This document shows, one piece after another, positions 1-64,000 of a stretch of DNA of 64,000 nucleotides; positions within the stretch are counted from its first letter, which is position 1; the number at the start of each line of letters is the position of its first letter. A program made the translations under genes and the position numbers. The notes below the pieces were generated by a model. That model saw only the letters and a program-made list of their open reading frames with translations. It did not search any database and was not told the origin of the DNA. The stretch is taken from assembly GCF_000518485.1 (NCBI RefSeq), contig NZ_JADR01000001.1, positions 744,001 to 808,000 of the forward strand, given 5' to 3'. Source of the stretch: Olleya marilimosa CAM030 (lineage in GTDB: Bacteria; Bacteroidota; Bacteroidia; Flavobacteriales; Flavobacteriaceae).

Positions 1-1144
1 AAACTAAGTTATACGTACCTATGGGCTTGTAATTATTTAAACCTACTTTATATTTAGCCATTAATATTTTTTTAACCGAGTGTGCTAATCGCGATTCAGT
101 AATTTCATTAGCATTATATGCCTGAATAAATTTATTTATAGCAGTAGGAACATCTCCTGACATAAGCATGACATCATTACCAGCTTTAAAAGCTGCTAAA
201 TCAATATCTCCTGGAGCACTAAAATTGGAAGCACCTTTCATAGTTAATGCATCTGTAAAAATCAAACCTTTAAAGCCTAAACGCTCTTTTAAAATAGATG
301 TGACTATGTTTTCTGATAACGTTGAAGGGTAACCATCTCTAGGCTCTAAGCTTGGTATATTAAGGTGCGCTACCATAACACTAGATAAACCTTCTTTAAT
401 TAATTTTTTATAAGGATATAACTCAACCGAATCAATACGTTTTTCGTCAAAACTGACTGTTGGTAATGTTTTATGAGAGTCTGCTTCTGTATCTCCATGA
501 CCAGGAAAATGCTTAGCATTAGCTAATACTCCTGTACTTTGCATACCTTTCATAAAGGCTAAAGCCTTATCTGTCACGTTATCTCTATCTTCTCCAAAGG
601 ATCTGTTACCAATAATAGGATTATTTGGATTAGTGTTAATATCTACAACTGGAGCAAAATTAAAATGAACTCCAATTCGTTTACAATGCTCTCCTAACTG
701 ACGTCCTGTTTGCTCAATTAACTGATTGTTTTTAACAGCACCAAGCGTCATATTCCAAGGAAATGCGTAAGTAGAATCTAAACGCATGCTCAAACCCCAT
801 TCTGCATCCATACCAATTAACAATGGTACTTTAGCAGCAGCTTGCAACTCATTATTTAGTTTTGCTTGTCTAACAGGACCACCTTTTGAGTAAATTAATC
901 CTCCAATTTTGTTGTCTCTAATTAGATTTACAATATTAATTTTTTCTTGTGGTGATTGACTTGAAAACACCTGAACCATATATAGTTGTCCAATTTTTTC
1001 TTCTAAAGACATACTATTATACAGACTATCCACCCATTGTTGTTGGGCTACAGGGTTTTTATCTAATAAAGGGTTAGGCGTATCTTGTGCAACCATGACA
1101 CAAGTAAAACATAAAAATAAGACGAGGGATTTTAAATATTGCAT
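1..1144 (-). CDS. GH3 beta-N-acetylhexosaminidase, 3' part outside the window
   Basis: Glycoside hydrolase family 3, probably removing N-acetylglucosamine from muropeptides or chitin fragments outside the cytoplasm. The ATG at 1144 opens a secretion leader (MQYLKSLVLFLCFTCVMVAQ). About 381 residues are visible before the window edge. The NagZ-type signature KHFPGHGDTEADSH lies at about residues 211-224 and carries the Asp/His pair of this subfamily. The nucleophile Asp is likely D298 in GLIFTDAL. In Bacteroidota this domain is often fused to a C-terminal beta-lactamase-like domain; whether that is so here cannot be seen. No stop codon lies in the window. The next gene (DUF3570) is about 120 bp upstream on the same strand. 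Confidence 0.9.
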   Translation of the reverse strand, partial: MQYLKSLVLFLCFTCVMVAQDTPNPLLDKNPVAQQQWVDSLYNSMSLEEKIGQLYMVQVFSSQSPQEKINIVNLIRDNKIGGLIYSKGGPVRQAKLNNELQAAAKVPLLIGMDAEWGLSMRLDSTYAFPWNMTLGAVKNNQLIEQTGRQLGEHCKRIGVHFNFAPVVDINTNPNNPIIGNRSFGEDRDNVTDKALAFMKGMQSTGVLANAKHFPGHGDTEADSHKTLPTVSFDEKRIDSVELYPYKKLIKEGLSSVMVAHLNIPSLEPRDGYPSTLSENIVTSILKERLGFKGLIFTDALTMKGASNFSAPGDIDLAAFKAGNDVMLMSGDVPTAINKFIQAYNANEITESRLAHSVKKILMAKYKVGLNNYKPIGTYNLV

Positions 1145-1264
1145 ATACTGAAATTGACTATTATAGTTACACTTTAATGTACAACTAAAAACTATGCCAA
1201 ATTAGTATATTTATCCCTATTATTAAAAGACTTTAAGATAGATTTATTACCTAATTACAAACCG

Positions 1265-2638
1265 TTAATCCATAACAAATTTAAAACCTAATCCAAAATA
1301 ATTAGCACTTAGTCCTGTATTACGTTGATAATTATTGTACTTAAAATCTATACTTTTTAATCCTAATTCCCAGATATGTGCAGAACTAAAAATATCTGTA
1401 TAACTTATACCAAAACCATACTGGTTGGCACTAAATTTAGATAAATCATAATCTGATGTGTAAAACTGTTCTGTAGATAGGTTTTGCTCATAAGGTGCAA
1501 AGTAGTCTGCTTCGGTTTGATCATAATATCTAAACGATGGATATAATGTAAATTTTTGCGAAATCTTTATTGGGACTTCTATACTAGCTGTATTTGATTT
1601 AATTCCCCAATCATCAAAATAATATCTATAATAAGTTCTAACGGTAAAAACTTCATTTAAATAATAATTAAAGCGAAATCCTACAGGAATTTTTATTCTA
1701 CTGTCTGGTAACCGCTCTATATCATCTGCTAATTGAAATACATCAGTATTACCAGATGATGTGTAATTAGGAATACTAGCTGCATTACCTACGTAATAAT
1801 TGTCTACATCTGAAAAATATACACGTTGTAGTGGATTTGCTAACCAGCCTTGTTGATTAACAAGATCTAAAAAGACAGAAAATTGTGCATTTTTACTAAG
1901 GATTTGAGAAAAACTTAATGATAAAGAATAGGTGTTTCTACCCTTATCCTGAATGGATTTATAATTAACTGGATTATACGCTAATGATGTGTTTCCGTTT
2001 TGATCAATTATATTTAAATTACTAAATAAACCCTGTGTTAGATTTCCATTATTATCTTCAAAAGATCTTAACTCTATTGGGTAAACAGGATTCCATGTAT
2101 CTAAATACACTTTAGCACTTACACCTATTGTCGTATTTTTTTCATTAAAAAGTTTAGTCAATCCACCACCAAAACCTAATGAAAAGTAATCATACTCAGA
2201 AGCCAAAGATAGATCGGCATTCCAAATAGTATTTCTATCGTCAGAACTATGAGAGTAATCTGCATTAATATTTGCCCAAACATCACTAGCTGAAGCACCT
2301 GACGAAGTTGACCATGGTGTTGCACCATCTGAATCGTCAAAGGGATCTGTATTACTTGAAGATGCTGAAGTATATGCTGAAATTCCTGCATCTATAGTTA
2401 AAACGTCATCTTCATTTAGAGGCATACTAACGACTATGGTTGCTGTTGCATCTGTCAATTCTTCAGTACCTATACCTCCAGTAACTGAGGCATTATTACC
2501 ATCTTGACTGTAATAACTTGATAAAAAATCAACCTCAGTTGTTTCTAAAACACGTTTTTTGTAAACTAATGTAGAATCTTGTTGAGACCATGCACTTCCA
2601 AAGCACAAAAACATTATAATTATTATATTATTTTTCAT
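1265..2638 (-). CDS. DUF3570 family outer-membrane-type protein
   Basis: Protein of about 457 residues matching DUF3570, a predicted outer-membrane beta-barrel family of unknown function. I chose the ATG at 2638 because it starts a clear signal peptide (MKNNIIIIMFLCFGSAWSQ). The frame stays open to 2740, but that extension lies inside the upstream DUF4266 gene and has no leader character. The body is rich in alternating aromatic/polar strands (for example FTVRTYYRYYFDDWG) and ends in a C-terminal aromatic-rich strand (YFGLGFKFVMD), as barrels do. It is the last gene of a four-gene unit with thioredoxin, ApbE and DUF4266, 10 bp after DUF4266. Family assignment is firm; function is unknown. Confidence 0.85.
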   Translation of the reverse strand: MKNNIIIIMFLCFGSAWSQQDSTLVYKKRVLETTEVDFLSSYYSQDGNNASVTGGIGTEELTDATATIVVSMPLNEDDVLTIDAGISAYTSASSSNTDPFDDSDGATPWSTSSGASASDVWANINADYSHSSDDRNTIWNADLSLASEYDYFSLGFGGGLTKLFNEKNTTIGVSAKVYLDTWNPVYPIELRSFEDNNGNLTQGLFSNLNIIDQNGNTSLAYNPVNYKSIQDKGRNTYSLSLSFSQILSKNAQFSVFLDLVNQQGWLANPLQRVYFSDVDNYYVGNAASIPNYTSSGNTDVFQLADDIERLPDSRIKIPVGFRFNYYLNEVFTVRTYYRYYFDDWGIKSNTASIEVPIKISQKFTLYPSFRYYDQTEADYFAPYEQNLSTEQFYTSDYDLSKFSANQYGFGISYTDIFSSAHIWELGLKSIDFKYNNYQRNTGLSANYFGLGFKFVMD

Positions 2639-2648
2639 TTTTTGCTTA

Positions 2649-2861
2649 TTAATTACAACCACATCCACCACCTGACTTACCTCCATTAGCACCTGAAGCA
2701 CCTTCACGATAGACTTGAAAGGCTGTTTCAAAACGATCAATTTTTTTTTGTGTTAATGACATATCTGGATCACTTAAATTTACTTTCTCATATTCTTTTA
2801 CTACTACACATGAGCTAAACGAAAAAATAAGAGTAACTAAAATAATTGCTTTTTTAATCAT
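2649..2861 (-). CDS. DUF4266 small lipoprotein with Gly/Cys tail
   Basis: A 70-residue predicted lipoprotein. The lipobox ends SFSSC with the lipid-accepting Cys at residue 18. The last 16 residues are Gly-rich and end GGGCGCN, giving two closely spaced cysteines (67 and 69) at the very C-terminus, which is the hallmark of DUF4266. The start codon overlaps the end of apbE by 8 bp, suggesting translational coupling, and DUF3570 follows after 10 bp. Function is unknown. The tail could bind metal or be post-translationally modified (inference). The constant pairing with ApbE and a thioredoxin argues for an envelope redox role. Confidence 0.85.
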   Translation of the reverse strand: MIKKAIILVTLIFSFSSCVVVKEYEKVNLSDPDMSLTQKKIDRFETAFQVYREGASGANGGKSGGGCGCN

Positions 2862-3843
2862 GTTTTAAGTTATTTAATGCTATGTTTTTAGAGGTAATAA
2901 TGGTATTGTTTTCATCAATAATAATGCACTCTACTCCTTTTAATTGATTTACAAAATCTAAACCTGTGTCTTTTCCCATAACAAATATTGAAGTCGCTAA
3001 TGCATCTGCCAATTCTGCTGTTTTAGTAAAAATAGTAACACTTAAAATGCCTGTTGCAGGATACCCTGTTCTTGGATCTATAATGTGCGTGTATAAGATG
3101 TTATTAAATTTTACATATTTTTCATAATTACCAGAAGTGACAACTGCGCTATTATTAACTGGTAACCACGAGAAAATTTTTTCTTTATTTAGTGGATTTA
3201 TTATGGCAACTTTCCAATCATCTCCATTAGGTTGTTTTCCCCAAGTATTTAAATCACCAGAAGCATTAATAATTCCAGAGATTACACCTTTTGATATTAG
3301 CAATGCTTTTGCTTTGTCTGCAGCATAACCCTTACCTATAGCTCCAAAACCAATTTTCATGCCTTCTAATTTTAAAAAAACTGTTTGTTGGTCTTTATCT
3401 AATATTATATTTTGATAACCAACCTTATCTACTGATTTTTTGATAGCTTCTTTGGATGGCATTTCAGTCATTGTACCATCAAACTTCCATATTTGGTCCA
3501 TAGATGCGTAACTAATATCAAAAGCACCATTGGTTAATTTAGAGATTTTTAAAGCTCGATCTATTAAATTAAATAACTCCAAATCAACTTTTACTGCTTT
3601 GATTCCTGAATTTTTATTAATTAAAGACGTTTGTGAATTTGGGTCCCAAGACGATATTAATTTTTCTATTCTAGAAATTTCAGAAATTGCTATATTAATA
3701 AAAGTGTCTGCTTGCTTTTGGGAGTCTGCTACTACTGTAATATCAAAACTACTTCCCATTAATTTAAGTTTCTTATTATAAGTGTCTTGGCTAAAACCCA
3801 AAACATAAAATAATAATACGACTATTAAAATATTAGTTTTCAA
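2854..3843 (-). CDS. apbE: FAD:protein FMN transferase (ApbE family)
   Basis: ApbE covalently attaches FMN from FAD to Thr/Ser of target proteins outside the cytoplasm, using Mg2+. The 329-residue protein begins with a signal peptide ending at about residue 19 (LGFSQ). Family motifs are present: GAIGKGYAAD (167-176), SGDLNTWG (195-202), TSGNYEKY (236-243), HIIDPRTGYP (253-262) and ELADALAT (277-284). Length and motifs suit an intact enzyme. It overlaps the upstream thioredoxin gene by 11 bp and the downstream DUF4266 gene by 8 bp. No NqrC/RnfG-type FMN-bind protein is nearby, so the substrate is not obvious from the neighbourhood. Confidence 0.92.
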   Translation of the reverse strand: MKTNILIVVLLFYVLGFSQDTYNKKLKLMGSSFDITVVADSQKQADTFINIAISEISRIEKLISSWDPNSQTSLINKNSGIKAVKVDLELFNLIDRALKISKLTNGAFDISYASMDQIWKFDGTMTEMPSKEAIKKSVDKVGYQNIILDKDQQTVFLKLEGMKIGFGAIGKGYAADKAKALLISKGVISGIINASGDLNTWGKQPNGDDWKVAIINPLNKEKIFSWLPVNNSAVVTSGNYEKYVKFNNILYTHIIDPRTGYPATGILSVTIFTKTAELADALATSIFVMGKDTGLDFVNQLKGVECIIIDENNTIITSKNIALNNLKHD

Positions 3844-4273
3844 AAGCTATTAGTTTTTTGTAAAAGTCTTCAGGAGTTGATTTTTCATAACCTAAACTAC
3901 CTAACACATTGCCTTTAGCGTTTAATACAAGTATGAAAGGGAAATAACCGTTTGGGTTGTATTTTTCTGCAAGCTTATTATTATCTGCTTGTAAATCTAG
4001 AGGTAATTTATTTTGCTTTCTTTTAGGAAAATCTGCCTTGAGCATTACAAAGTGATTTTTAGCTAAATTTTGAAACTGTAAAGTACTCCAAATTTCCTTG
4101 TCCAATTTAATACAAGGCGCACACCAATCAGAACCTTGAAAAACTAATATTATATTTTGATTATTTTTATTAGCCAAACTTTTTGCCTTATCTATATCAG
4201 TATGCCAATCTTGAGCAAAAGATTGTATTGAGAATAATAGGGTAACAAATAAAATAACTTTGATTTTAGACAT
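3833..4273 (-). CDS. Secreted thioredoxin-fold protein
   Basis: A 146-residue thioredoxin-like protein with signal peptide (cleavage near SFAQ, residue 21) and an active-site CxxC (WCAPC, Cys51/Cys54) in the context VFQGSDWCAPC, typical of the thioredoxin_7/DsbD-gamma-like group. It probably reduces disulfides or delivers electrons in the periplasm. It is the first gene of the unit with apbE, DUF4266 and DUF3570. The 192 bp upstream contain no gene and presumably the promoter, but I cannot point to convincing boxes. A natural client would be the two-cysteine tail of DUF4266 (inference). Confidence 0.85.
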   Translation of the reverse strand: MSKIKVILFVTLLFSIQSFAQDWHTDIDKAKSLANKNNQNIILVFQGSDWCAPCIKLDKEIWSTLQFQNLAKNHFVMLKADFPKRKQNKLPLDLQADNNKLAEKYNPNGYFPFILVLNAKGNVLGSLGYEKSTPEDFYKKLIAFEN

Positions 4274-4465
4274 AACTAGTTAATATAAATTTACCAATAA
4301 ATAACGTGATAATTAATTGCAAATTGTGTAACATATGTTACTTTAACCTTAATTTAAAAAAAAAGATTTAAATACTAATTAACTAATAATCAAACTATAA
4401 TTAACAAATTTAAGTAAGTAAAATAGTTATAAAAATAAGATACCTTAAGAAATAAAAGTAAGTGA

Positions 4466-4951
4466 TTAATTTAAAAATCTGTTGTGCCAACTTTCGCTAG
4501 CTGGTACTTCCCAACTTTCGTTTAACTCTTCAATATTAGTAACTAAGTTATTAAAGACAATTGTGTTTTTTGAAACCGCTTTTTGTTTAGCCATTTTTCT
4601 AAAATCGGTTAAGGTCTTATGTGCTACAAATTCGCCTTGCTTATAAGACACATTCATTTTATCTAACAAATCTACATTATACAGTTTCTCTAGTTGTTGA
4701 ATAAACGTGACAGAAGCATCAATACTACAGCCTGTTGCTTTATTTACCTCTTGGTCTAAAGCTAAAATTATAAAACGCTTATATCTAATATCATAGCCAG
4801 CTTTTAAGTCGCTACCATGAGCAGTCCAACTTTCGATAAAAATATCTAGCTTAGATTTTATCTCTTCTAATTCGGTATCCGAAAATGAGCGATTAGATTG
4901 ATAAATCCATACTCTTGATGTCTCTGGTAATGTGTTAAAATCTACTAACAT
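4466..4951 (-). CDS. Conserved Bacteroidota protein, unknown function
   Basis: A 161-residue cytoplasmic protein without signal peptide or membrane segment. Relatives in Flavobacteriaceae are often labelled 'ABC transporter ATPase', but no Walker A, signature or Walker B motif is present here, so that label is not supported. Visible features are an N-terminal block with DTELEEIKSKLDIFIESWTA, suggesting a helix, and an even mix of charged and hydrophobic residues. It lies 11 bp after serB on the same strand and is probably cotranscribed with it. Confidence 0.75.
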   Translation of the reverse strand: MLVDFNTLPETSRVWIYQSNRSFSDTELEEIKSKLDIFIESWTAHGSDLKAGYDIRYKRFIILALDQEVNKATGCSIDASVTFIQQLEKLYNVDLLDKMNVSYKQGEFVAHKTLTDFRKMAKQKAVSKNTIVFNNLVTNIEELNESWEVPASESWHNRFLN

Positions 4952-4962
4952 TTTTTTTATCG

Positions 4963-6189
4963 TTATTCTATTAAATCTATATGTCTGTCGTGGTATCCTA
5001 ATAAATATAATACACCATCTAATCCTATACTGGAAATAGCACTTTGGGCATTATTTTTTACTTTTGGTTTGGCATGAAATGCAATACCTAATCCTGCTAG
5101 GTTGAGCATTGGCAAGTCATTGGCTCCATCTCCAACAGCTATGGTTTGACTAATATCGATGCCTTCTTTATTAGCTATATCTTGTAAATATTCGGCTTTT
5201 TTATTACCATCTACAATCTCTCCAAGATAACCTCCAGTAAGCAAACCATCTTTTATTTCTAATTGATTGGCATAAACATAATCAATCCCTAATTCTTTTT
5301 GCAAATAGTGTCCAAAGTAAGTAAAACCACCAGATAAAATGGCTGTTTTAAAACCGTATTTTTTTAAAGTATCTATTAACCGTCTTGCACCTTTAGTAAT
5401 TGGTAAATTGATTGCTACGTTATGTAAAACGTCTTCACTTAACCCTTTTAATAATTGCATGCGTTGTTTAAAACTTTCGTTGAAATCAATTTCGCCTTGC
5501 ATAGCAGACTCTGTAATTGCCTTTACCTCTGCTCCAACTCCTGCTAATTCTGCAAGCTCGTCAATTACTTCAGTTTGTATTAATGTCGAGTCCATATCAA
5601 AACATACTAAACGTCTGTTACGTCTGTAAATATTATCTTCTTGAAACGCAATATCTACATCTAAATCATGAGATATTTGCATGAATTTTTCGGTAAACTC
5701 TGCTTTGTTTTCAATTTTACCTCTAATAGATAATTGTATGGATGCTCTTGGATATTCTTCTTCTTTAATTAAAGATGTACGTCCAGTTAAACGCTTAATA
5801 GCGTCAATATTTAGGTTTTTTTCTGAAATCACTTTAGTTACCTCAGATATTTGTTCTGCAGTTAGTTTTTCTCCTAAAATGGTAATGATATATCTATCCT
5901 TACCTTGCAATCCTACCCATTTTTCGTAATCCTCTAAGGATATTGGTGTAAATTTAGCTTTGACACCTAACTCGTAAGCTTTGAATAATAAATCTTTTAA
6001 AACTGCTGCTGAGTTGTTACCAGTTTCTATCTCAAACATAAAACCCAAAGACAACGTATCGTGTATATTAGCCTGACCAATATCTAAAATTTTGGCACCA
6101 TATTGGGATAAAACGTTAGTTAAACTTGAGGTTAAACCTGGTTTATCTGGTCCTGATATGTTTAGAAGAAAGATCTCGTTGGTCATCAA
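4963..6189 (-). CDS. serB: Phosphoserine phosphatase with N-terminal ACT domains
   Basis: Final step of serine biosynthesis: hydrolysis of O-phosphoserine. The 408-residue protein has two ACT-type regulatory regions (about residues 5-75 and 100-185) followed by a HAD phosphatase domain. HAD motif I is DMDST (198-202, nucleophile D198), motif II is the LSGGFT segment and the acidic motif is GDGANDLPML near the C-terminus. A second Met codon at residue 2 is an equally good start. The ACT domains suggest allosteric control by an amino acid, likely serine (known for some SerB proteins). Cotranscribed with 4466-4951. Confidence 0.95.
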   Translation of the reverse strand: MMTNEIFLLNISGPDKPGLTSSLTNVLSQYGAKILDIGQANIHDTLSLGFMFEIETGNNSAAVLKDLLFKAYELGVKAKFTPISLEDYEKWVGLQGKDRYIITILGEKLTAEQISEVTKVISEKNLNIDAIKRLTGRTSLIKEEEYPRASIQLSIRGKIENKAEFTEKFMQISHDLDVDIAFQEDNIYRRNRRLVCFDMDSTLIQTEVIDELAELAGVGAEVKAITESAMQGEIDFNESFKQRMQLLKGLSEDVLHNVAINLPITKGARRLIDTLKKYGFKTAILSGGFTYFGHYLQKELGIDYVYANQLEIKDGLLTGGYLGEIVDGNKKAEYLQDIANKEGIDISQTIAVGDGANDLPMLNLAGLGIAFHAKPKVKNNAQSAISSIGLDGVLYLLGYHDRHIDLIE

Positions 6190-6217
6190 TATACTGCTAT
6201 TAAAAAGCGACTAGCTA

Positions 6218-6409
6218 CTACTTATTATTTAATTTCTTTTTTTCCGTTCTGTAAGACATGTAGCCATTAAACAAAGCGAATAACACAAAATGAATTATAA
6301 ATTTTAAAACCGAAAAAGGCACCTCTTTATAGTAATCCCATCCTGCCATTAATAAGGCAAATACAATTCCTGAAATTAAACCTGATAGGATAAATTTTTT
6401 GAAATCCAT
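6218..6409 (-). CDS. Small two-helix membrane protein
   Basis: A 63-residue protein with two predicted transmembrane segments (about residues 6-26 and 33-52) and a basic C-terminus (RTEKKKLNNK). Its ATG overlaps the stop of the upstream Fe-S gene by one base (TAATG), a strong sign of coupled translation and of a real gene. No family recognised. The coupling suggests a link to the Fe-S protein, perhaps anchoring it, but that is inference. Confidence 0.65.
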   Translation of the reverse strand: MDFKKFILSGLISGIVFALLMAGWDYYKEVPFSVLKFIIHFVLFALFNGYMSYRTEKKKLNNK

Positions 6410-7200
6410 TATAAATTTTGTGCGTTAGCAATTAGCTCGGCAATATCCATAACCTTTATTTCGTTTTCTTTTTCTTTAACTTTTACTCCATCTGACATCA
6501 TGGTCATACAGTAAGGACAACCTGTTGCAATTATATCTGGATTAGTCTCTAAAGCATCTTCTGTTCTTAACTCATTAATATCTTTGTCTCCTTTTTCTGG
6601 TTCTTTAAACATTTGCGCACCTCCTGCTCCACAACATAATGCTGTAGATTTGTTACGTTTCATCTCGATTAAATTTGCATTTAATATAGATAACACATCT
6701 CTTGGTGCTAAATATTCTGAATTTGCACGACCTAAATAACATGGATCATGAAATGTAATACGCTTACCATTAAAGTTACTATTCTCTATTTGAATGACTT
6801 TATTGTCTATTAATTGTTTGATAAACTGTGTGTGGTGTAACACCTCGTAATTACCTCCTAATTCTGGATATTCGTTTTTTAAACAATTAAATGAATGCGG
6901 ATCGCAGGTTACAATACGTTTTACGTTATATGAGTTAAGTAACTCAATATTCATCATGGCTTGCATTTGAAACAAAAACTCGTTTCCTGCACGTTTTGCG
7001 ATATCACCTGTTGAGCTCTCTTCTGTACCTAAAACTGCAAAATTTACTTTTGCTTTGTTTAATATTTTTACAAAAGCTTTGGTGATTTTTTTTGCTCTGT
7101 CGTCATAACTTCCTGCTGATCCAACCCAGAATAAAATATCAGGAGTTTTACCTTGGCTCATCATTTCTGCCATAGTTGGCACTATAAGTTGTTCGCTCAT
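6409..7200 (-). CDS. CCG-domain (Fe-S)-binding protein, HdrB/GlpC-like
   Basis: A 263-residue cytoplasmic protein of the heterodisulfide-reductase/glycolate-oxidase CCG family. The second CCG copy is intact: HDPC (Cys154), CCGAGG (Cys189-190), GCPYC (Cys228/Cys231). The first copy appears degraded: GSAGS (about residue 27), SSTGD (62-66) and CDPHSFNC (99-106) occupy the places where related proteins usually carry cysteines. It probably works with the membrane dicluster protein at 7826-9139 in moving electrons to or from the quinone pool; partner substrate unknown. Downstream is a coupled small membrane protein. Confidence 0.88.
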   Translation of the reverse strand: MSEQLIVPTMAEMMSQGKTPDILFWVGSAGSYDDRAKKITKAFVKILNKAKVNFAVLGTEESSTGDIAKRAGNEFLFQMQAMMNIELLNSYNVKRIVTCDPHSFNCLKNEYPELGGNYEVLHHTQFIKQLIDNKVIQIENSNFNGKRITFHDPCYLGRANSEYLAPRDVLSILNANLIEMKRNKSTALCCGAGGAQMFKEPEKGDKDINELRTEDALETNPDIIATGCPYCMTMMSDGVKVKEKENEIKVMDIAELIANAQNL

Positions 7201-7208
7201 AATCTGTT

Positions 7209-7526
7209 TTATTTAATTGCTGAAAAATCGGTTTTAGCTAATCTTATATAAATGGATAAAATCTTAATTCCGTTTTCCTTTTTATTTTTTGGATCGTTTT
7301 GCTCTAAGCTTGCTAACTTTAGTGCTTGTAACCCTAATTGTTTGGTTTGTTTTTCTGTACAGTAGTCACATAATACTTTTTTAAGTTTTATGTCTTGTAC
7401 TGCTCCAGATTTGTATTTTATTTGTGTTATAATTTTAAATTGAAGTGAATCTTTTTTATAGTCTTGAGCATTTAGTTGTGTTAAACTAAAACTACTGATT
7501 ATTAATATTAAAATTCTATACTTCAA
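7209..7526 (-). CDS. Small secreted protein, unknown
   Basis: A 105-residue protein with a signal peptide (cleavage likely after LNAQ, residue 20) and no lipobox. The mature part is basic and holds a single C-x-x-C (CDYC) near residue 50. It lies 8 bp before the Fe-S gene and 9 bp after the small membrane protein at 7536-7718, so it belongs to the same unit. No family recognised. The CxxC could be redox-active or metal-binding (inference). Confidence 0.65.
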   Translation of the reverse strand: MKYRILILIISSFSLTQLNAQDYKKDSLQFKIITQIKYKSGAVQDIKLKKVLCDYCTEKQTKQLGLQALKLASLEQNDPKNKKENGIKILSIYIRLAKTDFSAIK

Positions 7527-7535
7527 TTATATACG

Positions 7536-7718
7536 TTATATTTTTTTATACGTTACTATTAAACCTACACCTATCCCTAAAAGCATTCCTGATAATAATC
7601 CACCTAAAAAACCAACCTTATATTTATCTAAAATTAAGAATGATAACACACCTAAAGTAGTAGCTATAATGCCAACTATTAGTCTTGTTTTTGATGGTAT
7701 ATTTAATATAAAACTCAT
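7536..7718 (-). CDS. Small membrane protein with two helices
   Basis: A 60-residue protein with two hydrophobic segments (about residues 13-31 and 36-55), the second very Gly-rich (GFLGGLLSGMLLGIGVGL). It starts just downstream of the structured element at 7729-7817 and is followed after 9 bp by the next gene in the unit. Unknown function. The operon position and clean start support it being real. Confidence 0.55.
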   Translation of the reverse strand: MSFILNIPSKTRLIVGIIATTLGVLSFLILDKYKVGFLGGLLSGMLLGIGVGLIVTYKKI

Positions 7719-7728
7719 GCTTTGGTTT

Positions 7729-7817
7729 GCGTTAGCGATAGTAATGACATCCTTTTTTTGCTGCCATATATGGCAAAAAAAGATATAATGGATAGCGCGA
7801 CCCTTGTGGTAACGCCC
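7729..7817 (-). repeat. Structured intergenic element with nested inverted repeats
   Basis: The outer ends pair: GCGTTA at 7729-7734 with TAACGC at 7810-7815. A central hairpin pairs TTTTTTTGC (7753-7761) with GCAAAAAAA (7773-7781), and within it TGCCATATATGGCA (7762-7775) is a perfect 14-bp palindrome. GGAT/ATCC segments flank the centre. The element fills the 107-bp gap between two cotranscribed genes. It resembles palindromic intergenic repeats I associate with Flavobacteriia, but copy number cannot be judged here as I saw no second copy in the window. It could act as a partial terminator or RNA-processing site (inference). Confidence 0.6.
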
Positions 7818-7825
7818 AAATTATA

Positions 7826-9139
7826 CTACTCGTCTTTCCAGTTTAAACGGTCCATTTGGTTGTAAGGCCAAGGTGCACCATTGTTTTCTATATTGGTCAT
7901 CATATTGTTAAGCTCCATTGGTGCTGCACTTTGCTCCATTACTAAGTATTGACGCATTTCCATAATAATGTTTAATGGATCAATACTAACTGGACAAGCC
8001 TCTACACAGGCGTTACAACTTGTACAAGCCCAAAGCTCTTCGGTTGTTATATAGTCACCTAATAATTGTTTACCGTCGTCTACAAAAGTCCCTTTATTAG
8101 CGTCTATGTTTTTACCAACTTCTTCCAGACGATCTCTGGTATCCATCATTATTTTACGTGGTGACAGCTTTTTACCTGTTAGGTTTGCTGGACACTCACT
8201 TGTACAACGTCCACATTCTGTACACGTATAGGCATTTAAAAGGTTTACCCATGATAAATCTTGTACGTCACTTGCACCAAACTTTTCTGGCATTGCTGCT
8301 TCTGTACCTTCTGCAGGAGCTGCAAATGGATCTGCGTTTGGATCCATCATTAACTTAACCTCTTTAGTTACTGTTGCATTATTTTTAAATTGTCCTTTTG
8401 GTGTTAGCTTACCATAATATGTGTTTGGAAATGCTAAAAGGATATGTAAATGCTTTGAAAAGTATAGGTAGTTTAAAAACACTAATATACCTACAATATG
8501 TATCCACCATGCTGCACGCTCTATGGTATGCAATGCTGCTTCTGATAATCCACTAAATAATGGAGCTATAAATTGACTGATTACGTTACCTGAATTATAG
8601 TCTTGAAATACTGTATCTGTTGCATTCATTATTAAAAATAGACACATTAATACGACTTCAAAATACAATATAATATTACCATCAGATTTAGGCCAACCCT
8701 TCATCTCTGACTTCATGAAACGCTTTAGTTTAATAACGTTACGTCGCGTCCAAAAGATGATAACTGCTACTAATACTAGTACTGCCAATATCTCAAAACT
8801 TCCTATTAAAAATCCGTATAGTGCTTCTGGAAGTACGCTGTGACCAATTCTATGTGTACCAAATAATCCGTCGATGATAATTTCTAAAACTTCGATGTTT
8901 ATTATTACAAATCCTACGTAAACAATAACGTGTAAAAATCCAGCTATTGGACGTTTGACCATTTTACTTTGCCCTAAAGCAATGTATGCCATGTTTTTCC
9001 AGCGTTGTGGTTTATTGTCTGATACGTCAACGTCTTTACCTAGTTTTATGTTTCTGACTAATTTTTTTACATTGTTTGCAAAGTAGCCAATACCTGCAAA
9101 AAGTATTATTGCAAAAATTATGTTAGGTATGTATTCCAT
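7826..9139 (-). CDS. Membrane-bound dicluster 4Fe-4S oxidoreductase
   Basis: A 437-residue protein with about five or six transmembrane helices in the first 240 residues (nitrate-reductase-gamma/HdrE-like cytochrome b fold plausible) and two 4Fe-4S motifs: CTECGRCTSECP (Cys306, 309, 312, 316) and CTSCNACVEACP (Cys372, 375, 378, 382). This is the HdrE-HdrC-like arrangement. With the CCG protein at 6409-7200 it would form a membrane complex linking quinol to an unknown cytoplasmic donor or acceptor. It starts 30 bp after the MCE gene, so envelope and redox genes share a transcript. Confidence 0.9.
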   Translation of the reverse strand: MEYIPNIIFAIILFAGIGYFANNVKKLVRNIKLGKDVDVSDNKPQRWKNMAYIALGQSKMVKRPIAGFLHVIVYVGFVIINIEVLEIIIDGLFGTHRIGHSVLPEALYGFLIGSFEILAVLVLVAVIIFWTRRNVIKLKRFMKSEMKGWPKSDGNIILYFEVVLMCLFLIMNATDTVFQDYNSGNVISQFIAPLFSGLSEAALHTIERAAWWIHIVGILVFLNYLYFSKHLHILLAFPNTYYGKLTPKGQFKNNATVTKEVKLMMDPNADPFAAPAEGTEAAMPEKFGASDVQDLSWVNLLNAYTCTECGRCTSECPANLTGKKLSPRKIMMDTRDRLEEVGKNIDANKGTFVDDGKQLLGDYITTEELWACTSCNACVEACPVSIDPLNIIMEMRQYLVMEQSAAPMELNNMMTNIENNGAPWPYNQMDRLNWKDE

Positions 9140-9169
9140 ATAGTTAGTTTAGTTAGTTTTAATTTTGGT

Positions 9170-10117
9170 TTAATCTTTAAGCTCGTTTCCTTCTGCGTCG
9201 TATTGTTTTGGTTTTTTACCAAATAATGAGAAGTGTACGTAACGTTTAGGGTTTAGTTTCATGTCCTCTAAAAGTTGCTCCATTTGTAATGCTGCACCTT
9301 CTAGGTTTGTATATAAGCCATCGTCTTTAAGTAATTTACCAAGTGACCCTTCTCCGTTTTTAACGTTTGCCATCATGGTATTTACGCTAGCTAAGGTTGC
9401 TTGTAAATCTTCAACCGTTTTTGCTATATCTACTTGGTTTAACTTTTGGCTCATTTGGTTTAGATTACCACTGGTTTGATTAAAGTTATCTACCATTGTA
9501 GTTATGTTTTCGTCATTTTTTTTAACTACAGAGTTAATCGAATACGCTAATCCTTTGTAAGATTTTAAGGTAGCATTTAATTCGGCTAACGTGTTTTGTA
9601 ATCCATTTTCAGATTTGTCTGCGATAAGACCATTAAGGTTACCCATTAAAGTGTCTACCGTTTTTAACGTTCCGTCAAGGTTAGTACTTAATTGAGAAAA
9701 ATCACTGGTAAGGCTAGTTACTAAGCCTTCCTCTACATCTGATTGGATTAAATCGCCATCCTTAGCCATTTGATTGTCATCTGCAGGTTTTATTGCTAAT
9801 GCATTTCCACCCATTAAACCTGTTTGGTACATGCTAATTTTACTGTTTTTAGAAAACTGTAATTGTTTGTCTACAGAAAAAGCAACTCTTGTTTTACCCG
9901 TTTCAAAATCATATTTGATTTCTTTAACCTTACCTACCGTATTCCCTTTTATGGTTACTGGAGCAGATACTGCTAATGAGTTATAATCAAACTCTGTATA
10001 ATACGTATTGTTAGAATCAAATATATTATTCCCTTTTAGATAACTAAATCCAAAAATGAAAAATATTATTCCAAGAATAACTAATATGGCTGTTTTAACT
10101 TCTAGTGATAGTTTCAA
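9170..10117 (-). CDS. MlaD-type MCE domain protein
   Basis: A 315-residue protein with one N-terminal transmembrane anchor (about residues 7-26) and an MCE domain (about 35-115, containing APVTIKGNTVGKVKEIKYD). A long helical region (about 130-280) rich in Asn/Thr/Leu repeats is expected to form a coiled coil. MCE proteins bind and shuttle lipids between membranes, usually with an MlaE permease and MlaF ATPase; neither is in this window. It lies 54 bp after the amidase gene. The end of the protein, from about residue 290 (MKLNPKRYVHFSLFGKKPKQ), is a motif typical of the Bacteroidota members. Confidence 0.9.
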   Translation of the reverse strand: MKLSLEVKTAILVILGIIFFIFGFSYLKGNNIFDSNNTYYTEFDYNSLAVSAPVTIKGNTVGKVKEIKYDFETGKTRVAFSVDKQLQFSKNSKISMYQTGLMGGNALAIKPADDNQMAKDGDLIQSDVEEGLVTSLTSDFSQLSTNLDGTLKTVDTLMGNLNGLIADKSENGLQNTLAELNATLKSYKGLAYSINSVVKKNDENITTMVDNFNQTSGNLNQMSQKLNQVDIAKTVEDLQATLASVNTMMANVKNGEGSLGKLLKDDGLYTNLEGAALQMEQLLEDMKLNPKRYVHFSLFGKKPKQYDAEGNELKD

Positions 10118-10171
10118 GATATGAAATTTAGATTGGTAACAAAATTAGAAAATAAATATAAAAGAATCAGT

Positions 10172-11284
10172 CTAATTAGACTCGGTTTTTAATGCTTCAG
10201 ACAGTTTGATTTGTTTTCCGTCTTTAAAAGCAACAATATAAGCGTCCTTATAACCTTTATTTTTAGCTTCTATTTGTAGCTTTTGAATCTTATTATAATC
10301 CGACGTGTAACCATAATAATATTTATACAGTCCACCTGATTTTTCTCTAGAAATATCTTGCAATCCCTTAAAATTATAGGCTTTAGGCTCTAAAGATTTT
10401 GAGCTAGCTGCTATTTGAATTTTAAAAACAGTGTTTTTAATAGTGTTTTCTTCTATAGAAATAGTATCAGCAATAGGTGTTTCCATAACTATACTACCTA
10501 CATTTTTATCAATTTCGGTTTTATAATCCAAAATTGCATCAGATATAGACTTAGATAATTCTTTTTGACCCTTTGTAGAATTTAAATAAGCACCTTCAGC
10601 AGTATTAGTAATAAAACCAGTTTCTACCAATACACTAGGCATAACTGTTTGATGCAAAACTATAAATCCAGCTTGTTTAACTCCTCTGTTTTTTCTTTTT
10701 AATTTATTAGTGAAAGCATTTTGAATTAACGATGCCAATTTTATACTTTGATCTAAATACTCTTCTTGCATTAATGACAACCCTATAAAGGATTCTGGTG
10801 AGTTTGGATCAAAACCCTTATAGTTTTCCTTATAATTTTCTTCTAAGTAAACAACTTCGTTTTCTGCTTTAGCAACTTCAAAATTTGTTTTGTTACGGTG
10901 TATTCCTAATACATAAGTTTCGGATCCAGAAGCTTGCGTATTGTGTGCATTACAATGTATTGATACAAAAAGGTCTGCATTGGCATCATTTGCAATCTTT
11001 CCTCTTTTAAATAAATCTACAAAAACATCCGTTTTTCTAGTATATACGACTTTAATATCATCGTTTTTTTCTAAAATTTTCCCAACACTTAAAACAATGT
11101 TTAAAGCAATATCTTTCTCTTTTAGTCCAGTTTTAGCGTGTTTACCTGGATCTTTCCCACCATGACCTGCATCTAAAACTACGATAAACTTACCATTACC
11201 ACCTTGTGCATGGCTAGTTTGAAAGCTATTAAATGTTAATACTATTATAAAGGATACTATAAGTTTAAAAATGTTCGTTTGCAT
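10172..11284 (-). CDS. N-acetylmuramoyl-L-alanine amidase (Amidase_3)
   Basis: Zinc amidase cleaving the MurNAc-L-Ala bond in peptidoglycan, used in cell separation. The start was set to the ATG at 11284, which gives a normal leader (MQTNIFKLIVSFIIVLTFN); an ATG 15 bp upstream (11299) is possible. DAGHGGKDPG carries the first Zn ligand His (about residue 41), followed by the Glu in LKEKDIAL (about 56). Later blocks are SIHCNAH and VLVETGFITN. The C-terminal 90 residues (from about 280) resemble a SPOR-like peptidoglycan-binding domain. Divergent from lptD. Confidence 0.93.
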   Translation of the reverse strand: MQTNIFKLIVSFIIVLTFNSFQTSHAQGGNGKFIVVLDAGHGGKDPGKHAKTGLKEKDIALNIVLSVGKILEKNDDIKVVYTRKTDVFVDLFKRGKIANDANADLFVSIHCNAHNTQASGSETYVLGIHRNKTNFEVAKAENEVVYLEENYKENYKGFDPNSPESFIGLSLMQEEYLDQSIKLASLIQNAFTNKLKRKNRGVKQAGFIVLHQTVMPSVLVETGFITNTAEGAYLNSTKGQKELSKSISDAILDYKTEIDKNVGSIVMETPIADTISIEENTIKNTVFKIQIAASSKSLEPKAYNFKGLQDISREKSGGLYKYYYGYTSDYNKIQKLQIEAKNKGYKDAYIVAFKDGKQIKLSEALKTESN

Positions 11285-11366
11285 AGATGTTATAACCAAT
11301 TTATTTTGCGTTTAGTATGATTTATAAATTTTAACGAATATTAAAACATTCACAAAAAAATATATG

Positions 11367-11374
11367 TAGTTTTG
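11367..11374 (+). promoter_or_regulatory. Candidate -7 box near lptD start
   Basis: TAGTTTTG matches the Bacteroidota -7 consensus TAnnTTTG. No TTG sits at the usual distance upstream, so support is only partial. If it is used, transcription would start near 11381. That would exclude the TTG at 11372 as start codon and favour the TTG at 11423. Confidence 0.35.
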
Positions 11375-14146
11375 TCAATTCAAATACCAAGCCATACTTT
11401 TACAAAAATACATTTAAAAGCGTTGCGTACACACAGTCTTAACATACTTTTTACTTTGAGTTTTACAGTGTTTATTAACACTCTAGGCTTTGCGCAAGGA
11501 GAAATCCCTAAAAAGGGCGTTGACTTACCTGCAGTAAAAACAACCGAATTACAAGTCAATACCATAATTGACACTACAAAAACTGACAAAGACAAACCTC
11601 TTTTGTCTGAAAAATCTGGCGACAGCACTACTGTAGACACCATAAAAGTCAAACCTTTACTATCTAGTACAGTTTCTTATAAAGCTAAGGATTACATGTC
11701 CTATAAGAAAAAGGAGTCCAAAATGCATCTTTATAATGAGGCTGAAGTGCTTTATGAAGATATGGAGGTTACTGCTGGTCATATTATTTTAGATTTTGAT
11801 AAAGATTTAATTTATGCTAAAGGTATAATTGACGATTCGACTAAACTTTACAAACAGCGACCTGTATTTAAACAGGGTGAAAATGTCATAGAACCAGATT
11901 CTATTGTATTTAATACGGTTACTAAACAAGGGTTAATATATAATTCGGTTACCGAACAAAATGGTGGTACATTAATAACAGAAACTACTAAAAAAGTAAA
12001 TGACTCAGTTTATTACTTAAAAAACGCAAAATTTACAACTGCTGAAGATTTAGAAGATCCAGAATATTATTTTTTAATTAGAACAGGTAAGTTAGTGCCT
12101 GGTAGTAAAGTTATTACTGGACTAACTAACTTATTTATATATGATGTCCCTACACCTTTAGGATTACCTTTTGCCTTTTTTCCTTTAACTAAAAAACAAA
12201 CGTCAGGAGTTATTTTTCCAAGTTTTGGAGAGGATGGTAATCGTGGGTATTTTTTGCAAAATGGTGGGTATTATTTTGCCATTAGTGATTATTTTGATTT
12301 AGCATTATTAGGTGATTATTATACCAATGGTAGTTACGGTTTAAGGGTAGAAAACAAATACGCAAAACGTTATAAATTTAGAGGTAACCTAGCTTTTAGA
12401 TATGAAAACTTAATTACTAGTGAGCGTGGTTTTCCGGATTATGCAAAAACAACTATATATAATTTACGTTGGTCACATCAACAAGATGCTAAAGCTAATC
12501 CAAACGCTAGATTCTCGGCTAACGTTAACTTAGGTAGTCAAAATTATTACCAACAATCTATTAACCAAATTAACTTACCTAGTACGCAAAATAATACGTT
12601 AGCGTCTTCTATTGCCTACTCTAAAACGTTTCAAGGTGAGCCACAAGTTAATATAAATTTAACAGCTTCTCACTCTCAAAACACGCAAACAGGAGCTATT
12701 AATATGACCTTACCAACCTTTCAAGGTAGTGTTGGTCGGATTTTCCCGTTTGCACCTAAAGAAGGCACAAAAAAGGGAATGCTAGAAAATATAAACGTCC
12801 AATACAATCTAAGAGCAGAAAATAGAATTACAACTACTGACGAATTTTTCTTTAAAAGTGAAATGTTTGATGATGCTAAAATAGGTGCACAACACACTAT
12901 ACCGTTATCAACTAACTTTAAAGTTTTTAAATATTTTAGTATGAGTGCTAGTGCAAACTTTAACGAAGTTTGGACATTAAACACTGTTAACAAATATTAT
13001 GATGCTGATGAGGAAGAAATTGTAACAGAAGATATTAATGGTTTTGACAGCTTTAGGACTTATAATTTTTCTACAAGTTTAGGAACAACTATTTATGGTA
13101 TGTTTAACTTTGATAAGAAAAAACAAGGTAAAAAACTGCAAGCTATAAGACACGTAATAAGACCATCTATTAGTTATAACATTAATCCTGCATTTGATAA
13201 TTATTATGATACAGTAGAAGTTATAGACGCTGATGGTACTACACAATCAGAATATACACGTTTTGAAAACAATCTTTTTGGAACACCTAACAACAACTAC
13301 TCTAGCTCTATTGGAATTGGAGTTTCTAATAATTTTGAAGCCAAAGTACGCGACAAGGACTCCACAGTGGTTGAACCTAAAAAGATAATACTACTTAACA
13401 ACTTAAACTTTTCAACATCTTACAATGTTGCTGGTGACTCTTTAAACTGGAGTCCGATTAGAGTGACAGGAGGTACACAATTGTTTAACAATAAAATGAA
13501 TATAAACTTTGGTGCCACTTTAGACCCTTATGCCTTAGACAATAATAATGTTAGAATCAATACTTATAACATTGACAATAACGGAAGTTTATTTAGAATG
13601 ACAAGTGCTAACTTAACCATGGGTTATTCTTTTGATAGCAAAGGATTAAGTGCTTCTAGAGATGAAAATGAAAATGCTAGAAACGAACGTCTTTTAAGTG
13701 GTGGTCGTGATGATGATTTATTTGGTGTCTCGCAGGATTTTGCGGACTCTAGATTTTTAGATGATGATAAAGATGAAGACAAGGATGAAGAACCAAGTGA
13801 ACTTTACAATTATGGAATTCCTTGGAATTTTAGATTAGCCTATGCCATAAACTACTCCAATAATGCTAGGCAAAACGAAATTTCATCACACTCGTTAATG
13901 TTCTCTGGAGATTTAGATATTGCACCACGTTGGTCCATTGGAGGTTCTTCTAGTTATGATTTTAAAAACAAAGGCTTTGGTTTAACTCAATTGCGTTTTC
14001 AAAGAGATCTTTTAAGTTGGCGAATGAATTTTACTTGGGTTCCGTTTGGCACTTATAACCGTTGGAATTTCTTTATAGGAATCAAGTCTAGTATATTACA
14101 GGATTTAAAATACGAGCAACGTCGTAAACCTGATGAAGGTTTATAA
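11372..14146 (+). CDS. lptD: LPS assembly outer-membrane protein LptD/OstA-like
   Basis: Large beta-barrel that places lipopolysaccharide in the outer membrane. An OstA-type N-terminal domain is visible (LYNEAEVLYEDMEVTAGHII, about 120-140), followed by a long barrel region ending near residue 924. No in-frame ATG exists near the start. The frame opens after a stop at 11342, and the candidates are TTG at 11372 (the longest, reported) or TTG at 11423. The second gives a textbook signal peptide (MRTHSLNILFTLSFTVFINT then LGFAQ) and may be the true start. Residues about 769-805 hold a very acidic linker. ridA follows after 33 bp. Confidence 0.88.
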   Translation: MSIQIPSHTFTKIHLKALRTHSLNILFTLSFTVFINTLGFAQGEIPKKGVDLPAVKTTELQVNTIIDTTKTDKDKPLLSEKSGDSTTVDTIKVKPLLSSTVSYKAKDYMSYKKKESKMHLYNEAEVLYEDMEVTAGHIILDFDKDLIYAKGIIDDSTKLYKQRPVFKQGENVIEPDSIVFNTVTKQGLIYNSVTEQNGGTLITETTKKVNDSVYYLKNAKFTTAEDLEDPEYYFLIRTGKLVPGSKVITGLTNLFIYDVPTPLGLPFAFFPLTKKQTSGVIFPSFGEDGNRGYFLQNGGYYFAISDYFDLALLGDYYTNGSYGLRVENKYAKRYKFRGNLAFRYENLITSERGFPDYAKTTIYNLRWSHQQDAKANPNARFSANVNLGSQNYYQQSINQINLPSTQNNTLASSIAYSKTFQGEPQVNINLTASHSQNTQTGAINMTLPTFQGSVGRIFPFAPKEGTKKGMLENINVQYNLRAENRITTTDEFFFKSEMFDDAKIGAQHTIPLSTNFKVFKYFSMSASANFNEVWTLNTVNKYYDADEEEIVTEDINGFDSFRTYNFSTSLGTTIYGMFNFDKKKQGKKLQAIRHVIRPSISYNINPAFDNYYDTVEVIDADGTTQSEYTRFENNLFGTPNNNYSSSIGIGVSNNFEAKVRDKDSTVVEPKKIILLNNLNFSTSYNVAGDSLNWSPIRVTGGTQLFNNKMNINFGATLDPYALDNNNVRINTYNIDNNGSLFRMTSANLTMGYSFDSKGLSASRDENENARNERLLSGGRDDDLFGVSQDFADSRFLDDDKDEDKDEEPSELYNYGIPWNFRLAYAINYSNNARQNEISSHSLMFSGDLDIAPRWSIGGSSSYDFKNKGFGLTQLRFQRDLLSWRMNFTWVPFGTYNRWNFFIGIKSSILQDLKYEQRRKPDEGL

Positions 14147-14179
14147 ACTAACTTTAAGCTAATACATCACTTTACTTTT

Positions 14180-14560
14180 ATGAAAAAGATAATTACTACA
14201 TCAAAAGCACCTGCTCCAATTGGACCATACAATCAAGCAGTTTTAAGTGGCAATACCTTATACACTTCTGGACAAATAGCATTACATCCTGAGACAGGAG
14301 TACTTGTCATGGATGATATTAAAACAGAAACAAAACAAGTTATGGAAAACATGAAAGCGGTATTAGAAGCAGCTGACATGACCTTTGAACACGTTATAAA
14401 AACTTCAATATTTATTAGTGACATGCATAACTTTGCACAAATAAATGAAGTTTATGGTACTTATTTTATAGATGAAACTGCTCCTGCAAGAGAAACAGTT
14501 GAAGTTGCTAATTTACCTAAGTTTGTAAACGTAGAAATTAGTATGATTGCTGTTAAATAG
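14180..14560 (+). CDS. ridA: RidA family enamine/imine deaminase
   Basis: A 126-residue RidA/YjgF/UK114 protein, which hydrolyses reactive 2-aminoacrylate and other enamines made by PLP enzymes. Full family length. Characteristic parts: APAPIGPYNQAV near the N-terminus, YTSGQIALHPETG, the Arg-containing APARETVEV and the C-terminal NVEISMIAVK. It lies 33 bp after lptD, and its 3' end overlaps the convergent mgsA by 8 bp. PLP enzymes in this window (ThrC) could be sources of its substrate. Confidence 0.95.
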   Translation: MKKIITTSKAPAPIGPYNQAVLSGNTLYTSGQIALHPETGVLVMDDIKTETKQVMENMKAVLEAADMTFEHVIKTSIFISDMHNFAQINEVYGTYFIDETAPARETVEVANLPKFVNVEISMIAVK

Positions 14561-14915
14561 CTTTAATTAACAGCTCTGCAGTTGCTAAATTTGTAGCCAA
14601 AGGTACGTCGTGCACATCACAAAGACGCATTAACATTAATACATCAGGCTCATGTGGGTGTTTTTCTAGAGGATCTCTAAAAAACAATACCATATGGCAT
14701 TTACCTTCTGCTACTCTAGCAGCAATTTGTGCATCTCCACCTAAAGGTCCAGACAACATCCTTACCACTTCAAATCCTGCTTTTTTAACTTTTTTACCTG
14801 TAGTACCTGTAGATATTAAAGAGATTTCTTTTTGAAGTAATTTATCTTTATGCTCATTTAAAAACTGAACCATTTCAGCTTTTTTTCCATCGTGTGCAAT
14901 TATAGCTATCTCCAT
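14553..14915 (-). CDS. mgsA: Methylglyoxal synthase
   Basis: Converts dihydroxyacetone phosphate to methylglyoxal and phosphate, a bypass that relieves sugar-phosphate stress. The 120-residue protein shows the phosphate-binding STGTTGKKV, the catalytic-Asp region GPLGGDAQIAA and the His-containing DVHDVPLATN. Its ATG directly abuts the stop codon of the upstream kinase gene (no gap). Convergent with ridA (8-bp overlap). The same region holds pfkA and gapA, which control the size of the triose-phosphate pool. Confidence 0.94.
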   Translation of the reverse strand: MEIAIIAHDGKKAEMVQFLNEHKDKLLQKEISLISTGTTGKKVKKAGFEVVRMLSGPLGGDAQIAARVAEGKCHMVLFFRDPLEKHPHEPDVLMLMRLCDVHDVPLATNLATAELLIKAI

Positions 14916-15779
14916 TTAATTAATTGTATTGGTATGATAAGCTACTAACCCTTCGATTGGTCTTCTTTCAAAATTTCCTACTTTAAAATTTAGTTCTTCA
15001 GCTACAGCTTTGATTTCTTTTTGACAGAAAAATGCTATGGAACCAGCAAAATGTACAGGAACCGTTTTTAATTCTTCCTTATACTGTAAAATCATATTTT
15101 TAGCAAAACGTCTAATTCCAGATTTTATTAATTCTACTATATATTTAGAGTCTTTGTTTAAAATCATAAACTCAGCAAATTGCGCTAAATAGGCATTTGG
15201 ATTGGGTTGTTTATATAGATTATACTTAATGTAATCTGCCTCTAGATTATACTTGTCAGCAAAAGCAATTCTGATATCTTCAGGCATATGGTTGTAGTAA
15301 TAATCACGTAATAACTCTTTACCATAATAGTTACCAGAAGCGTCATCCATGATACTATAACCTAATGATTTTACACGTTGGTGTAATTGTTTACCATCAA
15401 AATAACTACAATTAGAGCCTGTACCTAATATACAAACTACAGCAGCTTCTGTTGGATTGTTAATAGTTGCATATACTGCAGCCATAGTATCCTCGTCAAC
15501 TAAAACATCTGCATTTGGAAAAAACTCTTGCAGAATAACTTTTAACATCAATCTTGGTTTTTCTGTACCACAACCTGCTCCATAAAAAAAGACATGCGTT
15601 ACAACCTCTTTATTGTCCTTTAATGCTGCACTTTTTTTTAAGATTTTTTTAATCTTTTTTTCATTCAGTATTGCAGGATTTAAACCTTTTGTACGGATTT
15701 TTTCTAATAATTGGTTCCCGTCTTTATCGACTGCAATCCAATCACATTTTGTAGAGCCACTATCAACAACTAAAATCAT
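14916..15779 (-). CDS. BadF/BadG-type ATPase, N-acetylglucosamine kinase-like
   Basis: A 287-residue sugar kinase of the ASKHA fold. The phosphate-1 motif is VVDSGSTKCDWI at the N-terminus. A second nucleotide segment is CILGTGSNCSYFDG (about residues 116-129), and an adenosine-region segment is VPVHFAGSIAFF. The most likely substrate is N-acetylglucosamine or a related amino sugar, but exact specificity cannot be read from sequence. It abuts mgsA. Upstream, a strong terminator separates it from gapA. Confidence 0.85.
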   Translation of the reverse strand: MILVVDSGSTKCDWIAVDKDGNQLLEKIRTKGLNPAILNEKKIKKILKKSAALKDNKEVVTHVFFYGAGCGTEKPRLMLKVILQEFFPNADVLVDEDTMAAVYATINNPTEAAVVCILGTGSNCSYFDGKQLHQRVKSLGYSIMDDASGNYYGKELLRDYYYNHMPEDIRIAFADKYNLEADYIKYNLYKQPNPNAYLAQFAEFMILNKDSKYIVELIKSGIRRFAKNMILQYKEELKTVPVHFAGSIAFFCQKEIKAVAEELNFKVGNFERRPIEGLVAYHTNTIN

Positions 15780-15802
15780 ATTTTGAATATTTATGGTAAG
15801 AT

Positions 15803-15848
15803 AAAAAAAAGCACAGTAACTAGATAAAATTTATCTATTTACTGTGCT
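15803..15848 (-). terminator. Intrinsic terminator after gapA
   Basis: Inverted repeat AGCACAGTAA...TTACTGTGCT with an inner TAGATAAA/TTTATCTA extension gives a stem of about 18 bp. On the minus strand it is followed by a run of eight T. It ends the pfkA-gapA transcript. Confidence 0.9.
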
Positions 15849-15871
15849 AAAATTATAAAAAACTACACGTA

Positions 15872-16903
<1,032 letters not shown>

Positions 16904-17890
16904 TTATGTGGTCATGATATCTGACACACGTATCAATTCTTCGTTAATTTTTGATTTTCCTTTTACTGCTTGTTCTAAAGGTGTTAATTGTATGGTATCG
17001 CTTAATAATCCAACCATATAATTAGACTTACCTTCTAATAGACTTTCTACTGCTTTTACACCCATTCTACTTGCTAAAACGCGGTCAAAACAAGATGGTG
17101 AGCCACCACGTTGCATATGTCCTAAAACTGAGACACGTACTTCGTATTCTGTCATATTTTCTTCGACATAATCTTTAAGTTCAAAAACGTTTTTACCAAT
17201 TTTATCACCTTCGGCTACAACAACAATACTAGATGATTTACCTGACAATTTACTGCGTCTTAAAGACTCTAATAATCTATCTAAACCTAAATCTTCTTCA
17301 GGAATTAAAATCTCTTCTGCTCCTGCTCCAACACCTACGTTTAAAGCAATATGACCAACGTCACGACCCATAACCTCGACAAAAAATAGTCTGTTATGAG
17401 AACTTGCTGTATCTCTAATTTTATCGATAACTTCCACAACAGTATTTAAAGCGGTATCATAACCTAATGTATGTGATGTACCGTAAATATCATTATCAAT
17501 TGTCCCTGGTATTCCCATTACTGGGAAATCAAATTCTTGATTAAAAATTAATGCTCCTGTAAAAGTACCATCTCCACCAATAACGACTAAGCCATCAATG
17601 TTTGCTTCTTTTAATACATTGTATGCTTTTTGACGTCCTTCTTTAGTACGAAACTCTTTAGATCTTGCAGATTTTAAGATAGTTCCTCCTTTATTAATAA
17701 TACCTTTTACGTTACGAGCAGTTAATTCTTTAAAATCTCCTTCTATCATTCCTTCATAGCCACGATAGATTCCAGCACATTCTATATTATAGTATGCACA
17801 TGTTCGGGCTACAGAACGGATGGCTGCATTCATCCCAGGAGCATCTCCTCCAGAAGTCATTACAGCTATTTTTTTTATGGTTTTTGACAT
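16904..17890 (-). CDS. pfkA: ATP-dependent 6-phosphofructokinase
   Basis: Commits fructose-6-phosphate to glycolysis. The 328-residue size is that of the bacterial ATP-PFK family. Motifs: TSGGDAPGMNAAIRS (ATP site; Gly at the position typical of ATP users), VIGGDGTFTGA, GIPGTIDNDIYGTSHTLG (catalytic TID) and VSVLGHMQRGGSPS. Cotranscribed with gapA. Confidence 0.96.
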   Translation of the reverse strand: MSKTIKKIAVMTSGGDAPGMNAAIRSVARTCAYYNIECAGIYRGYEGMIEGDFKELTARNVKGIINKGGTILKSARSKEFRTKEGRQKAYNVLKEANIDGLVVIGGDGTFTGALIFNQEFDFPVMGIPGTIDNDIYGTSHTLGYDTALNTVVEVIDKIRDTASSHNRLFFVEVMGRDVGHIALNVGVGAGAEEILIPEEDLGLDRLLESLRRSKLSGKSSSIVVVAEGDKIGKNVFELKDYVEENMTEYEVRVSVLGHMQRGGSPSCFDRVLASRMGVKAVESLLEGKSNYMVGLLSDTIQLTPLEQAVKGKSKINEELIRVSDIMTT

Positions 17891-17922
17891 GTATTTTTTA
17901 TTATCAAAGTAAAATTACTAAA

Positions 17923-17955
17923 CAAATATTATATATGACATCGGTTTTAACAAAA
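17923..17955 (-). promoter_or_regulatory. Candidate pfkA-gapA promoter
   Basis: On the minus strand TTTTG (17955-17951) is followed after 19 bases by TAATATTTG, which is the -7 consensus with one extra base. A short inverted repeat (TTTTGC/GCAAAA) lies just upstream. Spacing is good but the -7 box is imperfect. Confidence 0.35.
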
Positions 17956-18047
17956 TTTTGCAATAAGCGCAAAACTATAACGTTTTCGTTAATAACTTAA
18001 TAAAATACAGGCTATTAAATGAAGAAAAATACAGAATTGATAATCTG

Positions 18048-21000
18048 TTATTCCTCTTCTTTGATGGTCATATTTTGAGGAAAAGGGGAATTGTTTTCAG
18101 GTTTTTTTTCCGGAGTTTCGTCTTCAGAAATTATACCTTCGTTTTCATCTTCTTTTTTAGGATTGAAGATTTTACGCATTAACTCGCCAAACGTATCAAA
18201 GGATACACTATAGGATATACCTACACCTTGTGTGTAACCAATCTCTTCTCCAAAATTACGGATACTATTTTCGCGATTAAACACTTTTGCTGTAAGTGTA
18301 CCTTCCTCGTTAAGTAAAAAGTCTACTTGTACATCTCCAGCGATTACAGAATCACCTAAACCACCAACAGGAACACCGACTTTACCGTTAATTAATACAC
18401 GATCAGATATTTTGGTTTGTAATGTCAAACCTACACGATTGTCTGTTTGATATTCTGGGTTATTTGTACCAGCTTCAAAATTAACACCAATATCAAATTT
18501 ACCATCTCCACTAGATAACAGATTATTAACTAGTCCATTTAATCTTTCAGTTAAGGTACCTGTAAAATTAATATCATTTAACCCACTACTAAACGCACCT
18601 GTTGCTATTAAAAATAAGGCTTGACTTTCTTTTTCTTCATTAGTATCTAATCTATAATCCAGCTCTGATTTAATTGTTGAGCTTGTAGTTGGAAAATCAA
18701 ATTGATAGGCTATCTCTGGTCTTTCTAACCTATCTGTTAAAGCCAAAGTCAGCTCGACAGGAATACTTCTATTAATAGGATTATCTAATAAAGGTGATGG
18801 ATTAGCACGCGTTAAATATTTAGCTTTAATATTTATAATGGCGTCTAATGGTTTACCATTCCATGCTAAACTACTAGTGTAAGGCTCAACAATAAATTTT
18901 TTCTGAATAACACCTCCATAAAAGAAGTTATAAACCCCTTCATACACCACAAAGTCACCATACATATTAAATTTATTATTGGTATTTATTTCAATTAATA
19001 AACCACCAACACCACGACCTTTAATAGTACTTCCTGAAGTTTTGTCTATTAAAATTTCTATTTCTGCGTCCTCGGTAACATCTAATTCAAAATTTAAATC
19101 TAAACCTGAATCTGTCTCATTTTCTAAAACAACACCTTCTTGTTTAGCTTTTTTTTCTTCTGGACTTAAAAAATGAATGATTGAATTATCTCCAAAGGAT
19201 TCGTTATCATTTAAAGGAATTTTAAAGACGGTTCCTTTTTTAGTTTCACCAATAACATTAATACTTAAACTCTCGGTTGGTCCAAAAATAGAGGCTGATC
19301 CACCAATAAAACCAGTACCATAATATAAAGACTCTTCGGTTTCTTTCGTATCTAAAACTAGTAATCGTTGTGTTTCTAGATTTAAATCTAATTTCCATTT
19401 AGAAAAATTAGTATGACTAATACTTCCATCTAATACACCTTTAGACGCCTCTTTAGTATCTGTTATATTAATAGTATTAAATATAAAACTTTGGTTTTTT
19501 AATGTTACAGAAGCATCATCCTGAAATGCATAATCCACATTTAAATAAGGTACACCTAAACCACCATTATTTATATTTAACTGTCCATTAAAATTAGGCT
19601 TGTCCAAGCTACCTATTACTTTAGCTTTACCAAAGACATCACCTCTAATATCACTTAAAACACCTTCTAGGAATGGATTAAGAATTTTTAAATTGAATTT
19701 ATTAAAGTCCAAATCCACATCAATTGAAGCATTATCTGCTGCTACATTAACGTTACCTTTTGCTGTAAATGAATTGGTATCGTCATCTTTAATCTTAGCA
19801 TCTACAACATAACTGGATAGCGTTGCATTACCTGCAATTTTTGCATCAAAAGACCCTAAAAATGTGTCGTTTACCTCTAAATCGTCAATGATAATTGAGG
19901 AGTTTGGCAAGTAGCTTCCGTTTTGTTGTAATACATCTAACTTACCATTTATATTTCCTGCTAAGGATAAACCATCAAAATCTGGTACAATCTTATTTAA
20001 ATCAACATCTTTAAAATTTAATTTTATGTCTTTGTAGGTTGAGTCTTTTATGATTCCTGCTAGTTTAATTTCTTCATTTTCATGATTCATAACTAACTCC
20101 TCAATTTTAAAGTCTTTAAAATCCCTGTCAAATATTACTTTATTTAACTTGTTTTTTTCTTCATTTACATACCATTTATTGCCTTTAAAAGTAACATCAC
20201 TCTTTTTAAAACCAACTACAGATTGGTTGTCTTTATTGATGGTATGATAAAAACTTAGGTTGTAAAAATCGTCATTACGCTTACCTCCTTTAAACTCTGA
20301 TCTCATGAACAATGTATCGTTTAAAGTCACGTTAATTAAATTAAACTTAGACACGCTATAGTGTTTAGTATATACACTATCCACTTCTACGTAAGTATTA
20401 AATAATGGGTTATTATTATCCACTTGCACCTCAATTGCATCTGCAAAGTAATCTAGCAACTTAATTTTTGGTGATTTAAAGGTTAGTTTAAATGCTTTTT
20501 CGTTACTCTCTACACGTCCTTTAATAAAAGTATTGGCTCCTACCTCTAGTTCTGGCAAAAAGACTTCAATTATTTTATTATAAATTTTAAAGTTAAAATC
20601 TACATATTGATTACCTTCAATTTTATTTGGAACATAATTAGTGTAGATACTTTTAAGTGAATTTTCAAATAACAACTCTAGGTCATTAAACTTAAAATTT
20701 CCTTTTAATTGTCCTTCGACAATTTCTGGAGAGTTGACTTTAATAAATCGCTCGTCTTCAATAAACTCTGAGCTAATGGCAAAATCCTTAAAGGTATAGG
20801 TGTCATTCTCGTTAATATAAACTGTGTTTTTAAAATTGATACTTCCAACAGCGTCGTCTATATTATTAGCAGTCATTTTCATGTCAACAATACCTTTAAA
20901 CTCTGATTGCTCATCTCTGTTATAAAAGTTAAGCGCTTTTAAATTGGCATAATCTACTTTGGCAACAAAGTCAAATGTTCTGACATCTTTAGATAAATCT

Positions 21001-22457
21001 GCTAAACCATTAAACTCTAGTTGTAAGTTTTTATCATTCGCAACTAATTTACCATTAAATTTACTTTGTTTGTATTGACCATTAACTACAATACCTTGGT
21101 AATTATATTTATTATAATTTATGCTATAAATATCTCCTTTAAGTTGAGTTTTTAGGTTTTCTTTTTTAAAACCAACACCATCAACATCTACATTTAAAGA
21201 GGTACTACCTAAATTAGGGTCGTCTAACATTTTACCCAAATTAAACTCGTCTAAAATAATATTACCTTTATAAGATGCATAATCTATATTATCTATATTA
21301 GACATCTCTAAATTAGAATTTACAAATCCTAAAGAGGTACTTATTTCTAGATTAGCCTTAATTTTTTGAGTTGTAATATTAGTGTTTCCAACTACCTTAA
21401 AATTACCTAACTTATCAAATATAGAAGGAATAGACTCTCCTAAAACATTTGGCAGTAATGCTTTTAAATCTTTATAATTAGAAGATAAATTTTCAAAATT
21501 ACCTTGCATTGAAAAGTTGTTGTCTGCTGTATTAAATAAGTTTTTAAAATTAAGTGTTCCGTAAATTTTAGTATTTCGGCTAGTCTCTAACTTTAAATTT
21601 TCAGCAGTAAGATTATTTAGCGTACCTGATAATTTTGTAGAAAAATCTGCTCTTTGGTTTATACCAAATTCGTTGTAAAACACATTTAATTCATCTAACA
21701 ACACACTTCCTTCAGTAAAGTTAGCTTCTACTTTAACTTTATCTTCAAACTCTTTAAAATCTGCTCTGTTATAACTAAAAACTAAATCACCTTGCAAGTA
21801 GGATTCAGGTGTTTTTAAGTTTAAATCATCAAAACGCATTTGAGACAATGTGTAAGAAAAATTGGAGGTTAAATTTTCTAATCTTAAACCACGACTGTCT
21901 ACAAATTGCATGGTATTTATTCTGGTTTTGACATCACTACCATCAATAACAAAATTGGTTCCATTTAAATTAATACCATGAAAATTAAGTATTTCTGGTG
22001 TCTCCTTGTTATAGTTTATAAAATTAAACGTTCCGTTAGAAATTGTTACATCACTAGAGGATAATAAAAAGGTGCTTTTTTCTGGTCTAGGGTTATCGTC
22101 GTCAAACCTAGCCACAAATACATCAAGATTAGTATCTGTTTCGTCCTTATAGGTTACAATATTAAAAACTAAATCTTCTAACTTAATATCTGCAAAGTTT
22201 AATTTTCCATTATATAAATTTCTAAAATTAACAATTGAGGTATTTAACTCGGTTGCACTTATAAGTGTGTCTTTTTTGTAATCTCTAATTAAAACCCCTT
22301 TAATCTCAACGTCTCCATTAAACTGAAGTCCAACCTTTTCTATATTAATATTGGTTTTATATTGGTCGTTTACCCAATTAGTAGCAGATTTACCTAAACG
22401 CGTTTGGACAGCTGGAATAGATAAAACTAACACCAAAATGACGAATAATAATAGCAA
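18048..22457 (-). CDS. tamB: TamB/DUF490-family translocation and assembly protein
   Basis: A giant protein (1469 residues as drawn) of the TamB/AsmA-like bridge family that spans the periplasm and is thought to move phospholipids or help insert outer-membrane proteins. It has one N-terminal transmembrane helix, a long beta-rich body of repeated strands, and the conserved C-terminal DUF490 block (from about residue 1100, with SGSTIKGRGVGGLLIEINT and the later region GFSSGLNDINFTGTLTERL-like). The C-terminal tail is very acidic. The first possible start here is TTG at 22457, but in-frame basic codons upstream (…KKTLKIIGKLVAI) look like the missing start of the anchor, so the true N-terminus may lie up to 80 bp further. 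Confidence 0.88.
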   Translation of the reverse strand: MLLLFVILVLVLSIPAVQTRLGKSATNWVNDQYKTNINIEKVGLQFNGDVEIKGVLIRDYKKDTLISATELNTSIVNFRNLYNGKLNFADIKLEDLVFNIVTYKDETDTNLDVFVARFDDDNPRPEKSTFLLSSSDVTISNGTFNFINYNKETPEILNFHGINLNGTNFVIDGSDVKTRINTMQFVDSRGLRLENLTSNFSYTLSQMRFDDLNLKTPESYLQGDLVFSYNRADFKEFEDKVKVEANFTEGSVLLDELNVFYNEFGINQRADFSTKLSGTLNNLTAENLKLETSRNTKIYGTLNFKNLFNTADNNFSMQGNFENLSSNYKDLKALLPNVLGESIPSIFDKLGNFKVVGNTNITTQKIKANLEISTSLGFVNSNLEMSNIDNIDYASYKGNIILDEFNLGKMLDDPNLGSTSLNVDVDGVGFKKENLKTQLKGDIYSINYNKYNYQGIVVNGQYKQSKFNGKLVANDKNLQLEFNGLADLSKDVRTFDFVAKVDYANLKALNFYNRDEQSEFKGIVDMKMTANNIDDAVGSINFKNTVYINENDTYTFKDFAISSEFIEDERFIKVNSPEIVEGQLKGNFKFNDLELLFENSLKSIYTNYVPNKIEGNQYVDFNFKIYNKIIEVFLPELEVGANTFIKGRVESNEKAFKLTFKSPKIKLLDYFADAIEVQVDNNNPLFNTYVEVDSVYTKHYSVSKFNLINVTLNDTLFMRSEFKGGKRNDDFYNLSFYHTINKDNQSVVGFKKSDVTFKGNKWYVNEEKNKLNKVIFDRDFKDFKIEELVMNHENEEIKLAGIIKDSTYKDIKLNFKDVDLNKIVPDFDGLSLAGNINGKLDVLQQNGSYLPNSSIIIDDLEVNDTFLGSFDAKIAGNATLSSYVVDAKIKDDDTNSFTAKGNVNVAADNASIDVDLDFNKFNLKILNPFLEGVLSDIRGDVFGKAKVIGSLDKPNFNGQLNINNGGLGVPYLNVDYAFQDDASVTLKNQSFIFNTINITDTKEASKGVLDGSISHTNFSKWKLDLNLETQRLLVLDTKETEESLYYGTGFIGGSASIFGPTESLSINVIGETKKGTVFKIPLNDNESFGDNSIIHFLSPEEKKAKQEGVVLENETDSGLDLNFELDVTEDAEIEILIDKTSGSTIKGRGVGGLLIEINTNNKFNMYGDFVVYEGVYNFFYGGVIQKKFIVEPYTSSLAWNGKPLDAIINIKAKYLTRANPSPLLDNPINRSIPVELTLALTDRLERPEIAYQFDFPTTSSTIKSELDYRLDTNEEKESQALFLIATGAFSSGLNDINFTGTLTERLNGLVNNLLSSGDGKFDIGVNFEAGTNNPEYQTDNRVGLTLQTKISDRVLINGKVGVPVGGLGDSVIAGDVQVDFLLNEEGTLTAKVFNRENSIRNFGEEIGYTQGVGISYSVSFDTFGELMRKIFNPKKEDENEGIISEDETPEKKPENNSPFPQNMTIKEEE

Positions 22458-22534
22458 TATTGCTACCAGTTTACCTATTATTTTTAGAGTTTTTTTGATA
22501 CTACTTTTAAAGTTAAAAATTATACGGAATAACT

Positions 22535-22542
22535 TACTTTTG
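22535..22542 (+). promoter_or_regulatory. Candidate -7 box for tsaD
   Basis: TACTTTTG matches TAnnTTTG exactly and lies 76 bp before the tsaD start. No convincing TTG is at the -33 distance. Confidence 0.4.
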
Positions 22543-22618
22543 TAATTATAATAACAAATGTAATTGAGTTGTTAAACATTTCATCAAAATTAACAATTAT
22601 TATGCCTAAAAATAACTA

Positions 22619-23641
22619 ATGACTTCACAAAATATTTATATACTCGGAATTGAAAGTTCTTGTGATGATACAGCAGCTTCTGTTATCCTTAACGGAAAAA
22701 TATTAAGCAATGTTATTGCCAATCAAAAAATACATGAAGCTTATGGTGGTGTTGTACCAGAATTAGCCTCTAGAGCACATCAACAAAATATTGTTCCTGT
22801 GGTTGATCAAGCTTTAAAACAAGCAGGAATAACTAAAGACCAACTTAATGCTATAGCATTTACAAAAGGTCCAGGGTTAATGGGAAGCCTACTTGTAGGT
22901 ACGTCGTTTGCAAAATCGTTAGCTTATGGATTAAACATACCTTTAATAGACGTCAACCATATGCAAGCTCATATTTTGGCTCACTTTATAGATGAAGAGG
23001 GTTTTAACAAACCGCCTTTTCCTTTTTTAGCAATGACTATTTCTGGTGGACACACTCAAATTGTAAAAGTTAAGCACTACTTTGATATGGAAGTTATTGG
23101 CGAAACTATTGACGATGCAGTTGGAGAAGCTTTTGATAAAAGTGGTAAAATTTTAGGGTTAGGTTATCCAGCAGGTCCACAAATAGATAAACTTGCAAAG
23201 TTGGGTAATCCTAAAGCGTTTGCTTTTACCAAGCCAAAAGTAGATGGTCTTAACTTTAGTTTTTCTGGATTTAAAACTGCTGTTTTATACTTTATCCAAA
23301 AACAAGTTAAATTAAACCCTAATTTTATAGCCGAAAACCTTAACGATATTTGTGCGTCAATACAATACACCATTATCGGCATTTTGACTGACAAATTAAA
23401 AAAAGCAGTCAAACAAACTGGTATAAAACATATTGCGATTGGTGGTGGTGTATCTGCTAATAGCGGAATAAGACAAGCTTTAAAAGAAGCCGAAACCAAA
23501 CACGGTTGGACAACCTACGTGCCAAAATTTGAATTTACAACAGATAATGCTGCAATGATAGCCATAGTTGGTTATCTCAAATATTTAGATGGTGACTTTG
23601 CAGAGCAAAATGTTATGGCTAATTCTAGACTAAAAATATAA
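22619..23641 (+). CDS. tsaD: tRNA N6-adenosine threonylcarbamoyltransferase TsaD
   Basis: Transfers the threonylcarbamoyl group to A37 of ANN-decoding tRNAs. The 340-residue protein shows LGIESSCDDTAASV, GLMGSLLVGTSFAKS, the metal-binding HMQAHILAHF, SGGHTQIV and the C-terminal AIGGGVSANSGIR. Full length, essential in most bacteria. First gene of a plus-strand run; divergent from tamB. Confidence 0.97.
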   Translation: MTSQNIYILGIESSCDDTAASVILNGKILSNVIANQKIHEAYGGVVPELASRAHQQNIVPVVDQALKQAGITKDQLNAIAFTKGPGLMGSLLVGTSFAKSLAYGLNIPLIDVNHMQAHILAHFIDEEGFNKPPFPFLAMTISGGHTQIVKVKHYFDMEVIGETIDDAVGEAFDKSGKILGLGYPAGPQIDKLAKLGNPKAFAFTKPKVDGLNFSFSGFKTAVLYFIQKQVKLNPNFIAENLNDICASIQYTIIGILTDKLKKAVKQTGIKHIAIGGGVSANSGIRQALKEAETKHGWTTYVPKFEFTTDNAAMIAIVGYLKYLDGDFAEQNVMANSRLKI

Positions 23642-23725
23642 CAGCAATATTAGCAAATACCATTAATTACGCTTCACTTAAACTTAAATTTTGTTTTTTT
23701 GTTGAAATAAAATTATTTAAAAAAA

Positions 23726-24355
23726 ATGAAAACCTTTATTAGACTTACTATTTGCCTACTAACCCTTTCTGTTTACGCTCAAAAAGATTTAGAAAAAGAA
23801 TTAGATACAATAGTAACTGTAGAACAAGCTGAAAAATTTTTAGTAAATAAAAAATCTAGAAAAAATAAAATTTTAATTTTTAACGAAGAAAAGCACAAAA
23901 CAAAACTTGCTACAAAATTATTGAGCACGAGTGTTGGTAGTACAGAAGTTGTTAAATCTGAATTTACAACCACTCATTATAAGGTTATTGACAAAACTGA
24001 CGAAAGACATTATCGTATTAGTTACATATATTTTGATGGAAATGCATTGGACGCGACACAAATTGTAGAATACAAAAATGAAATTTTTAAATCTTACGAA
24101 GAAGGCATTAGTTTTGACGACTTAGCTAAGCGCTACTCAATGGATAAAAATGCAAAACGAGGTGGCGATTCTGGTTGGCTAAAAGAAGGAAGTATGCCTG
24201 TAGAAGTTGAAGAACAAGCCTTTAATTTAGATAATAAATTAGACACACTATACACTATCAGAGTACCAGAAAGTAATGGTTTTTACATTGTCTTAAAAAC
24301 CGAAAGAATTAAAAAAATTAAAGAAATTAAAGTGCTAAAAGTGATAGCAAAATAA
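23726..24355 (+). CDS. Secreted parvulin-type peptidyl-prolyl isomerase
   Basis: A 209-residue protein with a signal peptide (cleavage near SVYAQ, residue 19), a region rich in Lys, and a parvulin (PpiC) domain at about 90-195. The domain is recognised by YSMDKNAKRGGDSGWLKEG and EEQAFNLDN. It probably helps fold envelope proteins. The domain looks complete, but the family-defining cis-trans residues are only partly conserved. It lies 6 bp before rsmE. Confidence 0.85.
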   Translation: MKTFIRLTICLLTLSVYAQKDLEKELDTIVTVEQAEKFLVNKKSRKNKILIFNEEKHKTKLATKLLSTSVGSTEVVKSEFTTTHYKVIDKTDERHYRISYIYFDGNALDATQIVEYKNEIFKSYEEGISFDDLAKRYSMDKNAKRGGDSGWLKEGSMPVEVEEQAFNLDNKLDTLYTIRVPESNGFYIVLKTERIKKIKEIKVLKVIAK

Positions 24356-24361
24356 GGTTAT

Positions 24362-25066
24362 ATGCAATTATTTTATAATCCAAATATAGCTCCAGATACT
24401 ATTCAATTTTCGTTTCCAAAAGACGAAAGTAGACATATTGTTAAAGTGCTTAGAAAAAAAACAGGTGACCAACTTAATATTACTAATGGAAAAGGTTACT
24501 TATTTGAAGCAGAATTAACCATTGCTGATCAAAAAAACTGTGTTGTTAATATTTTAAAAACCACACATCAAGCGCCTAAAGATTATCAATTACATTTAGC
24601 AGTTGCACCTACTAAAATGAATGATCGTTATGAATGGTTTTTAGAAAAAGCAACCGAAATAGGTATTACTAGCATTACTCCTATAATTTGCGACCATAGC
24701 GAAAGAAAAGTAGTTAAAATTGAGCGATTTGATAAAATTATTCAATCTGCAATGAAGCAATCTTTAAGTTGCTACTACCCTGTTTTAAATGATCCAATTT
24801 CATTTAAAGACTACATAAATCAAGACTTTAGTGGTGATTTATTTATTGCGCACTGTGAGGATACCGATAAAAAATCTTTAAAATTTCAGGCACTTCCAAA
24901 AAAAGAAATCACAATTTTAATTGGACCAGAAGGCGATTTTTCTGTTAAAGAAATAAAAATGGCAATTCAGAATAAATTTATTCCTGTAACTTTGGGAGAA
25001 ACAAGGCTACGTACAGAGACTGCTGCAATTGTAGCATGTCATAGTATTGCTTTTATAAACGAGTAA
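24362..25066 (+). CDS. rsmE: 16S rRNA (uracil-1498-N3) methyltransferase
   Basis: RsmE methylates U1498 of 16S rRNA with S-adenosylmethionine. The 234-residue length is typical. It has an N-terminal PUA-like domain (HIVKVLRKKTGDQLNITNGKG) and a C-terminal SPOUT knot with TILIGPEGDFSVKEI and LGETRLRTETAA. Tight spacing on both sides (6 and 3 bp) indicates one transcript with the PPIase and DUF4159 genes. Confidence 0.95.
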   Translation: MQLFYNPNIAPDTIQFSFPKDESRHIVKVLRKKTGDQLNITNGKGYLFEAELTIADQKNCVVNILKTTHQAPKDYQLHLAVAPTKMNDRYEWFLEKATEIGITSITPIICDHSERKVVKIERFDKIIQSAMKQSLSCYYPVLNDPISFKDYINQDFSGDLFIAHCEDTDKKSLKFQALPKKEITILIGPEGDFSVKEIKMAIQNKFIPVTLGETRLRTETAAIVACHSIAFINE

Positions 25067-25069
25067 TTT

Positions 25070-25711
25070 ATGAAGCTAAGACACTTTATTATATTTTCTT
25101 TATTCTCAGCTTTTTTACACAGTCAGGATTTAGCAATATTAAAGTACAAAGGTGGTGGAGACTGGTACAGTAATCCAACTGCATTACCCAATCTGATTAA
25201 ATTTTGTAATGCCAATATTGATACCAAAATAAACGATAAGCCAGAAACTGTAGATGCTGGAAGTGTGGATATATTTAGGTTCCCGTTGTTACATATGACA
25301 GGTCATGGAAATGTCTTGTTTGATGATGATGAAGCTGAAAATTTACGTAACTATTTAAAATCTGGTGGTTTTTTACATATTGACGACAATTACGGTATGC
25401 AACCGTATGTTATTACTGCATTAAAACAAATATTTCCTAACAAAGAATTAAAAGAATTACCAACCTCGCATCCTATTTTTAGCACTGCATTTGTATTTAA
25501 AGATGGCTTACCAAAAATACATGAACATGACGGTAAACGTCCACAAGCATTTGGATTGTATCATGACCAACGCTTAGTGGTTTTATTTACTTTTGAAAGC
25601 GATTTAGGTGATGGTTGGGAAGATCCAGAAGTACACAATGACCCAGAAGACATTAGGCTTAAAGCTCTAAAAATGGGAGCCAACATTGTTAAATATGCAT
25701 TTGAAAATTAA
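25070..25711 (+). CDS. DUF4159 family secreted protein
   Basis: A 213-residue protein with a signal peptide (to about residue 18, LHSQ) and the DUF4159 fold: LKYKGGGDWYSNP, the PLLHMTGHGNVLFDDDE segment, a GGFLHIDDNYGMQPY block and a C-terminal acidic VHNDPEDI region. Relatives sit near gliding or MoxR-type gene clusters in other Bacteroidota, but their function is unknown. Here it is 3 bp after rsmE. Confidence 0.87.
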   Translation: MKLRHFIIFSLFSAFLHSQDLAILKYKGGGDWYSNPTALPNLIKFCNANIDTKINDKPETVDAGSVDIFRFPLLHMTGHGNVLFDDDEAENLRNYLKSGGFLHIDDNYGMQPYVITALKQIFPNKELKELPTSHPIFSTAFVFKDGLPKIHEHDGKRPQAFGLYHDQRLVVLFTFESDLGDGWEDPEVHNDPEDIRLKALKMGANIVKYAFEN

Positions 25712-25838
25712 AACTTAAAAGTATATTTTCTATTAAAGACTTTCAGTTATATTAGCCTAAGTAATTATATTTCAACATAAAATATCTTAACTTACTACTA
25801 AGTTTATTTACTAAATTAATTAAATAGTATTAATCAAT

Positions 25839-26345
25839 TTGCAACTTACACACTACACTACCAAATTTAATCAACAACAGTTCCCGATAACAGTTGTTTG
25901 CGAAAACGTTTCAAATGCACCTAATATAGGTAGCCTTTTTAGAGCTTGTGATGCTTTTGGTATTGAAAAATTAATATTTTGTGGAACAGACATTCCATTA
26001 GGTCGTAAAATGACAAAAACATCTAGATCCACCGAAAAATCTGTAAATTACCAAATACAAAAATCAGCATTAGATGTAGTAACTAAATTAAAGCAGGACA
26101 ATTATTTTATAATTTCTTTAGAAATATCAACCAATAGTCAAGCTTTAAACAATATAAATTTTAATATTGGAAAGCCAATCGCTATTATAATAGGTGATGA
26201 AAACTTTGGCGTGTCTGAAGATATACTAAATATAAGTGACGCAATTGTACATATTAATATGTATGGTCAAAATAGTAGTATGAATGTTGTACAAGCGACA
26301 AGTATTACGTTATATGAAATTACTAAACAGTTATCGCAAAAATAA
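25839..26345 (+). CDS. TrmH/SpoU family RNA methyltransferase
   Basis: A 168-residue SPOUT methyltransferase, probably acting on tRNA or rRNA ribose. SpoU motifs: NAPNIGSLFRACDAFG (motif 1), AIIIGDENFGVSED (motif 2) and INMYGQNSSMNVVQATSI (motif 3). No in-frame ATG precedes motif 1 closely; the frame begins with TTG at 25839 and the first residues (QLTHYTTKFN) resemble related proteins, so a TTG start is likely. Target RNA not readable from sequence. It lies 26 bp before the AI-2E-type permease gene. Confidence 0.85.
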   Translation: MQLTHYTTKFNQQQFPITVVCENVSNAPNIGSLFRACDAFGIEKLIFCGTDIPLGRKMTKTSRSTEKSVNYQIQKSALDVVTKLKQDNYFIISLEISTNSQALNNINFNIGKPIAIIIGDENFGVSEDILNISDAIVHINMYGQNSSMNVVQATSITLYEITKQLSQK

Positions 26346-26371
26346 ATTTCAATAATTATATATTTACATAC

Positions 26372-27466
26372 ATGACATCAAAAACAATTGCAAACGGGAT
26401 TTTAAAAGCATGTGCTGTCCTAATAGGACTTGCCTTATTAATATGGTTTGTATACAAAATACAATCTGTAATTGTTTATGTCGTAATTGCTGGAGTGGTG
26501 TCCTTGTTAGGACGACCATTAGTTGTGTTTTTAAAAAGCAAATTAAAATTTTCAGACACCTTAGCGGTAGTCACAACTATGCTTCTATTTTTAGGATTAG
26601 TCTTTGGATTAATAAGTCTATTTATTCCATTAATTTTAGAGCAAGGTCAAAACTTATCTTTATTAGACATAGACCTATTGCAATCTAATATTGAAAACTT
26701 ATATAAAGAAGCCATTAGTCACTTTGGATTAAGTAGCAATGAAGTTGAAGATTCTTTTAAAAATTCAAAAATAATGTCTAAAATTAATTTTGGAGTTATA
26801 CCAGAGTTTTTAAACTATTTTATTTCAGGATTAGGAAGTTTTAGTATTGGACTATTTTCGGTACTATTTATCTCTTTTTTCTTCCTAAAAGACAGTAAAT
26901 TAATGAGTACTGGTTTGATAACTGTACTTCCAAAAAAACACGAAAAAAGACTTAGAAAATCATTTGTCACAATACGCGATTTATTAACTAGATACTTTGG
27001 TGGATTACTATTACAACTTTTAATTCTTTTTACTATTTATTCTATTGTATTATTAATTTTTGGAATTGAAAACGCTGTAATTATAGCAACACTATGTGCT
27101 TTATTAAATATTATTCCATACGTTGGCCCAATAATTAGTGCCTTTTTACTTATACTATTAAGCATGTCTAGTAATTTAGGCGAAAACTTTAGCGATGTAA
27201 TCCTACCAAAAACAATGTATGTCATGATTGGGTTTATAATAGCACAACTTGTAGATAATTTTATAAGTCAACCTTTTATTTTTTCTAAAAGTGTTAACTC
27301 GCATCCATTGGAGATTTTTTTAGTAATTATAATAGCAGGATTACTGTTTGGTATTGTAGGCATGATATTGGCAATTCCAACATATACTGCTATAAAAGTA
27401 ATTTCTAAAGAGTTTTTATCAGAATACAGAATCGTAAATAAATTGACACAAGGATTAGATGACTAG
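26372..27466 (+). CDS. AI-2E family membrane permease
   Basis: A 364-residue polytopic protein of the AI-2E (PF01594) family, with about seven to eight transmembrane helices and the conserved ALLNIIPYVGPIISAF segment and EIFLVIIIAGLLFGIVGM near the C-terminus. Members transport diverse small molecules or ions, and substrates are rarely known; the family name should not be taken as evidence for autoinducer export. It overlaps the following methyltransferase gene by 8 bp. Confidence 0.88.
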   Translation: MTSKTIANGILKACAVLIGLALLIWFVYKIQSVIVYVVIAGVVSLLGRPLVVFLKSKLKFSDTLAVVTTMLLFLGLVFGLISLFIPLILEQGQNLSLLDIDLLQSNIENLYKEAISHFGLSSNEVEDSFKNSKIMSKINFGVIPEFLNYFISGLGSFSIGLFSVLFISFFFLKDSKLMSTGLITVLPKKHEKRLRKSFVTIRDLLTRYFGGLLLQLLILFTIYSIVLLIFGIENAVIIATLCALLNIIPYVGPIISAFLLILLSMSSNLGENFSDVILPKTMYVMIGFIIAQLVDNFISQPFIFSKSVNSHPLEIFLVIIIAGLLFGIVGMILAIPTYTAIKVISKEFLSEYRIVNKLTQGLDD

Positions 27467-28649
27467 TTTTAATAAAGAAATCTTAGATTTAACAATTCAA
27501 GAATTTATTAATCAAAATATCAATTCCAATATATCTAAATTAGCTTTAAAAGGAATACCATTTTCGCATAATTTAAAACAAGATATAATTACACAAATTG
27601 AATCAAAAAAAAAGTGTGAAAAAAAATTACCAACTTGGTTCAATTCACAAAACATCTTTTTTCCACCAAAACTAAATATTGAACAAACCTCCTCAGAGGT
27701 CACTGCTAAATATAAAGCTGATATAATAACTGGCAATTCTATTATAGATATAACAGGTGGTTTTGGCGTAGATTGCTATTATTTTTCAAAAAAAGTAAAA
27801 TCTGTAATACATTGTGATTTAAATATAAATTTATCACAGATTGTAAAGTATAATGCGTCTATATTAAAAACAAATAACATAGAGTTTTATGCAAATGATG
27901 GTATTCAGATATTAAAATCAATAAATAAAAAAGTAGATTGGATATACATAGATCCATCTAGAAGAAATGATATTAAAGGAAAAGTTATTTTATTAAAAGA
28001 CTGCTTACCAAATGTTCCAAAGTATTTAGATACGTTGTTTGACTTCTCTAAAAACATAATGATTAAAACATCTCCTATTTTAGATATATCCTCTGGTATT
28101 AACGAATTAAAAAATGTCAAACACATACATTGTATCGCAGTAAATAATGAAGTTAAAGAACTATTGTGGGTATTAGAAAAAGGATATAACGCTCCAATCG
28201 AAATTAAAACTGTAAATATTACAAATACCGAAGAGCAACATTTTAATTTTTATTTAAATCAAGAATCTGAAGTTTTCCCGTCTTATAGTAAACCTTTAAA
28301 CTACCTATATGAGCCTAATGCTGCAATCTTAAAGTCTGGAGCATTTAATAGTGTAGCAATTCAACAAAATATTTATAAACTACATAAACACTCTCATCTT
28401 TATACAAGTATTAATTTATTAGAATTTCCTGGTAGACGTTTTAAAATTTTAAAAACGACGGACTACAATAAAAAAAATTACAAAAAAGAAATTAATTTAG
28501 ATGTTGCAAATGTTACTACAAGAAATTTTCCTGAAACAGTAGCTCAAATAAGAAAGAAGTTTAAAATTAAAGATGGTGGTAAAAACTATTTGTTTTTTAC
28601 CACCATCTCTAAAAACTCAAAAATTATAATCAGTTGCGCTAAGATTTAA
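27459..28649 (+). CDS. Class I SAM-dependent methyltransferase, THUMP-like tail
   Basis: A 396-residue protein. The SAM-binding core is IDITGGFGVDCYYFSKK (motif I) followed by VIHCDLNINLS and the DPSRRND motif (WIYIDPSRRND), which resembles N6-adenine/RNA methyltransferases such as RlmF-type DPPY variants. About 90 residues precede the core, and the C-terminal third has no recognised motif, but is often called THUMP-like in this family. Substrate unknown, most likely RNA. It overlaps the permease by 8 bp and ends 4 bp inside the convergent lipoprotein gene. Confidence 0.78.
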   Translation: MTSFNKEILDLTIQEFINQNINSNISKLALKGIPFSHNLKQDIITQIESKKKCEKKLPTWFNSQNIFFPPKLNIEQTSSEVTAKYKADIITGNSIIDITGGFGVDCYYFSKKVKSVIHCDLNINLSQIVKYNASILKTNNIEFYANDGIQILKSINKKVDWIYIDPSRRNDIKGKVILLKDCLPNVPKYLDTLFDFSKNIMIKTSPILDISSGINELKNVKHIHCIAVNNEVKELLWVLEKGYNAPIEIKTVNITNTEEQHFNFYLNQESEVFPSYSKPLNYLYEPNAAILKSGAFNSVAIQQNIYKLHKHSHLYTSINLLEFPGRRFKILKTTDYNKKNYKKEINLDVANVTTRNFPETVAQIRKKFKIKDGGKNYLFFTTISKNSKIIISCAKI

Positions 28650-29068
28650 TCTAAAGCTAAAATAATTGGTTCATTAATTTGATTAAGACTATTAATCACA
28701 ATCTCAACTTTTGTGCACGTAGCCATTTCTAAAACAATTTTACTATCTTTTATATTATTGTCAGTACCATCAATACTAAAAATTGTTTGTCCTTCATTAA
28801 AACTTGACCAAGTAGAAGATGTACCAGGTGCAACATTTAAGACTTCAATCACATTTTGATCAGTATCGATAATTGTGAAGGTATAAGTTATCGTTCCATT
28901 GTTAACTAGCCTTGATTGTGGGTCTTGGTTATCACAAAAAACAGATGTTGTAGTATTAGATATTTTTGTAGAATTATTAGTGTTTTCATCCTCTAAAGAT
29001 TCTAGACTACAACTAGTTGCTAAAAAAAATAGGCATAGACATGCCACGAATTTAAGTAGGTTATTCAT
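28646..29068 (-). CDS. Hypothetical lipoprotein
   Basis: A 140-residue predicted lipoprotein: the leader ends in FFLATSC (Cys 20). The mature part is Thr/Ser/Asn-rich, followed by a beta-rich domain (about 60-138, with two further Cys). No family recognised. Convergent with the methyltransferase (4-bp overlap). It is a single-gene unit whose upstream side is the 470-bp gap before the tRNA genes. Confidence 0.65.
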   Translation of the reverse strand: MNNLLKFVACLCLFFLATSCSLESLEDENTNNSTKISNTTTSVFCDNQDPQSRLVNNGTITYTFTIIDTDQNVIEVLNVAPGTSSTWSSFNEGQTIFSIDGTDNNIKDSKIVLEMATCTKVEIVINSLNQINEPIILALD

Positions 29069-29503
29069 TTTTTAAAATTATTATATGTAAACTTTTGCTT
29101 ACATATCGATTTGGGAGTGCAAAATTACTATTTATTTTAAAACAAAATAATTAATTTTAATATTTTCGACGAAATGCAAAAAATATTCTTAAATCATTTA
29201 AAATCAACAACTTAATTAATGCGGTGAAAATGGAATGAAAAAACACACATAAAACAAAAAAGCCTCTCTATTTCTAGTAAAGCCATATGTTAGCCCATTT
29301 TTATTCATTTAACTTTTCTTATCACAAATAATATTGTTAACCAATATTTAAACTTTAAAAAATAATAAAATGCGCAATTAATAAAGAATTTAGATAACGC
29401 TTAATGTCCCAAAATACAGTACAAAGATTAATTATTAAAAGATGTAGAAATAATTATTTATATTAAAAAAATCGAAAATACTAGAAAATAAGAAAAACCA
29501 TAT
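29069..29503. other. AT-rich gap with no gene
   Basis: No coding frame of note on either strand. The only structure I can see is the decayed terminator copy at 29250-29283 and scattered A/T runs. It separates the lipoprotein gene from the tRNA cluster. Confidence 0.6.
29250..29296 (-). repeat. Second copy of the tRNA terminator with a trace of tRNA 3' end
   Basis: Bases 29250-29283 match 29503-29536 at 32 of 34 positions. The match continues weakly into 29296 (TAGCCC against TGAGCCC, the 3' end of tRNA-Arg). The inverted repeat GGCTTTACTA/TAGAGAGGC keeps a weaker hairpin followed by T-rich sequence on the minus strand, so it could still serve as a tandem terminator. Confidence 0.65.
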
Positions 29504-29536
29504 AAAACAAAAAAGCCTCACTATTTCTAGTGAAGC
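29504..29536 (-). terminator. Terminator of the tRNA cluster
   Basis: On the minus strand GCTTCACTA-GAAA-TAGTGAGGC forms a nine-base-pair stem with one wobble pair and a GAAA loop, then TTTTTTGTTTT. It begins 7 bp after tRNA-Arg. Confidence 0.88.
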
Positions 29537-29542
29537 TTTAAG

Positions 29543-29616
29543 TGAGCCCGACAGGATTCGAACCTGTGACCGCCTCCTTAGAAGGGAGGTGCTCTATCCA
29601 GCTGAGCTACGAGCCC
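29543..29616 (-). tRNA. tRNA-Arg (TCT)
   Basis: A 74-nt cloverleaf on the minus strand without encoded CCA. The acceptor stem closes with two G-U pairs, the anticodon stem is CCTCC/GGAGG around loop CTTCTAA (anticodon TCT), and the T-arm reads ACAGG TTCGAAT CCTGT. It is the last of three clustered tRNAs. Confidence 0.95.
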
Positions 29617-29629
29617 GTAGCATTAAAAG

Positions 29630-29704
29630 TCGGGGTGGCAGGATTCGAACCTGCGGCCTCCACGTCCCAAACGTGGCGCGATAACCGGGCTACGCTACAC
29701 CCCG
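29630..29704 (-). tRNA. tRNA-Pro (TGG)
   Basis: A 75-nt cloverleaf. The acceptor is CGGGGTG/CACCCCG, anticodon stem CCACG/CGTGG with loop TTTGGGA (anticodon TGG), T-arm GCAGG TTCGAAT CCTGC, discriminator A, no encoded CCA. It lies 13 bp from tRNA-Arg and 39 bp from tRNA-Ser. Confidence 0.95.
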
Positions 29705-29743
29705 AAAAAGGTTATCAAAATAAAAATTTTGAGAAAATAATAG

Positions 29744-29832
29744 CGGAGAGACAGGGATTCGAACCCTGGGTAAGTGTTTCCACCTACGACGATTTAGCAA
29801 ACCGCTCCTTTCGGCCACTCAGGCACCTCTCC
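29744..29832 (-). tRNA. tRNA-Ser (GCT)
   Basis: An 89-nt class II tRNA with a long variable arm. The acceptor is GGAGAGG/TCTCTCC, the anticodon loop is TTGCTAA (anticodon GCT), the T-arm is CAGGG TTCGAAT CCCTG, and the discriminator is G as in serine tRNAs. First gene of the cluster. Confidence 0.95.
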
Positions 29833-29873
29833 GGTAATTATGTTTTAATGAACTTTGCAATTAATTGCGGGTG

Positions 29874-29904
29874 CAAATCTAAGATATCATCTTAAATTAC
29901 ACAA
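29874..29904 (-). promoter_or_regulatory. Promoter of the tRNA cluster
   Basis: On the minus strand TTG (29904-29902) is followed after 20 bases by TAGATTTG (29881-29874), matching the Bacteroidota TTG-N17-23-TAnnTTTG consensus. It would start transcription about 35 bases before tRNA-Ser. This is the best promoter match in the window. Confidence 0.75.
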
Positions 29905-29929
29905 CATTTTTTTGTCTTTTTTTTTAAAA

Positions 29930-31972
29930 TTATTCAGGGTATTCAATTCTTAGATGGTAAATATTTGCAAGCTTGCGCTTTAGCACTTTTTTAATGGATT
30001 CAATTTCTTTGAAAGTTATGTTTGCATTTAAGAATTGTCCATCATCTTTTTGTTTATTAATGATATTTTCGACAAAATTATCAATTTTGCTAGATGTTGG
30101 TTCTTTTAAACTTTTAGATGCAGCTTCTACACTATCACACATCATTAATATTGCTGTTTCTTTACTAAAAGGCTTAGGACCTGGATAAGTAAAGTCTTGG
30201 ATGTTTACAGCTTCGTTTTTAGCTTTTTCTTTCATATAAAAATAATAGACTTGGCTTGTACCATGATGTGTTCTTATAAAATCTATTACGCGGTCAGGTA
30301 AGTTATACTTTTTAGCTATTTCAATTCCATCTAAAACATGATTAATAATTATTTTGGCGCTTTCTTTTGGAGATAATTCATCATGACTATTAATACCTGA
30401 GGATTGGTTTTCTGTAAAATAAGTAGGGGATTTCATTTTTCCTATATCATGGTACAAAGCTCCTACCCTAACTAACATGGCATTTGCTTCAATTTCGTTA
30501 GCAGATGCCTCTGCTAAATTTGCTACATTTAATGAATGATGAAACGTTCCTGGTGCTTTATTAGATAGTTCTTTTAAAAGTTTAGAATTGGTGTCTGACA
30601 ATTCTAATAAAGAAACGTCAGATACTAGGCCAAATAATTTTTCATAAACATAGATTAATGGTTGTACAAACAATGTTGCTAATCCACATAATATAAATAA
30701 ACCAAAAGTTTCCCATTTTAAATTATCTATACTTGCTTCATGGATTACAAAAAAGGCGAAGTAAGCAATAATATAAACCAGTGTTATTTGTCCTACTGAT
30801 ATAAAAAGGTTTGCTCTTTTATATAACTCTGAAACCGTAAGTATAGTTACTATTCCTGCAATGATTTGAAGAAACATATACTCATAACTATTTGGTACAA
30901 TTGAGCCTAATAACAAAACAGTAATTACATGTGTAAACAAGCCTAATCTAGCGTCAAAAAAAGCTTTAAGTACTAATGGTAAAATGGCTATTGGTACTAA
31001 ATAAACATACTCTGAATTATAATTAATAACTAACGTTGTTAATAAAACAATTACCAATACATTAAAAAATATAAAAGTTACTTTGGTATTATTTTTATAG
31101 ACATCCAATCTATATTTTCTTATAAATAATAACAACATTAATAGAGCTAATGCGACTAACAACGTATAAGCAAAAACTATCCAATTATAACTTGACTTAC
31201 TCCAAACCTGAGATTCATACTCTTTTGATAAGGAGTTTAACACTTGGTATTTGTCATCATTAACTACTTCTCCTTTTGATATTATTAAGGTACCTTTATC
31301 AATTACACCTCTGTTGCTAGAAATCTTATCTAAAGACTCTTGTAAAACATTGTCTGTAAGGGTTTTATTGTAAATTAAATTAGACTGTATTACATCAAAA
31401 AATAAAGCTGTAAGTTTATTGGTATAGCGCAATAAATTACCTTCTTTTAATTCATTTTCAATATGATCCTTTATTTTTCCTTGTTTCTGTAATTTAGAAT
31501 ATGTTGTGGATTTTTTTTCAACATTATCAACTAATATTACAACACTGCTATTATCGTTAAGTTTTAGATCTTCATTTAAAATACCATATTGATAAAAACT
31601 ATTTAAAATAGCAACTCCCTTAGATTTTAATTGATTAAAATTGGAGATAGAATCATTAAACACTTTATTAAATGCAACATCATAATCGCTTTTAACTTTG
31701 TCTTCTACACTAATATCTTTATCAAAAAAATAGGTGGTCTGAGATTTTATAAGCTCTTGTTCTTCAGCTATTTTAAGCTTTGATTTTTGAATTGCAAAAT
31801 TAAATGGAGCGTATAAATTTTCGGTCTGCCAAGGTTTTCCTTTTTCAAAATTATACTTAAAACGTCCACTTTTAGGAAAAATAAAAACGATTAAAAATGT
31901 TGTTGTTAAAAACAATAATATTTTATAAAACTGAGAATGGTTTTTATAAATGGTATTAATTTGATCTTTCAT
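29930..31972 (-). CDS. 7TM-HD phosphodiesterase, PgpH-like
   Basis: A 680-residue membrane protein: N-terminal transmembrane helix, an extracytoplasmic 7TMR-HDED domain (about 35-250), about seven more helices (about 265-445) and a cytoplasmic HD domain with HSLNVANLAEASANEI, GALYHDIGKM, HDELSPKESAKI and THHGTSQVYYF. Family members hydrolyse cyclic di-AMP (known for PgpH). All HD-domain metal ligands appear present, so it is probably active. Divergent from the thiolase gene. Confidence 0.9.
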   Translation of the reverse strand: MKDQINTIYKNHSQFYKILLFLTTTFLIVFIFPKSGRFKYNFEKGKPWQTENLYAPFNFAIQKSKLKIAEEQELIKSQTTYFFDKDISVEDKVKSDYDVAFNKVFNDSISNFNQLKSKGVAILNSFYQYGILNEDLKLNDNSSVVILVDNVEKKSTTYSKLQKQGKIKDHIENELKEGNLLRYTNKLTALFFDVIQSNLIYNKTLTDNVLQESLDKISSNRGVIDKGTLIISKGEVVNDDKYQVLNSLSKEYESQVWSKSSYNWIVFAYTLLVALALLMLLLFIRKYRLDVYKNNTKVTFIFFNVLVIVLLTTLVINYNSEYVYLVPIAILPLVLKAFFDARLGLFTHVITVLLLGSIVPNSYEYMFLQIIAGIVTILTVSELYKRANLFISVGQITLVYIIAYFAFFVIHEASIDNLKWETFGLFILCGLATLFVQPLIYVYEKLFGLVSDVSLLELSDTNSKLLKELSNKAPGTFHHSLNVANLAEASANEIEANAMLVRVGALYHDIGKMKSPTYFTENQSSGINSHDELSPKESAKIIINHVLDGIEIAKKYNLPDRVIDFIRTHHGTSQVYYFYMKEKAKNEAVNIQDFTYPGPKPFSKETAILMMCDSVEAASKSLKEPTSSKIDNFVENIINKQKDDGQFLNANITFKEIESIKKVLKRKLANIYHLRIEYPE

Positions 31973-32098
31973 GCTTTAATCTCGTGTTTATCAAATGTAA
32001 CAAATTATAACCCTATTATTAAGTTATAATACCAAGAATAACCTAAATTTTATTAAAAAATTAGTAATTTCGTGGGACTAATATATTACACAAAAATT

Positions 32099-33277
32099 AT
32101 GAGTAAAAAAGTCGTTATTGTCTCTGCTGCTAGAACACCAATAGGTAGTTTTTTAGGAGCTTTAAGTACTATACCTGCTACAAAATTAGGAGCTATAGCT
32201 ATTAAAGGAGCTTTAGATAAAATAAATTTAAATCCTGAGTTAGTACAAGAAGTATTGATGGGTAATGTTGTTCAGGCTGGTAATGGTCAAGCACCAGCTA
32301 GACAAGCTGCAATTTATGCAGGAATCCCAAATACTGTTCCTTGTACTACAGTTAATAAAGTATGTGCTTCAGGAATGAAGACTGTAATGCAAGCTGCACA
32401 AAGTATTGCTTTAGGTGATAATGATATTGTTGTTGCTGGAGGTATGGAAAATATGAGTATGATTCCGCATTATTTACACGCTAGAACGGGAACTAAATTT
32501 GGTCCTGCCACATTAATTGATGGATTACAAAAAGATGGATTGGTAGACGCATACGATCAAAACGCAATGGGTGTTTGTGCAGATGCTTGTGCTACAGAAT
32601 ATAACTTTTCAAGAGAAGATCAAGATGCTTATGCCATACAAAGTTATAACAGATCATCTGCTGCTTGGGAAGCCGGAAAATTTGATAACGAAGTCGTTCC
32701 TGTAGAAGTTCCACAAAGACGTGGAGAACCTATTATTGTTAGTAAAGATGAAGAATTTACTAATGTTAAAATGGATAAAATACCTGGCTTAAGACCTGCT
32801 TTTAGTAAAGATGGGACTGTAACTGCTGCAAATGCATCTACCATTAATGATGGTGCTGGAGCTGTTGTATTAATGAGCGCTGAAAAAGCTGAAGAATTAG
32901 GATTAACACCTCTTGCAACAATTTTAAGTTATGCTGATGCAGCTCAAGAGCCAAAATGGTTTACAACTGCTCCTGCTAAAGCTTTACCTTTAGCAATTAA
33001 TAAAGCTGGAATAGATATAAAAGATGTTGATTATTTTGAATTTAATGAAGCTTTTGCTGTTGTTGGTTTAGCAAATATGAAAATTTTAGGACTAAACGAT
33101 TCTAATGTTAACGTAAATGGTGGTGCAGTATCACTAGGTCATCCACTTGGTTGTTCTGGAGTTAGAATATTGATTACCTTACTTAACGTTTTAGAACAAA
33201 ATGACGCTAAAATTGGAGCTGCTGCTATATGTAATGGTGGTGGTGGTGCTTCTGCTATGGTTATTAAACGTCACTAA
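32099..33277 (+). CDS. Acetyl-CoA C-acetyltransferase (thiolase)
   Basis: Condenses or cleaves acetoacetyl-CoA. I chose the ATG at 32099 (MSKKVVIVSAARTPIGSF); the frame extends to a GTG at 32072, but that overlaps a -7-like TAATTTCG (32065-32072) and adds nine residues foreign to the family. Length is 392 residues. The active-site Cys lies in NKVCASGMKTVMQAA, with the later catalytic pieces NGGAVSLGHPLGCSG (His) and AAICNGGGGASAM (Cys). NlpC/P60 follows after 9 bp. Confidence 0.94.
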   Translation: MSKKVVIVSAARTPIGSFLGALSTIPATKLGAIAIKGALDKINLNPELVQEVLMGNVVQAGNGQAPARQAAIYAGIPNTVPCTTVNKVCASGMKTVMQAAQSIALGDNDIVVAGGMENMSMIPHYLHARTGTKFGPATLIDGLQKDGLVDAYDQNAMGVCADACATEYNFSREDQDAYAIQSYNRSSAAWEAGKFDNEVVPVEVPQRRGEPIIVSKDEEFTNVKMDKIPGLRPAFSKDGTVTAANASTINDGAGAVVLMSAEKAEELGLTPLATILSYADAAQEPKWFTTAPAKALPLAINKAGIDIKDVDYFEFNEAFAVVGLANMKILGLNDSNVNVNGGAVSLGHPLGCSGVRILITLLNVLEQNDAKIGAAAICNGGGGASAMVIKRH

Positions 33278-33286
33278 AATCAACAA

Positions 33287-34036
33287 ATGCAGTTCGGAAT
33301 TTGTAATTTAAGTATTTTACCTTTAAGATTAGAACCATCTGATACTAGCGAATTAGTTTCGCAAGTACTTTATGGCGATATATTTAAGGTTTTGGAACAA
33401 CGTAAACAATGGAGTAAGATTAGATTAGCCTATGATAAATATGAAGGTTGGATTGATAATAAACAGTATTTAGAAATTACTGAAGACTCTTACAAAAATT
33501 TAAATCTAGAAACTCTGAAACTATCGTCTGATTTAGTTGAATTTGTTCAAGATGAAAATCAGCTATTAAATACGATAGTCTTAGGTTCAACTTTAAATGG
33601 GTTAAGTTTATTAAACCATACTTTTGAAGGCGTTTATGTTGAAAAACAAAATCCTAAATCTGAAATAATTTCTACTGCATTTAAATATCTTAATTCACCA
33701 TATCTTTGGGGAGGCAAAACACCTTTTGGTATTGACTGTAGTGGATTTACTCAAATGGTTTATAAGTTAAATGGTTATAAACTATTACGTGATGCCTCGC
33801 AACAAGCAAGTCAAGGTGAAGCTTTAAGTTTTATAGAAGAAAGTGAGCCAGGTGATTTAGCTTTTTTTGATAATAACGAAGGTGTTATTACACATGTTGG
33901 TATTATTATGAAAGACAACTACATTATTCACGCGCATGGTAAAGTTAGAATTGACCGTTTAGACCATAGTGGTATTTACAATTCTGATAAGCGAATGCAT
34001 ACCCATAAACTTAGAGTCATTAAAAAGATTATATAA
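33287..34036 (+). CDS. C40 NlpC/P60 cysteine peptidase with SH3-like domain
   Basis: A 249-residue peptidoglycan endopeptidase-like protein. An N-terminal bacterial SH3-type region (to about 65) precedes the NlpC/P60 domain (about 125-249). Catalytic Cys is in GIDCSGFTQM, His in THVGIIMKDNYIIHAHG. No signal peptide is evident, although many relatives are exported, so it may be cytoplasmic or use another route. Ends at a bidirectional terminator. Confidence 0.87.
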   Translation: MQFGICNLSILPLRLEPSDTSELVSQVLYGDIFKVLEQRKQWSKIRLAYDKYEGWIDNKQYLEITEDSYKNLNLETLKLSSDLVEFVQDENQLLNTIVLGSTLNGLSLLNHTFEGVYVEKQNPKSEIISTAFKYLNSPYLWGGKTPFGIDCSGFTQMVYKLNGYKLLRDASQQASQGEALSFIEESEPGDLAFFDNNEGVITHVGIIMKDNYIIHAHGKVRIDRLDHSGIYNSDKRMHTHKLRVIKKII

Positions 34037-34040
34037 TAAC

Positions 34041-34073
34041 AAAAAAAGCCTTCATTAAATGAAGGCTTTTTTT
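34041..34073. terminator. Bidirectional terminator
   Basis: AAAAAAAGCCTTCA pairs with TGAAGGCTTTTTTT around a TTAA loop. It lies between convergent genes and can serve the NlpC/P60 gene (plus) and the TPR gene (minus). Confidence 0.92.
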
Positions 34074-34093
34074 ATAACTATATAAAATACTTA

Positions 34094-35329
34094 TTACTTA
34101 TTTATGTGCGATTTAGCTTCTTTTGCTTTATCAGTTTCTCCTAAAGCATTGTATATATTAGCCAATTGCTCATATATTGCATTAGGTGCTTTTGGATCCA
34201 TTTTAATGTAATTTAATAACGTATTTGCACCATCATTAAATAACTGACCTTTTTGGTTTTTTAATTGATCATATTTTAAGTTGTCAGCTTTACTTGTTCC
34301 TAAGCTATTCATTTGCTCAATTAATGCATTACCTTCTGTAATGTACGAAGTTGATAAGTTTAAAGCAGCGTCCGAGTTTTTTGGATCTAATTCTAAAACC
34401 TTTTCAAAAGATTGTCTTGCTTTAGCTATCTCATTATTATTCATATAAACTACACCAATGTTATAATGGATAATTGGATCGTTAGGCATCTTTAAAGCTG
34501 CTTCTTGCAATAACGCTTGGAACTTGGCAGTGTCACCTAATTTGTTATAAATGTTAGCTTCACTAATAATTAAATTAACATCATCAGGATTGTTCTTTTT
34601 TGCTGTAGCAATCGCCTCTAATGCTTTATCGTTTTCACCTTTATTAACGTATATTAAAGCAATGTTTTTAGTAATTTCACCAGCCTTAGATTCTGTTGTT
34701 CTTTCACCTGGATTTTCATGAGTTCCTAATTTAACATAATTATCTCTGGTGTTTTTATCTAAAATTTCTTCCTCACCATTAACTTTGTTTGTTGCAAAAT
34801 ACTCTGTACCAACACCTGTATAACCCAAATCATTAAGTTGTAAATAGTATTTTAAAGCACCATCCATATCTTGATTATTAATCGCACTAGATGCTGCATA
34901 ATACAAGTACACTTGCTCTTCATTATTTACATTGTATAGGTTTTCAAATGCTTTTGCAGCTTTACCAAACTCTTTAGTTGTAAAATAACCATTTGCTTTA
35001 GTTAATAAGTCATTTTCAATATCTCTTCTTAACATAGTAACCTCGTTATTATTTTGAGATACTTTGTCTAAAAACGACGTTGCTTTTAAAACATCTTCTG
35101 ATCCAGACGTTCCGTTTGCAAAATATGCAGTTGCTGCAGCTATATAATACTTATCCTTTAATTTATCATCCATTGACCCTGTCATAGACTCTAATTGCGT
35201 GATTAAGCTTTTAGCTTCAGCATAATTATTCTTATTTACTGCCTTTTCTAATGCTTTAATTTCTTTTTTCTGAGCAAAAGAAAATACTGTTACAAGTAAT
35301 GCTATCGCAAGAATTAATTGTTTTTTCAT
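34094..35329 (-). CDS. Secreted tetratricopeptide repeat protein
   Basis: A 411-residue protein with signal peptide (cleavage after SFAQ, residue 20) and several TPR units, the clearest at about 290-340 (PIIHYNIGVVYMNNNEIAKA). It is probably a periplasmic scaffold. Located 31 bp after gyrA on the same strand. No enzymatic motif. Confidence 0.82.
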   Translation of the reverse strand: MKKQLILAIALLVTVFSFAQKKEIKALEKAVNKNNYAEAKSLITQLESMTGSMDDKLKDKYYIAAATAYFANGTSGSEDVLKATSFLDKVSQNNNEVTMLRRDIENDLLTKANGYFTTKEFGKAAKAFENLYNVNNEEQVYLYYAASSAINNQDMDGALKYYLQLNDLGYTGVGTEYFATNKVNGEEEILDKNTRDNYVKLGTHENPGERTTESKAGEITKNIALIYVNKGENDKALEAIATAKKNNPDDVNLIISEANIYNKLGDTAKFQALLQEAALKMPNDPIIHYNIGVVYMNNNEIAKARQSFEKVLELDPKNSDAALNLSTSYITEGNALIEQMNSLGTSKADNLKYDQLKNQKGQLFNDGANTLLNYIKMDPKAPNAIYEQLANIYNALGETDKAKEAKSHINK

Positions 35330-35360
35330 TATTAGTTTTTTTTAATTGTTAAATTTTAAA

Positions 35361-37913
35361 TTATTCTTCTTCTGTATTATCAATAGTTGTGCCACCTTCA
35401 GTAAGTGTACTGTTATCAACGCCTTCTAGAGTTTCATCAAGCTCTTCGTCCTCGTCTTTCATTACTTTAGCAACAGCTGCTATTGAGTCTTTTCCTTTAA
35501 GGTTAATTAATTTTACACCTTGTGTTGCTCTACCCATGGTACGTAAACTTTCTACAGCCATACGTATTGCTATTCCAGATTTATTAATAATCATTAAATC
35601 ATCAGTATCTGTAACTGTTTTGATTGACACTAAATCTCCTGTTTTTTCAGAAATAGATATTGTTTTAACTCCTTTTCCTCCTCTGTTTGTAATTCTGTAT
35701 ACAGCTTCACCATCTTCTGGATCATCAATATAGGTGCGTTTACCGTAACCATTTTCAGACACCACAAGTACTGTTTCTTCTTGAGGATTTTCTACGATTA
35801 CCATACCTATAGCTTCATCTTTTGGATGCGCTAAAGTTATACCTCTTACACCAGAAGCGTTTCTACCCATTGGTCTAGTTTTAGCTTCTTCAAATCTAAT
35901 AGCTTTACCAGATTTAAGTGCGATCATTACTTGACTATTTCCAGTGGTTAACTTAGCTTCTAATAGTTCGTCATCCTCTTTAATAGTAATAGCATTAATA
36001 CCATTAGTTCTTGGTCTAGAATATTGCTCTAAAGCAGTCTTTTTAACTTGACCTTTTTTAGTTGCCATAATCACATAATGACTATTGATATACTCTTCGT
36101 CTTTTAAATCTTGGGTACATATAAACGCCATTACTTTGTCGTCTTGCTCAATATTTATAAGATTTTGGATAGCTCTACCTTTAGATGTTTTACTTCCTTC
36201 TGGGATTTCATAAACACGCATCCAGAAACATTTACCTTTTTGAGTAAAGAATAACATGTATTGGTGGTTTGTACCAACAAATAAATGTTCTAAGAAATCT
36301 TCGTTTCTAGTTGTAGAAGCTTTTTGTCCTACTCCTCCTCTATTTTGTGTTTTGTATTCTGTTAGAGACGTACGTTTGATGTAACCTGCGTGAGAAATAG
36401 TAATTACTACTTGAGCATCAGGTATCATATCTTCAATACTTAAATCTCCACCTGCATATTCAATTACAGAGCGACGCTCATCACCATACTTCTCTTTAAC
36501 AACTATTAATTCTTCCTTAATAATTTCCATTCTGCGTTCTTTTTTATCCAGAATATCTTTAAGGTCTTCAATAGTTTTCATTATTTCTTCATACTCGCTA
36601 CGTAATTTGTCTTGTTCTAAGCCAGTTAATTGACGCAGACGCATCTCTACAATAGCTTTTGCTTGTATTTCAGAAAGTTTAAAACGTTCAATTAAATTAT
36701 TTCTTGCTTCATCTGCATTTGATGATGCACGAATTATTGCTATAACTTCATCAATATTGTCTGAAGCAATAATCAATCCTTCTAATATATGAGCACGTTC
36801 TTCTGCTTTACGCAACTCGTAAGTTGTACGCCTAACAACGACATCATGTCTATGCTCAACAAAATAATGAATTAATTCTTTTAAATTTAAAAGTTGTGGT
36901 CTACCATTAACTAATGCAATATTATTAACACTAAATGATGATTGTAATGCAGTGTATTTGTATAATTTATTTAATACAATGTTAGGAATTGCATCACGTT
37001 TTAATACGTAAACAATACGCATACCGTTTCTATCAGATTCATCTCTAATAGTAGCAATTCCTTCCAGTTTTTTCTCGTTTACTAAATCGGCAGTTTTTTT
37101 AATCATGTCTGCCTTATTGACTTGGTAAGGTATTTCTGTGACAATAATACACTCTCTACCTTGCACTTCTTCAATAATAGCATTACCACGCATTACAATA
37201 CGTCCTCTACCAGTATGAAAAGCTTCTTTTACACCATCATAACCATAAATAGTTCCACCTGTTGGAAAATCTGGTGCTTTAATATGTGTAATTAATTCGT
37301 CAATCTCAATATCATTGTTTTCAATATATGCAATTGTACCATCTACAACTTCTGTTAAGTTGTGAGGAGGCATATTGGTAGCCATACCAACTGCAATACC
37401 AGAAGCTCCATTAACTAAAAGTCCAGGTATACGTGTAGGTAAAACCGTTGGCTCTTCTAAAGTGTCATCAAAATTTAATTTATGGTCTACAGTTTCTTTA
37501 TCAATATCTGCCAACATGTCTTCAGATATTTTACGCATACGTGCTTCTGTATAACGCATTGCAGCTGGACTATCTCCATCTACAGATCCAAAGTTACCTT
37601 GACCGTCAACTAACATATAACGTAAACTCCACTCTTGAGCCATACGTACCATTGCATCATAAACTGATGTATCACCATGTGGATGATACTTTCCTAAAAC
37701 CTCTCCAACTATTCTTGCTGATTTTTTATGTGCCGAACTAGCTCTAACACCCAGTTCATGCATACCGTAAAGTACACGTCTATGTACTGGTTTTAAACCA
37801 TCTCTTACATCTGGTAAAGCACGTGACACAATGACTGACATTGAATAATCAATGTAAGCCGACTTCATTTCATCTTCAATATTAATTGGAATGACCTTTT
37901 CTCCTTCTGCCAT
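35361..37913 (-). CDS. gyrA: DNA gyrase subunit A
   Basis: Type II topoisomerase subunit that introduces negative supercoils with GyrB. The 850-residue protein has the N-terminal breakage-reunion domain with [20 protein letters not shown], the catalytic Tyr in [10 protein letters not shown] (about 122), and a C-terminal wrapping domain starting near 510. A GyrA-box-like [10 protein letters not shown] is present. The C-terminal tail is very acidic. Quinolone-determining residues sit in [12 protein letters not shown] (Ser at the usual position 83). Complete. Confidence 0.97.
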
Positions 37914-38173
37914 ATATAAATTTAATTAGTTTTATTCATTATTTCAAAACACGCTAATATAAAACTTTCATTAGTAACGATAAGCCTTTTAAGTCTCTTT
38001 TTTGATGTTTTTTATTAACAATTATGCGCAGCTTTTTAGTTAATAACTCAATTGTGCTTTATTTTGAAATATTCACTACTTTCAAACCTCAAACAATTAA
38101 CATATTATTTAAGGTATAGTTTTTGCCATTACTAATTATGTTTACTATTTTTAAAGCTGAAAGGAATAAATAT

Positions 38174-40729
38174 ATGGATGATAATTTTTCACCAAGAGTA
38201 AAAGACGTCATTGCCTATAGTAAAGAAGAAGCATTACGCTTAGGACACGACTTTATAGGCACAGAACACTTAATGCTTGGTTTATTAAGAGACGGAAACG
38301 GAAAAGCAATAAATATTTTAAATGCGTTGGATATTGATTTAAATCACTTAAGACGTAAGGTAGAAATATTAAGTCCTGCTAATCCTAATACCACAATAAC
38401 TTCTAACGAAAAGAAAAACTTACACTTAACACGTCAGGCAGAACGTGCGCTTAAGACTACTTTTTTAGAAGCTAAACTGTTTCAAAGTACATCAATAAAT
38501 ACTGCACATTTGTTATTATGTATTTTAAGAAACGAAAACGACCCTACAACAAAACTTTTAAATAAGTTAAAAGTAGATTATGATAACGTTAAAGAACAAT
38601 TTAAGTCAATGATAACAAACGACGATAACTTCGAAGATATAACTGGAGCTCCAAAAGCTGAGTCATTTCAGGATGATTCCTCTGCAGAAGACTCTGGTTC
38701 TAAAGACATATTTAACACACCTGGAGCTAAAGGCAACAAAAAATCTAAAACACCAGTTTTAGATAATTTTGGACGTGATTTGACAGCTATGGCTGAAGAA
38801 GGTAAGCTTGATCCAGTTGTTGGACGTGAAAAAGAAATTGAGCGTGTGTCTCAAATACTTTCTAGACGTAAAAAAAATAACCCTTTATTAATTGGTGAAC
38901 CTGGTGTTGGTAAATCTGCAATTGCAGAAGGTCTGGCTAACCGTATTGTTAAACGTAAAGTTTCGCGTATTTTATTTAACAAACGTGTTGTAACCCTAGA
39001 TCTAGCTAGCTTAGTTGCTGGTACTAAATATAGAGGGCAGTTTGAAGAGCGTATGAAAGCAGTAATGAATGAGCTTGAAAAAAATGACGATGTTATTCTT
39101 TTTATAGACGAAATTCATACCATAGTTGGTGCTGGAGGAGCGACAGGAAGTTTAGATGCTTCCAATATGTTTAAACCTGCTTTAGCAAGAGGAGAAATCC
39201 AATGTATTGGTGCTACAACTTTAGATGAGTACAGACAATATATAGAAAAAGATGGTGCTTTAGAGCGACGTTTTCAAAAGGTTATTGTAGAACCTACAAC
39301 TGTAGAAGAAACAATTGAGATTTTAAACAACATTAAAGCTAAATACGAAGATCACCATAATGTAACATATACCGATGAAGCTATTGAAGCTTGTGTTAAG
39401 TTAACTAATCGTTATATGACTGAGCGTTTTCTTCCAGACAAAGCGATTGATGCTTTAGACGAAGCTGGTTCAAGAGTACACATTACTAATATAGATGTGC
39501 CAAAACAAATTATTGAATTAGAGAAAAAGCTAGAAGAGGTTAGAGAAACTAAAAATTCGGTAGTTAAAAAACAAAAGTACGAAGAAGCAGCACGTTTACG
39601 TGATGACGAAAAACGTTTAGAAAAAGAATTAGCTGTCGCTCAAGAAAAGTGGGAAGAAGACACTAAACTACATAAAGAAATAGTATCAGAAGATAATGTT
39701 GCGGATGTTGTAAGCATGATGACAGGTGTACCTGTTAATCGTATTGCCCAAACCGAAAGCAATAAACTGGCCCTATTACCAGATTTAATCAAAGGTAAGG
39801 TTATTGGTCAAGATGATGCTGTTGCTAAGGTTGTAAAAGCCATACAACGTAATCGTGCAGGATTAAAAGATCCAAACAAGCCAATTGGGTCGTTTATATT
39901 TTTAGGTCAAACAGGAGTCGGTAAAACACAGTTAGCCAAAGTGTTATCTAATCAATTATTTGATAGCGAAGAAGCTATGATTAGAATTGACATGAGCGAA
40001 TACATGGAAAAATTTGCGATTTCAAGATTGGTTGGTGCACCTCCAGGATATGTAGGTTATGAAGAGGGTGGACAATTGACTGAAAAAGTACGTCGCAAAC
40101 CTTATGCTGTAATTCTTTTAGATGAGATCGAAAAAGCGCATCCAGATGTTTTTAACATGTTATTACAAGTTTTAGATGATGGTTATTTAACAGATAGTTT
40201 AGGTCGTAAAATTGATTTTAGAAATACTATAATTATTATGACTTCTAATATTGGAGCCAGAAAATTAAAAGATTTTGGTACAGGAATTGGATTTGGTACA
40301 GCATCACAAAAAGCTCAAGAAGATGCTAATTCTAGAAGCGTTATTGAGAATGCACTTAAAAAATCGTTTGCACCAGAGTTTTTAAATAGAATTGATGATG
40401 TCATCGTATTTAATGCTCTTGAAAAAGAAGACATTAATAAGATTATTGATATTGAATTAGAAAAATTACTAAAACGAATTGATGGTTTAGGTTATAAATT
40501 AAAATTAACCAAAGCAGCAAAAGATTTTATTGCAGAAAAGGGATTTGATAAGCAATATGGAGCAAGACCTTTAAAGCGTGCTATACAAAAGTATGTTGAG
40601 GATGCTTTAGCTGAAGAAATCATAACTTCTAAATTACAAGAAGGCGATAAAATTGTAATGGATTTAGACAGTAAAACTGACGAAATTACAATAGAGATTG
40701 AAAAGGCAGAAAAACCTACAGAATCTTAA
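38174..40729 (+). CDS. clpC: ATP-dependent Clp protease ATP-binding subunit ClpC
   Basis: Class I Clp ATPase unfolding substrates for ClpP. I start at the ATG at 38174 ([20 protein letters not shown]), the canonical Bacteroidota N-terminus; an upstream TTG (38123) would add 17 foreign residues. Domains in order: Clp N-terminal repeats (to about 150), AAA module 1 with [10 protein letters not shown], a UVR-like segment with [18 protein letters not shown] module 2 with [12 protein letters not shown], and the C-terminal ClpB-type D2 small domain. The loop [10 protein letters not shown] carries the IGF tripeptide expected to dock into ClpP. Length 851 residues. Confidence 0.95.
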
Positions 40730-40755
40730 AATAAAAAATATATTTGCATTTTACT

Positions 40756-40787
40756 AAAAGCTTCACTAACTTAAGTGAAGCTTTTTT
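40756..40787 (+). terminator. Terminator after clpC
   Basis: AAAAGCTTCACT pairs with AGTGAAGCTTTT around a short loop, followed by T residues. Confidence 0.85.
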
Positions 40788-40802
40788 AATTAATTATATT
40801 TG

Positions 40803-41186
40803 ATGAATTTTACTAAAACTAAATTATCTTTTTGTACACTCTTAACTTCTGACAATATAATAATAGCAGAAATAAATGAAGGCGTTGTATTGAATCAAGA
40901 CATGTCTGACGACATCATCTATTTTTCAAGTGTTGTTTTTAAAAACAATCCGTTTGTATATATCACAAACCGAATAAATTCATACGCAGTAGACCCAACA
41001 ATATATAAAGGTGTTTCACAAGTTGAAACACTAAAGGGATTTGCTGTAGTGTCCACTACGCTATCTGCTAGAAATGCTGAAATTGAGCGCCTATTTTTAA
41101 ATAAACCTTTTGAAATATTTTCAGATTTAGAAGATGCTAAACTTTGGGCAATTCAAATACTAAATAAAACTATAGAATTAAAATAA
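40803..41186 (+). CDS. Small conserved protein, possible STAS/SpoIIAA-like fold
   Basis: A 127-residue cytoplasmic protein without signal peptide or membrane segment. The mix of beta strands and helices (residues about 10-110) is reminiscent of the SpoIIAA/STAS-like domains common in Bacteroidota, but I see no clear phosphorylation-site Ser motif, so this is a weak guess. A perfect TAnnTTTG box (40795-40802) immediately precedes the ATG, leaving either a leaderless mRNA or a coincidence. It ends convergently with hutH (9-bp overlap). Confidence 0.6.
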   Translation: MNFTKTKLSFCTLLTSDNIIIAEINEGVVLNQDMSDDIIYFSSVVFKNNPFVYITNRINSYAVDPTIYKGVSQVETLKGFAVVSTTLSARNAEIERLFLNKPFEIFSDLEDAKLWAIQILNKTIELK

Positions 41187-42686
41187 CTCTTCAGAATCAA
41201 TACCTAAAGTTTGAATAAATTCAATGGATGCTTGGATATCATCATGTAAAATTTCGTCTTCTTTAATAAAAGGAACCATTTCACGATAACTAGATAAAAA
41301 TTGCTCAATAAAATCACTTGATTTTAAAGGTGCTCTAAATCCTAAAGCCTGAGAAGCATTAAACAACTCAATAGCTAAAACACGCTCTACATTATTAATT
41401 AAAGTATAGGCTTGTGTAGCTGCATTGGCTCCCATACTTACGTGATCTTCCTGACCATTACTAGATACAATACTATCTATACTAGCTGGTGATGCCAATT
41501 GTTTGTTAGCACTTACAATACTAGCAGCAGTATATTGCGGAATCATAAATCCTGAGTTTAAACCTGGATTATCTACTAAAAATGCTGGTAAACCTCTTAA
41601 TCCTGAAACAAGTTGAAACACACGTCTTTCAGATATATTACCTAGTTCTGCCATAGCAATTTTAAGATAATCTAGAGCCAGCGCTAAAGGTTGCCCATGA
41701 AAATTACCTCCAGAAATGATTTCATCTTCATTAGCAAAAATATTAGGATTATCAGTCACCGAGTTAATTTCGGTTGTAAACGTTTTGGCTACAAAAGCTA
41801 AAGTATCTTTAGTTGCTCCATGCACTTGTGGTATACATCTAAAACTGTATGGATCTTGAACGTGTTGCTTTTCTTGATTTATAATTTGACTACCTTCTAA
41901 AAATGCACTAACTCTACTTGCAGTTTCTAACTGTCCATTATGTGGTCTTACCAAATGTATTAATTCATTAAATGGTTCTATTCTACCATCAAACGCATCA
42001 ATAGACACACTTCCAACTAAGTCTGCTAAATAGGATAATTTATAAGACTTAAGCAATAAATAAGTCCCATAAGCACTCATAAATTGCGTTCCATTTAATA
42101 AGGCAAGACCTTCTTTAGATAATAAAGTAATTGGTTGCCAATCAAAATGTTTTAGTACGTCTTCCGCTTCTAAAACGTCACCTTTAAAAGTTACTTTTCC
42201 TTTTCCTATTAATGGTAAAGATAAGTGTGCTAAAGGCGCTAAGTCTCCGGAAGCACCTAATGATCCTTGTGTATAAACTAGAGGTAAAACGTCGTTATTA
42301 TAAAAATCTATTAAACGTTTTACAGTTTGTAATTGTACTCCAGAATGACCATAACTTAAAGATTGGATTTTTAATAACAGCATTAATTTTACAATTGGTT
42401 CTGGTACTAAATCTCCTGTCCCACAAGCATGAGACATCATTAAATTTTCTTGTAATTTGGTTAAGTTTTCTTTACTAATCTTAACGTTATATAGTGATCC
42501 AAAACCTGTATTTATACCATAAATAGGTCTGGTCTCTGATTTTAATTTTTCATCTAAATACGTGCGACATTGATTGATTTTATCTACAGAATCTGTAGAT
42601 AATTCCAATTGTTTTTGTTCTAAAATTATAGATTGAATAGTTGCTAAATCTAATGACTTTGAAGATATAATGTGAGTTGTATTCAT
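41178..42686 (-). CDS. hutH: Histidine ammonia-lyase
   Basis: Eliminates ammonia from L-histidine to give urocanate. The 502-residue protein has the MIO prosthetic-group triad in GSLGASGDLAPLAHL (about 140-155). The substrate-selectivity position reads MMSHACGTG (Ser-His), as in histidine rather than tyrosine ammonia-lyases. The rest of the family pattern is intact (NGTQFMSAYG, SNGQEDHVSMGANA). The other hut genes are not in the window. A divergent 11-bp inverted repeat lies upstream at 42734-42763. Confidence 0.93.
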   Translation of the reverse strand: MNTTHIISSKSLDLATIQSIILEQKQLELSTDSVDKINQCRTYLDEKLKSETRPIYGINTGFGSLYNVKISKENLTKLQENLMMSHACGTGDLVPEPIVKLMLLLKIQSLSYGHSGVQLQTVKRLIDFYNNDVLPLVYTQGSLGASGDLAPLAHLSLPLIGKGKVTFKGDVLEAEDVLKHFDWQPITLLSKEGLALLNGTQFMSAYGTYLLLKSYKLSYLADLVGSVSIDAFDGRIEPFNELIHLVRPHNGQLETASRVSAFLEGSQIINQEKQHVQDPYSFRCIPQVHGATKDTLAFVAKTFTTEINSVTDNPNIFANEDEIISGGNFHGQPLALALDYLKIAMAELGNISERRVFQLVSGLRGLPAFLVDNPGLNSGFMIPQYTAASIVSANKQLASPASIDSIVSSNGQEDHVSMGANAATQAYTLINNVERVLAIELFNASQALGFRAPLKSSDFIEQFLSSYREMVPFIKEDEILHDDIQASIEFIQTLGIDSEELF

Positions 42687-42733
42687 TTGTGTTTTTTATC
42701 TGTTCAAAAGTCATCATAACTTAAATAATATGC

Positions 42734-42763
42734 AAGTATTTGTTAATAATTAAACAAATACTT
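42734..42763. promoter_or_regulatory. Inverted repeat between hutH and the TlpA gene
   Basis: AAGTATTTGTT and AACAAATACTT form perfect 11-bp arms separated by 8 bp. They lie 48 bp upstream of the hutH start and 50 bp upstream of the divergent lipoprotein gene. The size and symmetry suit a transcription factor operator or a shared promoter element; no T-run follows, so it is not a terminator. Confidence 0.5.
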
Positions 42764-42784
42764 TAAAACTTGTATTATTCTATA

Positions 42785-42792
42785 TATTTTTG
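42785..42792 (+). promoter_or_regulatory. Candidate -7 box for the TlpA-like gene
   Basis: TATTTTTG fits TAnnTTTG and lies 20 bp before the start codon at 42813. No TTG is at the usual -33 distance, so support is partial. Confidence 0.35.
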
Positions 42793-42812
42793 AGAAAATT
42801 AAAATTTAAATA

Positions 42813-43865
42813 ATGAAAAAACTATTAGTTTGCTTAGCAGCATTATCTATCGTTGCTTGTAAAAAAGAAGCTCCAAAGGATTACGCAACATTTTCTGGTA
42901 AAATAGAAAACAAAAACAGCGATTCTTTATTTGTATACCAAGGTAGAGACTTTAAAAAAACAATTAAAGTTAATGAAGACGGAACGTTTAGTGATACCTT
43001 AAAAGTTACTACTGGTGTTTTTGGAGTATACGATGGTAAAGAGCAGACAACTATATTTTTAGCCAATGACATGGATTTAAAAATGACCTTAGATGCAAAA
43101 ACATTTGACGAGTCAATTAAATTTAGTGGAAAAGGTGCTGAAAAATCTACTTTTTTAGTAGATAGAATTAATTTTGAACAAGATTTAGTAGATGTTGAAG
43201 CTTTAAAAAATCTTGAAGCCTCTAAATTAGATTCTAGTTTAGAAGACATTAAAACTAAAATGCTTGCTTATTATGACAAAAATGCAGCAATAGATTCTAC
43301 AATTATATCAGAAGCTAGAAAGCAAGTAGATCCAATGTTAAAAGGATTAAAAGGTTATGTTTTAAGTGGTATTAAACTTAAAGAAGAATTTCCTGCAGGA
43401 TCACCTTCTCCTACTTTTGAAAACTATGAAAACTATAAAGGTGGTACAACATCTTTATCTGACTTAAAAGGTAAGTTTGTCTACATAGATGTTTGGGCAA
43501 CTTGGTGTGGTCCTTGTATTGGAGAAATTCCTGCTTTAAAAGCATTAGAAAAAGATTTAGAAGATAAAAATATTGCTTTTGTAAGCTTATCAACAGATGA
43601 TGGTAGAGGTTACAGAGCCGATTCTAAAGAAGAATCTTTTAAATTATCTAAAGAAGGTTGGAGAAAAATGATTGAAGAAAAAGAAATGGGAGGTATCCAA
43701 TTATTTGCTGACAAAGCATTTGAATCTGATTTTGTAACTGGTTATAAAATTAACTCTATTCCAAGATTTATTTTAATCGATCCAAACGGAAACATTGTTA
43801 ATGCAGATGCTCCTAGACCATCGTATCCAAAAATTAAAGAGTATTTAACTTCATTTGGAATTTAA
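42813..43865 (+). CDS. TlpA-family thiol:disulfide lipoprotein with DUF4369-like N-terminus
   Basis: A 350-residue predicted lipoprotein (lipobox SIVAC, Cys 16). The region to about 120 resembles the beta-rich DUF4369 domain. The C-terminal thioredoxin domain (about 205-350) has WATWCGPC as the CxxC active site and the cis-Pro region NSIPRFIL. A periplasmic or surface-exposed redox or folding factor. Ends at a palindromic terminator shared with nnr. Confidence 0.87.
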   Translation: MKKLLVCLAALSIVACKKEAPKDYATFSGKIENKNSDSLFVYQGRDFKKTIKVNEDGTFSDTLKVTTGVFGVYDGKEQTTIFLANDMDLKMTLDAKTFDESIKFSGKGAEKSTFLVDRINFEQDLVDVEALKNLEASKLDSSLEDIKTKMLAYYDKNAAIDSTIISEARKQVDPMLKGLKGYVLSGIKLKEEFPAGSPSPTFENYENYKGGTTSLSDLKGKFVYIDVWATWCGPCIGEIPALKALEKDLEDKNIAFVSLSTDDGRGYRADSKEESFKLSKEGWRKMIEEKEMGGIQLFADKAFESDFVTGYKINSIPRFILIDPNGNIVNADAPRPSYPKIKEYLTSFGI

Positions 43866-43888
43866 ATCATTATTTAAATTTATAGTAT

Positions 43889-43921
43889 AAAAAAAAGCGA
43901 ACTTTAAAGTTCGCTTTTTTT
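43889..43921. terminator. Bidirectional terminator
   Basis: AAAAAAGCGAACTTT and AAAGTTCGCTTTTTT form a perfect palindrome with A/T tails on both sides, between the convergent TlpA-like and nnr genes. Confidence 0.92.
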
Positions 43922-43927
43922 ATTGCA

Positions 43928-45484
43928 TTATTTTTTGGGTTCGCTATCTGCATTTTCAATTTCAGGTTGCTCTGGTTGTTTAAATAAATCTAGGTAAGCT
44001 AAAGGGATACCTTCTATAACATGACTAGCAATAAAGCTTTGATAACCTAAATCTTCTACTAATAAATCTGCTGCTTTACCATGTAGATACACTCCAAATA
44101 TAGCTGCTACTAATGGATCATAACTTTGGGCTATCAATCCAGAAATTATACCTGTTAAAACATCTCCAGTACCTGCTGTTGCCAAACCTGGATTTCCTGT
44201 GGCATTAACATATAATTTATCTTGAAAAACAGTGATAGTATTAGCTCCTTTAATAACTATAATACATTTATATTTTTTAGAAAACGCTTTAGCTTTTTTA
44301 AGTTTATCAAACTCATCTTCCCATTGACCTAGCAATCGCTCTAACTCTTTTGGATGCGGAGTTAAAACCGTGTTTTCTGGTAAAAGTTTTAATAATGCTT
44401 TCTTTTTAGAAAGTATATTAATTCCGTCTGCATCAATTACTAATGGTGTTTTATTGACATTCAAAAACGCTTCAAAAGCATCAATTGTTTGAGCATCAGT
44501 ACCAACACCTACTCCAAAAGCGATAACGTTTGGTTGTATATCAAATGCTATTGATGTAATTTTTTCTTCGTCAGTATCTGTAATAACCATTGCTTCTGGA
44601 AAACCGACTTGTAATGGTATATAACCACATTTAGGTGTATAAGCTGTTACTTTTCCTGCTCCAATTGCAAGTACACCTTGACTAGCTAAAGTGACAGATC
44701 CTATTTTTCCGTAACTACCTCCAATAACTAAAACATGACCAAAACTTCCTTTATGACTATATTTTTCTCTTGGTTTATATAATGGTAAGACTTCATTTTT
44801 TCCAATTAATTCTGCTTCGGTTGGTGTGGTGTAAAGATATTCAGGATCAATACCAATATCTAAAACTTCCCATTGCACTGTATATTTAGCAGTTTCAGGT
44901 AAAAAGAAAACTAGTTTTGGAGTTTGAAAACTTAGTGTGTAACCAGCATTTACAACACTCTCTTCATCAATTGGTGCAGCATCTGTTGCTAAACCTGAAG
45001 GTATATCTATAGATAGTACAAAAGCTTTTGTAGCTCTAAAATAATTAAACAATTGTTTAATCCAACCTTCAACAGGTCTATTTAAACCAATACCAAAAAT
45101 GGCATCTACTATTATATCTTTGTCGTTAATAGCAGGTAACTCACTAGCATCATTTAATAATATAGGCCAATCTTTAGTCGTATTTTTTATGCGTTCGTAA
45201 TTATTTAAAAAATCTTTAGATCGTGTTGTACTATGGTTAACAATATAGGTTTTAACGTTATAACCATGGGTTGTTAAGTGCCTAGCAACCACTAACCCAT
45301 CTCCTCCATTATTACCAATTCCACAAAACACGTGTATAGGTACTTGTGCACCTTGCATACGCATATGCAACCAATTAAATATCTGCGTTCCTGCACGCTC
45401 CATTAAATCTGTGGAAGTAATACCTTGCTTTTTAGCGGTTAAGGCATCGCCTTCATAAATTTGTTCTTTCGAAAATATTTTCAT
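43928..45484 (-). CDS. nnr: Bifunctional NAD(P)H-hydrate epimerase and ADP-dependent dehydratase
   Basis: Repairs hydrated NAD(P)H. The true start is likely the ATG at 45484 (MKIFSKEQIYEGDALTAKK); the frame is open to 45628 but runs through the thr promoter region and lacks family character. Length 518 residues. The N-terminal epimerase part has FCGIGNNGGDGLVVARHL. The C-terminal dehydratase part has GSYGKIGSVTLAS and the ATP-binding GNPGLATAGTGDVLTG. The C-terminus is acidic. Divergent from thrA. Confidence 0.92.
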   Translation of the reverse strand: MKIFSKEQIYEGDALTAKKQGITSTDLMERAGTQIFNWLHMRMQGAQVPIHVFCGIGNNGGDGLVVARHLTTHGYNVKTYIVNHSTTRSKDFLNNYERIKNTTKDWPILLNDASELPAINDKDIIVDAIFGIGLNRPVEGWIKQLFNYFRATKAFVLSIDIPSGLATDAAPIDEESVVNAGYTLSFQTPKLVFFLPETAKYTVQWEVLDIGIDPEYLYTTPTEAELIGKNEVLPLYKPREKYSHKGSFGHVLVIGGSYGKIGSVTLASQGVLAIGAGKVTAYTPKCGYIPLQVGFPEAMVITDTDEEKITSIAFDIQPNVIAFGVGVGTDAQTIDAFEAFLNVNKTPLVIDADGINILSKKKALLKLLPENTVLTPHPKELERLLGQWEDEFDKLKKAKAFSKKYKCIIVIKGANTITVFQDKLYVNATGNPGLATAGTGDVLTGIISGLIAQSYDPLVAAIFGVYLHGKAADLLVEDLGYQSFIASHVIEGIPLAYLDLFKQPEQPEIENADSEPKK

Positions 45485-45540
45485 TTTAATAATATATTGG
45501 CTATTAATTATCAATCTCGCAAAAATTGATGTTTCGTTTT

Positions 45541-45568
45541 TTTGATAAAAGTAAAAGTAATACATTTG
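45541..45568 (+). promoter_or_regulatory. Candidate promoter of the thr operon
   Basis: TTTG (45541-45544) and TACATTTG (45561-45568) are separated by 16 bases, one short of the usual 17-23. It places the start of transcription near 45575, about a dozen bases before the leader peptide ATG at 45588. Confidence 0.55.
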
Positions 45569-45587
45569 ATAGGTATAGATGCATAAA

Positions 45588-45644
45588 ATGAAAAAAAGAC
45601 ACACTATTTTTACGTTAATTATGACCATTACCCTTTTGGGTTAA
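45588..45644 (+). CDS. Putative thr operon leader peptide
   Basis: An 18-codon frame, MKKRHTIFTLIMTITLLG then TAA, that sits between a promoter candidate and thrA. Ten residues after the basic start are Thr, Ile, Leu or Met (four Thr, three Ile, three Leu, one Met), matching products of the aspartate pathway and following the pattern of classical attenuator peptides. It is too short for ordinary gene finding. Stop lies 64 bp before thrA. No homologous leader can be checked here. Confidence 0.6.
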   Translation: MKKRHTIFTLIMTITLLG

Positions 45645-45683
45645 TCACTATATATCCTTCCGTTTGGGTAGTTTTTTAACTAC
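45629..45683 (+). promoter_or_regulatory. Candidate thr attenuator structure
   Basis: TACCC (45629-45633, inside the leader's Thr/Leu codons) can pair with GGGTA (45666-45670). The same bases are needed in an alternative hairpin, GTAGTT (45668-45673) with AACTAC (45678-45683) and a TTTT loop. The two folds exclude each other, as in ribosome-controlled attenuation. No strong T-run follows the second hairpin, so control might be translational or use pausing instead. Confidence 0.45.
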
Positions 45684-45708
45684 AATTCCTATCTTAAAAT
45701 AATTTAAA

Positions 45709-48150
45709 ATGAAAGTATTAAAATTTGGAGGAACCTCTGTAGGTTCTGCTCAAAACATAAAAAAAGTCATAGCCATTCTTCAAAAAGAATCGCTTTCTAG
45801 TCCAATCGTTTGCGTTGTATCTGCTGTTGGTGGTATAACGGACAAGTTGTTAGAAGCTGGTGAATTAGCTAAACAAAAAAACAAAAGCTATATCACTGTT
45901 TTTGAAAAAATTAAAACCATTCATTTTAAAGTTATTGAAGGCTTAGCAAATAATCCAAAATCAATACTTAAAGAAGTAGACGCTACTTTTGAAAACTTAA
46001 AACAATTGTTAAATGGAATTTATTTAATTAACGAGTTATCTCCTAAAACGTCAGATAAACTAGTTAGTTATGGCGAATTATTGTCCTCTTTTATTATTGC
46101 TAAAGTAATGGAAGACTTAAATCTAAATACTGTTTTAAAAAATAGTCAAGAGTTAATTGTAACTAACACAAATTTTACAAAAGCAGAAGTTAATTATGAC
46201 ATCACTAATAAAAATATTATAGATTACTTTAATAAAGCCAATCAATTAATCACAATTTTACCAGGTTTTGTTGCTAAATCACAAAGTGGAGAAACTACTA
46301 CTTTAGGTCGTGGTGGATCAGATTTTACTGCAGCAATTATAGCTGCTGCTTTAAAAGTTGAGCAATTAGAAATTTGGACAGATGTTAGTGGTATGTACAC
46401 TACTAATCCAAAACTGGTTAAACAAGCTTATCCTATAGCTAATTTATCCTACCAAGAAGCTATGGAATTATCTCACTTTGGAGCCAAGGTATTATATCCT
46501 CCAACTGTACAGCCTGTTTTAAACTTAGCAATTCCTATACATATAAAAAACACATTACATCCTGAGGCTTTCGGAACTGTAATTTCTAATCATAAAAAAG
46601 AAAACCACCTTACCGTTAAAGGGATTAGCCATATTGACAACGTAGCCTTGCTAACTTTAGAAGGTAGTGGTATGGTTGGTATTCCAGGATTTTCTAAGCG
46701 CTTATTTGAAACCTTAGCTAACGAAAAAATTAACATCATATTTATAACACAAGCATCTTCAGAACATTCTATTTGTTTTGGTATTGATGTTAATAATGCA
46801 GAACAAGCTGAACAAGCCATTAATAATGCATTTGAATACGAAATCTCTTTACACAAAATCAACCCAATTATTGTTGAAAAAGACTTGTCTATCATTGCTT
46901 TAATTGGTGATAACATGAAGAGTCACCAAGGTATTAGCGGAAAACTTTTTAGTACCTTAGGAAAAAACAATATTAATGTTAGAGCAATAGCACAAGGTGC
47001 ATCAGAAAAAAACATCTCTGCAGTAATTAATCAAAGTGATGTAAAAAAAGCTTTAAATAGCTTACACGAGCGTTTCTTTGAAGTCAATACTAAACAATTA
47101 AATGTGTTTATAACAGGTATTGGAAATGTTGGCGAAAAACTTATTGATCAAATCAAACAACAATATAACTTTTTAAAGAAAAATCTAAAATTAGATGTCA
47201 AAATTGTTGGAATGTCTAACTCCAGAAAAATGATTTTTAATCCTAACGGAATAGATTTAAATAATTGGACAGAACCGTTTCATCATGCAGACAAATCAAG
47301 CATCGAAGGGTTTTATCAAAAAGTAATAGAGCTTAATCTTAGAAACAGCATTTTTGTAGATGTTACTGCAAATAAAGACGTTGCTTCTGTTTATGAAAAC
47401 TACCTAAAGCAAAGTGTTGCAGTCGTGGCTTGTAATAAAATTGCTTGTTCGGATACATTTGCTAATTACAAAAATCTGCAAGATTTATCGCTTAAATATA
47501 ATGCGCCATTTTTATACGAAACTAATGTTGGTGCAGGTTTACCAATCATTAATACGCTTAATAACTTAGTTGCTTCTGGAGACAAAGTCATTAGTATACA
47601 AGCTGTATTATCAGGTAGTTTAAATTTTGTGTTTAATAATTTTAGTGATAAAAAGAATTTTCATGATACAGTAAAACAAGCACAATTTGAAGGGTATACA
47701 GAGCCTGATCCACGTATTGATTTAAGCGGAATTGATGTGGCTAGAAAAATATTAATTCTTGCTCGAGAAAACGGAATTCCGATGGAAATTGAAGATATTA
47801 CAAACGATTCTTTTTTAACCGAAGCTAATTTAAACAGCGACTCTGTTGACGACTTTTATGACACTTTAATTAATGATGAAGCACATTTTCAAAAGCTATA
47901 TGCTTCGGCTAAAGCCAACAAATGTCAGCTAAAATATGTTGCCGAATATAAAAATGGAAAAGCTAAAGTAGGATTACAAGAAGTGCCAGAAGGACATCCT
48001 TTTTATAATCTTGAAGGAAAAGATAACATCGTTATGTTTTACACACAACGCTATCCAGAACAGCCTTTAATAGTTAAAGGTGCTGGTGCAGGAGCAGATG
48101 TGACTGCATCTGGATTATTTGCAGATATTATCAGAATAGGGAATAAATAA
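45709..48150 (+). CDS. thrA: Bifunctional aspartate kinase/homoserine dehydrogenase
   Basis: First and third steps of threonine biosynthesis. The 813-residue protein has an aspartate kinase domain (KFGGTSVGSAQNI at the start, TTLGRGGSDFTA near 203), two ACT repeats (about 310-450), and a homoserine dehydrogenase domain starting near 465 (VFITGIGNVGEKL, then NVGAGLPIINTLNNL). This is the fused ThrA/MetL type. Feedback by Thr would be expected from the ACT domains. First gene of thrABC. Confidence 0.95.
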   Translation: MKVLKFGGTSVGSAQNIKKVIAILQKESLSSPIVCVVSAVGGITDKLLEAGELAKQKNKSYITVFEKIKTIHFKVIEGLANNPKSILKEVDATFENLKQLLNGIYLINELSPKTSDKLVSYGELLSSFIIAKVMEDLNLNTVLKNSQELIVTNTNFTKAEVNYDITNKNIIDYFNKANQLITILPGFVAKSQSGETTTLGRGGSDFTAAIIAAALKVEQLEIWTDVSGMYTTNPKLVKQAYPIANLSYQEAMELSHFGAKVLYPPTVQPVLNLAIPIHIKNTLHPEAFGTVISNHKKENHLTVKGISHIDNVALLTLEGSGMVGIPGFSKRLFETLANEKINIIFITQASSEHSICFGIDVNNAEQAEQAINNAFEYEISLHKINPIIVEKDLSIIALIGDNMKSHQGISGKLFSTLGKNNINVRAIAQGASEKNISAVINQSDVKKALNSLHERFFEVNTKQLNVFITGIGNVGEKLIDQIKQQYNFLKKNLKLDVKIVGMSNSRKMIFNPNGIDLNNWTEPFHHADKSSIEGFYQKVIELNLRNSIFVDVTANKDVASVYENYLKQSVAVVACNKIACSDTFANYKNLQDLSLKYNAPFLYETNVGAGLPIINTLNNLVASGDKVISIQAVLSGSLNFVFNNFSDKKNFHDTVKQAQFEGYTEPDPRIDLSGIDVARKILILARENGIPMEIEDITNDSFLTEANLNSDSVDDFYDTLINDEAHFQKLYASAKANKCQLKYVAEYKNGKAKVGLQEVPEGHPFYNLEGKDNIVMFYTQRYPEQPLIVKGAGAGADVTASGLFADIIRIGNK

Positions 48151-48215
48151 GTAAAAAAAGGCTTTAAATAGTAAAAAAATATCGCTTTCGCGGAAATTAT
48201 AAAAAGAAGTTTTAA

Positions 48216-49139
48216 ATGAACGAAATCAAAATATTCTCACCAGCAACAGTAGCTAACGTTGCTTGCGGATTTGATGTATTAGGCTTTTGCTTAGATACTA
48301 TTGGTGACGAAATGGTGATTAGAAAAACCACTGAAAAAGGAATCAAAATCACTAAAATAATTGGTGCAAATCTTCCTTTTGAAACAGATAAAAATGTTGC
48401 TAGTGTTTCGGCTTTAGCCTTATATAATGACGCTAATCCTGATTGTGGATTTGAAATTGAGATTTATAAAAATATTAAACCAGGAAGCGGAATTGGAAGC
48501 AGTTCTGCAAGTGCAGCTGGAAGTGTATTTGCTATAAACGAGCTGTTAGGCAGACCATATAATGAAACCCAATTAACTAATTTTGCTATGAAAGGTGAAG
48601 CTATTGCTAGTGGTTGCGAGCATGCAGATAATATTGCTCCTGCCCTATTTGGTGGTTTTACTTTAGTAAAAAGCACATCACCTTTACAAGTTTTACAATT
48701 GCCTACACCAGAAGATTTATTTGTAACGATTATCCATCCACAAATTGAAGTTAAAACCTCTGAAGCACGTGCTATTTTACCAAAACAGATTCCGTTGCAA
48801 AATGCCATCACACAATGGTCAAACGTTGGTAGCTTGGTACATGCTTTACATACTAACGACTACAATTTACTTAGTCAATCATTAAATGATGTAGTTGTAG
48901 AGCCTTATAGAAGTCAATTAATACCTCATTTTAATTCGGTTAAAACCGAAGTCATAAAAGCAGGTGCTTTAGGCGCTGGAATTTCTGGTTCTGGACCGTC
49001 AATATTCGCTTTATCAAAAAGTAAAAATACTGCGGAAAATGTAGCTAAAGCAATGACCACTATCTATGCTAAAACAGACATTAATTTTATTACTTATGTG
49101 TCAAAGATTAACACAGAAGGCATGAAAATACTAAGTTAA
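48216..49139 (+). CDS. thrB: Homoserine kinase
   Basis: Phosphorylates homoserine. The 307-residue GHMP kinase has the ATP loop PGSGIGSSSASAAG (about 88-102), the N-terminal SPATVANVACGFDVLGFC and the C-terminal GAGISGSGPSIFAL. 65 bp after thrA and 82 bp before thrC on the same strand, so almost certainly cotranscribed. Confidence 0.95.
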   Translation: MNEIKIFSPATVANVACGFDVLGFCLDTIGDEMVIRKTTEKGIKITKIIGANLPFETDKNVASVSALALYNDANPDCGFEIEIYKNIKPGSGIGSSSASAAGSVFAINELLGRPYNETQLTNFAMKGEAIASGCEHADNIAPALFGGFTLVKSTSPLQVLQLPTPEDLFVTIIHPQIEVKTSEARAILPKQIPLQNAITQWSNVGSLVHALHTNDYNLLSQSLNDVVVEPYRSQLIPHFNSVKTEVIKAGALGAGISGSGPSIFALSKSKNTAENVAKAMTTIYAKTDINFITYVSKINTEGMKILS

Positions 49140-49174
49140 TTATCATAACTAGTAAACTAAAATATTATAAACGG

Positions 49175-49225
49175 ATGACCATATCCTGTGTCCTGACAAA
49201 GACAAACAAAAAACAAAAAAAATGA
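49175..49225 (+). CDS. Possible 16-codon leader ORF upstream of thrC
   Basis: ATG at 49175 opens MTISCVLTKTNKKQKK, ending in TGA that overlaps the thrC ATG (ATGA). It could couple ribosome flow into thrC. Its opening residues recall the MTI inside the larger leader at 45588. The A-rich run makes a chance frame quite possible. Confidence 0.3.
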   Translation: MTISCVLTKTNKKQKK

Positions 49226-50514
49226 ACTACTACTCATTAAACCATAAAGCACCTAATACAACATTTAAAGATGCTGTTGTAAAAGGATTAGCGCCAGATA
49301 AAGGATTGTATTTTCCAGAACGTATAACACCTTTACCTGCTTCATTTTTTGAAAATATAGATCATTTAAGTTACAACGCTATTGCGTTTGAAGCCTTACA
49401 ACAATTTGTGAGTCCAGATATACCTAAGGATGTTTTAAAAACTATTATTGCTGAAACCTTATCGTTTGAATTTCCTGTGGTAAAACTGAATGATAACATC
49501 TCAACATTAGAGCTTTTTCATGGACCAACCATGGCTTTTAAAGATGTTGGAGCCCGATTTATGGCACGTTGTTTAGGTTATTTTAATAAAGATAATACTA
49601 ATCAAGTTACAGTATTAGTAGCTACTTCTGGAGATACAGGAGGTGCTGTTGCCAATGGATTTTTAGGTGTTAAAGGTGTTAATGTTGTTATTTTGTATCC
49701 TTCAGGAAAAGTAAGCGATATTCAAGAAAAACAACTGACAACGCTAGGTCAAAATATTAAAGCTTTGGAAGTTGATGGTGTATTTGACGATTGTCAAGAC
49801 ATGGTTAAACGTGCTTTTTTGGATGATACGTTAACTAGTAAAATGCAATTAACATCTGCAAACTCTATAAATGTAGCACGTTGGTTACCACAACTACTTT
49901 ATTTTATGTTTGCCTATAAACAATTACACAAATCACATAAAGACATTGTGTTTTCTGTACCTAGTGGAAATTTTGGTAATGTATGTGCAGGAATGATGGC
50001 ACAACAATTAGGTTTACCTATAAAACATTTTATTGCGTCTAATAATCAAAATAACGTGGTTACTAACTACTTAAAAACGGAGCAATATTCACCAAAACAA
50101 TCTGTGCAAACCATTAGTAATGCAATGGATGTTGGTAATCCTAGTAACTTTATTCGTATTCAGGAAATTTATAAAAATAACTTTGGTACGTTAAAGGAAA
50201 ACTTATCGTCATTTAGCTTTACAGATGAAGACACAAAAGTGGCTTTAAAAGAGCTATATAATACTTATAATTACGTTGCAGATCCACATGGAGCAGTTGG
50301 TTATTTAGGCTGTAAAGCCTACTTAAAAAAGAATCCTAAGTCACATTGCGTGTTTTTAGAAACTGCACATCCAACTAAATTTTTAGATGTTGTTGAAGAC
50401 GTTATTAAAGATAAACAAGCCTTACCACCACAAATTGAAGCAGTTATGGACAAAACTAAAGTAGCCACTAAAATTAGTGATTATGCTGGTTTAAAGTCGT
50501 TTTTACTTGAGTAA
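49222..50514 (+). CDS. thrC: Threonine synthase
   Basis: PLP enzyme converting O-phosphohomoserine to threonine. The 430-residue protein starts YYSLNHKAPNTTFKDAV as in the ThrC class with a separate N-terminal domain. The PLP lysine lies in FHGPTMAFKDVGARFM (about 100-115), with the phosphate loop in ATSGDTGGAVANG. Full length, completing thrABC. Confidence 0.95.
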   Translation: MNYYSLNHKAPNTTFKDAVVKGLAPDKGLYFPERITPLPASFFENIDHLSYNAIAFEALQQFVSPDIPKDVLKTIIAETLSFEFPVVKLNDNISTLELFHGPTMAFKDVGARFMARCLGYFNKDNTNQVTVLVATSGDTGGAVANGFLGVKGVNVVILYPSGKVSDIQEKQLTTLGQNIKALEVDGVFDDCQDMVKRAFLDDTLTSKMQLTSANSINVARWLPQLLYFMFAYKQLHKSHKDIVFSVPSGNFGNVCAGMMAQQLGLPIKHFIASNNQNNVVTNYLKTEQYSPKQSVQTISNAMDVGNPSNFIRIQEIYKNNFGTLKENLSSFSFTDEDTKVALKELYNTYNYVADPHGAVGYLGCKAYLKKNPKSHCVFLETAHPTKFLDVVEDVIKDKQALPPQIEAVMDKTKVATKISDYAGLKSFLLE

Positions 50515-50560
50515 TAACAGGTTTTTTGATTAGTTAACTATACTAAAACAACACATTACA

Positions 50561-50941
50561 ATGACGTTTAAACATGATCACATTGCTTTATCTGTAAAGG
50601 ATGTTAACGCATCGGTTAATTTTTATCAACGTATTTTTGATTTAAAAGAAGTTAAAAACACAGCTTCTACCTCTAAAACAAGATGGCTTGCACTTACGGA
50701 TCAAAAACAAATCCATTTAATACCTAGACCAGAATTAGAAGTTAAAACCAATAAAGCGGTTCATTTTGCTTTAGCCACACCTAATTTTGACGCTTTTGTA
50801 AAATACCTTCAAAGTTTAGATATTTATTATTCTGATTGGCGTGATACACCTAAAAAAGATTATGTTCGTGATGATGGTGTTAAGCAAATTTACTTTCAAG
50901 ATCCTGATGGTTATTGGATAGAGGTAAATAATGCTGAATAG
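50561..50941 (+). CDS. VOC (glyoxalase/bleomycin-resistance fold) family protein
   Basis: A 126-residue single-domain VOC protein with the typical N-terminal DHIALSVKDVNASVNFYQ (metal-site His7 or nearby) and the C-terminal IYFQDPDGYWIEVN with the conserved acidic ligand Glu. Possible roles include methylglyoxal detoxification, given mgsA in the same window, but substrate cannot be read from sequence. It lies 46 bp after thrC and ends before a terminator. Confidence 0.85.
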   Translation: MTFKHDHIALSVKDVNASVNFYQRIFDLKEVKNTASTSKTRWLALTDQKQIHLIPRPELEVKTNKAVHFALATPNFDAFVKYLQSLDIYYSDWRDTPKKDYVRDDGVKQIYFQDPDGYWIEVNNAE

Positions 50942-50951
50942 TAAAAACAAT

Positions 50952-50983
50952 AAAAAAAAGCTACCAATGGTAGCTTTTTTTTT
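50952..50983. terminator. Bidirectional terminator
   Basis: AAAAAAAAGCTACCA pairs with TGGTAGCTTTTTTTT between the convergent VOC gene and the SDR gene. Confidence 0.92.
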
Positions 50984-51006
50984 AAGTTTGAATTACAATT
51001 TAATGT

Positions 51007-51651
51007 TTATCCGTTAACTGTGGACACCTTGTTTAAAGCATCACCAATTAAAGTTTCACCTTTTAAAATCTCGAATGTAGCATTATTTGCAACATCGTCA
51101 TTTAATGATCTTACTAAAGTTTGAGCAACATCATTTCTGCTTATCTCTCCGCTTTTATTTAACTTAGTTTCTAATTGTATTTTGTTAGTTAAATCTCCGT
51201 TAGTTAAAGATCCAGGTCTAACAATACTATAATTTAGTCCACTAGATTTTAAGTACTCATCTGCGTTATGTTTAGCTTTCAAGTAGTCTTGTAACTGCTC
51301 AGCTTGTTGTGGTTGATCTGCTCCCATAGAGCTTAACATGACAAACTTTTTAACATTATTTTTATTGGATGCATCAATTAGTCGTTTTGCACCTTCTTGA
51401 TCAACTTGAACTACTTTTTTTCCTCCAGAACCTGCAGCAAAAACAACTTTATCAATAGTTTTATTAAAAGCAACAGAAACATCTTGCTCTAAATCTGCTA
51501 AAACTGTTTCGATATTTTTAGCTTTAAAATAAGCGATTTGTTCTTCCTTTCTAACCATTGCAATTGGGTTAAAATATTGAGATTCGTTTAAAAGATTTAC
51601 TATTTTTTTTCCTGTGGTACCATTTGCACCTGCTACTAATATATTTTCCAT
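51007..51651 (-). CDS. NAD(P)-binding atypical short-chain dehydrogenase (NmrA/SDR_a5-like)
   Basis: A 214-residue Rossmann protein. The nucleotide motif is ILVAGANGTTGKKIVNLL at the N-terminus. KFVMLSSMGADQPQQAEQL lies near 105-120, and the C-terminal end is variable. No classical Tyr-x-x-x-Lys pair is clear (YLKAKHNADEYL comes closest), so it may sense rather than reduce. Single-gene unit. Confidence 0.85.
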   Translation of the reverse strand: MENILVAGANGTTGKKIVNLLNESQYFNPIAMVRKEEQIAYFKAKNIETVLADLEQDVSVAFNKTIDKVVFAAGSGGKKVVQVDQEGAKRLIDASNKNNVKKFVMLSSMGADQPQQAEQLQDYLKAKHNADEYLKSSGLNYSIVRPGSLTNGDLTNKIQLETKLNKSGEISRNDVAQTLVRSLNDDVANNATFEILKGETLIGDALNKVSTVNG

Positions 51652-51818
51652 ACTTAAAGATAATAGCTAATCGCTTGGATACCAAAAAACAAACATTGGT
51701 TTAACTTTAGTTTAATAGATTAAGTAAGGTTATTTAAACTTATATTAATTTTTTTAACATTTGAAGTTGTCAATTATAATAACGACCTTATAAAATTAAA
51801 AACCTCAAAAAATCAATT

Positions 51819-52220
51819 ATGACTATAAACAATAAACTAATTAGCAAAGGATTTATACTTGCTGGTATCATGAATTGCTCAGTATTACTTTTTTCTAGAG
51901 GTTTTACCAACAAGACTATTAACACTTACGATCCAGATGTAATGTCCAATTTTGGTATGGTGATGATTTTAATTTGGGGATTAGCTTACATATCTGTTGC
52001 GTATAAATTTCAGAATGTAAAATGGTTAGTTTTGATTTTTGCTATCGAAAAATTAATTTATGGTTGTGTCTGGTTACAATGGATGACAACTAATGATGTT
52101 AGCAAAGTTTACGATGAGGATAAAATGGCTGGCATCTTTTACTCTATTTATGGAATAAACGATTGGTTGTTTTGTGTTTTCTTTTTATATGTTTTTATTA
52201 GATTATTGAGACAGCAATAA
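51819..52220 (+). CDS. Small multi-pass membrane protein
   Basis: A 133-residue protein with about four predicted transmembrane helices (about residues 8-25, 45-62, 69-87, 105-128), basic at the C-terminus (RLLRQQ). No family recognised. Single gene downstream of the divergent SDR gene. Confidence 0.65.
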   Translation: MTINNKLISKGFILAGIMNCSVLLFSRGFTNKTINTYDPDVMSNFGMVMILIWGLAYISVAYKFQNVKWLVLIFAIEKLIYGCVWLQWMTTNDVSKVYDEDKMAGIFYSIYGINDWLFCVFFLYVFIRLLRQQ

Positions 52221-52270
52221 AATTAATTGTTAGCAGTTTGATTACTTATTACTTAGCTAAAATAATGTCG

Positions 52271-52278
52271 TATCTTTG
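52271..52278 (+). promoter_or_regulatory. -7 box for the DUF4375 gene
   Basis: TATCTTTG is an exact and typical TAnnTTTG box. TTA, one mismatch from TTG, lies 19 bases upstream (52249-52251). The start codon at 52305 is 26 bases downstream. Confidence 0.6.
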
Positions 52279-52304
52279 CATCCTCTTTAAATTTAAATGT
52301 TTTA

Positions 52305-52772
52305 ATGACAGAAATAGACTTTGCGCTAAGCCAAAAACAAGACACCGAAATCATAGAATTGGTAGGTACTGTTTTATGGAACAAAGCCAGTGAAGTTAGT
52401 AGTTTTGAACAACTTTCTGAACCTGAAAAAACGTTTGTTTACATTGATATTTTTGAAGGCGAATTAAATAATGGTGGTTTATTTGACTTTTTTTATAATA
52501 CATCTGGAGCTTTTGCCCATCAAGTGTTGGATGCTTATCAAGCAATTGGTGCTGAGGAATCCACTGCAATTGTAAGTCAAGCTATAGCCTTGTTTCCAGA
52601 TTTACCAGTATCTAAAGATCTTTTTATTAGGAGACAATTACTCTCTAATTTAAAGCAAACTGTATTAGATGAATGGGAAAAACTTGAAACTCAATTTTTT
52701 ATTTCTGAAGAAGCTATTGTAACCTTACTTATTGATTACATTACAATTAATAAAACCTATTTTGAATATTAA
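52305..52772 (+). CDS. DUF4375 (DMP19-like) family protein
   Basis: A 155-residue cytoplasmic protein matching the DUF4375/DMP19 fold, recognised by DIFEGELNNGGLFDFFYNTSG, where the NGG and the following Phe are family hallmarks. Some relatives are thought to be DNA mimics (DMP19 of Neisseria), and the surface is acidic here as well. Target unknown. 41 bp before the CDP-alcohol transferase gene. Confidence 0.8.
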   Translation: MTEIDFALSQKQDTEIIELVGTVLWNKASEVSSFEQLSEPEKTFVYIDIFEGELNNGGLFDFFYNTSGAFAHQVLDAYQAIGAEESTAIVSQAIALFPDLPVSKDLFIRRQLLSNLKQTVLDEWEKLETQFFISEEAIVTLLIDYITINKTYFEY

Positions 52773-52813
52773 CATGGTATATTCCGCAACACCTTTCTAT
52801 CTTATGACTATAC

Positions 52814-53581
52814 ATGTCAAAACTACCCAAAGCGCATAAATTTGTTGATCTTTCTGATTATGGAAGACCAATAGCCAGACAAATTGCAAACCGTTTAAAA
52901 TACACTAATTTTACTCCAGTGCACGTCACCTTAGCCTTTATAATTTCGGGCTTAATAGCTATTTATTGTATCATTGAAAATCTGTTTTGGTTAGCTGCAT
53001 TTTTTTTAATCCTTAAATCTATTTTAGATGCTGCAGATGGTGAGTTAGCTAGAATAAAACAAACACCTTCTTATACTGGACGCTACTTAGACTCGGTTGC
53101 AGATATTATTTTAAACGCCATCATATTTAGTGCCATTTGGTATGTCACTAATGCTTCCCTTTGGCTAACCATTTTAGCTTTTTTGGGTGTACAATTACAA
53201 GGTACTTTATATAATTACTATTATGTGATTTTAAGAAATAAGTTTGAAGGTGATACCACAAGTCGCATTTTTGAAACTAAAACGCCTACAGCCTTAGCTG
53301 GCGAGAAGCAAAGCAACGTAAATATTCTTTTTAAGTTATATAAATTGCTTTATGGTGGATTTGATAAAACCATTTACTTTTTGGATCCAAGAGCTGCATA
53401 TGGAAAAGTATTTCCTAAATGGTTAATGACTAGTATATCAACCTTTGGATTAGGATTTCAGTTATTACTAATTGCTTTGTTTTTAGTCTTAGGATTAAAA
53501 CACATAATTATCCCCTTTTTTGTAGCCTATTCTGGAATGATATTAATTTTTATTGCAATTAGAAAAAGCTTTTATAAATAA
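52814..53581 (+). CDS. CDP-alcohol phosphatidyltransferase family protein
   Basis: A 255-residue membrane enzyme of phospholipid or related lipid synthesis. The catalytic motif DG-x2-AR-x8-G-x3-D-x3-D is complete: DGELAR (from about 76), then Gly, then the Asp pair in YLDSVADI. Six or so transmembrane helices. The lipid alcohol used is not readable. A hairpin of 12-bp arms overlaps its stop codon. Confidence 0.88.
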   Translation: MSKLPKAHKFVDLSDYGRPIARQIANRLKYTNFTPVHVTLAFIISGLIAIYCIIENLFWLAAFFLILKSILDAADGELARIKQTPSYTGRYLDSVADIILNAIIFSAIWYVTNASLWLTILAFLGVQLQGTLYNYYYVILRNKFEGDTTSRIFETKTPTALAGEKQSNVNILFKLYKLLYGGFDKTIYFLDPRAAYGKVFPKWLMTSISTFGLGFQLLLIALFLVLGLKHIIIPFFVAYSGMILIFIAIRKSFYK

Positions 53582-53608
53582 TAACAGCACTTAAAAAAGT
53601 GCTGTTAT
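53581..53608. terminator. Hairpin at the convergence of two genes
   Basis: ATAACAGCACTT pairs with AAGTGCTGTTAT around an AAAA loop. It lacks a T-run, so termination strength is uncertain. It begins within the stop codon of the CDP-alcohol gene and ends just before the stop of the opposite gene. Confidence 0.6.
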
Positions 53609-53611
53609 AAA

Positions 53612-53914
53612 TTATCTTGTGGTTACAGTATTTTTATCCGATTTGTTACTATATACATAGGTATATATCCACATTAATGTAAAAGATGGAATGATATCAA
53701 AACCTGGCAATGCTTCTTCTATAAAAGAAAAGACTGCTGCGATCCTACCTGTTCTTCCTTTATATAGTTTAGTCATTAACCAAGCAGATGCTGGAGCCCA
53801 AACGATATCTGCAAACTCACCTATTCCTGGAATAATAAAAGAAACATAACCTAAAGCGTCAAAGATTAATCCTAAAAATAGTTTAGTGTATTTGTTTGTG
53901 TTGTTAAAATTCAT
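53612..53914 (-). CDS. Small membrane protein of Flavobacteriaceae
   Basis: A 100-residue protein with hydrophobic segments about 15-35 and 75-90, Gly/Ile rich (IIPGIGEFADIVWAPASAW). The architecture recalls small conserved membrane proteins in this family, but I assign no function. It is upstream of folE's 3' end and transcribed in the same direction, with about 53 bp between. Confidence 0.65.
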   Translation of the reverse strand: MNFNNTNKYTKLFLGLIFDALGYVSFIIPGIGEFADIVWAPASAWLMTKLYKGRTGRIAAVFSFIEEALPGFDIIPSFTLMWIYTYVYSNKSDKNTVTTR

Positions 53915-53967
53915 TGATGTTATTTTGTAATTCTATTTTAGATAAAGCAAATAGTATTCCAAAAAAT

Positions 53968-54564
53968 CTAACTTAATTTAGAACTAATTAGGTTTAAAAA
54001 CTCAGTTCGTGTTTCAATGTTTTCAAAAGCACCTCTAAAACCAGAGGTTGTCGTTACACTATTTTGTTTTTGTACACCTCGCATTTGCATGCACATATGA
54101 CTAGCTTCAATAACAACAGCAACACCTTCTGGCTTTAACGTGTCGTTTATACAATCTAAAATTTGATGTGTCAAACGCTCTTGTACTTGTAATCGCCTAG
54201 AAAAAACATCTACAATGCGTGGTAATTTACTTAAACCTACAATATGTCCATTAGGTATGTATGCAATGTGAGCTTTACCAAAAAATGGCAAAATATGGTG
54301 TTCGCAAAGCGAATAAAACTCGATATCCTTAACAATTACCATATCATTATATTCCTCTTTAAACATGGCACCTTTTAAGATGTTTGCTGCATCTTGGTTA
54401 TAGCCTTGCGTTAAAAACTGCATGGCTTTTGCTGCACGTTCTGGAGTTTTTATTAAGCCTTCACGAGACGTATCTTCACCTAAATCTTCAATAATATTTT
54501 TATATCTATTTTTGACATCATCTGTCACTTTGATATTGTACTCTTCAAATTTTTTATAGGGCAT
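53968..54564 (-). CDS. folE: GTP cyclohydrolase I
   Basis: Converts GTP to dihydroneopterin triphosphate, first step of folate/pterin synthesis. The 198-residue protein has the Zn ligands in [13 protein letters not shown] (Cys and His pair) and [13 protein letters not shown] (Cys), with [16 protein letters not shown] near the N-terminus. It overlaps the msrA 3' end by 11 bp, so translation is coupled. Confidence 0.96.
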
Positions 54565-55120
54565 TTTTTGAGGTGTTTTCTTTTAATTTATTACTGTAAT
54601 AGGTTTTCAATTTAGTGATTTTTGGGTCGATTACAAACTGACAATAAGATGCTTCTCTGTTCCGATCATAAAATGTTTGATGTTCAGCTTCAGCTATATA
54701 AAAAGGACCTAACTCAGTCACCTCTGTAACCACCTTGTTTTCAAATACTTTTTCGTTTTCTAAAAACTGAATAAAACCTAAAGCTTCTTCTTTTTGTTGT
54801 TCGGAATTATAAAAAATTGCAGATCTATATTGTGTCCCAATATCATGTCCTTGCCTATTTAATGTCGTTGGATCATGAGTTGCAAAAAAGACTTCTAACA
54901 ATTCTACATAACTAATCACAGTATCATCAAAAAATATCTGAATACCTTCTGCATGTCCTGTTCTACCTGTAGTAATTTCTCGGTATGCAGGGTTTTTAAT
55001 TGCGCCTCCTGTAAATCCAGAAACAACCTTTTCTACCCCTTTTAACCTTAAAAAAACTGCTTCGGTACACCAAAAACAACCTCCAGCAAAAGTGGCTACT
55101 TTTAAATTTTCTTTTTTCAT
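54554..55120 (-). CDS. msrA: Peptide-methionine (S)-S-oxide reductase
   Basis: Repairs oxidised methionine. The 188-residue protein has the nucleophilic Cys in [13 protein letters not shown] and the conserved [12 protein letters not shown] and HQTFYDRN segments. Length typical of a stand-alone MsrA. First gene of the msrA-folE unit. Confidence 0.95.
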
Positions 55121-55218
55121 CTTATAAAAATAACTAATTCTGTTTAACTATTCTTTTTCAAAACTATAACAGAAGCGAGTTTTAACGTTTAATTATGACT
55201 TTATTTTAACTTCAAAAT

Positions 55219-55226
55219 TAGATTTG
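55219..55226 (+). promoter_or_regulatory. Candidate -7 box for the DUF5916 gene
   Basis: TAGATTTG fits TAnnTTTG and lies 69 bp before the start at 55296. No good TTG is seen at -33, so support is partial. Confidence 0.35.
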
Positions 55227-55295
55227 CATTTGTAAACTGTAACAAAGCAAAAAAATAGCTGTCTTTAACACAGTAACAATCAATCAAAAAGCCAA

Positions 55296-57749
55296 ATGAA
55301 ACCTTTTTTTATTTTAATTTTCGCATTACTAGTATCTAATCAATCACTAGCCCAAGACAAAAAATCATATCAGATAAAACGTACGGAAACACCTCCAAAA
55401 ATTGATGGTGTTTTAGACGATACTGCATGGAAAGATGCACAAGTTGCTACTAACTTTACAGAGTTTAGACCTGATGTTGGAGATACTGCTGCTGCAAATA
55501 AAACAACCAAAGTCAGAATGACTTATGACGATTCTGGTATTTACGTGTCAGCTTACTGCTATGACAATCCAGAGGATATTATGCGTCAATTTACGCAACG
55601 TGATAATTTTGGACAATCTGATTTTTTTGGTTTAATATTTAATCCAAATAACGACGCACAAAACAATACCGAGTTTTTTGTGTTTAGTTCAGGTACGCAA
55701 GCTGATGCTGTTGAAAGCCCAAATTATGGAGAAGATTTTGGTTGGAATGCGGTTTGGGAAAGCAGTGTCCAAATAGTAGATGACGGTTGGATTGTTGAAA
55801 TTAAAATACCTTATAGAGCTTTACGTTTTACACAACAAGAAGACCCTACTTGGGGCATTCAGTTTCATAGGCATTACAGAAAAACACGCGAACAAATGAC
55901 GTGGAACGCTATTGATGTTACCAAAGGAAACATTGGGTTATATAATGCCGAATTAAAAGGAATTAAAAATATTACACCTCCAACTAGATTAAGCTTTTTT
56001 CCTTACGCTTCTGGATTAGTAAGTACATTTGATGGCGAAACTGAAAGTGATTTTGCTGCTGGTTTAGATATTAAATACGGAATTACAGAAAATATAACTT
56101 TAGATGCCACTTTAATACCTGATTTTAGTCAAGCAGGTTTTGATGATGTCCAATTAAATTTAGGGCCTTTTGAACAACAATTTGCAGAACAACGTCAGTT
56201 TTTTACTGAAGGTGTAGACTTGTTTAGTAAAGGTAATTTATTTTATTCTAGACGTATTGGAGATCGTCCTTCTGGAAGATTAAACCTAAATAATGACGAA
56301 TCAATAGAGGAATATCCAGAAAAAGTCCAATTACTAAATGCAGTTAAAGTCTCAGGACGTACTAAAAATGGATTAGGTATTGGTTTTTTTAATGCAATAA
56401 CTAAAAAAACAGAAGTTGATATTACCAATACCTTAACTGGTCAAAAACGTAGCCAAATTGTAGAACCACTTGCTAATTACAATATCATGGTATTGGACCA
56501 GCAGTTTAATAAAAACTCTTCAGTAACCTTAATTAACACTAATGTTACTAGAGATGGAGAATTTAGAGATGCTAATGTTACAGGTTTACTATTAGATTTA
56601 GTAAATAAGAAAAACACTTATGGCGCAATAGCCGAAGTTAAAATGAGTACATTTAATGATGTTCCTAATACAGAAAATGGATATACTGCAAGAGTTGGTG
56701 TTGGTAAAAATAGTGGAAAAATAAGATATAGTTTAACCTATGATTATGCAGATGAAAACTATGACATTAATGATTTAGGTATTTTATTTAGAAACAACTA
56801 CAGCAACTATAATGCAGAAGTTAGCTACCGTACGTTTGAGCCTACTAAAAACTTTAATAACACCTATTTTGGAACTTGGTTAAATTATAACCAATTATCT
56901 AATCCAAATACATTTACAGGTGCAAATACTGGTTTTAATTTTAATGGTCAGACCAAAACATTACATAACCTTGGTATTAATGGAAATTGGAATTTTGGAA
57001 AACAATATGACTATTTTGAACCACGAAACGGTTTTGATAGCTATTTTGTAACAGAAAATTATGCACAATCTAATATGTGGATTTCTAGTAACTACAATTT
57101 ATTTTTTGCATTAGATGCAAATCTAGGTTATGGTCGCTTTTTTAACGATGATCGTAAAAACTTTAACAACATTTGGTTTGGACTAAATCCACGTTTTAAA
57201 TTTAATGACAAATTTTTAATGGTTTTAGGGTTTGATTATGACAATTATACTGCCGACAGAGGTTATGTTAATGGTCAAGAAGTGAATGACGAAATTATTT
57301 TTGGTCAACGTGACAGAATTGATATGACTGCCAGCATATCTGGTAGTTATAACTTTAATTCGTTTAATGCTTTAACATTAAGTTTTAGAAATTATTTAAG
57401 TACTGTTACCTATGATGACAGCATGTATACCTTACAAGGTGATGGATCTTTAAACAGATCTGACATATACACAAAAAACAATATAAGTAGCGATCTAGAT
57501 TTTGATCCAGACATAAATTTTAATACTTGGAATTTAGATTTAAGCTACACGTGGCAATTTGCTCCTGGTAGTCAATTAACAGCCTTATACCGAAATCAGA
57601 TTTTTAATTTTTCAAACGACTCTGAAGCTGGTTTTTTTGATAGTACCTCTGATTTATTCAAACAAGAACAACGTAATACATTTTCTTTAAGAATGGTTTA
57701 TTTTATAGATTACAACGACTTAAAAAAGGTGTTTCAAAGAAAAAGCTAA
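55296..57749 (+). CDS. DUF5916 family outer-membrane-type protein
   Basis: An 817-residue protein with a signal peptide (to about residue 20, SLAQ), an N-terminal carbohydrate-binding family 9-like domain (about 25-215, IDGVLDDTAWKDAQVATNFTEF and WGIQFHRHYRKTREQMTWN), then a large beta-barrel region (to 817) with many aromatic strands and a C-terminal FSLRMVYFIDYNDL. Function unknown, probably surface ligand binding. Followed after 60 bp by a LolD-like ATPase. Confidence 0.88.
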   Translation: MKPFFILIFALLVSNQSLAQDKKSYQIKRTETPPKIDGVLDDTAWKDAQVATNFTEFRPDVGDTAAANKTTKVRMTYDDSGIYVSAYCYDNPEDIMRQFTQRDNFGQSDFFGLIFNPNNDAQNNTEFFVFSSGTQADAVESPNYGEDFGWNAVWESSVQIVDDGWIVEIKIPYRALRFTQQEDPTWGIQFHRHYRKTREQMTWNAIDVTKGNIGLYNAELKGIKNITPPTRLSFFPYASGLVSTFDGETESDFAAGLDIKYGITENITLDATLIPDFSQAGFDDVQLNLGPFEQQFAEQRQFFTEGVDLFSKGNLFYSRRIGDRPSGRLNLNNDESIEEYPEKVQLLNAVKVSGRTKNGLGIGFFNAITKKTEVDITNTLTGQKRSQIVEPLANYNIMVLDQQFNKNSSVTLINTNVTRDGEFRDANVTGLLLDLVNKKNTYGAIAEVKMSTFNDVPNTENGYTARVGVGKNSGKIRYSLTYDYADENYDINDLGILFRNNYSNYNAEVSYRTFEPTKNFNNTYFGTWLNYNQLSNPNTFTGANTGFNFNGQTKTLHNLGINGNWNFGKQYDYFEPRNGFDSYFVTENYAQSNMWISSNYNLFFALDANLGYGRFFNDDRKNFNNIWFGLNPRFKFNDKFLMVLGFDYDNYTADRGYVNGQEVNDEIIFGQRDRIDMTASISGSYNFNSFNALTLSFRNYLSTVTYDDSMYTLQGDGSLNRSDIYTKNNISSDLDFDPDINFNTWNLDLSYTWQFAPGSQLTALYRNQIFNFSNDSEAGFFDSTSDLFKQEQRNTFSLRMVYFIDYNDLKKVFQRKS

Positions 57750-57809
57750 AACAACTTAAAGTTGTCTAATACGTTATAAAGTGGTAATTTCCAAACTTTA
57801 TAAAAGACT

Positions 57810-58469
57810 ATGATTAAAGCAAAAAATATACACAAATATTACGATGACTTACATGTACTAAAAGGTGTAGATGTACATATTAAAAAAGGTGAAATTGTAT
57901 CCATAGTTGGTGCTTCTGGTGCAGGAAAAACAACATTGTTACAAATTTTAGGAACCTTAGATTTTATTGAAAATAAAACCGAAAGTCAATTAATAATAAA
58001 CGGAAAAGAGATTACAGGATTGACCGAAAAACAATTGGCACAATTTAGAAATCAAAATATTGGTTTTATTTTTCAATTTCATCAGCTATTACCTGAGTTT
58101 ACTGCTATTGAAAATGTATGCATACCTGCATTTATTAAAGGCACTAATACATCTGATGCCGAAAAACGTGCTAAGGAACTACTTGATTTTTTAGGATTAT
58201 CACATCGCTATAACCATAAACCTAGTGAATTATCAGGTGGAGAGCAACAACGTGTCGCTGTAGCAAGAGCATTAATAAATAACCCAGAGTTAATCTTTGC
58301 AGACGAACCTTCAGGTAACTTAGATAGCGAAAGTGCAGAAAATTTACACAATCTATTTTTTAAATTACGTGATCAATTTGGACAAACCTTTGTAATTGTT
58401 ACTCACAACGCAGACTTAGCTAACCTAGCAGATCGTAAATTAACCATGGTTGATGGTAAAATCGTTTAA
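57810..58469 (+). CDS. ABC transporter ATP-binding protein, LolD/MacB type
   Basis: A 219-residue ATPase for a lipoprotein release or similar transporter. Walker [12 protein letters not shown] (about 34-44), signature [15 protein letters not shown], Walker [13 protein letters not shown], and the switch His in VTHNADLA. Closest to LolD/YbbA. No permease partner is in the neighbourhood. It sits 3 bp before the CPBP gene. Confidence 0.9.
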
Positions 58470-58472
58470 AAT

Positions 58473-59018
58473 ATGATTATACTTTTTAACTCTGTTTTTA
58501 ATTATATTAAAAATCCACGATTAAAACCTTTAAAGCATATTACTATTAAGCAAAAACTGGAGCTAGTTTTACAATGTCTGCCACTTTGCATTATGCTTGG
58601 TCTGGGATTTGGACTACTAACTATTATATTAGAAGCATTAGGTCTATACAGTTCTGACTCTCATGCCTTTAATAAATTATTAGAAGAGCAATCTAAAATA
58701 AGTATTATATTTAGTGCTGTTATATTAGCTCCTGTTATTGAAGAATTAATCTTTAGAGGACCAATGACCTTATTTAATAAAAAATATTTTAAAATAGGGT
58801 TTTACGCACTAACTATCATTTTTGGTTATGTACATATTTTTAATTTTGAAATTACGCCAGAAATAATATTATTATCTCCATTATTAATTGCACCACAATT
58901 AGCAGTAGGATCTGTTTTTGGTTATGTACGTGTGCGTTTAGGATTAGTTTACTCTATGTTATTACATGCTTGCTATAATGGTATTTTAGTGATTCCTGCT
59001 ATTTTATTTATAAACTAA
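58473..59018 (+). CDS. CPBP family intramembrane metalloprotease-like protein
   Basis: A 181-residue membrane protein of the CPBP (Abi/CAAX protease) family. The catalytic EExxxR-like motif is VIEELIFRGP (about 87-96), and the second region (GYVHIFNF, FGYVRVRLG, SMLLHACYNG) holds the two conserved His-containing helices. Role unknown; some relatives process prenylated peptides or bacteriocins. 3 bp after the LolD-like gene. Confidence 0.85.
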   Translation: MIILFNSVFNYIKNPRLKPLKHITIKQKLELVLQCLPLCIMLGLGFGLLTIILEALGLYSSDSHAFNKLLEEQSKISIIFSAVILAPVIEELIFRGPMTLFNKKYFKIGFYALTIIFGYVHIFNFEITPEIILLSPLLIAPQLAVGSVFGYVRVRLGLVYSMLLHACYNGILVIPAILFIN

Positions 59019-59091
59019 ACGTAAATAATATAATACTGTTACAGATTATTAAAGCTAAAAATAAACGCTTAATCTTACGCAACCAATAGAC

Positions 59092-59099
59092 TAAATTTG
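59092..59099 (+). promoter_or_regulatory. Candidate -7 box before the 59118 gene
   Basis: TAAATTTG fits TAnnTTTG and lies 18 bp before the start codon at 59118. There is no clear -33 box. Confidence 0.35.
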
Positions 59100-59117
59100 T
59101 ATCTATAAATAAAAAAG

Positions 59118-59690
59118 ATGTTTAAAAAAATTGGGTGGTCTATTGTATTTTTTCTTGTTATACAGGTTGTGTTATATTCTTGCTGTAAAGAAAAAACTTA
59201 TAATGTTGATTTGCAACACATAAAGATTATTTACGACAACAATGAAGCACAAACCGTTACATCAGAAGATTTAATTGTTTATCTAGATTTTGTTTATAAT
59301 TATGATGAAGTGGCATCTATCTTAAATTCTAATTTTAACTTTAATACTGCTTTAGCAACAACTTGTCCCAACGATATCTATAATTATAATTTTAGTTTTA
59401 CAGACTTAAATATTACAGCTGATGCAGATATTAATGGTATTGAAGCTGGTCTTAGTTTAAATAGTATTATGAAGTTTTCTTATAATAATATTGATGATTT
59501 ATTAGACATTAGTCAATTTTATAATCCTACAAATAATGAGGATTTTTATACACCAGAAGCACCTGAGACATTATTATTTGTATTTGATCAAGACATTCCT
59601 GCCAATACCCAATTTAAATTAACATTTACAGTTCAAACCTCTAATGAAATAACTTATACTTTTACATCCAATACCTATATAATTGAATAA
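59118..59690 (+). CDS. Hypothetical lipoprotein (DUF5034-like)
   Basis: A 190-residue predicted lipoprotein: hydrophobic leader then YSCC, with the lipid Cys near residue 22. The mature part is beta-rich and Asn/Asp/Tyr-rich. It resembles DUF5034-type proteins of Bacteroidota in its leader and overall composition, but I cannot confirm that from motifs. 3 bp before the TIGR02757 gene, with coupled translation likely. Confidence 0.6.
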   Translation: MFKKIGWSIVFFLVIQVVLYSCCKEKTYNVDLQHIKIIYDNNEAQTVTSEDLIVYLDFVYNYDEVASILNSNFNFNTALATTCPNDIYNYNFSFTDLNITADADINGIEAGLSLNSIMKFSYNNIDDLLDISQFYNPTNNEDFYTPEAPETLLFVFDQDIPANTQFKLTFTVQTSNEITYTFTSNTYIIE

Positions 59691-59693
59691 TTA

Positions 59694-60458
59694 ATGAATA
59701 AAAAAGACCTAAAAGATTTTCTAGATGCCAAAGTCTATTTATATAACAAACCGGATTTTATTGATAGTGACCCAATACAAATTCCGCATTTATTTAGTAA
59801 AAAAGAAGACATAGAAATTGCTGGGTTTTTAAGTGCTACAATTGCTTGGGGAAACAGAAAAAGTATCAACAACAATGCTCATAAAATGATGCAACTTTTA
59901 GATCAAGAACCTTATGATTTTGTTGTAAATCATAAAGATTCAGATTTAGAAAAATTAGAATCTTTTGTACATCGAACGTTTAATGGTACAGATTTTATGA
60001 CCTTTATTAAAGGGTTACAGCATATTTACTTAAATCATGATGGTTTAGAGTCCGTGTTTAAAAAACATGCAGAAAAGGCAAGTTTACAAAAAGCAATTCA
60101 TAATTTTAAACATACTTTTTTTGAAATCCAACATTTACCACGTACACAAAAACATATTAGTGATCCTTTAAAAAACAGTGCTGCAAAACGCATCAATATG
60201 TTTTTAAGATGGATGGTTAGACCCAATAATACTAATGTAGATTTAGGGATTTGGACAAGCCTCTCTCCTGCTCAATTATCATGTCCTTTAGATGTACACT
60301 CTGGGAATGTTGCTAGAAAATTAGGATTGTTACATAGAAAACAAAATGATGGTAAAGCTTTAGCCGAATTAGATGCAAGTTTAAGATTATTAGACCCTAA
60401 CGATCCGGTAAAATATGATTTTGCTTTGTTTGGTTTAGGAGTTTTTGAAAAATTTTAA
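59694..60458 (+). CDS. TIGR02757 family protein
   Basis: A 254-residue cytoplasmic protein of the TIGR02757 family common in Bacteroidota. Recognised by FLSATIAWGNRKSINNNA, FVHRTFNGTDFMTFI and the C-terminal DVHSGNVARKLGLL with LRLLDPNDPVKYDFALFGLG. It resembles DNA-glycosylase-type helical folds, but no catalytic assignment is justified. Coupled to the preceding lipoprotein gene. Confidence 0.85.
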   Translation: MNKKDLKDFLDAKVYLYNKPDFIDSDPIQIPHLFSKKEDIEIAGFLSATIAWGNRKSINNNAHKMMQLLDQEPYDFVVNHKDSDLEKLESFVHRTFNGTDFMTFIKGLQHIYLNHDGLESVFKKHAEKASLQKAIHNFKHTFFEIQHLPRTQKHISDPLKNSAAKRINMFLRWMVRPNNTNVDLGIWTSLSPAQLSCPLDVHSGNVARKLGLLHRKQNDGKALAELDASLRLLDPNDPVKYDFALFGLGVFEKF

Positions 60459-60480
60459 TCTTTTAAAACTATAATATAGT

Positions 60481-60488
60481 TATTTTCG
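60481..60488 (+). promoter_or_regulatory. Weak -7-like box for the histidine kinase
   Basis: TATTTTCG is one base from TAnnTTTG and lies 37 bp before the start at 60526. Low support. Confidence 0.25.
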
Positions 60489-60525
60489 TAAATAATTTTT
60501 TAAATGTATGAAGAATTAGCCCTTT

Positions 60526-61722
60526 ATGATTAAACCCGATTTTCCCCAAAACGAAATTGAACGACTATCTGTTGTAAATAAATACAAATTATTAGACACC
60601 TTACCAGAAAGTGATTTTGACAATATAACCAGTTTGGTAGCCACTATATGTGATGTGCCAATTTCGTTAATAACACTGCTTGATACAGACCGTAATTTTT
60701 TAAAGTCTCATCATGGTTTAGACATTCAAGAATCACCTAGAGACATCTCGTTTTGTGGTCACGCTATTTTACAAAACGAAGATATTTTTGTAATTGAAGA
60801 TTCTAGAAAAGACAGTAGATTTATAGGCAACCCATTAATAGATCAATTTAAAGCAATTTTTTATGCTGGTGTACCACTACGTAATAATGATGGTTTAGCT
60901 TTAGGGACTTTATGTGTATATGATCACAAACCTAAACAACTAACAGAAGTACAGAAAAAAGCACTTATAATTTTAGGAAAACAAGTCATGAACTTGTTTG
61001 ATTTAAGATTAAACAATAGACTTTTAGACGAGTCTAAAAAAGAACTACTTGAAAGAAATGCAGAGCTTAGTAAATTTGCTAGTCACGTGTCTCATGATTT
61101 AAAATCACCACTAGCAAATATTATCTCTTTAACTACTTTTTTAAAAGAAGAAGAAGGAAATGTGTTTACAGAAGAATCTGTTGAATACATTAATTTTATA
61201 GAAGAATCTGCGGACTCTCTAAAAAATTATATTGACGGTATACTAATTCATTATAAATCTAACGAGCTATTAAATGAAGACAAACAAACCATTGCTTTAA
61301 ATGATTTATTTGAAGAAGTAAAACGAATACATCTATTAGATGATGCACATTTTAAAAGTAATACAAGGGATAAAAATGTGTTTATTAATAAAGCAGCTGT
61401 AACTCAAATTTTAATAAATTTAGTAGACAATGCTTTAAAGTATAATAGCAGTAAGCATCCTGAAATTACACTAAACTATTCTGAAAATAAAAACTTTCAT
61501 ATTTTTTCTGTAACAGATAATGGTATTGGAATAGCACAAGAGCAACAAAACGAAGTGTTTAAACTGTTTAATAACAACAATCAAACAGATGTAAAAGGAA
61601 ATAAAGGCACTGGAATTGGGTTATTTACTGTAAAAAACTTAGTCAAAAAGCTTAATGGAGATATTGTTTTAAAATCTGAAATTGGTAAAGGCAGCACCTT
61701 TACTTTTACCATCTCTAAATAA
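60526..61722 (+). CDS. GAF domain sensor histidine kinase
   Basis: A 398-residue cytoplasmic kinase. An N-terminal GAF domain (about 15-165, including CDVPISLITLLDTDRNFLKS and RDISFCGHAILQ) is joined by a helix to a HisKA domain with the phospho-accepting His in FASHVSHDLKSPLANI (about 185), and an ATPase domain with NLVDNALKYN (N box), TDNGIGIAQE (G1) and GNKGTGIGLFTVKNL (G2). No response regulator is adjacent, so its partner is elsewhere. Confidence 0.92.
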   Translation: MIKPDFPQNEIERLSVVNKYKLLDTLPESDFDNITSLVATICDVPISLITLLDTDRNFLKSHHGLDIQESPRDISFCGHAILQNEDIFVIEDSRKDSRFIGNPLIDQFKAIFYAGVPLRNNDGLALGTLCVYDHKPKQLTEVQKKALIILGKQVMNLFDLRLNNRLLDESKKELLERNAELSKFASHVSHDLKSPLANIISLTTFLKEEEGNVFTEESVEYINFIEESADSLKNYIDGILIHYKSNELLNEDKQTIALNDLFEEVKRIHLLDDAHFKSNTRDKNVFINKAAVTQILINLVDNALKYNSSKHPEITLNYSENKNFHIFSVTDNGIGIAQEQQNEVFKLFNNNNQTDVKGNKGTGIGLFTVKNLVKKLNGDIVLKSEIGKGSTFTFTISK

Positions 61723-61752
61723 AAAAAGCCTAATCGAAAGATTAGGCTTTTT
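61721..61752. terminator. Bidirectional terminator
   Basis: AAAAAAAGCCTAATC pairs with GATTAGGCTTTTT around a GAAA tetraloop between convergent genes. It includes the stop codon of the kinase. Confidence 0.93.
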
Positions 61753-61771
61753 AATAGTCTTAATTGATTAA

Positions 61772-62095
61772 CTAAGATTTTTTCATCTGCTTTATAAGCT
61801 TTTTAGTCAAAGTTTCTTGATCTTTATAAAGCGTCCCGCTCATTCCTAAGCATTGACCATCCTTTAATTGTAAAGATTTTTGATCCACAATGTATGTACC
61901 ATCACTTTTAACAACGGTTCCGTCATTAAGTTTTAAATCTCCTTTTAATTGTACAACACCATCTGTTGTATAATGAAACACTTTACTGTCTAAAAGTATA
62001 ACGTAATTAGAATCTTCAATTTGTTTAGCATCTTGAGCCATCATAGTATTGATTCCAAGAAAAACGGTAAAGGCAATAAGAATTAATTTTTTCAT
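61772..62095 (-). CDS. DUF6799 domain secreted protein
   Basis: A 107-residue protein with a signal peptide (cleavage near MMAQ, residue 21). The mature part has the DUF6799-like short beta domain with VFHYTTDGVVQLKGDLKLND and TVVKSDGTYI. Function unknown. Single gene, between a shared terminator and the M61 peptidase gene upstream on the same strand (102 bp). Confidence 0.78.
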   Translation of the reverse strand: MKKLILIAFTVFLGINTMMAQDAKQIEDSNYVILLDSKVFHYTTDGVVQLKGDLKLNDGTVVKSDGTYIVDQKSLQLKDGQCLGMSGTLYKDQETLTKKLIKQMKKS

Positions 62096-62196
62096 TTTAT
62101 ATATTTTTAAGTTTAGCCAAATGATTTTATAATTAGTTGTAAATCATTCTCTAAGTTAAACATTTCAACTTTTATGCCAAACTTTTTATTAAATAT

Positions 62197-64000
62197 TTAG
62201 CCTTTTAACCAAGCTTGTCTTATTGCTTTTTGTGCCTCTGTAGCATTAACATCTTCAACTAATTTGGTTCCCGTAGTGTAAGATTGTGTTAATTTGGTTT
62301 TAATAACAATCTCTTCACCTTTTCTATCTAAAACAACATTAATATCTGTACCTGGTTGCCACATGTACATAGCAGTTAAGATTTGTTGTGCTGTAGCTAA
62401 AGTTAACTCTTTACCATCTACTGATTTTAAAACATCGCCTGGTAAAACACCATTGTCATTCCAAAAACTATTATCCTTAACAGCTTCACTAAAAGGAATA
62501 GTCATTGTAGCTCTATCTGGAGCAAAAATTAAAGTACCATCATTTTGGATGTAGTTAGTTTTAACTTTTCCAGTATCTAAACTTAATCCTACTTTTTTAA
62601 AGTAAACCGAATAATCAATTGGTGTACCACCAACAACATGCGTGTTTAAAAATTCGCCAACACTAGGGTAAGTCATTGCAGTAATTTCTTCTATTAACTT
62701 ATCATCTTCAAACGGTTTGTTTTTTCCGTACTTGTTAGATAATTCTTTCATTAAAGATAAAATACCTCTATTACCATTGCTCTCTTCACGTAAAATAATA
62801 TCAATACACATACCTATTAAGGCACCTTTCATGTATACGTTATAATATTGCGGTGCGTATGGCTCGTCTAAAACGTTTTCACTCATTTCAGTAAAACTCA
62901 TGCTATCATTTAGGTTAGCTGCAGTTTGGATTTTACCTAAGATATCTCCATAAAACTCTTCTGAGTCTACTAAATCTTGATCAACTTGAAATAACGTTGC
63001 AAAATATTCTGTTACACCTTCATACATCCATAAATGCTTAGAAAATGTAGGTTGATTGTAATCAAAGTAGTGTACATCTTCAGAGTGCACACTTAATGGT
63101 GTTACAATATGAAAAAACTCGTGCGATACTACATCAATCATACTTTCAGCTAAAGCTTCAAAAGGCATATCTTCTCCTAAAACCACAACAGTAGACGTAT
63201 GGTGTTCTAAAGCCCCAAAACCTTTAGGAGATTCTGGTTTACCCTCTGATAAGTATAAATAAATATCATAACGTGGTGTACTGTTAATATCACCTAAATA
63301 CGTTTTTTGAGCTTGCATCATTTTTTGCATTACAGCTTTAATGCTTTCTGCGCTATGTACTTTATTTGGTGAATAAACACTTAATACAATTTTGATATCT
63401 CCAACCTGAAATTCTTCTACATCTAAATCTCCGTAAAACATTGGATTATCTGTAATGTCAAAATAACGTGGTGCAAAATAACTTGAAGTTGCTAATTTAC
63501 CATCTTTACTTACTGTTTTACCTGTTTCTTGTAAAGCAGAGGTACGTTTAAAATCTACAGGTGCAGTAACATCTAAACTGTATTGGCTATCTTTTAAGCT
63601 ATCAAAATAACCAATAAAACCATGTAAATTTAATACATAATTAGTAGGCTCTATATTTGTTCCTGCTGGAGAAAAAGGTGCTTCACCACCTATTCCACCT
63701 GTTACTTCTTGATCAAAAGTATCATTAGTATTATAAGTAATGTAATCTAATTGTGTTGCATTAGCAATAGTCCAAGTATTAGTGTCAACTTTAACGGTTG
63801 GTAATTCTTTTCCTTTATAATCAAACGCTTTAAAATCGTCTACATATTTTCCAAAATCACTTACAGAGTAAGTTCCTTGTACTACTCTTGGCAATCTATA
63901 CGTTACTGTTTCTTGCGTAAAACGACCTGGATTAATTGTTACAGGTGCTTTGTCATTAATTACTTTAGACAAATCAATAGAAGTTACTATTGGCGACTGC
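62197..64000 (-). CDS. M61-family zinc metallopeptidase with PDZ domain, N-terminus outside
   Basis: A glycyl-aminopeptidase-like M61 protein. Translation is open to the window edge, and residues upstream of the TTG at 63972 (QSPIVTSI) look like the start of a mature protein after a signal peptide, so the true start lies beyond 64000. The zinc site is VVSHEFFHIVTPL (HExxH), with a downstream Glu in MYEGVTEYFAT. A PDZ-like domain sits near the C-terminus (NGVLPGDVLKSVDGKELTL). About 600 residues are visible. Confidence 0.9.
   Translation of the reverse strand, partial: QSPIVTSIDLSKVINDKAPVTINPGRFTQETVTYRLPRVVQGTYSVSDFGKYVDDFKAFDYKGKELPTVKVDTNTWTIANATQLDYITYNTNDTFDQEVTGGIGGEAPFSPAGTNIEPTNYVLNLHGFIGYFDSLKDSQYSLDVTAPVDFKRTSALQETGKTVSKDGKLATSSYFAPRYFDITDNPMFYGDLDVEEFQVGDIKIVLSVYSPNKVHSAESIKAVMQKMMQAQKTYLGDINSTPRYDIYLYLSEGKPESPKGFGALEHHTSTVVVLGEDMPFEALAESMIDVVSHEFFHIVTPLSVHSEDVHYFDYNQPTFSKHLWMYEGVTEYFATLFQVDQDLVDSEEFYGDILGKIQTAANLNDSMSFTEMSENVLDEPYAPQYYNVYMKGALIGMCIDIILREESNGNRGILSLMKELSNKYGKNKPFEDDKLIEEITAMTYPSVGEFLNTHVVGGTPIDYSVYFKKVGLSLDTGKVKTNYIQNDGTLIFAPDRATMTIPFSEAVKDNSFWNDNGVLPGDVLKSVDGKELTLATAQQILTAMYMWQPGTDINVVLDRKGEEIVIKTKLTQSYTTGTKLVEDVNATEAQKAIRQAWLKG

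Follow-up and report, generated by a model that had tools for sequence, protein, structure and literature searches.

In enterobacteria, the thrABC operon is directly preceded by thrL (Rfam family Thr_leader), a short leader peptide gene rich in Thr and Ile codons. In the E. coli pyrBI operon, it is the translating ribosome that keeps the terminator hairpin from forming; the terminator is an ordinary one and the signal is UTP. For Flavobacterium psychrophilum, which belongs to the same bacterial family as Olleya, one study (PMC9723704) reports strong indications of attenuation by leader peptides ahead of amino-acid operons, and the conserved 5' elements of the leader-peptide type that it names include those of pheA and hisG. 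Neither thrA nor threonine appears in the main text of that study, and its section on 5' elements names no thr leader. Short frames reminiscent of leader peptides are mentioned in a study of Bacteroides thetaiotaomicron (PMC7366714). In the largely open-access literature searched, we recognised no description of a thr leader from Bacteroidota. The Olleya leader resembles thrL in being Thr/Ile-rich and in lying directly upstream of thrABC, and the signal is presumably the same. It differs from thrL in that it has no T-run terminator, no supported antiterminator and no Rfam match; other hairpins and a conserved motif are found instead. The Olleya leader is very probably like the thr leader in what is sensed, but probably unusual in its output.

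The window is the whole 64,000-nucleotide stretch of Olleya marilimosa CAM030 DNA that was analysed, and positions are counted from its first letter. The thrABC locus contains the following features:

45541..45568, forward strand: candidate promoter, TTTG at 45541-45544 and TACATTTG at 45561-45568 (letters matched to the Bacteroidota consensus)
45588..45644, forward strand: leader peptide gene MKKRHTIFTLIMTITLLG, with four Thr and three Ile (letters read directly; frame and Thr/Ile codons conserved)
45630..45641, forward strand: hairpin P2, ACCC-TTTT-GGGT, over the last leader codons and just before the stop (pairs kept; arms exchanged in L143, L148 and L153)
45648..45662, forward strand: conserved G-poor motif CTATATATCCTTCCG (ATAT and TCCG above shuffle maxima; G scarce)
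45668..45683, forward strand: hairpin P3, GTAGTT-TTTT-AACTAC, no T-run behind (position conserved, stabler than shuffles, halves covary)
45709..48150, forward strand: thrA (aspartokinase/homoserine dehydrogenase), the first controlled gene (open reading frame; name by recognition and aspartokinase relatives)
48216-49139, downstream of thrA: thrB (open reading frame; name by sequence recognition)
49222-50514, downstream of thrB: thrC (open reading frame; name by sequence recognition)

The leader frame begins with the ATG at 45588 and ends with the TAA at 45642-45644; thrA begins at 45709 (sequence and list of open reading frames), leaving just 64 nt between the two. A second in-frame ATG, at 45579, is ACG in two congeners (L008, L009), and 45588 is therefore the conserved start. 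The Bacteroidota promoter consensus consists of TTTG and TAnnTTTG. Given the fit to this consensus at 45541-45568, transcription would start near 45572-45577, placing the leader within the transcript. The match was made by letters, the program's promoter scan at the thrA locus being of the sigma-70 type only. By eye, relatives have TAATAC(A/T)TTTG upstream of the leader or, where the leader is missing, immediately upstream of thrA. The names thrA, thrB and thrC come from sequence recognition and, for thrA, aspartokinase relatives, rather than from a family scan; the four best named thrA relatives are from Olleya (87-91% identity). On the minus strand, a divergent frame delimited mechanically (window 43928-45628) extends back across the leader and resembles an NAD(P)H-hydrate repair enzyme. 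This gene likely starts around 45484 (MKIFSKEQ), which probably places the leader between genes. Covariance models at the gathering score gave four Rfam matches in the window and none at the leader: three tRNA genes (29543-29832) and one Flavo-1 RNA (7720-7806, 60.4 bits).

For comparison with relatives, 30 loci of 60 relatives and 80 genome-contig loci yielded 109 thrA upstream regions of the family, of which 102 are distinct (L029, a short locus, was left out, and 13 unoriented loci were turned). The pattern ACCC..GGG is present in 80 of the 102 and absent from 22; in two of the 80 (L025, L078) the first match is stray and the true leader hairpin lies closer to thrA. Addition of further genera and phylum-wide loci gave 190 regions, 152 of them with the hairpin and 132 of these distinct. 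Rows of the 132 had to show a P2-like pattern and at least two Thr/Ile among the eight preceding codons, which also excluded L028, whose leader ends in Thr. Tests on 90 rows used a set thinned below 75% identity.

The 14 codons preceding P2 are strongly biased in the 132 rows: Thr accounts for 30.2% and Ile for 18.3%, compared to 6.5% and 10.2% in shuffled letters (highest of 200 shuffles, 8.0% and 12.2%). The leader frame contains no in-frame stop in any of the 132 rows, whereas the other two frames are interrupted in 64 and 34 rows. As the 132 rows were picked partly by their Thr/Ile content, the count was redone on the 80 rows picked by the pattern alone, with much the same result (Thr, 28.8%; Ile, 18.8%; in-frame stops in 0/80 rows, and in 39 and 21 rows in the other frames). 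In the 132 rows, Thr peaks at codons -6 to -4 and -2 to 0; that P2 opens with the last Thr codon follows from how the search pattern was built. Short frames are frequent in AT-rich DNA, and a functionless chance frame would need no further explanation, but the codon bias, the open frame and the conservation of the hairpin across many genera make this reading vanishingly improbable. On the sequence evidence, the 45588-45644 frame encodes a conserved leader peptide.

The earlier note had pointed to an 18-codon frame between a promoter candidate and thrA. This frame is present, and both its reading frame and its codons are conserved in many genera; the same comparison disposes of the objection foreseen in the note, namely that close relatives might show no such conservation of the frame and its Thr/Ile codons. 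The proposal that Thr, Ile, Met and Leu all serve as regulatory codons can be kept for Thr and Ile, which dominate the run, but not for Leu and Met. Codon +1 is Leu in 75, Pro in 45, Arg in 11 and Gln in one of the 132 rows; since the leader ending varies in this way, Leu and Met are not counted as sensed. The final Leu-Leu-Gly of the Olleya leader arises because the hairpin letters dictate these codons.

To follow the element through the family, a covariance model (R1) was built from an alignment of 65 rows (A1). In this genome, R1 finds the thrA locus with an E value of 3.7e-9, and the next match has an E value of 0.43. A pattern search of the whole genome for a second copy of the module gave three matches, of which two have nothing of note adjoining; the reversed control gave two. 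Among 149 family genomes, one per genus, R1 matches 68 at E <=0.05, each once; 81 are without a match, whatever the reason. Regions were retrieved for 57 of the 68, and in 54 of these a thrA start lies downstream within the stretch (51 by script; L178, L215 and L226 by eye). As for the other three, L194 matches locus L104, with thrA farther downstream; L225 has a Thr/Ile leader, with thrA beyond the retrieved stretch; and L227 (E 0.045) is probably a false match. The remaining 11 of the 68 fall at thrA loci already in the set.

Given that the pattern is absent from 22 of the 102 family loci, the device is dispensable. One of the 22, L104, has a variant leader (ACTC) farther upstream. In several leaderless loci, including those of Lacinutrix and Oceanihabitans (L036-L040, L044, L048), thrA is immediately preceded by the promoter letters, which by eye looks like loss of the whole module. 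Three leaderless thrA upstream regions of Winogradskyella (L081, L089, L102) share a long, mutually similar stretch that has no Rfam match. At the level of the phylum, 50 regions from a longer list of thrA matches were sorted by eye: 15 are of the P2 type (the window included), three have a reversed hairpin, five combine a Thr/Ile leader with a T-run terminator (L150 being doubtful), and 27 are without an evident Thr/Ile leader.

Hairpin P2 lies at the very end of the leader. In alignment A1, its four pairs are retained in 63 to 65 of the 65 rows with zero compensated changes; because these rows were picked by their ACCC and GGG letters, the invariance alone is weak evidence of a fold. The fold is better supported by three distant thr leaders in which the arms are exchanged: ACGGG-GTAA-CCCGT in L143, ACGGG-GTGA-CCCGT in L148, and a close form in L153, all three with the leader stop codon in the loop. 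Of the 132 rows, 23 have the leader stop within P2 and 109 have it behind the hairpin, no more than 12 nt away in 108 of the latter. The P2 of the window is short (four pairs) and has no T-run behind it. As an intrinsic terminator P2 is unconvincing: loose criteria are satisfied in 30 of the 132 rows, and TTTT occurs within 12 nt behind it in 16. Five phylum-level loci of the P2 type (L122, L125, L127, L129, L135) have a T-rich stretch behind P2, and L137 was flagged for P3.

The other amino-acid leaders of this genome look like classical attenuators by their anatomy. The hisG leader MNFIQLHHHHFHTCTQAS (L229) has a His run followed by a strong T-run terminator, and the trpE leader (L258) has three consecutive Trp, again followed by a strong T-run terminator. 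Upstream of ilvD (L246), an Ile-rich leader frame MSKQVIIIISIISIVIISRSQGML is followed by a T-run terminator, as judged by eye; several congeners (L248-L251) have different letters upstream of their ilvD. The thr leader likewise places a leader peptide with regulatory codons between promoter and operon, but the strong T-run terminators of the hisG and trpE leaders are missing from the thr leaders. By one and the same rule, a T-run terminator is found in 13/13 hisG and 12/12 trpE leaders, with few exceptions from the genus and family (13 of 14 retrieved hisG loci; 12 of 24 retrieved PF04715 loci, 15 of which were inspected), and between P2 and thrA in only 3/132 thr leaders. In the region 45100-46000 of the window no T-run terminator was found, with 0.5 expected in shuffles. 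The lack of a strong T-run had been remarked on in the earlier note, and these counts bear it out. Distant Bacteroidota (L147, L149, L151, L152, and less clearly L150) likewise have a Thr/Ile leader before thrA; those of L147, L149, L151 and L152 have the classical anatomy, with a T-run terminator, and differ from Olleya in having no P2 of its kind.

Behind P2 follows a stretch with little G. Positions +8 to +20 behind P2 contain no or one G in all of the 90 thinned rows, and the motif stretch is also pyrimidine-rich. ATAT occurs in 73 and TCCG in 33 of the 90 rows, whereas letter shuffles reach at most 33 and 11. A hairpin in the P3 region is present in 73 of the 90 rows, with a median start 29 nt behind P2 (interquartile range 28-31). 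The letters of P3 vary between genera, but its halves covary: a half pairs with its partner from the same species at -3.69 kcal/mol and with halves from other species at -1.96 kcal/mol (swap test, p=5.5e-10). P3 is also stabler than dinucleotide shuffles (mean z, -1.53), with 32 of the 90 rows beyond the 5% level where 4.5 are expected. An intrinsic terminator at P3 was considered and rejected, as there is no T-run and TTTT occurs within 9 nt behind P3 in only 9 of 73 rows; T is slightly raised at positions 2-6 behind P3 (0.42-0.49, base 0.36). A candidate hairpin within the leader, P1, has a mean z of -0.93 against shuffles (16 of 90 rows beyond the level, 4.5 expected), but its halves show no significant covariation (p=0.19, 0.17), and P1 was rejected as a pause hairpin. 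The short leader of the window seems to lack P1.

A conserved motif flanked by two hairpins might also be expected of a threonine riboswitch (a small-molecule RNA sensor), with the leader frame as a by-product. We regard this as very improbable, since codons are conserved besides the RNA and stops are absent from the reading frame; nor does any Rfam family match this region of the window or the 12 thrA loci examined that lack the P2 pattern.

The earlier note had further proposed mutually exclusive hairpins, TACCC with GGGTA or GTAGTT with AACTAC. All of these letters are present in the window (TACCC at 45629-45633, GGGTA at 45666-45670, GTAGTT/AACTAC at 45668-45683), and because GGGTA overlaps GTAGTT/AACTAC the two pairings exclude each other by letters. 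Classical attenuation could thus be envisaged, with P3 (or P2) as a weak terminator and TACCC-GGGTA as the antiterminator. The swap test, in which P3 is the sole positive control and which would not register a rival fold of invariant sequence, gave mean ranks of 0.499 and 0.473 for pairing of the codon region with the 5' and the other arm of P3 in the 90 diverged rows, compared to 0.5 by chance. Over all rival pairings (codons with the P3 arms, the P2 3' arm with the motif, the P1 3' arm with the motif or P3) the mean ranks were 0.470-0.499, and in coarser partitions they were 0.465 to 0.555, compared to 0.592 for the P3 halves. A conserved antiterminator that involves the leader and excludes a terminator was therefore not detectable by these tests. 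Thus, GTAGTT/AACTAC corresponds to a real covarying hairpin, for which no rival fold is kept, while the TACCC-GGGTA switch is not kept among relatives; it may still be relevant within Olleya's genus. The distant thr leaders with T-run terminators, the 30 P2 hairpins that pass as terminators by loose criteria and the slightly raised T behind P3 speak for classical attenuation. Set against the chance-level ranks and the scarcity of T-run terminators and of TTTT near P2 and P3, they leave it an unlikely explanation of the Olleya locus. As neither of two defining features, a terminator and an antiterminator, was found in the thr leader, we do not class it as a classical attenuator.

The absence of a terminator from the locus, and its rarity among thr leaders in general, would also fit control of translation, in which the leader ribosome alters translation of thrA by reinitiation or by refolding around P3. 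The thrA start is just 64 nt away from the leader stop, and there is a published proposal of leaders that enhance translation downstream (PMC4833913). P3, on the other hand, ends 25 nt ahead of thrA and leaves the start uncovered, and a typical distance of 60-100 nt with an intervening stable hairpin would disfavour reinitiation. We consider translational control doubtful, if somewhat less so than classical attenuation.

We favour a different reading, in which a Thr/Ile leader of thrABC is sensed by the ribosome and the stalled ribosome acts as the antiterminator at P2. The chances of this whole statement being correct appear about even. We are nearly certain of its first part, that the leader senses the supply of Thr and Ile through the ribosome; the second, that formation of P2 leads to pausing and termination of the polymerase unless blocked by a stalled ribosome, is put forward more tentatively, as a conceivable output that falls somewhat short of even odds. 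The front edge of a ribosome lies ~12 nt ahead. With the A site on codons -3 to 0, this edge would be over the 5' arm of P2, so that P2 would be the element switched off. When charged tRNA-Thr and tRNA-Ile are plentiful, the ribosome would complete the leader and depart, and P2 would fold behind the RNA polymerase. The polymerase would then slow down at the G-poor, pyrimidine-rich motif and be terminated, most plausibly by Rho as the putative termination factor. When Thr or Ile is scarce, the ribosome would stall in the Thr/Ile run, its front edge keeping unpaired the 5' arm of P2, which includes the last Thr codon, ACC. With P2 blocked, transcription would continue into thrA, the stalled ribosome itself being the antiterminator. 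As in pyrBI, it would be the position of the ribosome over a hairpin, not a rival fold, that decides; the difference is that pyrBI has an ordinary terminator and responds to UTP, whereas the Olleya P2 has no T-run and the proposed signal is Thr/Ile. By arithmetic, ~30 nt would separate a ribosome at a leader stop within P2 from a polymerase at the C-G step, which lies ~20 nt behind P2; given the dimensions of such complexes, the two would be near contact.

More broadly, the thr leaders of Flavobacteria, and of certain other Bacteroidota, may have exchanged their terminator and antiterminator for an end hairpin, a G-poor motif and a covarying hairpin, such that the position of the ribosome decides on transcription. 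The hairpin would be at the leader stop (in some cases, around it), and the motif ~20 nt behind it, where the polymerase would meet the finishing ribosome. This generalisation is more speculative than the output proposed for Olleya itself. Textbook ribosome-sensing leaders need both a terminator and a rival fold, and the Olleya thr leader appears to have neither. Dozens of genera have retained it along with a conserved motif, and the his, trp and ilv leaders of the Olleya genome look like textbook cases. For a phylum in which RNA regulation has received little study, it would offer a compact natural test of how the position of a ribosome might steer RNA polymerase with no switch between two RNA folds.
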